Positions 1 through 32,857 of a stretch of DNA of 32,857 nt are shown here, piece by piece. Source of the DNA: Crocinitomicaceae bacterium. GTDB taxonomy: Bacteria; Bacteroidota; Bacteroidia; Flavobacteriales_D; Crocinitomicaceae. Within the stretch, counting starts at the first letter, position 1, and each line of letters opens with the position of its first letter. A program made the position numbers and the translations under genes. The notes under the pieces were generated by a model. It was not told where the DNA came from and made no database searches. It was given only the letters and a program-made list of their open reading frames with translations. The DNA is taken from contig QKAV01000214.1 of the NCBI GenBank assembly GCA_003247185.1, forward strand, positions 1 to 32,857. The letters are read 5' to 3'.

Positions 1-1179
1 AACTATGTCTACGTTAAGACGCACGGGATTCCGGCTTATCCGACCGGCCCGTTTTTAGATGGAAATCCGAGCATCGCAGAGGATCAGAATGCGATCTTTA
101 AAATCCCACGTTTTCCTGTGGAAGAAACGGGAACCAAAACACCAACAACAATGGGTAACATTGGAGTTTTCATCAATGGTGCGGTTCTCTTCGATAACAG
201 AGACGGAGTTCAATGGAATACAACATCATCTGCACTTTGCGGCGGACCGGGAAATCCTCCGTGTCCGGGTGGACCAACAGCGGTTATGGATTGGAGTCGG
301 GACGCTGTCTGGGCGGAAAGTTCAGGATTTGACTGTTCAAAAGGTCATCCTGCAATGGGTAATTATCATCATCATCAGAATCCTTCGGCATTCAAATTGG
401 ATCTTAATGTTGTTTCAAACATTTGCAATCTCTATGATGCAGACGGTCTTTACGCGATTGATCCGAATCAGCACTCTCCACTGATTGGATACGCATACGA
501 TGGGTTCCCTATTTATGGTGCTTACGGATATCTGAACACAAACGGTACGGGAGGAATTGTACGTATGAAATCCGGTTATGAACTGGGAACAACAACTGAT
601 CGTACAACCTGGCCTGACGGAACAGATGTAAATGATGGTCCTGGCTTTGATGCGACTTATTTCAGAGGATATTTCCGTGAAGATTACATGTTCGTTTCGC
701 ACCCGGAACCAGATTACCTGGATGAGCATAATGGAAGATATTGTGTGACTCCGGAATACCCGGGAGGGACGTATGCCTACTTCTGTACTGTAGATGACAA
801 TTACAATTCGGTGTATCCGTATGCCGTAGGACCAACTTTTTACGGAGTCTGGGAAGATCGAAAAGTGAGTTCAATCACAGAATCGGTTACTGTGTATGAA
901 GCCGTTGCTGCTACAGTGGAAGTGGATGACATTTTGAACCGGATCAATGTATTCCCTAATCCTGCCAGTGATTTGGTAGCTGTTCAGGTAAGTGGAATTG
1001 TAGAGAGTGATATTCAGTTGGAATTAAAGGATATGAGAGGAAGAACAGTGGCGTCGAACACCATAAAGGCGGGTCAGACGATCGCTTATTTTGATGTTTC
1101 AACCTTGTATGCCGGGGTCTATCTAATGCATGTAGCTGATAGCAATAAGAATAAAGCCATTCGTGTTGTAGTACAATAA
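1..1179 (+). CDS. YHYH-domain protein with T9SS C-terminal sorting domain (5' end missing)
   Basis: The reading frame is open from the first base of the window, so the N-terminus and any signal peptide lie outside; an internal ATG at 118 is not the true start. Translation shows a glycine- and aromatic-rich secreted domain with a Y-H-H-H stretch near nt 364-375, followed by a GYAYDGFPIYG stretch, both typical of YHYH-domain proteins, whose biochemical role is not established. Several Cys residues fit an extracytoplasmic protein. The last ~80 residues, beginning INVFPNPASD near nt 943, form a type A T9SS sorting domain, so the protein is expected to cross the outer membrane through the PorSS/T9SS and be anchored or released. 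It stands alone and is followed by its own terminator. The family call is firm; the function is unknown. Confidence 0.85.
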   Translation, partial: NYVYVKTHGIPAYPTGPFLDGNPSIAEDQNAIFKIPRFPVEETGTKTPTTMGNIGVFINGAVLFDNRDGVQWNTTSSALCGGPGNPPCPGGPTAVMDWSRDAVWAESSGFDCSKGHPAMGNYHHHQNPSAFKLDLNVVSNICNLYDADGLYAIDPNQHSPLIGYAYDGFPIYGAYGYLNTNGTGGIVRMKSGYELGTTTDRTTWPDGTDVNDGPGFDATYFRGYFREDYMFVSHPEPDYLDEHNGRYCVTPEYPGGTYAYFCTVDDNYNSVYPYAVGPTFYGVWEDRKVSSITESVTVYEAVAATVEVDDILNRINVFPNPASDLVAVQVSGIVESDIQLELKDMRGRTVASNTIKAGQTIAYFDVSTLYAGVYLMHVADSNKNKAIRVVVQ

Positions 1180-1202
1180 CAGTTCTTAATATACAACGAA
1201 AG

Positions 1203-1231
1203 AAGCCCTTGATTTGTTCAGGGGCTTTTTT
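1203..1231 (+). terminator. Intrinsic terminator after the YHYH gene
   Basis: A 10-bp stem (AAGCCCTTGA at 1203-1212 pairing with TCAGGGGCTT at 1218-1227, one G-U pair) with a 5-nt loop TTTGT is followed by a run of T ending at 1231. It lies 23 nt after the stop codon and separates the gene from the downstream peptidase. Confidence 0.85.
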
Positions 1232-1285
1232 ATTGATCGGTAGGGATAAACGATTGAGTGATGAGGAATGCATAGCGATTTGCCG

Positions 1286-1293
1286 TACATTTA
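1286..1293 (+). promoter_or_regulatory. Candidate Bacteroidota -7 box for the M1 peptidase gene
   Basis: TACATTTA matches TAnnTTTG except for the last base and ends 4 nt before the ATG at 1298, which would place transcription start at or next to the start codon. No TTG element occurs at the usual 17-23 nt upstream distance, so this is only a tentative call. Confidence 0.35.
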
Positions 1294-1297
1294 CGCT

Positions 1298-3169
1298 ATG
1301 ATGCGTTTTCTATTCGTCTTTCTGTTGACGCTCCCTCTTTTTCAGCATGTTGTTGCTCAGAATTGGGTAAAACCGTGTCTTCATGTGGATGAGCAGGAAC
1401 AGAAGACAGCAGCTTCTTTTCGGGCGACTTATCATCGATTTGAGTTAGATATTGATCCGGCAATTGAATACATTTCCGGACAGGTTACAACTTACTTTGA
1501 AGTATCACAGGATGGTACAACACAAATCGAATTTGATTTGACAAATGCGTTAACTGTGAATGCAATAACTTCAAATGGTCTTCCGCTTACCTACACGCAC
1601 AATAATGATAAAATAGTGATATCCTGGCCCGTGGCTCTCAACTCAGGCGATATGGACAGTGTTTTGATTGATTACGAAGGAGTACCTGCGACAAGTGGTT
1701 TTGGCTCCTTTGAAATGAGTACGCACGGAAGTGCATCTACACTGTGGACCCAAAGTGAACCTTACGGTGCAAGAGATTGGTGGCCTTGTCAACAGGATTT
1801 GTCCAATAAGGTTGATTCAATTGATATGATTGTTACGGTTCCGGTTTCAAATGTGGTAGCTTCGAATGGGATTCTTTTGAGTCGTGAGGTACAGGGAGCT
1901 TATGAGCAATTCCACTGGAGACATCGCTATCCTATTGCGAACTACCTGATTGCATTTGCGGTTACGAATTACTCCATCTTTTCAGATCAGGTGGAATTAA
2001 TCGACGGGACGAGCGTACTGGTTGAGAATTACGTTTATCCGGAATCACTTACCTACTGGATGCAGACCTCTGAACATACGGCATTTGCATTGCGCTATTT
2101 CTCAGATAAGTTTGGTGATTATCCGTTTCAGAATGAAAAATACGGTCATGCACAGTACGGCGCAAGCGGAGGCATGGAAAACCAGACCATCAGTTTTATG
2201 TCCGGACCTTCGAAATCTCTGATTTCACATGAAATGGCTCATCATTGGTTTGGAGATCAACTGACGTGCGGTAGTTGGTCGGATATCTGGCTGAATGAGG
2301 GGTTTGCAACATATTTGGATGCTTTGGTGAGCGAGCAAACGGATCTGCAGCAATGGGAACAGTTTAAAAGCTATTCCAGAACTTCTGTTACAAGTAGCAG
2401 CGGCGGATCGGTTTACGCGTACGATACGGCAAATGTGGGGCTATTGTTCGACTATCGCTTGGTATATCAAAAGGCAGCGATGGTCCTACATATGTTGCGT
2501 TGGGAGTTGGGGGATGAAATCTTCTTCGCTGCGATTCAGAATTATGCAACAGATCCAAACCATATCAATGGTTTTGTGAGAACTACCGACTTACAGAACA
2601 GTTTGGAAGCAACGTGTAATTGTGACCTTACGGAATTCTTTCTGGATTGGGTGTACAGACAGGGATATCCGTCGCATGATGTTCAGGTGTATCAGGAAGG
2701 TGGCCGATTAAAAATTGAAGTTGTGCAGTCTCAAAGTCATCCTTCCGTAAACTTATTTGAACTTACACTCCCGATCCGGGTGTATGGTGCAGCGGGTGAT
2801 AGTATCTACAGAGTGCCGATAAAAGGCAAGTACAGCTATGTTGAGTTTGAAATACCTTTTATTGCATCCGGTGCCGAAATCGATCCGGATATTTGGTTGA
2901 TCAGTGCGAATAATTCACTCAAATTCAAGAACAGAAGCATTATTTCAGAATTGTATCCGAATCCCGGCCAGGCAAAGTTTTATGTCAATTCTGCTACTCA
3001 GCCAAACCGTATTACGGTTTCCGACGAACGGGGAAGAATTGTGGAAGAAGTTAATTCGCCGCAGTTACTCAACGTGTTTGACAGTGCTGCCTGGGCCATT
3101 GGCACCTATAGTATTGAATTGTATTACGATTCAGGGAATGCCGAAATATTGAAATATATCCGCAAATAA
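1298..3169 (+). CDS. M1-family zinc metallopeptidase with T9SS sorting domain
   Basis: A secreted aminopeptidase of the gluzincin M1 family (623 aa from this start). An in-frame ATG exists at 1268, but the ATG at 1298 (or 1301) begins directly with a signal peptide, MMRFLFVFLLTLPLF, ending near VVAQ. Residues ~40-230 fit the M1 N-terminal beta domain. The exopeptidase motif GGMEN is at 291-295, the zinc motif HEMAHHW begins at 311 (His311, His315), and the third ligand Glu334 lies in WLNEGFATY, the expected HExxH-18-E spacing. The protein lacks the long ERAP/PepN-type C-terminal helical domain and instead ends, after ISELYPNPG, in a T9SS type A sorting domain. It probably degrades peptides outside the cell or at the surface. 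It converges on the dcw operon, sharing a hairpin at 3171-3198. Confidence 0.93.
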   Translation: MMRFLFVFLLTLPLFQHVVAQNWVKPCLHVDEQEQKTAASFRATYHRFELDIDPAIEYISGQVTTYFEVSQDGTTQIEFDLTNALTVNAITSNGLPLTYTHNNDKIVISWPVALNSGDMDSVLIDYEGVPATSGFGSFEMSTHGSASTLWTQSEPYGARDWWPCQQDLSNKVDSIDMIVTVPVSNVVASNGILLSREVQGAYEQFHWRHRYPIANYLIAFAVTNYSIFSDQVELIDGTSVLVENYVYPESLTYWMQTSEHTAFALRYFSDKFGDYPFQNEKYGHAQYGASGGMENQTISFMSGPSKSLISHEMAHHWFGDQLTCGSWSDIWLNEGFATYLDALVSEQTDLQQWEQFKSYSRTSVTSSSGGSVYAYDTANVGLLFDYRLVYQKAAMVLHMLRWELGDEIFFAAIQNYATDPNHINGFVRTTDLQNSLEATCNCDLTEFFLDWVYRQGYPSHDVQVYQEGGRLKIEVVQSQSHPSVNLFELTLPIRVYGAAGDSIYRVPIKGKYSYVEFEIPFIASGAEIDPDIWLISANNSLKFKNRSIISELYPNPGQAKFYVNSATQPNRITVSDERGRIVEEVNSPQLLNVFDSAAWAIGTYSIELYYDSGNAEILKYIRK

Positions 3170-3170
3170 A

Positions 3171-3198
3171 AAACCCATGGTCCTGTACCCATGGGTTT
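3171..3198 (-). terminator. Terminator closing the dcw operon, shared with the converging peptidase gene
   Basis: AAACCCATGG (3171-3180) pairs perfectly with CCATGGGTTT (3189-3198) around an 8-nt loop. Read on the minus strand the hairpin is followed by six T residues, a good intrinsic terminator downstream of yqeY. On the plus strand only three T follow, so it is weaker for the peptidase gene ending 1 nt before it. Confidence 0.8.
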
Positions 3199-3239
3199 CC
3201 AACTATAAATACAAAGTCCGTAGACTTCTGGTAGAATTG

Positions 3240-3686
3240 CTAGTTATTCAATAGCGCTTTAACAACGTTTGAGATTACTTTTCCATCTGCTTTACCTGCA
3301 AGCGATTTGGTAAGAATTCCCATTACTTTTCCCATATCCTGAGGTCCTGAAGCTCCTGAACTTGCGATTGCTTCTGCGGCCGCAGTTCTGACTTCTTCTT
3401 CAGACATCATTTCCGGTAAATAGGCTTCGATTACTTCAGCCTGAAATTTCTCTTCATCTGCCAGGTCCTGACGTCCCTGTTCCACATACAACTCATAAGT
3501 CTCGATGCGTTGTTTGTGAAGCTTCATAACGATCTTCATCGCGGCTTCGTCAGTAACTTCTCCTGAACCGGAAGTGGCTTCCAGAAGTAATTTGGCTTTG
3601 ATATCTCTCAATGCTGCTAGCTTCTCTTTTTCTTTCGCAAGCATTGCTGCTTTGATATCTGCATTAATTTGATCTACAAAACTCAT
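3240..3686 (-). CDS. yqeY: GatB/YqeY-domain protein
   Basis: A 148-aa protein matching the YqeY family throughout: an N-terminal helix beginning MSFVDQINADIKAAML, a conserved Leu-Arg (ALRDIKAKLL) stretch, a central KLHKQRIETYELY helix with DLADEEKFQAEVIEAYLP, and a C-terminal GKVMGILTK..GKADGKVISNVVK segment. YqeY shares the tail domain of the GatB amidotransferase subunit, which contacts tRNA; the function of free-standing YqeY is not settled. Its ATG lies 1 nt after the ftsZ stop (TGA-T-ATG), so it is probably translated by coupling. It is the last gene of the dcw operon, 42 nt before the hairpin terminator. There is no obvious mechanistic link to division; co-transcription with ftsZ is what the sequence shows. 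Confidence 0.92.
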   Translation of the reverse strand: MSFVDQINADIKAAMLAKEKEKLAALRDIKAKLLLEATSGSGEVTDEAAMKIVMKLHKQRIETYELYVEQGRQDLADEEKFQAEVIEAYLPEMMSEEEVRTAAAEAIASSGASGPQDMGKVMGILTKSLAGKADGKVISNVVKALLNN

Positions 3687-3687
3687 A

Positions 3688-5229
3688 TCAATCTACGTTA
3701 TCGTGAAGGAAAGAATTGTTACTGTTCAATGAACTTCCTCCGTCACTGTTTTTAGAAACACTAAAGCGGCTCATGTCATTATCCTTGCTTGGGATAGACT
3801 CATCCAATTCGATGTTTCTTCTTTTAAAAGCCGGCTCATTTTCCAGTTCCTGCAAACCTTCTGCCTTCTTTAATTTTTGTGTGTATTCCTGAATTTTCAT
3901 CAGGCGTTCACGGTTGCGTTGTTGCTGTTCTTCTGCAGAAAGTGTACGCTTAGGAGAAGAAACACTGCTTTCAAGATCGTATGACTCTGTTGTTTCATCT
4001 TCCAGCGTGTAACGCGTAACAGAATCGTCCTGTTTGTTTGTATTAACAGGAGTTGTACTTGACGTGTTCATATCAAAAACGAACTCTTGCTGAGGAGTAG
4101 ATTCCGGTGTAGTGCTTTTCAGGTAAGGCTCATCCTGTGCGTTTGTAATTTCTTTCGCACCTGACCACGGGCTGTTAGAAACAGGAGTTTCCATAGGTTT
4201 GGTAAACTCTTCTTTCTTCACTTCCAGGGTAGTAACATTTTTCTTTGGTTCGCGCTCAAATCCTGTGATAGGAGAAGATTTGAATCCGGTAGCAATCACA
4301 GTTACACTGATCTTGTCTGCTAACGTATCATCTTTAGCATGTCCGAAGATAACGTCCGCTGTAGAACCTGCGGCATCCTGGATAAAGTCAGTAATTTCGG
4401 AGATTTCGTCCATCATTACTTCACGGTCACCGTATGTAATGTTCAATAGAACGTATTCAGCACCACTGATATCATTATCATTCAATAGAGGCGATTCAAG
4501 TGCTTTTTCAACGGCTTTGATCGCTCTGTTTTCACCTTCTGCAATTCCGTTACCCATGATAGCAACACCACTGTTTTTCATTACAGTGTTCACATCATTG
4601 AAGTCAACGTTGATTGCACCGGTAATTTCAATTACTTCCGCAATTCCTTTTGCAGCAGTAGCCAAAATATCATCTGCTTTCGCGAATGCATCCGTGAAAG
4701 AAAGATTTCCTGTAACCTCACGCAGACGTTCATTGTTGATTACCAACAAGGTGTCAACTGCCTGACGCATTGATTCCAGACCTTCTTCAGCTTGTATTCT
4801 TCTTTTGCGACCTTCAAAGTTGAAAGGTACGGTTACGATACCAACCGTAAGAATACCCATTTCGCGAGCGATTTGTGCTATTACAGGGGCAGCACCGGTT
4901 CCTGTTCCACCACCCATTCCGGCAGTGATGAAAACCATCTTCGCATCTTTACTCAGGTATTCACGAATCTCATCAATATTTTCATTGGCTGCATTTTTTC
5001 CGATTTCAGGAATAGATCCAGCTCCACGACCTTCGGTTAAAGATGGTCCTAATTGCATTTTGTTAGGTACAGGCGATGCTTCTAATGCTTGCATGTCCGT
5101 ATTACAGATCAGGAAGTCAACACCTTTGATCCCAAGACCATACATGTGATTTACAGCATTTCCACCTCCGCCACCAACTCCGATGACTTTAATGATCGAA
5201 TTTCTTTCAGTAGGCAATTCAAATTCCAT
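3688..5229 (-). CDS. ftsZ: Cell division protein FtsZ
   Basis: The tubulin-like GTPase that polymerises into the cytoplasmic Z-ring. All signatures are present: the N-terminal GVGGGGGNAVNHM nucleotide loop (17-29), the tubulin signature GGGTGTG (106-112), NNERL (165-169) and the T7 catalytic loop NVDFNDV (207-213) that completes the active site of the next subunit. The globular domain ends near residue 320. A ~190-residue low-complexity, Ser/Thr/Glu-rich linker follows, with a short Gln/Arg-rich coiled segment (AEEQQQRNRERL). The protein ends in FLHDNVD, the ending I know from flavobacterial FtsZ, rather than the proteobacterial DIPAFLRKQ-type tail. At 513 aa it is longer than E. coli FtsZ (383 aa) because of the linker. 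It lies 33 nt after ftsA, the widest gap in the operon. Confidence 0.98.
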   Translation of the reverse strand: MEFELPTERNSIIKVIGVGGGGGNAVNHMYGLGIKGVDFLICNTDMQALEASPVPNKMQLGPSLTEGRGAGSIPEIGKNAANENIDEIREYLSKDAKMVFITAGMGGGTGTGAAPVIAQIAREMGILTVGIVTVPFNFEGRKRRIQAEEGLESMRQAVDTLLVINNERLREVTGNLSFTDAFAKADDILATAAKGIAEVIEITGAINVDFNDVNTVMKNSGVAIMGNGIAEGENRAIKAVEKALESPLLNDNDISGAEYVLLNITYGDREVMMDEISEITDFIQDAAGSTADVIFGHAKDDTLADKISVTVIATGFKSSPITGFEREPKKNVTTLEVKKEEFTKPMETPVSNSPWSGAKEITNAQDEPYLKSTTPESTPQQEFVFDMNTSSTTPVNTNKQDDSVTRYTLEDETTESYDLESSVSSPKRTLSAEEQQQRNRERLMKIQEYTQKLKKAEGLQELENEPAFKRRNIELDESIPSKDNDMSRFSVSKNSDGGSSLNSNNSFLHDNVD

Positions 5230-5262
5230 GACTTTGTATTTAGTTGTTGTTTGTTGTCTTTA

Positions 5263-6603
5263 TTATCCTTCTACTTCTTCGTCCTTCTCATTGAAGAAAC
5301 CAATACCTTTCTTGATGATTGATTCAAAGAAAGAACCGCGTTTAGTGGTGGAGCTGGTAGCAACTTCGCCTGCGCTTGCTGCCTCCGGCTCCTCCGAACG
5401 GGATTTTAATTCCAATGATTCGAAACCTTTCATCACCAATCCGATACCTGTAGCATAAATCGGAGATTTGATCGCTTCATTGTTTGTGTTGGCAAGGTGT
5501 TCCGTCGGATAACCAATTCGTGTATCCATCCCGGTAACGTATTCGAACAGCTGTGTGATGTGCTTCAATTGCGAACCACCACCTGTTACAACGATTCCTG
5601 CAATCAGTTTTTTCTCGTATCCCGAATTTTTAATCTCATAATGCACCAACTCGATGATTTCTTCCATACGAGCCTGGATGATGCTGGCAAGATTGCGAAG
5701 TGTGATTTCTTTCGGAGCACGTCCCTTCAATCCGGGGATGGCAACCACTTCGTTCTCCTGACTTTCACTCACAAGTGCAGATCCGAATTGTTGTTTCAAT
5801 TTTTCAGCGTGACGCTTCATAATCGTACAACCTTCCTTGATATCTTCCGTGATCACATTTCCTCCAAACGGAATTACCGCCGTATGACGAATGATTCCTT
5901 CGTGGAAGATCGCGATGTCTGTTGTACCACCACCGATGTCAACCAAAACAACTCCGGCCTCTTTTTCCTCCTCTGTAAGTACCGCTTCTGCTGATGCTAT
6001 TGGTTCTAAAATAATGTCATCTACGTGAAGGTCAGAGCGCTCCACACACTTGTTGATGTTTATACACGCACCAACATTTCCGGTAATGATATGGAAATTT
6101 GCCTCCAAGCGAACACCGGACATTCCGATCGGATCTTTAATTCCCTGCTCATTATCAATGATATATTCCTGCGGAAGAACAGTAATGATTTGCTCTCCCG
6201 GAGGCATTGCCATGCGGTACATATCATCAATTAAACGATCAATATCAGCCTGAGCTATTTCTTTGTCAATATTGGAACGCGTGTGAATTCCTCGGTGTTG
6301 TAAACTTTTTATATGCTGACCGGCAATTCCTACATTAACAGTTTTTATAACCAATTGTCCGTCAATGCGCTCCTCAGCTTCCTGAACAGCCGCTTTGATC
6401 GATTGGATAGTTTTATCAATGTTGGCAACCATACCACGTGTTACACCTAAAGATTCAGCACGACCCATTGAGAGAATCTCGATCTTACCGTGGTCATTTT
6501 TTCTACCAACGAAACAAGCGATCTTCGTCGTACCAATATCCAGTCCGACTACGATCGGTGATTTTTTCTTCTTTTGCTCTGATCCGGCAGTGTTATCGCT
6601 CAT
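5263..6603 (-). CDS. ftsA: Cell division protein FtsA
   Basis: The actin-like ATPase that tethers FtsZ to the membrane and signals to the septal synthases (446 aa). The phosphate-1 motif VGLDIGTTKIACFVG is near 19-33; the phosphate-2 motif VLVDIGGGTTDIAI and the adenosine motif GIVVTGGGSQLKH are also evident. The 1C domain characteristic of FtsA lies after the first motif. The last 26 residues (RGSFFESIIKKGIGFFNEK) form a hydrophobic/basic helix, the expected membrane-targeting sequence, followed by an acidic end. The ATG is 14 nt after the ftsQ stop. Order ftsQ-ftsA-ftsZ is the classical arrangement. Confidence 0.98.
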   Translation of the reverse strand: MSDNTAGSEQKKKKSPIVVGLDIGTTKIACFVGRKNDHGKIEILSMGRAESLGVTRGMVANIDKTIQSIKAAVQEAEERIDGQLVIKTVNVGIAGQHIKSLQHRGIHTRSNIDKEIAQADIDRLIDDMYRMAMPPGEQIITVLPQEYIIDNEQGIKDPIGMSGVRLEANFHIITGNVGACININKCVERSDLHVDDIILEPIASAEAVLTEEEKEAGVVLVDIGGGTTDIAIFHEGIIRHTAVIPFGGNVITEDIKEGCTIMKRHAEKLKQQFGSALVSESQENEVVAIPGLKGRAPKEITLRNLASIIQARMEEIIELVHYEIKNSGYEKKLIAGIVVTGGGSQLKHITQLFEYVTGMDTRIGYPTEHLANTNNEAIKSPIYATGIGLVMKGFESLELKSRSEEPEAASAGEVATSSTTKRGSFFESIIKKGIGFFNEKDEEVEG

Positions 6604-6617
6604 TTCTATTTATTTCG

Positions 6618-7418
6618 TTATTGGCCTTTTTTCTTGCAAACGATCTGATCCTTAAATTTCAGATTGATCTCCGAGTAAGTATTCCAACCCTCAACATCCA
6701 TCGCTTCATTATAAAATATCCTTAGTTTGTTGAACTTATCCGATACTTCCTCTTCAGAATAAGCAGAACCAAAGACAATTCTCTGTTCCCCTACAAGTGG
6801 TACTAAAAGAAAATCCCCGTTTTGTTCCAGGTAAATCTGACCGATTAACGCATGGAACAAGGGGTCATTACAAACATAATTCGAAATACGATAGATATCA
6901 TCCAGCTTGTGAATACTTTTCAAGGAGTCATTGTTAATAATTTCATTCACTGAAATCCCTGATGCAGGCTCGTTTATAGCTCCATTTACTACCACAACAT
7001 GAGCCGTAAATTTTGGGGTTGTCAACATGCGAACTCCTTCGGCGTCCAAATAGAAGGATTCCCCTCGTTGATTGTAGATTCTGGCTATGGGTTCACGAAG
7101 AACCATGTCGATATTCCACGAATCACCAAAATTGCGGTAGACCTTCACGTCTTTTACTTGTGAAATACTCTTTAGAAATTTAGTAATGCTGTCAGTGTCA
7201 AGTTGTTCAAATGTTTGTCCTTCTTTTATGAGGCCAGAGTATTGCAGTCGTGTAAGAACCTCATGTTCATCTAAAAATGCATTCGATTTGCTGGTTTGTA
7301 CATTGATATTTGGCAGAGGTACGTGTGCTTCACGTTGATATTTATCGAACAGAAACAGCAATACGATCACCAGGATTGTAAAGGCTGCACTTAAGGATAT
7401 TTTTAACCACGGTTTCAT
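6618..7418 (-). CDS. ftsQ: Cell division protein FtsQ/DivIB
   Basis: A bitopic membrane protein of 266 aa: a short cytoplasmic start (MKPWLK), one membrane segment at ~6-25, then a periplasmic region with a POTRA-like beginning (NAFLDEHEVLTRL to VKDVKVYRN, ~45-120) and a beta domain carrying REPIARIYNQRGESFYLDAEG, the most conserved FtsQ stretch. It links early and late divisome proteins and would contact the FtsL-like protein encoded upstream. FtsQ is poorly conserved; position between murC and ftsA supports the call. Its ATG overlaps the murC stop by 4 nt (ATGA), indicating translational coupling. Confidence 0.93.
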   Translation of the reverse strand: MKPWLKISLSAAFTILVIVLLFLFDKYQREAHVPLPNINVQTSKSNAFLDEHEVLTRLQYSGLIKEGQTFEQLDTDSITKFLKSISQVKDVKVYRNFGDSWNIDMVLREPIARIYNQRGESFYLDAEGVRMLTTPKFTAHVVVVNGAINEPASGISVNEIINNDSLKSIHKLDDIYRISNYVCNDPLFHALIGQIYLEQNGDFLLVPLVGEQRIVFGSAYSEEEVSDKFNKLRIFYNEAMDVEGWNTYSEINLKFKDQIVCKKKGQ

Positions 7419-8794
7419 GACTGCTGCAGTATGTTTTTAAGTGGTTCAATGATTCGATCGATATCACCTGCGCCAATGGTGAGGACAACACCCTCCGGGC
7501 CTGTTTTTTGGAAGTAATTTAAAACTGTTTGAGGTTCCATGATGTGCACTTCTTCGGCGTCAATCTCTTCCACGAGTGCTTCGCTTGTGATACCCGGAAT
7601 AGGTTCTTCCCGTGCCGGATAGATAGGCATCAGGATACAGGTGTCGAGTTTCGATAAGGCCTTTGCGAAACCTTCAAAAAAGTCACGGGTCCGGCTAAAA
7701 AGATGAGGTTGGAAAACCCCGTATATTTTCTTGTCCGGATAGATGAGTCTTACGGAGTCGATTAATGCGTTGATCTCAGTCGGATGATGCGCATAATCAT
7801 CAATATAAACCAGGTTTTTCGTTTGAATATGGTATTCGAACCGACGTTTTACGCCTTTGAAATTGGATAAGGCTTTTCGGATTTTTTCTTCAGATAATCC
7901 AAGGTTTAAACACATGGCCACACAAGCCAATGCGTTTTCAGCATTATGAATTCCGGGAACGCCAAGTTCAACATTGCTCCATTTGGAGTCCGGCAGTTGT
8001 ATATCAAAGAAGAATTTGCCATTGATATATTGAATGTTTTCGCCCGAATAGTCCGCCGGACAGTTCATTCCGTATGTGATGCTTTTTGGGTGCTGCAGAT
8101 CAACGTCGATATGACGTATCAGGAATCCATTTTTATTGATCAGTGCTGCGAATGATTGAAATCCCTGAATAAACTGATCCTGATCTCCATATATATCAAG
8201 GTGGTCTGCGTCTGTCGTTGTTATGATGGACGCAAAAGGATCAAGCTGAAGGAAGGAACGGTCGAATTCATCCGCTTCGATTACAGTGTAAGGTGATTCG
8301 GTATCTGCAATGAAATTGCTATTGTAGTTGGTACTGATGCCTCCCAGAAAAGCGTTGCAGCCAACCCCGCTGTCTTTTAAAATATGTGCGAGTAATGTGC
8401 TGGTTGTTGTTTTTCCATGCGTTCCTGCAACAGTGAGTCCCTTAGAGTTTCTGGTGATGACGCCTAAAATTTCCGATCGCTTTAGTAGTTGGTAACCTTT
8501 GTGAATGACATGTAGGCGTTCTCCCAGGTTTTGGGGGATGGCAGGTGTAATGATAACCAGCGTGTTCTCCGGATCCTGAAAGAGCGATGGAATGCTCGGA
8601 CCAAGATCTTCAAAATGCACCTGAATACCTTCTTTGACTAATTCGTCAGTTAGGGGAGAAGGGGTTTTGTCGTATCCGCCGACAGTTTTGCCCATTCGTT
8701 TGAAATAGCGGGCAAGTGCGGACATTCCGATTCCTCCGATTCCAAGGAAGTAGATGTTGGGGTATTGATCGATATTTACTTCTGGTCGTTGCAT
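7415..8794 (-). CDS. murC: UDP-N-acetylmuramate--L-alanine ligase
   Basis: MurC adds L-Ala to UDP-MurNAc, the first ATP-dependent step of stem peptide assembly, in the cytoplasm. The 459-aa protein has all three Mur ligase domains: the UDP-binding N-terminal Rossmann fold with GIGGIGMSALARY (18-30), the ATP-binding central domain with GTHGKTTT (124-131), VIEADEFDRSF and the TDADHLD motif, and the C-terminal domain with RRFE, YIDDYAHHPTEI and FQPHLFSRT, diagnostic for MurC/Mpl; length fits MurC. It overlaps murG by 1 nt and ftsQ by 4 nt. Confidence 0.98.
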   Translation of the reverse strand: MQRPEVNIDQYPNIYFLGIGGIGMSALARYFKRMGKTVGGYDKTPSPLTDELVKEGIQVHFEDLGPSIPSLFQDPENTLVIITPAIPQNLGERLHVIHKGYQLLKRSEILGVITRNSKGLTVAGTHGKTTTSTLLAHILKDSGVGCNAFLGGISTNYNSNFIADTESPYTVIEADEFDRSFLQLDPFASIITTTDADHLDIYGDQDQFIQGFQSFAALINKNGFLIRHIDVDLQHPKSITYGMNCPADYSGENIQYINGKFFFDIQLPDSKWSNVELGVPGIHNAENALACVAMCLNLGLSEEKIRKALSNFKGVKRRFEYHIQTKNLVYIDDYAHHPTEINALIDSVRLIYPDKKIYGVFQPHLFSRTRDFFEGFAKALSKLDTCILMPIYPAREEPIPGITSEALVEEIDAEEVHIMEPQTVLNYFQKTGPEGVVLTIGAGDIDRIIEPLKNILQQS

Positions 8795-9891
8795 TAAGCG
8801 ATAATCGATTCAATTGTTTTTACAATATCCGCTGTTGCGTTTGGCTTTGCCAGTTTTTTGATGTTGTTTGCCAATTGAGAAGAGGCTGCATTATCATTCA
8901 GTAATTCCAGGCTCCGTGTGATTAAGTTTTTTTCTGCATCCACATCTTTCACAAGTTCTGCAGCTCCTTCGTTCACAAGGGCCATGGCATTCTTAGTCTG
9001 ATGATCTTCTGCCACATTCGGTGACGGCACAAGAATTACGGGTTTACCGATGATGCAAAGTTCAGAGACCGAAATGGCTCCCGCACGTGAGATGACCTGA
9101 TCGGCAACAGCATAGGCCAAATCCATGCGCTGTACAAACTGCATGAGTTTAATGTTTTCGGGTAATTTTTCGCTGATCTCATTTTGGATTTGTTCGAAAT
9201 AGAGTTTTCCGCACTGCCAGATGATCTGTACATCTTGCGGGATTTTCTCCAAATGAGCGATCATACTTCTGTTAAGAGTTCTGGCACCAAGACTTCCACC
9301 AATCACCAGAATTGTTTTTTTATTTGGATCCAGATCGAAATGGGCAAGTGCTTCTTCTCTTTTGCCTTCGATTTCAACCATTTCCTTACGTGTCGGGTTC
9401 CCGGTCATCACGATCTTATCAGCAGGGAAGAAGCGCTCCAAACCTGAATAGGCGACACAAATCTTATTCACTTTAGTTGCAAGTAGTTTATTTGTTTTTC
9501 CGGCAAATGCGTTTTGTTCCTGAATAACACTTGGGATGCGTTGCATGGTAGCTGCCTTCAAGGTGGGTCCGCTCGCATAGCCTCCAACGCCAATAACGAC
9601 CTGAGGTTTGAATTGTTTCAAAACCTTTCGGGCCTTTAGCATACTTTTAATGATCTTGAATGGTAAGGCAAAATTGGAAAGTGTTAGTTTGCGTTGAAGT
9701 CCAACGATAGGAAGACCAATGATCTCGTAACCGGCCTGAGGTACTTTTTCCATTTCCATTTTTCCTTCTGCACCGATAAACAAGATTTTAACTTCCGGAT
9801 TTCTTCGTTTGATCTCATCTGCGATGGCCACGGCCGGAAAGATATGTCCTCCGGTTCCTCCACCTGATAATATGACGCGTTCAATTTTCAT
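8794..9891 (-). CDS. murG: Undecaprenyldiphospho-muramoylpentapeptide beta-N-acetylglucosaminyltransferase
   Basis: MurG transfers GlcNAc from UDP-GlcNAc to lipid I to make lipid II at the inner face of the membrane. The 365-aa GT28 protein begins MKIERVILSGGGTGGHIFPA with the G-loop GGGTGGH (10-16), then GVGGYASGP, IQEQNAFAGKTNK, GGSLGA and the C-terminal donor-site region SRAGAISVSELCIIGKPVILVPSP with EDHQTKNA. All are standard MurG motifs and the length is normal. Its stop shares one base with the murC start (TAATG), and it begins 4 nt after ftsW. Confidence 0.98.
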   Translation of the reverse strand: MKIERVILSGGGTGGHIFPAVAIADEIKRRNPEVKILFIGAEGKMEMEKVPQAGYEIIGLPIVGLQRKLTLSNFALPFKIIKSMLKARKVLKQFKPQVVIGVGGYASGPTLKAATMQRIPSVIQEQNAFAGKTNKLLATKVNKICVAYSGLERFFPADKIVMTGNPTRKEMVEIEGKREEALAHFDLDPNKKTILVIGGSLGARTLNRSMIAHLEKIPQDVQIIWQCGKLYFEQIQNEISEKLPENIKLMQFVQRMDLAYAVADQVISRAGAISVSELCIIGKPVILVPSPNVAEDHQTKNAMALVNEGAAELVKDVDAEKNLITRSLELLNDNAASSQLANNIKKLAKPNATADIVKTIESIIA

Positions 9892-9895
9892 AATT

Positions 9896-11041
9896 CTAAG
9901 CTTCTTCGGTTACTTGTTGCTGTGCAGCGATGGATTGTATAATTCCCAGTGCCACGGCGGTCATGATTAGCGCGGAACCTCCCATGGCTAATAAGGGCAT
10001 ATTTTGACCTGTAACCGGAAAGATTCCGGTGCATACCAGCATGTTTACACTGGCCTGCGTGAGCATCAGAATCCCAATCCCGATACTTACATAGGTTTCA
10101 AAATCGTTTTTGGCATTTAATCCGATTCGGATAATGCGATAGAGCAGGATCAGATAGATCAGGATGAGTATGATGGAGGAGATAAGTCCGAATTCTTCCA
10201 CAAAGCTCGCATAGTAGAAGTCGGCATAGGCCTCCGGTATGTATGATTTCAGTTCTCCGTCGCCGACACCTTTTCCGAAAACAGATCCGGAATAAATGGC
10301 CAGTTCGGCGTTCATGGATTGGGCATTGGCGAGAACGTCCGTTTCGTCATTAATCTTGTTGAAGATCCTGTTTTCCCAGGTTTCATATCGGGGTAACAGG
10401 TTCAGATCCGGTGCGGCTTTGTGAATCAGAACGATGACTGCCAATAATGCAATTCCTCCGCCGATCAGACTGAAGATCTTTGAGAAAGGAACCTGACCAA
10501 TAAACATTAAAGTAAGGCTGATAGCAAACAGTAGTGCTGCTGTTGAAAAGTTATCTTTTACGATCAATCCACAAATAACAATAACAGGGATTACTACTGG
10601 TATAAAGCCTTCTTTCCAATTCGAGAACTGTGCTTTCTTTTTTACAAGCAATCGGGACAGATAGATGATCAGTGCAAGTTTTGCGAAATCGGAAGATTGA
10701 AATGTCAATCCAACAAAAGGTATTTTTACCCATCTTCCGGCATCATTTACTTTCATTCCGAAGAAGAAGGTGAACAACATCAGGCCAATTGCCAAATAGT
10801 AGGCAAATTTGGAAAGCTGTGAAATGTACTTCGGATCTCTGCGATGAATCCAATACATGGCGCCAAGCGAAATGGCAACGTAGATCAGGTGTTTGAACAG
10901 GTATTTAAAAGGAGTTCCTCCTTCAACCTTAACCAGAATCGGTACAAAACTATAAACCGTAACAAGAGAGAATGCCAACATAATTAATGTTAGTATCCAG
11001 ATCACGCGATCGCCCTTGAGATGGTTTAAAAATTGTTGCAT
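9896..11041 (-). CDS. ftsW: SEDS peptidoglycan glycosyltransferase FtsW
   Basis: A 381-aa polytopic membrane protein of the SEDS family that polymerises lipid II at the septum with its partner FtsI. Around ten hydrophobic segments are visible. Family signatures include NDAGRWVKIP (99-108), QSSDFAKL (115-122, with Asp where many members have Glu), the KDNFSTAALL loop and the extracytoplasmic stretch GSVFGKGVGDGELKSYIPEA with YADFYYASFVEEFG. Asp274 in that stretch aligns with the proposed catalytic Asp of FtsW/RodA. FtsW rather than RodA is inferred from the dcw context. Its ATG is 1 nt after the stop of the preceding small gene (TAA-C-ATG). Confidence 0.96.
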   Translation of the reverse strand: MQQFLNHLKGDRVIWILTLIMLAFSLVTVYSFVPILVKVEGGTPFKYLFKHLIYVAISLGAMYWIHRRDPKYISQLSKFAYYLAIGLMLFTFFFGMKVNDAGRWVKIPFVGLTFQSSDFAKLALIIYLSRLLVKKKAQFSNWKEGFIPVVIPVIVICGLIVKDNFSTAALLFAISLTLMFIGQVPFSKIFSLIGGGIALLAVIVLIHKAAPDLNLLPRYETWENRIFNKINDETDVLANAQSMNAELAIYSGSVFGKGVGDGELKSYIPEAYADFYYASFVEEFGLISSIILILIYLILLYRIIRIGLNAKNDFETYVSIGIGILMLTQASVNMLVCTGIFPVTGQNMPLLAMGGSALIMTAVALGIIQSIAAQQQVTEEA

Positions 11042-11042
11042 G

Positions 11043-11504
11043 TTATCCGATCAATCGTTCAAATTCTTCAAGTTCCTTTGCTGAAAATTCACCTTCGGTA
11101 GAAAAGAGTAGAACCATTTTTTGTCCTGCCCAGCTTTCTCTTACTTTCATAGCAGACTCAATGCTTCCGGTAGCAATGACTGTCTTTAACTGATCGATCA
11201 GTTCTACTTTAAAGTTGATCTGTGATCGGTCATAGATCAGGGCAGCCTCGATCTTTCCAATCGTTTCCGGATAGTATGTTGTCGTACAGCGGATCTGTTC
11301 GTGTTTCCCGATCCATATTACGGGAAAGGGGAAGGAACTGATCATAGTCGATAGTTTATCGAAGTGCGGATTGGGCCAGGAAAAAACATCCATGCCTTCT
11401 CTCTTTCCAAGACCTTGAAGGTCATTGTTAACGACAGAACGCAATTGTTCTCTGCGTTGTTCGATAAGACGATCAACTTTTGAAGTTGTGGTGGTCTTTT
11501 TCAT
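11043..11504 (-). CDS. Small unassigned dcw protein resembling a stand-alone MurD C-terminal domain
   Basis: A 153-aa soluble protein without signal peptide or membrane segment. I do not recognise a named family. Residues 1-40 are charged and probably helical (VDRLIEQRREQLR). From residue 61 the sequence parallels the C-terminal domain of MurD encoded just upstream: PVIWI (61-65) matches PTVWI (346-350), KIEAALI matches KVKAIVC, GSIESAM (113-119) matches GSAMEAV, and VLLFS (131-135) matches VLLSP (418-422). Distances between islands agree within one residue (W to GS 49 versus 50; GS to VLL 18 versus 19). The catalytic DKG and SPACASFD motifs of MurD are not preserved, so ligase activity is not expected. 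It starts 2 nt after murD and ends 1 nt before ftsW, so it is expressed with both. Homology is inferred by eye; a role in regulating or scaffolding precursor synthesis is speculation. Confidence 0.8.
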   Translation of the reverse strand: MKKTTTTSKVDRLIEQRREQLRSVVNNDLQGLGKREGMDVFSWPNPHFDKLSTMISSFPFPVIWIGKHEQIRCTTTYYPETIGKIEAALIYDRSQINFKVELIDQLKTVIATGSIESAMKVRESWAGQKMVLLFSTEGEFSAKELEEFERLIG

Positions 11505-11506
11505 GA

Positions 11507-12850
11507 TTAAAGCGCTCGAACTGCTTTTTTGAACTCGTTTCCTCTTTCTTCGTAGTTTTCGAACAGGTCAAAACTTGCACATGCCGGAGAAAGCAATACC
11601 GTCTCATCTTTTTTAGCCAGACGATATCCGTAAGCAACAGCTTCCATTGCTGATCCAGCTTCATAGATTTCAGGAATAACTCCTTTGAAGGCTTCGATGA
11701 TCTTTTTGTTGTCTTTACCCAGACAAACGATCGCTTTTACTTTGGATTGAACCAATTCCATCAGTTCGGAATAGTCGTTTCCTTTGTCAACGCCCCCAAC
11801 GATCCATACGGTTGGTTTTTCCATGCTTTCTAATGCGAACCACGTAGAGTTTACATTGGTAGCTTTGGAGTCGTTGATGAATTCAATACCGTTTACTTTG
11901 GCAACGAATTCGAGGCGGTGTTCAACATTTACGAAGTCACTGAGACTTTCGCGTAATACATCTTTTCTGATCTCAAGAATGCGTGCAGTGATTCCTGACG
12001 CCAATGAGTTGGCAGCGTTATGCTTGCCTTTGAGTGCTAAATCGTGGATTGACATAGTGAATTGATCTTTTATGTTTATTGTTATTTGTTCCTTGTTGAG
12101 GTAACCGCCTACTTCAACTTCTTTGTTGAGTGAAAAGGCAGCTGTTTGTGCGGCTATCCCGATCTGTCCGAGATGTGCCATAATGATTGGATCATCAGCA
12201 TTGTAGATGAACCAGGAGTTGCTGTCCAGATTGTTGGCAATGCGAAACTTGGAGCGGACATAATTCTCCATTTTATAATCGTAGCGATCCAGGTGATCCG
12301 GGGTTATGTTCAGAAGGACAGCGATGTCGGCTTTAAACTCAAACATACCATCCAACTGGAAGGAGCTGAGTTCCAGTACATACCAATCAAAGTTTTCGTT
12401 TGCAACCTGTGCGGCAAATGATTTCCCGACATTTCCTGCCAATCCCACATTAAATCCGGCCTTTTGCAGGATGTGGTAGGTTAGCATAGTTGTCGTCGTT
12501 TTACCGTTACTTCCGGTAATGCAAATGGTTTTCGCTGTGTTGAAATATCCGCCAAATTCGATTTCGGAGATTACAGGAATGCCTTTAGTTCTCGCTTCAA
12601 TGATGAAGGGAACGGTATCAGGTATTCCCGGTGACTTGATGATCAGATCCGAAGACAGAATGCGGTCAATGTCATGGCTACCTTGTTCCCATTCAATATC
12701 CAGATCCCTGATCTTTTCAATTTGCTCAGGAGCGATCGTTCTTTTGTCAGAAAGGAATACGTGCGCACCTTGTTTTTTCGCAAGAATACAGGCTCCAAGT
12801 CCGGACTCGCCGGCTCCTAAAACAACGATATGTTTGCCCCGGATGTTCAA
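11507..12850 (-). CDS. murD: UDP-N-acetylmuramoyl-L-alanine--D-glutamate ligase
   Basis: MurD adds D-Glu to UDP-MurNAc-L-Ala (447 aa). Domain 1 begins with the dinucleotide-fold motif VVLGAGESGLGA (9-20) typical of MurD. Domain 2 carries the P-loop GSNGKTTTTM (113-122), LELSSFQLD and NITPDHLDRY. Domain 3 carries EHRLEFV, NDSKATN, WIVGGVDKGNDY (DKG at 355-357) and LLSPACASFD with the YEERGNEF end, all conserved in MurD. It abuts the mraY stop directly, with its ATG beginning at the next base, and is followed after 2 nt by a small gene whose product echoes its own C-terminal domain. Confidence 0.98.
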   Translation of the reverse strand: MNIRGKHIVVLGAGESGLGACILAKKQGAHVFLSDKRTIAPEQIEKIRDLDIEWEQGSHDIDRILSSDLIIKSPGIPDTVPFIIEARTKGIPVISEIEFGGYFNTAKTICITGSNGKTTTTMLTYHILQKAGFNVGLAGNVGKSFAAQVANENFDWYVLELSSFQLDGMFEFKADIAVLLNITPDHLDRYDYKMENYVRSKFRIANNLDSNSWFIYNADDPIIMAHLGQIGIAAQTAAFSLNKEVEVGGYLNKEQITINIKDQFTMSIHDLALKGKHNAANSLASGITARILEIRKDVLRESLSDFVNVEHRLEFVAKVNGIEFINDSKATNVNSTWFALESMEKPTVWIVGGVDKGNDYSELMELVQSKVKAIVCLGKDNKKIIEAFKGVIPEIYEAGSAMEAVAYGYRLAKKDETVLLSPACASFDLFENYEERGNEFKKAVRAL

Positions 12851-14098
12851 TTATCTCACTTTAAGCGTTACGATCGTTATTACTGCAAGAAGGATGGATA
12901 CGATCCAAAATCGGGCAACGATCTTGGCTTCGTGTAATCCTTTTTTCTGATAATGGTGATGTAATGGTGCCATCAGGAAGATGCGCTTCCCTTCACCGGA
13001 TCTTTTCTTGGTGTATTTGAAGTAGCCAACCTGCAGCATTACACTTAAGTTTTCGATCAGGAAGATTCCGCAAAGAATTGGAATCAAAAGTTCTTTTCTG
13101 ATGGATATGGCGAAAACAGCAATTATCCCTCCGAGCGCCAGACTTCCCGTGTCTCCCATGAACACCTGAGCAGGGAAGGAGTTGTACCACAGGAATCCAA
13201 TGCAGGCACCGACGAATGCAGAGATAAAAATCACCAGCTCTTCAGCATAAGGGATGTACATCACGTCGAGGTAATCCGCAAAGCGAACGTTTGTGGAAAC
13301 GTAGGCAAGTATGGCCAGCGCAATACCAATGATGGCGGAAGTTCCCGTGGCGAGTCCGTCCAGCCCGTCTGTCATATTGGCGCCATTCGACACGGCAATT
13401 ACAATAAAAATGACAACCGGAATAAATAACAACCATCCGTAAGATTTTGCCCAGTCACCGATTAACCAGTTATAATTGAACTCGTTGTTCTTAATGAACG
13501 GGATTGTAGTGGTCATATCCTGCGTTACAATCCACTTTGAGTCCGGTGTTTCGGTATCATCCGTGTGTTGTTTTGTTACAAAGTGCTCACCTGACTGAAG
13601 TTTATAGTCCGCAGGTACGTTTTTATGTACCTGAACATCCGGATGAAAGTAAAGGATGCAGCCGACGATCAAACCAACTCCTACTTGTCCGACAACTTTA
13701 AAGCGACCTGCAAGCCCTTCTTTATTCTTTTTGAAAACTTTGATGTAATCATCAAGGAATCCGATTGCTCCTAACCACACCGTTGCTACCAGCATGGTGA
13801 TCACGTATACGTTGTGAAGTTTTGCGAACAGGAGCGTAGGAATCAGGATTGCACTGAGGATGATAATCCCACCCATTGTAGGTGTTCCTGATTTCTGTAG
13901 CTGGCCTTCCAACCCAAGGTCGCGAACGGTTTCTCCGATCTGTTGTTTTTGCAACAGGCGAATAATCTTTTTCCCAAAAATCATGGAAACGATCAGTGAT
14001 GTGATCAATGCCATTCCCGCACGGAAAGAGATGTAGTGGAACAATCCCGCTCCCGGGAAATTAATCTGGTCTAAGTAATCGAATAAGTAGTACAACAT
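12851..14098 (-). CDS. mraY: Phospho-N-acetylmuramoyl-pentapeptide-transferase
   Basis: MraY transfers phospho-MurNAc-pentapeptide to undecaprenyl phosphate, forming lipid I. The 415-aa polytopic protein has the signatures SGTPTMGG (70-77), FLDDYIK (114-120, the DD pair), [10 protein letters not shown] (241-250) and the C-terminal [12 protein letters not shown]. It exceeds the ~360 residues of E. coli MraY mainly because of a ~60-residue hydrophilic insert at ~153-212, between membrane helices, rich in charged and Thr residues; by topology this loop should be extracytoplasmic. Long MraY with such a loop is, to my knowledge, usual in Bacteroidota. It overlaps the murE stop by 1 nt. Confidence 0.98.
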
Positions 14099-15558
14099 TA
14101 TTTCTCCAATTTTTTAAATAGTTCTTTCACTGTTTTCATATCATCGAAGTCGTGTTTTACGCCTTTGATCTCCTGATAGGTCTCGTGGCCTTTGCCTGCT
14201 ATAAGAATGATATCTCCTGGCTCTGCCATGCTAACTGCGGTCTTAATTGCTGCTGCACGGTCTGTGATGCTCAAAGTCTTTTTGAAATTCGTTCCGTCAA
14301 CACCTTTCATCATTTCTTCAATGATAGCTTCCGGATCTTCTGATCTTGGATTGTCTGATGTAAGGATCACCTTATCTCCCATATTGCAGGAGATTTCAGC
14401 CATTAATGGTCTTTTAGCCTTATCGCGATCTCCTCCGCATCCGACAACTACAAAAACAGTTTCGTTTTTTGTGCGGATGTCTCCGATGGTCTTCAGTACA
14501 TTTTCCAATGCATCGGGCGTATGGGCATAATCAACGATCGCAGTTATTCCGCTGTCGCTTCTGAAGTACTGAAAACGACCTGCAACTGATTCGAGTTCGC
14601 TGATTGCAGTCAAAATCTCTTCCTGCTCTTCACCGATCTCACGGGCAGTAGCATAAACTGCCAGTAGGTTAGAGGCGTTGAAGTTTCCGATGAGTTTGGT
14701 CCATACTTCTACACCATCAATATTGAGCAACATTCCTGAGAATTGATTTTCCAGGATCTTTACCTTGTAATCCGCTACATTTTTCACGGCATACGTTCTG
14801 ATCTTTGCTTTGGTGTTCTGAACCATTACCATTCCATTCTTGTCATCAGCATTTGTAAGGGCAAATGCCGTAGAAGGCAGTCCATCGAAGAATGATTTTT
14901 TGACGTTCAGATATTCTTTGAACGTTTTGTGGTAATCAAGATGGTCATGTGTAATATTGGAGAAGATTCCGCCACCGAATTTCAGACCTGCAATGCGTTT
15001 TTGGTGGATGGCGTGTGAGCTGACCTCCATAAAGCAATGAGAAACTCCTTCCTCAACCATTTCTGCAAGTAAAGCATTGAGTTGGATTGGGTCAGGAGTA
15101 GTATGTGTAGATGGGATGTCGCGATCATTAATCTTATTGACAACGGTAGACAGTAGTCCGCATTGATATCCAAGTTTTGAAAACAGGTTGAACAGCATTG
15201 TACTGATCGTTGTCTTTCCGTTTGTACCGGTAACTCCTATCAGTTTTAGTTTGGAAGAAGGCTCATCGTAAAAATTATGAGCAACAAAGGCAAGTGCTTC
15301 ATGTGAGTCACTTACTACAATCAGACTCACGTTTTCAGGCGTTTCTACCTCGTGCTCAGCTACAATCACTTCACACCCCTGTTCAATGACCTGTGGAATA
15401 AAATCGTGTCCGTCTACCCGGGTACCCTTGATGGCGAAGAACATATCGTTCTTACCGCAAACGCGCGAATCAAAGGATAGCGATTTTACTTCCTTGGTTG
15501 TTCCGCCTTTCACGGATGTGAGGTGAACACCATATAATATGTCTTTCAGTTGCTTCAT
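14098..15558 (-). CDS. murE: UDP-N-acetylmuramoyl-tripeptide synthetase, probably meso-diaminopimelate-adding
   Basis: MurE adds the third stem residue to UDP-MurNAc-L-Ala-D-Glu (486 aa). Motifs: [18 protein letters not shown] at the N-terminal UDP site, P-loop GTNGKTT (111-117), [23 protein letters not shown] and, in domain 3, [23 protein letters not shown] and DNPR (402-405), then [12 protein letters not shown] is the motif associated with meso-diaminopimelate as substrate rather than L-lysine, so the cell wall is probably of the diaminopimelate type. No murF or ddl follows in this cluster; those are expected elsewhere in the genome. The gene begins 1 nt after ftsI. Confidence 0.98.
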
Positions 15559-15559
15559 G

Positions 15560-17665
15560 TTATTGTAGCAGCAATTTGATTGTACTTCCCATAATTATTT
15601 CACTTCCTGCAGGAACTGATTGGCTCTTGACTTTTCCAACACCGGAGATCTCCGCATGCATCCCCGTTCTCTCAATGAGGTAAACAGCATCTCTGGCGGT
15701 CATACCTGTAACATTCGGAACCGTTTTACCGCTCACGTTGCCTGTTTGCAGTTCCACCTTTTTATCTCCGGTGATCGTTCTGATCCATTCCTGATCGGTT
15801 GTTGAGACGTACGGAATATCAAAGGCAGTGTAAAGTGTCATTAAATCGGAGCGGTTTCCGTTTGCACTTACGGGCAACTCTTCTCTTCTTGCCTGCGCTT
15901 CATTGATTGCCTGGTGGTATTTAAGGCTGGAGGCATATACTTTGTTTGCGATGGCATTAAATACGGTTCCGGAAACAACAGCCCCATAAATGTTCTGAGT
16001 TGGTGCGGAAACAACAACGATGCAAGAGTATATCGGATCATTTGCAGGGAAATATCCTACAAACGAAGCCTGGTATTTCTTTTCTGTTTTGGAAGTGTTT
16101 TTGTCATCCAGAATTACGGCGGTTCCTGTTTTTCCTGCGATATCGAAGTAAGCAGATTGCAGAGCTGTTCCTGTTCCTCTTTTAACAACTCCTTCAAGGC
16201 AGGTCTGAACATCTTTAAGTGTGCTTTCCGAGCAGATTTTTTCTTTTACGATGACCGGAGGAAAAGATTTGATCAGGTTATTCCCACGTCTGATCTCTCT
16301 TACAAATTGAGGTTTTACGTACGTGCCATTGTTTGCAACAGAATTGTAAAATGCGAGTACCTGCAACGGAGTTAACTGCACTTCATATCCCACGGCCATC
16401 CATGGAAGGGATAGTCCTGACCATTTTGGTGATCCCGGTTCGTACAGAGTTGGTTTTGGCTCTCCTTTAATGGAGATGCCGATGGAATCTCCGAGACCGA
16501 AACTTTTAATGCGATCTACAAATGCGTTGGGATCATCCTTGTAGTTATCATTGATGATCTTAGAAAATACGTTGGAAGATTTTTCAAAAGCCTGCTGAAT
16601 AGTGATTGTTCCATAGCCACCCTCGTGAGAGTCTTCCATTTTACTGTTGTAGAACCGGTAGGTTCCAAATGCATTGACCTTATCGTGGATGGACACTTTC
16701 CCGTCTTCCAGTGCTGCCATGAGGGAAGCCAATTTGAATGTTGATCCCGGTACTTCCTTCGTTCCGATTGCTTTGTTATAAGACTCGTAGTATTCGCCGC
16801 TTTCGTCCTTGCTCAGATTAACAATAGCTTTTACATATCCCGTATGCACATCCATTACGATAACGCATCCGCTTTCGGCATTTTGTTTTTTAAGCTGGTT
16901 CAGAAGTTCCAGATGAGCAACTTCCTGGATTTCTTTATCAATTGTTGTAACTACGTTAGCTCCTTCAACCGGATCCTTTACAATCGGACCGATTCGTTTC
17001 CATCCTGTAGAGATTTTTTGTTCGACTTCTTCTCCCGGTTCACCGCGCAAGTACTCATCATAGGCTCCTTCAATACCAACAGATAACTTACCGTATTGAT
17101 CTTCGCGGACATACCCCAGAGTTCGCTTCATCAATTCGCCGTGAGGGCGCTTACGAATGATGATTTCGTCATTATCAATCAATCCGCCTTTGAGACGTCC
17201 TAAATTGAAAATGGGCATTTGTTTTACGAGTTTTCGCTCTTCGTTTGTGGCTTTTTTATGAATTGGAACATATCTGGAGCCTCTCCTTTTCCCGTTGCGA
17301 ATGGTTTCTTCATATTCCCGGGCAGATTTTTCCGGCCACAGCTTATTCAACTCTATGCTGAGGTTGCGAACGTCTTTTTCAAAAGTTTTGTCGTCCACCA
17401 CGGTCGGATCCATGTGGATATCAAAGAAGGAAACGGATGTTACAAGTGGAGTGTAGCTGTTGTCCAGAATCTGTCCTCTGCGCGGTTCGCGTTGTACCAC
17501 ACGGGTAGGCATGCGTTCGTTTCCATCAGACGAAGTCATGAAATAGGGCTTGCCTCCTTCAAACTGAATGCTTACCGTTTTAATAATAACGATCAGCATC
17601 ACCACGACAAAGGCGAAGTAAACGAGGTAGGCCCTCCAAACGATATCTTTCTTATCACTTGTCAT
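15560..17665 (-). CDS. ftsI: Septal penicillin-binding protein (FtsI/PBP3) with C-terminal PASTA domain
   Basis: A class B transpeptidase of 701 aa that crosslinks septal peptidoglycan with FtsW. A short cytoplasmic tail and one membrane segment (~10-30) are followed by the pedestal domain with REPRRGQILDNSYTPL (59-74). The transpeptidase domain has the nucleophile motif STFK (Ser308, Lys311), SSN (363-365) and KTG (512-514). Residues ~647-701 (TVPNVTGMTARDAVYLIERTG) form one PASTA module, a feature of FtsI in Bacteroidota and Gram-positives but absent from the proteobacterial enzyme. It overlaps the end of the FtsL-like gene by 11 nt. Confidence 0.97.
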   Translation of the reverse strand: MTSDKKDIVWRAYLVYFAFVVVMLIVIIKTVSIQFEGGKPYFMTSSDGNERMPTRVVQREPRRGQILDNSYTPLVTSVSFFDIHMDPTVVDDKTFEKDVRNLSIELNKLWPEKSAREYEETIRNGKRRGSRYVPIHKKATNEERKLVKQMPIFNLGRLKGGLIDNDEIIIRKRPHGELMKRTLGYVREDQYGKLSVGIEGAYDEYLRGEPGEEVEQKISTGWKRIGPIVKDPVEGANVVTTIDKEIQEVAHLELLNQLKKQNAESGCVIVMDVHTGYVKAIVNLSKDESGEYYESYNKAIGTKEVPGSTFKLASLMAALEDGKVSIHDKVNAFGTYRFYNSKMEDSHEGGYGTITIQQAFEKSSNVFSKIINDNYKDDPNAFVDRIKSFGLGDSIGISIKGEPKPTLYEPGSPKWSGLSLPWMAVGYEVQLTPLQVLAFYNSVANNGTYVKPQFVREIRRGNNLIKSFPPVIVKEKICSESTLKDVQTCLEGVVKRGTGTALQSAYFDIAGKTGTAVILDDKNTSKTEKKYQASFVGYFPANDPIYSCIVVVSAPTQNIYGAVVSGTVFNAIANKVYASSLKYHQAINEAQARREELPVSANGNRSDLMTLYTAFDIPYVSTTDQEWIRTITGDKKVELQTGNVSGKTVPNVTGMTARDAVYLIERTGMHAEISGVGKVKSQSVPAGSEIIMGSTIKLLLQ

Positions 17666-18071
17666 CTTTCTTCAGGCGAATCACTTTTGTTGGGTTTGTA
17701 GTTTCTTTGAGTCCGGATTGTTCCAGTCTTTCAATAAGTTTTGATCGTTGTGTGTTTTCCTCCAGTCTTGCTTTTGCGTCGAAGTAATCTCCTGTGATTT
17801 CGTCGAGTTCCGCCTGGGTGTCGTTCACATTTTTTGTAAGTTGTTTACCATAATATCCTTTTCCGATACTGAGGAGCAGGAGTAACATCAGAAAGAAGAT
17901 GAACGGAAGATTGTTTACGAAAAACTCCTTCGTTAAAAAGTCACCATTGAGAATTTGCACGAATGCGTTAGGGCGCTTACGTGCAGTTTTTTTTGGTTTT
18001 TTAGTTTCCTTTTTCTCAGCCTTTGGCTCCTCTGGAGATTGCTGAGCTCTCTCTACAAATTCATTCTCCAT
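17655..18071 (-). CDS. FtsL-like divisome protein
   Basis: A 138-aa bitopic protein in the position of ftsL, between rsmH and ftsI. A long Lys/Glu/Pro-rich cytoplasmic tail (1-50, with KKPKKTARKRP) precedes one strong membrane segment at ~54-70 (LPFIFFLMLLLLLSIG). The periplasmic part at ~75-120 looks like a coiled coil (TQAELDEITGDYFDAKARLEEN), as in FtsL/DivIC. FtsL sequences diverge too far for certainty, so the call rests on topology and gene order. I chose the ATG at 18071; a TTG four codons upstream is also in frame. With this start it overlaps rsmH by 11 nt and ftsI by 11 nt, showing tight coupling. Confidence 0.85.
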   Translation of the reverse strand: MENEFVERAQQSPEEPKAEKKETKKPKKTARKRPNAFVQILNGDFLTKEFFVNNLPFIFFLMLLLLLSIGKGYYGKQLTKNVNDTQAELDEITGDYFDAKARLEENTQRSKLIERLEQSGLKETTNPTKVIRLKKDDK

Positions 18072-18978
18072 TTTTCTCAGCAATTCTTAGTTTGGCGCTT
18101 CTTGAACGCGTATTTATTTCCAGTTCTTGTTCCGAAGGTGTGATCGGGTGTCGGATCACTTCAGAAAAAGGTTTGAGGATGTTACCGAAGAAATCTTTGG
18201 TAATTTCTCCGTCAAATGATCCTCGTTTCATATAGTTCTTTACCAATCTGTCTTCCAGGGAATGATAGGACATCACAACGAGCCTTCCTCCCGGCTTGAT
18301 TACCTCGGAGCAGGCTTCAAGGAACTTTTCCAGAACATCCATTTCATCATTCACTTCAATTCTGATTGCCTGGAAAACCTGAGCCAGATACTTGTGTTCT
18401 TTGTTTTTTGGAGCACATTTTTCAGCTACATCCCGAAGATCGCCTGTGGTTTTGATTTTTTTATTTGAACGGGCGCTAAGCAATTCGCGCACGAGGCGCC
18501 CTGTATTGTTTATTTCACCATAGCTTCTGAAGATGCGATACAATTCTGCTTCAGGGTAATCATTTACTACTTCTGCCGCCGTCTTTCCTGCGGAAGGGTT
18601 CATGCGCATATCCAAAGGTGCATTTCCCCGGATAGAAAATCCCCGGCCTTCTACGTCGAACTGATGAGAAGAAACACCAAGATCAGCCAGCACACCATCA
18701 ACCTGTTTGATCCCAAGCAGGCGTAATTGATTCTTTAGGTAAGCAAAATTTCCTGCGACAAGTGTGAAGTTTGGAGCTTCCCATGCATTTTTGTGAGCAT
18801 CCGGATCCTGATCCACAGCGATAAGTCGCCCTTTCGGGCCAAGTTTTTCGAAGATCGCTTTGGAGTGTCCGCCTCCACCGAATGTAACGTCAACATACAA
18901 GCCATCCGGTTGGATATTTAATCCTTCCAGGCACTCATTAAGCATTACTGGTATGTGGTATGTTGAATTATTCGTCAT
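18061..18978 (-). CDS. rsmH: 16S rRNA (cytosine(1402)-N(4))-methyltransferase
   Basis: RsmH (MraW) methylates N4 of C1402 in the 16S rRNA decoding centre using S-adenosylmethionine. The 305-aa protein opens with YHIPVMLNECLEGL and the cofactor loop VDVTFGGGGHSKAIF (29-43), then DQDPDA, GVLADLGVSSHQFD, RGFSIRGNAPLDMRM, FQAIRIEVNDE and VVMSYHSLEDRLVKNYMK, all characteristic. It follows mraZ, as in most dcw clusters, overlapping it by 11 nt. Confidence 0.98.
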   Translation of the reverse strand: MTNNSTYHIPVMLNECLEGLNIQPDGLYVDVTFGGGGHSKAIFEKLGPKGRLIAVDQDPDAHKNAWEAPNFTLVAGNFAYLKNQLRLLGIKQVDGVLADLGVSSHQFDVEGRGFSIRGNAPLDMRMNPSAGKTAAEVVNDYPEAELYRIFRSYGEINNTGRLVRELLSARSNKKIKTTGDLRDVAEKCAPKNKEHKYLAQVFQAIRIEVNDEMDVLEKFLEACSEVIKPGGRLVVMSYHSLEDRLVKNYMKRGSFDGEITKDFFGNILKPFSEVIRHPITPSEQELEINTRSRSAKLRIAEKNGE

Positions 18979-19426
18979 CTCCGATATCTCCCATTACTTC
19001 ATCTGCTAAATCAGCAAAATCTGCCATGGAAGACTCGATCATGTCGAAGTACTTCGCTTTATCCCAAATTTCGATTCTGTCGTTATAAGCGATCAACATC
19101 GCTTCCTGTTTCAATCCAACGCGTTCCATGTGGGTTACAGGTACGAGGATCCGTCCTGCGTTATCGAGGCTTACCATTTTGGCGCCTTGATGGAATAAGC
19201 GATAGAACAATCGGTTTTTGGGTTTGAAGAGATTCATTTTGGAAAGTTTCTGACTCAGTTTCTCCCATTCATACATTGGATACAACGTGAGACAGTCTTC
19301 AAAACCTTTATTCAACATGAAATCCCGGTCAGCCGAAGGAGGAAGTTGTTTGCGCAGCGCAGCCGGGAAGAGAAATCTTCCTTTTGCGTCCATTTTTACT
19401 TCATATTCTCCTACTAAGCCTGCCAT
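18968..19426 (-). CDS. mraZ: Transcriptional regulator MraZ
   Basis: A DNA-binding protein of 152 aa made of two AbrB/SpoVT-like halves with the signatures DAKGRFLFP (13-21) and DNAGRILVP (88-96). In other bacteria MraZ forms a ring oligomer, binds short direct repeats upstream of its own gene and represses (or, in mollicutes, activates) the dcw operon. I chose the ATG at 19426, giving MAGLVGEYEVKMD; an upstream in-frame start at 19474 would add 16 residues atypical of the family and would run across the GTGG repeats. It is the first gene of the 15-gene operon, and paired GTGG repeats lie at 19456-19474, just ahead of its start. Confidence 0.96.
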   Translation of the reverse strand: MAGLVGEYEVKMDAKGRFLFPAALRKQLPPSADRDFMLNKGFEDCLTLYPMYEWEKLSQKLSKMNLFKPKNRLFYRLFHQGAKMVSLDNAGRILVPVTHMERVGLKQEAMLIAYNDRIEIWDKAKYFDMIESSMADFADLADEVMGDIGDDE

Positions 19427-19455
19427 GACAATAATTGAGGGTAAAAATAGCGGAA

Positions 19456-19474
19456 TTTTACCACTTTTTACCAC
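19456..19474 (-). promoter_or_regulatory. Candidate MraZ operator, proximal GTGG repeat pair
   Basis: On the minus strand two copies of GTGGTAAAA occur in tandem with an exact 10-bp period (starting at 19474 and 19464), 30-48 nt upstream of the mraZ ATG. Known MraZ boxes are direct repeats of a TGGG- or AAAGTG-type core at about one helical turn, which this matches. The pair would lie just downstream of the inferred mraZ transcription start, a position suited to repression. Confidence 0.6.
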
Positions 19475-19515
19475 TCGTCTTCATGTTGTTAATAAATTCA
19501 AACGTGTTAGTGATA

Positions 19516-19547
19516 CAAATGTTACACTAATTAATGAAAATAATCAA
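19516..19547 (-). promoter_or_regulatory. Candidate mraZ (dcw operon) promoter
   Basis: On the minus strand TTG (19547-19545) is followed after 20 nt by TAACATTTG (19524-19516), close to the Bacteroidota -7 consensus TAnnTTTG but with one extra spacer base. It would start transcription near 19510 and give an ~85-nt leader containing the proximal GTGG repeats. Confidence 0.4.
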
Positions 19548-19580
19548 GTTTTATAGGCTTTTTATTGGTTTCTATATGAA

Positions 19581-19600
19581 GTGGGTAAAAGTGGTAGGTT
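19581..19600 (+). promoter_or_regulatory. Candidate second MraZ-type operator, distal GTGG repeat pair
   Basis: GTGGGTAAAA (19581-19590) is followed directly by GTGGTAGGTT (19591-19600), again a 10-bp period but on the plus strand, opposite to the proximal pair. It lies about 85 nt upstream of the rplU -33 element and ~155 nt upstream of mraZ. Confidence 0.5.
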
Positions 19601-19685
19601 TTTAAGATGTGAATAACTTTCTGCTTTTCTCTTCTTCCTCATCTAAGGAAAAATCACAGAAAATCAATATTTTTCGCTCGTAATC

Positions 19686-19715
19686 TTGTGTTGTATGTAA
19701 AAAAGCCTATCTTTG
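19686..19715 (+). promoter_or_regulatory. rplU-rpmA promoter
   Basis: TTG at 19686-19688 and, after 19 nt, TATCTTTG at 19708-19715, a perfect match to the Bacteroidota sigma-A consensus TTG-N(17-23)-TAnnTTTG. Transcription should start near 19721, giving a leader of ~37 nt with a T-rich stretch before the rplU ATG. Confidence 0.75.
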
Positions 19716-19757
19716 TCGTCCAATTTTTTTAATTAGTAACAAATAAATCTAGCACAG

Positions 19758-20069
19758 ATGTACGCAATTGTAGAGATAGCAGGGCAGCAATTTAAAGTGC
19801 AAAAAGACCAGAAGATCTTTGTACATCGTTTGGATGCAGAAGAAGGAAAGAAAGTTAATTTCGATCGCGTTCTTTTAGTTGACAACGATGGTAAAATTTC
19901 TATTGGCGCCCCGGTTATAGAAGGTGCAAAAGTTACCGCAACGGTAGGTGAGCATGTAAAAGGTGATAAAGTAGTAGTTTTCCGTAAAAACCGCAGAAAG
20001 GGATACAGAAAAAGAAACGGTCACCGTCAGCAGTTTACTGCAATTACAATTAATGATATTAAAGCATAA
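19758..20069 (+). CDS. rplU: 50S ribosomal protein L21
   Basis: Ribosomal protein bL21, 103 aa, normal length. It begins [18 protein letters not shown], the conserved L21 start, continues with [22 protein letters not shown] and ends in the basic [24 protein letters not shown] stretch that binds 23S rRNA. It is transcribed divergently from mraZ and followed after 29 nt by rpmA, the universal pairing. Confidence 0.99.
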
Positions 20070-20098
20070 TAACCCCGAGGGGATAAAATCTTAATAAA

Positions 20099-20368
20099 AT
20101 GGCACATAAGAAAGGAGTCGGTAGTTCTAAAAACGGACGTGAATCTGAAAGCAAGCGCCTTGGAGTAAAGATCTTCGGAGGTCAGGCTGCTATCGCTGGT
20201 AACATTATTGTACGTCAGCGTGGAACACAACATCACCCAGGTACAAACGTAGGTATTGGTAAAGACCATACACTTTACGCTTTAACTGATGGTTTAGTTG
20301 AATTCCGTAAGAAAAAGAATAATCGTTCTTATGTTTCAGTGGTTCCATTTGAATCAACTGAGGCTTAA
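20099..20368 (+). CDS. rpmA: 50S ribosomal protein L27
   Basis: Ribosomal protein bL27, 89 aa. It starts [22 protein letters not shown], so the flexible N-terminus that reaches the peptidyl-transferase centre is directly encoded, without the cleaved extension seen in Firmicutes. [22 protein letters not shown] and [11 protein letters not shown] follow as expected. It ends just before a strong terminator at 20388-20420. Confidence 0.99.
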
Positions 20369-20387
20369 GATTCGTATACTTGAATTG

Positions 20388-20420
20388 AAGGCGAACTCAG
20401 TAAGAGTTCGCCTTTTTTTT
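20388..20420 (+). terminator. Intrinsic terminator of rplU-rpmA
   Basis: AAGGCGAACTC (20388-20398) pairs perfectly with GAGTTCGCCTT (20404-20414) around the loop AGTAA; eight T residues follow (20413-20420). It is a textbook Rho-independent terminator. Confidence 0.95.
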
Positions 20421-20451
20421 GCTGTTTAATTGCAAGCAATCATTAATTTCG
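20419..20451 (+). promoter_or_regulatory. Candidate serS promoter
   Basis: TTG at 20419-20421, formed by the last T residues of the upstream terminator tract, is followed after 22 nt by TAATTTCG (20444-20451), which differs from TAnnTTTG at one position. The serS ATG lies 18 nt further on. Confidence 0.5.
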
Positions 20452-20469
20452 CACTCAAATTACCCTCTT

Positions 20470-21741
20470 ATGTTAGAAATACAAGAACTAAGACAAAATG
20501 CTGATGGAGTAATCGAAGGATTAAAAAAACGCCATTTCGATGCTCAACCGATTATCACCGAGTTATTAGGCTTAGATGAGCAATGGAGATCCAGAAAAAC
20601 TGAGCTGGAAGGAATTTCCGCGCAGATGAATCAGATCTCGAAGGAAATCGGGATTTTGTTCAAAGAGGGGAAGGCAGAAGAGGCGAATGCAGCAAAAGCT
20701 AAAACAGTTGAGCTGAAAGAACTGGAGGCTAAATTGAAATCAGAAGTAGAAGAATTGGATGAGAAGATTCTTCAATTGATGTACCAGTTGCCTAATGTTC
20801 CAAACGAGTTGGTAAAGGCAGGAAAGTCTGAAGCGGATAATGAAATAGTTTCTGAAGGTGGAGATCAAAGAGAGTACGGATTTGAGCCATTGCCGCACTG
20901 GGATCTGGCTGCGAAATACGATCTGATTGATTTTGAGCTGGGTGTAAAGATTACAGGGGCAGGTTTCCCTATCTACAAAGGAAAAGGTGCCAAGTTGCAA
21001 CGCGCTTTGATTGCTTATTTCCTTGATAAAGCGGAAGAGGCAGGTTACCAGGAGCATATCCCGCCTCACGTAGTAAATGAGGCTTCGGGTTATGGTACAG
21101 GACAACTACCTGACAAAGAGGGGCAAATGTACCATTGTACAGTAGACAATCTTTATTTGATACCGACGGCTGAAGTTCCATTGACGAATATTTATCGCGA
21201 TGTGATTCTGCCGAATGAGGATTTTTCAATCAAAATCACGGGATATACACCATGTTTCAGAAGAGAGGCCGGTTCGTACGGTAAAGATGTACGTGGGCTA
21301 AATCGTCTGCATCAGTTCGATAAAGTGGAGATCGTTCGAATTGAACATCCGAATAATACGGCAAAGGCGCTTGATGAAATGGTGGAGCATGTCCGCGGAC
21401 TTTTACAGGAGCTTGGTCTGCAGTATCGCGTACTGAGATTATGTGGTGGGGACACAGGTTTTGCTTCTGCAATGACTTACGATTTCGAGGTGTTCTCTGC
21501 AGCTCAGGAAAAGTGGTTGGAGGTAAGTTCCGTTTCCCGATTCGATACTTTTCAGTCTAATCGTTTGAAACTAAGATTTAAAAATGCGGATAAGAAAACA
21601 CAATTGTGTCATACATTAAATGGCTCTGCTCTGGCTTTGCCACGAATAGTTGCTGCATTAATGGAGAATTATCAGACAGAAGACGGAATTCTGATTCCGG
21701 CGGTGTTGCAGAAATATACAGGGTTTGATAAAATCAGTTAA
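20470..21741 (+). CDS. serS: Serine--tRNA ligase
   Basis: Class II aminoacyl-tRNA synthetase that charges tRNA-Ser, 423 aa. The start at 20470 gives MLEIQELRQNADGVIEGL, the usual SerRS beginning; an in-frame ATG at 20419 would overlap the terminator and is not credible. Residues ~25-110 form the long antiparallel coiled coil that grips the tRNA variable arm. The catalytic core has motif 2 (CFRREAGSYGKDVRGLNRLHQF) and motif 3 (TLNGSALALPRIVAALMENYQ). IPTAEVPLTN is the serine/ATP pocket segment. It has its own promoter and is followed after 37 nt by an envelope gene. Confidence 0.98.
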   Translation: MLEIQELRQNADGVIEGLKKRHFDAQPIITELLGLDEQWRSRKTELEGISAQMNQISKEIGILFKEGKAEEANAAKAKTVELKELEAKLKSEVEELDEKILQLMYQLPNVPNELVKAGKSEADNEIVSEGGDQREYGFEPLPHWDLAAKYDLIDFELGVKITGAGFPIYKGKGAKLQRALIAYFLDKAEEAGYQEHIPPHVVNEASGYGTGQLPDKEGQMYHCTVDNLYLIPTAEVPLTNIYRDVILPNEDFSIKITGYTPCFRREAGSYGKDVRGLNRLHQFDKVEIVRIEHPNNTAKALDEMVEHVRGLLQELGLQYRVLRLCGGDTGFASAMTYDFEVFSAAQEKWLEVSSVSRFDTFQSNRLKLRFKNADKKTQLCHTLNGSALALPRIVAALMENYQTEDGILIPAVLQKYTGFDKIS

Positions 21742-21778
21742 GCAGAGTAACATTCTGATAAAAAATCGTTTGAAGGTC

Positions 21779-22570
21779 ATGAGAATATTTGTGACCTTCT
21801 TCTTTTTATTTCAGTTATTGTTTGCATCCGGTCAGCAGGATACAATTTCCGTTTTTTTTGATTTCAACAGTTTTGAATTAAGTAAGGATGAACTGCCTAA
21901 GATTGAAAATCGTACGGCAAGAGTCCTGAAATTGGTAGCTTACACAGATACCGTCGGTAGTGAACGTTCCAATAATCAATTGGCGTTGAATCGGATGGAA
22001 GCTGTTCGTGGGAGTTTAAAAAATGGTATTGCAGATAGCGCAGCCATTCTGATTGTCGGCAAAAAATACAAGATTCCGGAAGTATATGTTGCGGCAGATT
22101 GGCGAAGAGTGGATGTAATACTGGAGGTAACGACCAAACCGGCCAGTCAGGAGGATATTCGCTTGGCAAAGGTTAATGAGGAGAATGAGTCGGTGAAGGA
22201 TCAGTTGGTGGAGTTTTTACAGGATACTACCGTCACAGAACAAAAAATATATCTTACGATTCAGTTTTATCCGGGACTCCCGGTTGTTTTGCCTGAATAT
22301 GAAGCGCAACTTTGGACCTTATTTGATTTCATGCGATACAATGAAAATCTTTCGATCGAAATACATGGACATGTTTGTTGCGCCGACGACTATCCCTTGT
22401 CGTACCAAAGAGCAAGGATGGTTTATGAGTTTTTGCAATCCCGAACGATTTCGGTTAAAAGAATGAAATATGAAGGGTTTAGTAATAAAAGACCCAAGAT
22501 ATCTCCGGAAGTGACCGATTTGGATCGGCAACAAAACAGAAGAGTAGAAGTAATTTTCAGGAAGAACTGA
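21779..22570 (+). CDS. Secreted protein with two OmpA-like modules
   Basis: A 263-aa exported protein; the start at 21779 gives MRIFVTFFFLFQLLFASGQ, a clear signal peptide, whereas an in-frame start at 21725 overlaps serS and adds a tail ahead of the signal. Residues ~23-117 look like a first OmpA-type module: ISVFFDFNSFELS, YTDTVGSERSNNQLALNR (55-72) and a closing WRRVDVILEV. Residues ~157-262 form a second: IYLTIQFYPGLPVVLP, IHGHVC, YPLSYQRARMVYEFL (205-219) and NRRVEVIF. OmpA-family modules bind peptidoglycan through an Asp and an Arg; the first module keeps both (Asp57, Arg72), while the second has Cys-Cys-Ala-Asp-Asp in the loop. There is no beta barrel. It probably tethers or senses the cell wall in the periplasm. 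Confidence 0.82.
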   Translation: MRIFVTFFFLFQLLFASGQQDTISVFFDFNSFELSKDELPKIENRTARVLKLVAYTDTVGSERSNNQLALNRMEAVRGSLKNGIADSAAILIVGKKYKIPEVYVAADWRRVDVILEVTTKPASQEDIRLAKVNEENESVKDQLVEFLQDTTVTEQKIYLTIQFYPGLPVVLPEYEAQLWTLFDFMRYNENLSIEIHGHVCCADDYPLSYQRARMVYEFLQSRTISVKRMKYEGFSNKRPKISPEVTDLDRQQNRRVEVIFRKN

Positions 22571-22601
22571 TTGCACTTGCTGAAAATAGACTGTAACTTT
22601 A
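22571..22601 (+). promoter_or_regulatory. Candidate promoter of the lipoprotein-TPR-msrA group
   Basis: TTG at 22571-22573 is followed after 20 nt by TAACTTTA (22594-22601), one base off TAnnTTTG. Only 4 nt separate the box from the ATG at 22606, implying a leaderless or nearly leaderless transcript. Confidence 0.55.
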
Positions 22602-22605
22602 GTCC

Positions 22606-23148
22606 ATGCCAAAGAAATACCTGTCGGTTATTATTTTTCTTTTCGTTCTCTGTTCATGTGTGGATCTTAAACGCGAAAGGCGCATGTCTTCGGTCGATGC
22701 ATTGGAGGAGAAGCTCGAAGTATTTTTAGGAGAGCTCCGCGAAGAACCCATGGATACTTCTGCTTATTTCAACCGGATTGAAGAGGTATTTCAATGGGCA
22801 TTCGCTATCAATGATACCATACAGCCTCAATTAATGTATCGTTTGGATACGGTTAACCTGATCAAAAGTGATTTTGAGGAACGCAATTCAATTTATAACA
22901 GTCTTTTGAATTCGATACCGGAGCGTACGGCAAATTTAAAGGCGCTGAAATATGATATTGAACATGATTACGGAAAGCGTGAAAAGTATGACGCGTTTAT
23001 TGAAGCAGAAACAGTGATGGTTGATTCAATATCTGTCTATTTTGATCGTTATACGGAGTTGGAAAGCAAGTTGAATGGTTATTATTATGATTTTCTTTCC
23101 AAATTGAGTCAAAGTTATTTGATAAATGTTCCCTCGGAGGAACTTTAA
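22606..23148 (+). CDS. Hypothetical lipoprotein
   Basis: A 180-aa protein that I cannot assign to a family. The N-terminus MPKKYLSVIIFLFVLCSC is a lipoprotein signal with lipobox L15-C-S-C18, Cys18 being the acylated residue. The rest is charged and apparently all-helical: KLEVFLGELREEP, a middle region with NRIEEVFQWAFAIND and ERNSIYNSLLNSIPERTANLKALKYDIEHDY, and a C-terminal helix with YFDRYTELESKLNGYYYDFL. No catalytic motif is visible. It sits between an OmpA-type protein and a secreted TPR protein (15 nt to the latter), so an envelope role is likely, perhaps as a partner of the TPR protein. Confidence 0.85.
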   Translation: MPKKYLSVIIFLFVLCSCVDLKRERRMSSVDALEEKLEVFLGELREEPMDTSAYFNRIEEVFQWAFAINDTIQPQLMYRLDTVNLIKSDFEERNSIYNSLLNSIPERTANLKALKYDIEHDYGKREKYDAFIEAETVMVDSISVYFDRYTELESKLNGYYYDFLSKLSQSYLINVPSEEL

Positions 23149-23163
23149 TGCTTAGTTTCGGGT

Positions 23164-24990
23164 ATGCGCTTGTTGTTGACGATATTGTTCATTTTACCTT
23201 TTCTTCTCTTTGCACAGGGGACGGATCATCAATTAGCTGAACATTATTATTCAGAAGGGGAATTTGATAAAGCATTGACCTATTATCAGAAATTGTACGA
23301 GCAAAATGATAATAAATTCTACTTTGATCGCTATGTAACCTGCCTGGAACAAACAGGAGATCTGAAAGAAGTTGAGAAATTGTTGAAAAAGGCAGCTTCC
23401 GGTTCATCTGAACCTCAGGAATACGCTATTCGTCTGGGGCAATTTTACGAAGATCACAATGAACCTGGAAAGGCTGACAAAATTTACAACGATCTCATAG
23501 ATGATCTGCGTCCGAGTTCAAGAGATGTCGTTGCTCTTTACAATGCGTTTAAGGCCCAGGGTAAAAATGATCTGGCATTCAGAACATTGGAAAACGGGAG
23601 GAAATTATTGAAAAATACGTATCCGCTTAACTTTCAGTATGCAGATTATTACGGAGCGATCGGAGAGACAGAAAAAATGATTCAGGAATACCTGGATTTG
23701 TTGGATTATCACGCATCCTATAAAACACATTTGCAACGGATATTGGCGAATCAAATTGATTTCACTGCTGAGAATTCGAAAGAATATGAGCTCCTGAAAA
23801 ATGCATTGATTGAGCGCACCCAAAAACATCCGTCCGAGTTGGTTTACGCAGAGATGCTAACGTGGCTGTTTATTCAACGACAAAACTTTTCGGCGGCTTT
23901 GGTTCAGGTAAAAGCATTGGATAAAAGAACCGAATCAAATGGTTATATGATTTATGATTTTGGCCAGGTATGTGTTGAAAACAAAGATTATACGACAGCA
24001 AGAAAGGCGTTTAAAGCCGTGATTGACCTGGGAGAAAGCTCGAATTATTATGTGAGGGCACAGAATGCCTTGTTGAATGTCAGCTTTCTTGAGGTGACAA
24101 CTTTGCGGAATTTTTCGAAGTCAGATCTGGAAGAGGTAGTGAGTTCATATAAGTCGGTCATCAACAAATTTGGTGTCTCACCCCGTACTTTTCCTTTGGT
24201 GATGGAGTTGGCTCATATCGAAGCATTTTATGCTGATCAGGGCGACTCTGCGTTGAACCGGATGAATAAATTAATTGATTTGAATGGTTTGACGGATATA
24301 CAAAGAGCAGAGGCAAAAATGCAACTGGCGGATATTCACGTTTTACATGGAGATGTCTGGGAAGCTTCGTTGTTATATATGCAGATTGATAAGGCATTTA
24401 AGTATGAGCCCATCGGACATGAGGCAAAATTCAAGAATGCAAGGATTTTCTACTATGACGGTGAATTTGATTTTGCTCAGTCCCAATTGGATGTGTTAAA
24501 ACAGTCTACGTCTAAGCTGATCGCAAATGATGCGATGAAACTTTCGTTACTGATCACGGAAAATTACGGTCTGGACAGCAATTACATTGCTATGCACTGG
24601 TTCTCTCAGGGGGATTTGCTGATCGAACAACACCGTTATGAAGAAGCGTTTAAAATGTTTGATAGTATTTTCGATACGTACCCGTACCACAGTTTGGGAG
24701 ATGAGATTTTACTGAAGAAATCCTACGCGATGCAACTGCAGGGAAGGTGGAATGAGGCCGTAAGTTATCTGGAAGAATTATTGAAATACTATAATGACGA
24801 TATTTTGGCGGACGACGCGCTTTTCCAATTGGGTGATATTTATGAAAATCACTTGATGGATAAAGAAAAGGCGTTGGAGTATTATCGTCGTATTTTGTTT
24901 GATTATAAGGGGAGTTTGTACACGGATGAGGTGCGAAAGCGTTTTCAGAAGTTAAGGGGAGAAAAATCGTTACGCAATGATGAGGGATAG
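23164..24990 (+). CDS. Secreted tetratricopeptide-repeat protein
   Basis: A 608-aa protein with a signal peptide (MRLLLTILFILPFLLFAQG) and helical-hairpin repeats throughout. The first TPR is AEHYYSEGEFDKALTYYQKLYEQ (~25-47). The strongest C-terminal repeats include HRYEEAFKMFDSIFDTYP, GRWNEAVSYLEELLKYY and a repeat around DKEKALEYYRRILFDYKGS. The C-terminal group resembles the TPRs of YbgF/BamD-like envelope proteins. No enzymatic domain is visible, so it is probably a periplasmic scaffold. An imperfect -7-like box (TAGTTTCG, 23153-23160) ends 3 nt before the ATG, but read-through from 22606 is equally likely. Its stop is followed after 1 nt by msrA. Confidence 0.88.
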   Translation: MRLLLTILFILPFLLFAQGTDHQLAEHYYSEGEFDKALTYYQKLYEQNDNKFYFDRYVTCLEQTGDLKEVEKLLKKAASGSSEPQEYAIRLGQFYEDHNEPGKADKIYNDLIDDLRPSSRDVVALYNAFKAQGKNDLAFRTLENGRKLLKNTYPLNFQYADYYGAIGETEKMIQEYLDLLDYHASYKTHLQRILANQIDFTAENSKEYELLKNALIERTQKHPSELVYAEMLTWLFIQRQNFSAALVQVKALDKRTESNGYMIYDFGQVCVENKDYTTARKAFKAVIDLGESSNYYVRAQNALLNVSFLEVTTLRNFSKSDLEEVVSSYKSVINKFGVSPRTFPLVMELAHIEAFYADQGDSALNRMNKLIDLNGLTDIQRAEAKMQLADIHVLHGDVWEASLLYMQIDKAFKYEPIGHEAKFKNARIFYYDGEFDFAQSQLDVLKQSTSKLIANDAMKLSLLITENYGLDSNYIAMHWFSQGDLLIEQHRYEEAFKMFDSIFDTYPYHSLGDEILLKKSYAMQLQGRWNEAVSYLEELLKYYNDDILADDALFQLGDIYENHLMDKEKALEYYRRILFDYKGSLYTDEVRKRFQKLRGEKSLRNDEG

Positions 24991-24991
24991 A

Positions 24992-25639
24992 ATGGCAATA
25001 AAGTTTTTATTCGGCTTGTTTGCAATAACAAGTGTATTGATGGCGTGTGCTCAATCAGATGAAAAGAAAGACGAGCCGGTTGTGAAGGATTACCGAAAAA
25101 ATCTGGACTCGCTGCAGGTTGCTTATTTTGCTAGTGGCTGTTTCTGGTGTGTGGAAGAAGTTTTTGAATCTGTGAACGGAGTGGAGGAAGTGATTTCCGG
25201 TTATTCCGGAGGAAAGGAAAAAAATCCGACATACGAGCAGGTCGGAGCAGGTGTCACGGGGCATGCGGAGTCGGTAAAAATCTATTATGACAGTTCAGTA
25301 GTAAATTTTCAAACCCTTGTGGACGTTTTCTTTAATTCACATGATCCGACGACAAAGGATCAACAAGGGCCGGATAAGGGAAGGCAATATCGTTCCATTG
25401 CTTTTTATCAGAATGAGGATGAAAAGGAAATTATTGAGAGCACGATAAAGTCGCTTCTTAAGAATGATATCTTTCCGAAGATTACAACCGAAGTTACGGC
25501 GTTTACCATTTTTTATCCTGCTGAGGACTACCATCAGGATTATGTGAAACTACATCCCAATCAGGCTTATGTAAAAGCTGTTTCTATCCCCAGGTTGAAT
25601 GAGTTTAAGGAAAAAATGCCGGAGGTTTTAAAACCATAA
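24992..25639 (+). CDS. msrA: Peptide-methionine (S)-S-oxide reductase, lipoprotein
   Basis: MsrA reduces methionine-S-sulfoxide in proteins. The core has the catalytic motif GCFWC (49-53, nucleophile Cys50), then VEEVFESVNGVEEVISGYSGG, the TGHAESV stretch, FNSHDPTTKDQQGPDKGRQYRSIAFY and the YHQDYVKLHPNQAYV end. The N-terminus is a lipoprotein signal with lipobox L-M-A-C19, followed by Ala-Gln-Ser-Asp-Glu, so this copy acts outside the cytoplasm, probably repairing oxidised envelope proteins. I chose the ATG at 24992 because GAGGG precedes it by 5 nt and it restarts 1 nt after the TPR stop; ATGs at 24977 and 24980 would add up to five residues and overlap the TPR gene. It has no fused MsrB domain; the resolving thiol was not located with certainty. 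Confidence 0.95.
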   Translation: MAIKFLFGLFAITSVLMACAQSDEKKDEPVVKDYRKNLDSLQVAYFASGCFWCVEEVFESVNGVEEVISGYSGGKEKNPTYEQVGAGVTGHAESVKIYYDSSVVNFQTLVDVFFNSHDPTTKDQQGPDKGRQYRSIAFYQNEDEKEIIESTIKSLLKNDIFPKITTEVTAFTIFYPAEDYHQDYVKLHPNQAYVKAVSIPRLNEFKEKMPEVLKP

Positions 25640-25646
25640 ACTGACC

Positions 25647-25680
25647 TTGCTCATGTTATTCTTCCGGAATTATAACTTAC
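25647..25680 (+). promoter_or_regulatory. Weak candidate promoter for the CBS protein gene
   Basis: TTG (25647-25649), 23 nt, then TAACTTAC (25673-25680), which keeps TA and TT of the -7 consensus only. It lies 20 nt before the ATG in a 61-nt gap after msrA, where no terminator is evident. Confidence 0.3.
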
Positions 25681-25700
25681 TTCGTTTAAAATACTGAGTT

Positions 25701-26063
25701 ATGCGTGTTGAAGATGTAATGTCTACTCCGGTGATTATCACCAATCGAAATGTAAAAGTGAAACATTTACGTGAGACCTTTGAGCGTAAAGAAGTGGGAG
25801 CTTTACCTGTTTTGGAAGCCGACGGAACAATCTCCGGAATTGTTTCACTCCGTGATATTTTGCGTGCGGATGATGAGCAGATTGTACAGGATATCATGAG
25901 CGACCATATTCACATTGTACTTCCGAATAATCAATTGAGTGATGCAGCCAATACCATGACATTGAAAAGGGTGCATCATCTGGTAGTTATGAAAGACGGA
26001 AATGTGGTAGGTATGCTTAGCGCACTGGATATCGTAAGAGAATACGCGGTACTCACAAAGTAA
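25701..26063 (+). CDS. Two-CBS-domain protein
   Basis: A 120-aa cytoplasmic protein consisting only of a CBS pair (Bateman module). CBS1 is VEDVMSTPVIITNRNVKVKHLRETF..VGALPVLEADGTISGIVSLRDILR (~3-56); CBS2 is VQDIMSDHIHIVLPNNQLSDAANTM..VHHLVVMKDGNVVGMLSALDIVREY (~62-115). Both carry the G-hydrophobic-S-x-x-D-I nucleotide-contacting end (SLRDI and SALDI). Such stand-alone modules bind adenine nucleotides and act as energy or ligand sensors for a partner; the partner is not evident here. The gene ends 12 nt before the converging dinB. Confidence 0.92.
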   Translation: MRVEDVMSTPVIITNRNVKVKHLRETFERKEVGALPVLEADGTISGIVSLRDILRADDEQIVQDIMSDHIHIVLPNNQLSDAANTMTLKRVHHLVVMKDGNVVGMLSALDIVREYAVLTK

Positions 26064-26075
26064 ATTCGTTATCAA

Positions 26076-27263
26076 TTAATCTGAAGTGTCTCCATTGAAA
26101 GGGTTCCATCTTTCAATTGTTTTGCCTTCCATTCCGGAAGCGCGCATAATAGCTCGCTCTCCGTATCGTTCCCGCATATTATCCATGGCCTTGTAAAGAT
26201 ATAACAGGGATGTATCTTCAAAAAGATTGATCTGATGGGCTCCCTGAACCAGGTGACTGAATTTTACACCAATCAGTCGTACCAGAACGCGTCGGTTATA
26301 TAATTTTCGAAACAACTCTTTTACGATAGGAAGAATAATATGATCGGTGGCGCCATAGGGAATGTGTTTTTGTAAGGTGTAAGTCTGAAAATCAGAATAC
26401 CTGATTTTGATGGTGACACAGGAAGTCAGTTTATCTTTTTTTCGCAATTGAAAACACAGGTGTTCTACCATTGTGGTGATAATCCCCTCTAATTGTACGG
26501 TATTCGTCGTATCCTGATCAAATGTGCGTTCCGTTGAAATTGACTTTCGCTCCTGGTAAGGAATGACCGGGGTGTTGTCTATTCCGTTCGCTTTTCTCCA
26601 GATTGCGATCCCATTTTTTCCGAATACACTTTCCATCAATTCAATAGGCATTTGTTGAAGAGCTCCGATTTCTTTAATCCCCAGATCACAAAGTTGGCGG
26701 TAGGTTTTGTTGCCGATCATAGGGATTTTTTTAACGGACAAGGGGGCCAGGAATTGTTTCTCGGTTCCGTAACCAACCTGGATTTCATTGTTAGGCTTGG
26801 CTTCACCGGTTGCAATTTTGGAAACCGTTTTGTTTAATGATAAACCAAATGATATGGGAAGTCCGCTTTCACGGATAATCCTTGCACGTAACTCCGAGGC
26901 AATTTTCTGTGTGCCGAAAAAACGATCCATTCCGCTCAGGTCAAGATAAAACTCATCAATTGACGTTTTTTCGTAGAGCGGAACGGTTTCCCGGATAATA
27001 TCCGTTACAAGTCTGGAATATTTGGAATAGATTCCTGAGCTTCCCCGAATAACAATTGCTTCAGGACATAGCTGTTTGGCCATTCGCATAGGCATTGCCG
27101 AGTGGACACCGAATTTTCTGGCTTCGTAACTGCAGGATGCAACTACTCCGCGGTCAGAAGTCCCCCCGATAAGCACAGGTTTTCCAATAAGACTGCTGTC
27201 CATCAACCGCTCGCAGGAAACGAAGAAGGTATCAAGGTCCATGTGTACGATAGCTCTGTCCAT
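26076..27263 (-). CDS. dinB: DNA polymerase IV (Y-family translesion polymerase)
   Basis: A 395-aa Y-family polymerase. Catalytic carboxylates are in MDLDTFF (Asp9, with the steric-gate region at F13/F14) and SIDEFYLDLSG (Asp103-Glu104); CSYEARKFGVHSAMPM, GLSLNKTVSKIATGEAKPN and KKIPMIGNKTYRQLCDLGI (helix-hairpin-helix) follow. A beta-clamp motif QINLF lies at 344-348, about 50 residues before the C-terminus. I chose the ATG at 27263; a TTG two codons upstream is in frame, but the ATG falls 2 nt after the dnaE stop (TGA-TT-ATG), indicating coupling. Together the two genes form a probable damage-tolerance operon. The 3' end converges on the CBS gene. Confidence 0.96.
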   Translation of the reverse strand: MDRAIVHMDLDTFFVSCERLMDSSLIGKPVLIGGTSDRGVVASCSYEARKFGVHSAMPMRMAKQLCPEAIVIRGSSGIYSKYSRLVTDIIRETVPLYEKTSIDEFYLDLSGMDRFFGTQKIASELRARIIRESGLPISFGLSLNKTVSKIATGEAKPNNEIQVGYGTEKQFLAPLSVKKIPMIGNKTYRQLCDLGIKEIGALQQMPIELMESVFGKNGIAIWRKANGIDNTPVIPYQERKSISTERTFDQDTTNTVQLEGIITTMVEHLCFQLRKKDKLTSCVTIKIRYSDFQTYTLQKHIPYGATDHIILPIVKELFRKLYNRRVLVRLIGVKFSHLVQGAHQINLFEDTSLLYLYKAMDNMRERYGERAIMRASGMEGKTIERWNPFNGDTSD

Positions 27264-27265
27264 AA

Positions 27266-30200
27266 TCAACTTGCCGAACGATTGGTGAGTAGTCTGTCTT
27301 TGTTGCTTCGGCTCCAGCTGTCTTTTCTGCTGTTGCTGGTTTCGACGGATTTTATGGTCTTTTTCTCGGCATATCTCGGATCTTCAATCATCGCTTTTCT
27401 CTGCAGACACACTACTTCTATGGAAAGAAAACCGTATTCCGAGGTTACAGTGCCTGTTATGCGATATACACCGGTTCCTCTGAACGGGTATTTTTTAATG
27501 GACGGAGGAAAGTGTACCGTGTCAATCCAATTTCCTTTCCGATCGATAAAGGTTCCGAAGTACATTCCTTCCTGCCTGGATGTGTATGTTTTTTTAGCAT
27601 GGACATAGTATCCGTCAATTTCAACGGTCTGACCGATGTAATTTTTAAGGTCGGTTGCAAGCACGCTTTGCGTTTCTTCCAGATCGTTTTCAATCAGGCG
27701 GAAGATGTCAAAAACAGGAAAGCTCAGTAATTCTATCTGATCAAAAGCATCTTCCTGTTGAGAATCAGGAAACTCAGGGATACTAAATTTTCTTTGTTGT
27801 ATACTGAATAGATCCCCTACGGTTGTTTGGTCGGATTTTTTGTTTTGATGGGAACATTTTAGATGAGCTTCCCAGAGTAAACTTCGTTTGCTTCTTTTGG
27901 TAAAACGGAAAGCATTGATCCGGATTAAAATGCTTAGTTGTTCAAGTGAAAGATGCACTCTGTCAATAAAATCATCAAAGTCTTTAAAAGGGCCATTTTT
28001 AATCCGCTCTTTAACCACTTGTTTTGCCGAATTGGAATCAAACCCATGAAGAAGATGATATCCGAGGTAAATTTCAGTTCCGTAAATAACGGTATCGATC
28101 TGGCTATGATTGACACAGGGAGTATAAATGATTCCTCCGTGTTTTTCGGCTTCGCGGACATAGATTTCTGTCCGGTAAAAACCGCCGTAGTTATTGATTG
28201 TTGCAACCATGAATTCCAAAGGAAAGTAGGCTTTCAAAAACAAACATTGATAGCTCTCAACTGCGTATGAAGCAGAGTGCCCTTTAGCAAAGGCATATCC
28301 GGCAAAGCTTTCCGTTTGCCGCCAGATTTCTGCAGTGAGTTCCGGTGCATGTCCGATTTGCAGGCAGTTTGAAAAGAATTTTTCTTTTACGGCCTGAAAC
28401 TCATCTCTGGATCTGAATTTTCCCGACATTCCGCGTCGCATTTTGTCCGCTTCTGCGAGCGTTAGCCCTGCAAAGTGGTGGGCAACTTTAATCACGTCTT
28501 CCTGGTAAACCATTACACCGTAAGTTTCAGGCATCAGATCAAGTAAGACAGGATGGGCTTCCTTACGTCGTTCGGGGTCGCGAGAACGTTTGATATATTC
28601 CTGCATCATTCCTGATTGGGCGACTCCCGGTCGGATCACAGAACTTGCAGCGACTAATCCCAGGTAATCCGAAACACGGAGTTTGGACATCAACATGCGC
28701 ATAGCAGGGGATTCCACATAAAAACAGCCGATAGAGTTGGCCTCCTGTAGCATTATGCTGATTTTTCTGTCTTCCTTAAATTGCTGGATCGCATGGATAT
28801 CAATTGCGCCTTTTTCGGGTTGATTATATGCAATGATGTCAAGCGCATCTTTTATTTTGCTTAATCCCCGCTGACTGAGGATATCGAATTTATAGAGCCC
28901 CACGTCTTCTGCCACGTGCATATCAAACTGGATGGTTCTGTATCCTTTTGGGGGCATGAATGTAGCGGTGAAATACTCAATTGGTTTTTCAGATATCACA
29001 ATACCACAGGCGTGTACACTTAGATTACTTGGCATACCATGGATGTAGCTGCTGTAACGAATGATGAGCTTTTCAAGTTCATTGTCAGGAATGTGGCGTC
29101 CTTCGGATAAAGCATCTATTTCCTGTTTGGGAAGACCGAAGACTTTTCCCAGTTCGCGGATTACACTTTTTTGCTGAAACGTATTGTAATTCGCTACCAG
29201 TGCAACATGTGGGAAACGTTCAAAAATATACCTGGTAATATCGTCCCGGTCTTTCCAGGAAAAATCAATATCAAAATCGGGAGGGTTTTTCCGATAGAGG
29301 TTGATGAACCGTTCGAAATACAAATCAAGATCAATGGGGTCAACATCTGTAATCCGCAATAAATAAGCAACGATGCTATTGGCGCCACTTCCTCTTCCGA
29401 CATAGAAATAACCCTGTGAGCGTGCATAGTTGATAATGTCCCAGTTGATCAGAAAGTAGGACACAAATCCCATGTCTATAATTGTTTTGAGTTCACTTTC
29501 AACGCGATTTCTGATGTTCTGAGAGCTTTCCGGATAGCGGTAAGGAAGTCCTTCTTCACAGAGCTTGTAAAGAAGCGCGATATCTTCATTTTCATTTCCG
29601 GTATAGGTTTTTTGATTTTGAGGTTCGGCTTTTTCTGCAAAATCGAAGTGGACGGAACAACTGTTGAGGAGTTTGTCTGTATTCAGGATAATTTCCGGGA
29701 AATCCTGATACAGTTGCATTAGAATATCTCTGGGGTACATTACCTGCTGCATTGATCCCTGCTCGCTTACCGGAAGTTTGCTGAGTAATGTGTTGTTGTC
29801 AATAGCCCTGAGCAGACGATGGACATTGTAATCCCTTTTGTTGCGGAAAGATGCTGTTTGCAGAATGACAAACCGTTTTGATTTTATCTTGTTGATACGG
29901 ATGTAATCCAGATCGGCAGGTTCAATACCGATGTATTCATTTTTTCCTAAGGAAGGAAGATGTTTGCTTCGTTTGAAAGGGTAGATCACAAAAGTATCTT
30001 TCAGATCCGGAGCTTTTTCAGGAATTTCTTCTTCTTCGTGAAGAATTGTACTCAGATAATGATTGATTTGTTCAAATCCATTATTGTTTCCGGCCAGTAA
30101 TATAAAACGTTGCTGAACGCCATTTCTGAAATCGACGCCGATAACCGGTTTCAGATCCATTTTTTGTGCCTTCCGAATGAATTCCAGACAGCCGGATGTA

Positions 30201-30319
30201 GTATTGATATCAGTCAGTGCAATACTTCTGTATCCATTCTCAAGTGCGAGCTGCAGGAGCGTTTTCGGAGAAAAAGTGCCGTAACGCAGACTATAATAAC
30301 TGTGCGTATTCAGATACAT
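27266..30319 (-). CDS. dnaE: DNA polymerase III alpha-subunit homologue, DnaE2-like
   Basis: A C-family polymerase of 1017 aa, shorter than typical replicative DnaE (~1160 aa or more) and in the DnaE2 range. The N-terminal PHP domain is recognisable (THSYYSLRYGTF, ALTDINTTSG) but degenerate: where active PHP domains have HxH and TDH this has N4-T-H6 and T-D-I38, so metal-dependent exonuclease activity is unlikely. The catalytic core has GRGSGANS (308-315), PPDFDIDF (Asp348, Asp350) and KFDIL (Asp479), so polymerisation should be intact. A helix-hairpin-helix region and an OB-like domain (~YIGQTVEIDGYYV onward) follow. It heads a two-gene unit with dinB. I infer a second, damage-related polymerase; the main replicase should be encoded elsewhere. 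An alternative is that it is the main replicase, which its size and dinB partner argue against. Confidence 0.93.
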   Translation of the reverse strand: MYLNTHSYYSLRYGTFSPKTLLQLALENGYRSIALTDINTTSGCLEFIRKAQKMDLKPVIGVDFRNGVQQRFILLAGNNNGFEQINHYLSTILHEEEEIPEKAPDLKDTFVIYPFKRSKHLPSLGKNEYIGIEPADLDYIRINKIKSKRFVILQTASFRNKRDYNVHRLLRAIDNNTLLSKLPVSEQGSMQQVMYPRDILMQLYQDFPEIILNTDKLLNSCSVHFDFAEKAEPQNQKTYTGNENEDIALLYKLCEEGLPYRYPESSQNIRNRVESELKTIIDMGFVSYFLINWDIINYARSQGYFYVGRGSGANSIVAYLLRITDVDPIDLDLYFERFINLYRKNPPDFDIDFSWKDRDDITRYIFERFPHVALVANYNTFQQKSVIRELGKVFGLPKQEIDALSEGRHIPDNELEKLIIRYSSYIHGMPSNLSVHACGIVISEKPIEYFTATFMPPKGYRTIQFDMHVAEDVGLYKFDILSQRGLSKIKDALDIIAYNQPEKGAIDIHAIQQFKEDRKISIMLQEANSIGCFYVESPAMRMLMSKLRVSDYLGLVAASSVIRPGVAQSGMMQEYIKRSRDPERRKEAHPVLLDLMPETYGVMVYQEDVIKVAHHFAGLTLAEADKMRRGMSGKFRSRDEFQAVKEKFFSNCLQIGHAPELTAEIWRQTESFAGYAFAKGHSASYAVESYQCLFLKAYFPLEFMVATINNYGGFYRTEIYVREAEKHGGIIYTPCVNHSQIDTVIYGTEIYLGYHLLHGFDSNSAKQVVKERIKNGPFKDFDDFIDRVHLSLEQLSILIRINAFRFTKRSKRSLLWEAHLKCSHQNKKSDQTTVGDLFSIQQRKFSIPEFPDSQQEDAFDQIELLSFPVFDIFRLIENDLEETQSVLATDLKNYIGQTVEIDGYYVHAKKTYTSRQEGMYFGTFIDRKGNWIDTVHFPPSIKKYPFRGTGVYRITGTVTSEYGFLSIEVVCLQRKAMIEDPRYAEKKTIKSVETSNSRKDSWSRSNKDRLLTNRSAS

Positions 30320-30351
30320 AGGAATTAAAATAAATGGGGAGGCTGAGGAAT

Positions 30352-30359
30352 CAAATGTA
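30352..30359 (-). promoter_or_regulatory. Candidate -7 box of the dnaE-dinB unit
   Basis: Read on the minus strand, 30359-30352 is TACATTTG, a perfect TAnnTTTG match, 32 nt upstream of the dnaE ATG. There is no TTG at 17-23 nt upstream; instead the -33 region is occupied by phased TAATCA half-sites (30368-30395). Confidence 0.5.
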
Positions 30360-30367
30360 TTAAAAAA

Positions 30368-30395
30368 TAATCAAAAAATGATTATAAATTAATCA
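30368..30395. repeat. Three TAATCA half-sites phased at 11 bp (candidate operator)
   Basis: TAATCA (30368-30373), its reverse complement TGATTA (30379-30384) and TAATCA again (30390-30395) begin exactly 11 bp apart, forming two overlapping inverted repeats with 5-nt spacers; the first pair extends to 7 bp per arm (ATAATCA/TGATTAT, 30367-30385). The array covers the -33 region of the dnaE promoter and lies 37 nt upstream of the divergent aminotransferase start. Confidence 0.5.
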
Positions 30396-30431
30396 AATAA
30401 AATATACTTGTTTTCTATTATATTAGGACGC

Positions 30432-31598
30432 ATGAAAAACTGGAAAGATCAATTTTTACTCGATTCCGAAATCACCTTTTTGAATTTCGGTTCATTCGGA
30501 GCTTGTCCCCGCGTTGTATTTGAAGAATATCAACGATTGCAGCTGGAGTTGGAGCGGGAACCCGTAAGGTTCATTACGCGAACAGGCATGAATCTTTTAC
30601 AGGATTCAAGAAAAGCACTGGCAGATTATGTGAATTGCGATCCGGATGATGTGGTGTATATGACCAATCCTTCCTATGCCATGAACACGGTGATTCGTTC
30701 TTTGGAGTTAAAGTCCGGGGATGAAATTCTTTCCACAAATTTGGAATATGGAGCCATGGACCGCACCTGGAATTACTATTGCAATAAAGCAGGAGCGAGG
30801 TATGTACGTTCTGAAATAACCTTACCGATCGCCGATAAAGAAACCTTTTTAAGTGATTTCTGGAAAGGGTATACGGAGAACACAAAAGTGATCTTTATTT
30901 CTCACATCACAAGTGCAACCGGTATAATTCTGCCTGTAAAGGAAATTGTTGATGAAGCGAATAAACGAGGTCTGTTAACCATCGTTGACGGGGCTCATGT
31001 TCCGGGACATCTTCCGCTGGATTTGACAGAACTGGATGCGGATATCTATACAGGTGCGTGTCACAAGTGGATGATGGCACCAAAAGGCGCATCATTTCTA
31101 CATGTAAAAAAGGGACAGCAACAATGGGTTGATCCACTGGTGATTAGTTGGGGTTATGAAAGTGATTTTCCTTCCCATTCGCAATTCCTGGATTATCATC
31201 AAACCAACGGAACACGTGATTTTTCAGCATTTTTGACCGTTCCGAAGTGTATTGAATTTATGGAGGAACATGATTGGAGAAAGAGAGCGGACGAACAACG
31301 AACAGCTACTGTAGAACGCGCCAATCAATTCCGGGAAGAGCTCCAATTTACTCCCATTAGTCCGCTTACAAAAGAATGGTTGGGACAACTTTTCAGTATT
31401 CCGGTTCAGCCAAAAAATCCACTTGATATCCAGCAAAAAATCTTCTCGGAGTTTAAAATTGAAATTCCGCTGGCGAAGAATGAAGACCGTTATTTTATCA
31501 GGTTTTCGCATCAGGTTTTTAATGAATCTGAAGATTTTGAAAAGCTGCTGTCTGCTTTGAAATCCTTGCGTGACAGAGGAGAACTTAGGTTTGAATAG
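30432..31598 (+). CDS. Class V aminotransferase, isopenicillin N epimerase-like
   Basis: A PLP enzyme of fold type I, class V (388 aa). FLNFGSFGACPRVVFEEY at the N-terminus, the cofactor Asp in IVDGAHVPG (Asp186, His189) and the Schiff-base lysine in GACHKWMMAPKG (Lys212) are diagnostic. The closest annotated type is the isopenicillin N epimerase-like group of NifS-related proteins, whose real substrates are mostly unknown; antibiotic epimerisation should not be assumed. The ATG at 30432 is chosen over an in-frame TTG at 30408 because the latter adds an unconserved prefix. TATATTAG at 30419-30426 resembles a -7 box. Divergent from dnaE across 112 bp. Confidence 0.9.
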   Translation: MKNWKDQFLLDSEITFLNFGSFGACPRVVFEEYQRLQLELEREPVRFITRTGMNLLQDSRKALADYVNCDPDDVVYMTNPSYAMNTVIRSLELKSGDEILSTNLEYGAMDRTWNYYCNKAGARYVRSEITLPIADKETFLSDFWKGYTENTKVIFISHITSATGIILPVKEIVDEANKRGLLTIVDGAHVPGHLPLDLTELDADIYTGACHKWMMAPKGASFLHVKKGQQQWVDPLVISWGYESDFPSHSQFLDYHQTNGTRDFSAFLTVPKCIEFMEEHDWRKRADEQRTATVERANQFREELQFTPISPLTKEWLGQLFSIPVQPKNPLDIQQKIFSEFKIEIPLAKNEDRYFIRFSHQVFNESEDFEKLLSALKSLRDRGELRFE

Positions 31599-31620
31599 CG
31601 AGCGAGCTGTGTAACTTACG

Positions 31621-31654
31621 TTGCGTCATAATTAGCCTGCATAGGCGTACTTTG
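31621..31654 (+). promoter_or_regulatory. Weak candidate promoter for the TauE/SafE gene
   Basis: TTG (31621-31623) and, after 24 nt, TACTTTG (31648-31654), a -7-like sequence one base shorter than TAnnTTTG, 14 nt before the ATG. The 70-nt gap after the aminotransferase shows no terminator hairpin. Confidence 0.3.
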
Positions 31655-31668
31655 CCCAAAGAACTGAA

Positions 31669-32472
31669 ATGATGATTGAGATATTGGGCTATGCAGGAGC
31701 GTTATTAATTGGGGTTGTACTTGGGTTGATCGGAGGAGGAGGATCGATTTTAACGGTACCTATTCTGGTATATATTCTGGGAGAAGATCCTGTAACAGCT
31801 ACGGCATATTCGCTGTTTGTTGTCGGTACATCATCTCTTGTCGGAGCTGTCCGCAATGCACAGAAAGGCATGGTGGATTTTCGCACGGGAATCGTTTTTG
31901 CCACGCCCGCTTTGTTTGCGGTCTATTTAACACGCAGATACCTGGTTCCTGCCATTCCGGATGAGCTTTTTTCCGTTGGTGATTTCATGGTAACGAAATC
32001 GGTGGCGATTATGGTCTTTTTCGCAATTATTATGCTGTTAGCATCCATTTCGATGATCAGGGGAAGAAAGGATAATCATCAGGAAGCAGATCATGCTACC
32101 TATAATTATCCGATGATTATTCTGGAAGGAATTGTTGTTGGGGTATTAACCGGAATTGTTGGTGCAGGTGGTGGATTCCTCATCATTCCCGCACTGGTTT
32201 TGTTAGCCAAGATTCCGATGAAACGCGCCGTTGCAACATCATTGCTGATCATAGCTGTGAAGTCGTTGATCGGATTTATTGGTGATGTACAGGATCGTGT
32301 AATCGATTGGACCTTCCTCTTATCATTTACTGCCGTTTCGGTTATCGGGATATTTGTTGGAATTTACCTGAACAAATTCGTCGATGGGGCGAAATTGAAA
32401 AAAGCCTTTGGTTGGTTTGTGCTGATAATGGGAGTCTATATTATCGGGAAAGAGATATTAACTCCTCAATAA
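31669..32472 (+). CDS. TauE/SafE-family anion permease
   Basis: A 267-aa inner-membrane protein with about eight hydrophobic segments in two pseudo-symmetric halves, each opening with a glycine-rich motif: LGLIGGGGSILTVPILVYIL (~19-38) and TGIVGAGGGFLIIPALVLL in the second half, followed by AVATSLLIIAVKSLIGFIGD. This is the TauE/SafE (DUF81) pattern, whose members export or import sulfite, sulfoacetate, taurine-derived or other organic anions; the substrate cannot be read from the sequence. A second ATG follows immediately at 31672. The stop codon lies inside the converging ktrA gene (15-nt overlap). Confidence 0.93.
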   Translation: MMIEILGYAGALLIGVVLGLIGGGGSILTVPILVYILGEDPVTATAYSLFVVGTSSLVGAVRNAQKGMVDFRTGIVFATPALFAVYLTRRYLVPAIPDELFSVGDFMVTKSVAIMVFFAIIMLLASISMIRGRKDNHQEADHATYNYPMIILEGIVVGVLTGIVGAGGGFLIIPALVLLAKIPMKRAVATSLLIIAVKSLIGFIGDVQDRVIDWTFLLSFTAVSVIGIFVGIYLNKFVDGAKLKKAFGWFVLIMGVYIIGKEILTPQ

Positions 32473-32857
32473 TTTACTGATATCCTTATTTGCACCGTAA
32501 ACAACCATAATATCATCCTTTTCAAGAAGTAATTCAGGTGAGGCCACCCCTTGAACTCTGATCACTTTCTGGCTGATTCCAACCGTACTTTTTTCTTCGG
32601 ATTTTTTCATGGTTGTGAGAACCAGAAGATTGTAATTTTTTCTAAAGCTTACTTCTTTGATTTTTTTACCAACCAGTTCTTCCGGTACGTTCACTTCAAC
32701 AATAGAAAATTCATCACCCAACTCGAAGGAATCCACAACACCACTCAAACACAGTTTTTTCGACCAACGTTCAGCTGTTTCTTCTTCCGGGTGTACGGTT
32801 TCGTCTACTCCGATAGCTTTCAGTACCGTTTCATGAAGCGTATTAATCGCACGACTG
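32458..32857 (-). CDS. ktrA: KtrA/TrkA-type potassium uptake regulator, C-terminal part
   Basis: The frame is open to the window edge, so the N-terminal part of the RCK domain (nucleotide-binding Rossmann fold) is missing. A TTG at 32748 is internal, not a start: upstream codons read LKAIGVDETVHPEEETAERW, the stretch typical of KtrA/TrkA at the end of the Rossmann domain. The RCK_C (TrkA-C) domain follows: LGDEFSIVEVNVPEELVGKKIKEVSFRKNYNLLVL to LEKDDIMVVYGANKDISKLL. KtrA forms a cytoplasmic ring that gates the KtrB membrane subunit in response to ATP/ADP or cyclic-di-AMP; a ktrB gene would be expected nearby, outside the window. The 3' end overlaps the TauE/SafE gene by 15 nt. Confidence 0.88.
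   Translation of the reverse strand, partial: SRAINTLHETVLKAIGVDETVHPEEETAERWSKKLCLSGVVDSFELGDEFSIVEVNVPEELVGKKIKEVSFRKNYNLLVLTTMKKSEEKSTVGISQKVIRVQGVASPELLLEKDDIMVVYGANKDISKLLRS

Follow-up and report, generated by a model that had tools for sequence, protein, structure and literature searches.

An old extra gene of the dcw cluster in many Bacteroidetes, derived on sequence evidence from one domain of MurD

A small gene in the murD–ftsW gap

Few bacterial gene clusters are as well studied as dcw, and MurD, its UDP-N-acetylmuramoyl-L-alanine:D-glutamate ligase, is an essential enzyme and a drug target, composed of a UDP-binding domain, an ATPase domain with a P-loop, and a third domain (domain 3). 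The window, by which we mean the whole 32,857-nucleotide stretch of Crocinitomicaceae DNA analysed here, holds these genes in the order ftsI-like, murE, mraY, murD, an additional open reading frame, ftsW, murG, murC, ftsQ-like, ftsA and ftsZ, with the genes other than murD named by eye from their sequence and order. The additional frame runs on the minus strand from an ATG at 11,504 to a stop at 11,043 and occupies the murD–ftsW gap: read along that strand, the murD stop is followed by 2 nt, the frame, 1 nt and the ATG of ftsW. The features of the locus are these:

9,896–11,041, minus strand: ftsW, the downstream neighbour, identified by eye on its sequence and place; the order is kept in relatives
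11,043–11,504, minus strand: gene of 153 amino acids, a degenerate free-standing paralogue of MurD domain 3 (open reading frame, relatives, profile matches)
11,507–12,850, minus strand: murD, an intact ligase with the motifs HRLE, NDSKATN, DKG and SPACASF, and the parent of the duplication (TIGR01087, E 6e-121)
11,507–11,995, minus strand: MurD residues 286–447 plus stop, comprising the last helix of the middle domain and domain 3, approximately the segment matching the free-standing copies (tblastn and profile ranges)
11,418–11,468, minus strand: N-terminal helix of the 153-aa protein, residues 13–29, whose Arg17 aligns with MurD Arg295
11,367–11,408, minus strand: GKxxGMDxFSWxNP, a family-specific motif, residues 33–46, roughly in the place of MurD HRLE...NDSKATN
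11,307–11,324, minus strand: island 1, PVIWIG, residues 61–66 (MurD PTVWIVGG)
11,235–11,255, minus strand: island 2, KIEAALI, residues 84–90 (MurD KVKAIVC; hhalign)
11,148–11,168, minus strand: island 3, GSIESAM, residues 113–119 (MurD GSAMEAV; hhalign)
11,100–11,114, minus strand: island 4, VLLFS, residues 131–135 (paired with MurD TVLLS; hhalign), after which PACASF is lost

The first-pass annotation had described a small gene in this position, and the gene is real, with the strand and length given above and the same slot in 29 of 29 loci of the genus. These are the window's own locus and those of 28 of the 33 same-genus genomes searched; the remaining five genomes gave no match: in two of them murD and ftsW are separated by 34 and 50 nt, and the other three yielded no murD. 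Searched against its own draft genome (77% complete), the protein matches only itself, and the sole match from a contig search, in a Bacteroidetes MAG (L031), looks like the same contig as one already in the set (G010:C48). We found no description of the gene in the open-access literature searched; an earlier mention is possible in subscription papers and genome annotations, which lie outside that scope. Several of the sampled families are without a copy, which may explain why it has gone unnoticed, and one dcw study counted tandem copies as a single gene (PMC8871954), which could hide the copy.

Kinship with domain 3 of MurD

The gene descends, almost certainly, from a duplicated MurD domain 3 together with the helix preceding it, the link between the window family and MurD running only through the family profile or via free-standing copies of the domain in other families. 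Compared one-to-one with MurD by BLASTP, the window protein received no support (the best piece, at E 1.4, was located elsewhere); Pfam and NCBIfam contained no match to it at E<=10, and none of 16 relatives matched Mur_ligase_C (PF02875) at E<=0.1. The gathering cut-off of PF02875 is not reached by the window protein, while two of three scanned copies pass it and the third falls 0.1 bit short. A MurD domain-3 profile gave the window protein an E of 0.011, level with shuffled sequences, and with the MurD domain-3 HMM an E<0.01 was reached by 14 of the 29 genus members taken singly and by 22 of 580 shuffles, a result barely above the controls.

Comparisons between whole families were clearer. 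Profile–profile alignment with hhalign, the check that the first-pass annotation had put forward, gave a score of 40.3 (E 4.8e-6, probability 86) for 40 family members against an alignment of MurD domain 3, above the maximum of 22.3 from 100 column shuffles and the 13.2 of the reversed alignment; with MurD domain 3 as a single sequence the probability was only 10 (E 0.003). Against an alignment of the copies the window family reached E 2.2e-13. A copy profile (A3) built from 13 free-standing copies, without any row of the window's family, matched the window protein at E 5.2e-10 and all 29 genus members at E<0.01, 24 of them below 1e-3, while among 580 shuffles of the 29 genus proteins the best E was 2.6e-4, with three below 1e-3. 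In the other direction, the genus-family profile without copies retrieved the copies in ten genomes from family f3, with E between 4.2e-7 and 0.0084. When 11 single domains of window proteins were compared, including the C-termini of MurC and MurE, MurD domain 3 alone aligned over its full length, scoring 23.5 over 138 columns, with the other ten at 9.2–16.6. The first and middle domains of MurD gave no profile match to the 153-aa protein, leaving domain 3 as the only one represented.

The window's own family (f1) also contains intermediates. As a set, L069, L074 and L107 align with the copies at 3.3e-18 and with the family at 1.4e-15; singly, L074 and L107 match both the MurD and the copy profiles, the latter at 1e-24, with L069 weaker (0.001 to the copy profile). 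Scanned against PF02875, L074 gave no match.

Four islands of similarity had been paired by eye in the first pass, between residues 61–135 of the protein and MurD residues 346–422. In the hhalign pairing, displayed with an orthologous MurD, PVIWI/PTVWI, KIEAALI/KVKAIVC and GSIESAM/GSAMEAV are joined in the same way, but VLLFS is set against TVLLS, a shift of one residue from the VLLSP originally chosen. The two segments do run parallel, but the homology is longer than was proposed, spanning profile columns 9–155.

The identity of the copies can be read from databases. At E<=0.01 the 13-copy profile matches nothing in the PDB but MurD chains (1e0d and its related entries), over the domain and at 1.1e-32 to 4.2e-25, and in NCBIfam the copies match only TIGR01087 at the same threshold (13 of 13 members), where one score, 129 bits, lies below the family cut-off of 212 because the sequence is a fragment, as expected. 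The copies differ from MurD in having no N-terminal or ATPase domain, in having mostly lost the lysine for D-Glu, and in being a separate gene beside an intact murD. The genus profile (A2) gave no significant match in the PDB (best E 0.16), and its three matches in viral contigs were to a pattern, with no relative among them.

AlphaFold2, given the window protein and one close ortholog (two rows only), returned an uninformative, low-confidence model (pLDDT 46, pTM 0.38), which drew no Foldseek match at E<=0.001 and two VIA-align rows of Z about 2, neither of them MurD. Adding two rows of MurD domain 3, an input that is still few rows and biased towards MurD, and in which MAFFT placed the MurD rows differently from the profile alignment, raised the pLDDT to 53; this second model, equally uninformative, was likewise without a Foldseek match at E<=0.001, and its listed VIA rows (Z<3) were mainly nucleotidyltransferases and not MurD.

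Distribution and descent of the copies

In G038, a genome of family f3 in the same order, the frame in the murD–ftsW slot is a plain second MurD C-terminal domain, with which the window MurD shares 42% identity over residues 290–447, besides the adjoining full murD. Free-standing copies stand directly after murD in families f2, f3, f4, f5, f8, f10 and f11 of the order, and occur in many further families of the class, which we infer to be Bacteroidia. A census of the slot, also called for by the first pass, took frames of 95–230 aa between murD and ftsW, with repeat loci removed, and counted those that reached E<1e-3 with the profile of MurD domain 3, of the copies or of the genus, E being that of a single comparison. 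Matching frames were found in 63 genomes of 26 family groups, in 60 through the MurD domain-3 or copy profile, and four frames were unmatched; gene starts of relatives were picked mechanically, and the slot frames measure 99–212 aa as called. Two matching slot frames are present in each of f2, f4, f5 and f8, the second of f5 being weak (3e-6).

Tandem pairs of domain-3 copies in the slot can be seen at loci L080, L084, L085 and L081. The second copies of f2, f4 and f8 have an N-terminal SFTIHK/KYTIHK stretch in common and group in the tree, which suggests one second duplication.

Across the class, 243 of 247 genomes matched the copy profile, mostly via MurD itself, and 60 had at least two matches by hand count; this figure is a rough guide and probably low, because one such genome (G623) owes its matches to a murD split by contig ends, and degenerate copies escape the search. 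The window's own genome shows one match in this survey, its degenerate copy being among those that escape. A sample of other classes in the phylum had a second match in two of the 149 genomes counted; both (G651 and G798) were rejected as copies, one being a murD truncated at the edge of a contig and the other a murD disrupted by a frame change. Each of ten outgroup loci had a single match to MurD domain 3 and no copy, with murD and ftsW separated by -21 to 116 nt at nine of them and by 885 nt at one. Class genomes that lack the copy have the two genes at most 65 nt apart in 25 of 31 cases (L090, L094 and a repeat left out), and in one of the other six, G630, a 99-aa frame in the slot matches after all. 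L094, from genome G135, has a copy with an internal stop codon, either a recent pseudogene or a sequencing error.

Where present in the window's family, the gene typically lies within a few nt of ftsW. The copy is absent in some members of the family and the genus, in which murD and ftsW nearly touch, and it is therefore dispensable. In G440 the dcw cluster is broken, with a copy directly upstream of ftsW (L178, L180) and murD on another contig. Genomes G403, G516 and G440 carry extra divergent free-standing domain-3 genes outside dcw, beside unrelated genes (L176, L177 and L179), and thus the domain is able to leave the cluster.

In a tree of 127 rows rooted on other classes, 49 copies and the three intermediates form one group (SH-aLRT 82) beside the MurD of the class, two of the three intermediates sitting on very long branches; in a tree of 45 rows, 22 copies fall on one side of a branch (78/64). 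Both trees leave out the 40 degenerate f1 rows, that of the window included. A separate duplication in each lineage was rejected by the AU test for f3 (p 6e-4), f16 (2e-5) and f39 (0.027) but not for f24 (p 0.28), the groups having been picked after the first tree was viewed. Thus, with moderate support for the clade, there was probably one old duplication in the class followed by many losses, and the window gene is a degenerate end of this old line of duplicates. The first-pass annotation had proposed that part of murD was duplicated and turned into a protein of its own, and the profiles, the less degraded copies in the same slot and the intermediates in the family agree with it, but the event was probably neither local nor recent. 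What the comparisons point to is an extra dcw gene, made from one MurD domain in many Bacteroidetes, that is older and more widespread than had been suggested.

On this history, a duplicate of MurD domain 3 and its helix became a gene of its own in the murD–ftsW gap, in an ancestor that many of the class's families share. The copy was then kept, lost or doubled by lineage, and its substrate-binding residues were lost stepwise, furthest in the window's family.

Residues, selection and possible roles

The residues lost and kept were read in E. coli MurD numbering, taken from the PDB chain alignment, at R302, D317, K319, T321, K348 and S415, the contact residues of domain 3 that were checked, K348 being the lysine that binds D-Glu. 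All six are kept in 94 of 96 MurD rows and in 3 of 51 copies, and K348 alone in 94 of 96 MurD rows, 6 of 51 copies and 1 of 40 rows of the window's family. In all 40 of these rows T321 is a gap and D317 is W or F; in the window protein the six columns read D, W, N, gap, I and F, an alignment that is uncertain at such a distance. This count, together with the lost PACASF, bears out the first-pass reading that the catalytic motifs have gone. The family retains the helix arginine (the MurD R295 column, which is R in 38 of 40 family rows, 45 of 51 copies and 91 of 96 MurD rows), the tryptophan of the PxxW strand (Trp64, invariant in A2), a glycine and an alanine, and has gained GKxxGMDxFSWxNP at about the position of the MurD ATP and D-Glu loop. 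Identity between copies and their own MurD domain 3 ranges from 19 to 57% (median 37, 48 comparisons), so that the stages from 57% identical to unrecognisable offer a natural series of an enzyme domain losing catalysis while being kept for something else.

The window protein would be unable to ligate alone, because it has neither the N-terminal domain nor the ATPase domain and has lost all six of the domain-3 contacts checked. We lean, by a little, towards an explanation in which an old duplicate of MurD domain 3 now serves as a non-catalytic partner of the precursor machinery. The place of the gene beside murD and ftsW, and the copy of G440 that stays with ftsW, suggest such a partner role in a precursor complex, an argument limited in that slot conservation could be inherited gene order, that the census was confined to the slot and that G440 is one event. 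In this scheme a small non-catalytic partner would be made together with MurD and FtsW, its domain-3 surface would be reused to dock on MurD or on the MurG, MraY or FtsW of a cytoplasmic precursor complex, and the docked copy might tune or position D-Glu ligation. For the protein-binding, non-catalytic role in itself, which is predicted from sequence, we see about an even chance. In other bacteria Mur ligases are bound by MurG and MreB, and FtsW has been proposed to be in such a complex (PMC4929429, PMC6420597). A bolder and rather doubtful version would make the detached domain a regulator in trans in many Bacteroidota, competing with or propping open the closing domain of MurD and passing control to FtsW, the degenerate forms keeping only the docking surface; if true, this would couple D-Glu ligation to septal wall synthesis. 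In any event the copy offers a definite candidate for what might connect precursor synthesis to the divisome in Bacteroidota.

Alternatively, the free-standing domain may have kept a ligand, be it D-Glu, the ATP edge or a UDP-precursor, and act either as a sensor or, in trans, as the third domain of MurD or another Mur ligase. Copies outside the window's family often keep N326 (96%), D327 (45/51), T331 (40/51), S421 (50/51) and S426 (42/51; window MurD numbering), and three copies from f24 keep all six contact residues. However, the rarity of K348 among the copies and the replacement of most contact residues in the window's family make ligand binding unlikely, as does the near-complete conservation of all six in MurD itself, by which the cell already has a working domain. 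The most intact copies being those of f24, we considered this family as a split enzyme and dropped the idea: its MurD keeps HRLE, NDSKATN, DKG and SPACASF and thus needs no second domain.

Another way to view the gene is as a functionless remnant of murD in slow decay. Consistent with this, it evolves fast (73% identity where MurD has 89%), is absent from many relatives and in G135 is interrupted by a stop. However, dN/dS was 0.05–0.23 in 11 of 13 close pairs of relatives (dS being saturated in the other two), compared with 0.03–0.10 for murD, values that are rough since dS was often above 1; and as the window's own pair (L001/L002) is one of those saturated, selection is shown on relatives and not directly on the window gene. 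Since the slot also holds open frames in 26 family groups, and a new motif has become conserved in the window's family, selection seems to be maintaining the gene, and a mere remnant is very improbable. That an unrelated small protein replaced the copy in the window's family, the likeness being positional only, would fit the missing BLAST, Pfam and MurD-profile similarity and the 0 of 16 members matching Mur_ligase_C, but is hardly credible given the profile links in both directions, the match of the window protein to A3, the intermediates within the family and the shuffle and decoy controls.

Besides MurD itself, the nearest known systems are MurT and the coupled Mur enzymes. MurT, which acts with GatD, is a catalytic protein that retains the ATP-binding middle domain. 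Like the present gene, it is a paralogue reported to stem from a murD duplication, placed in Terrabacteria (PMC11915815), whereas the gene described here is domain 3 alone and in Bacteroidota. The MurE–MurF fusion and the MurG scaffold are cases of precursor enzymes physically coupled in or around dcw (PMC6420597, PMC4929429); they involve whole catalytic enzymes, in contrast to the lone non-catalytic domain here.

Some families show changes in MurD itself. In f24 (L146, L147, L159) MurD is without the usual helix, LEIRKDVLRES in the window, while the neighbouring copy keeps a similar one; this MurD falls outside most others of the class in the 127-row tree, and its replacement by a foreign one is possible. 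In f21 (L140, L142), and also at L169, K348 of MurD is changed and a lysine is found instead in the SPxCKSF loop, perhaps a compensating shift.
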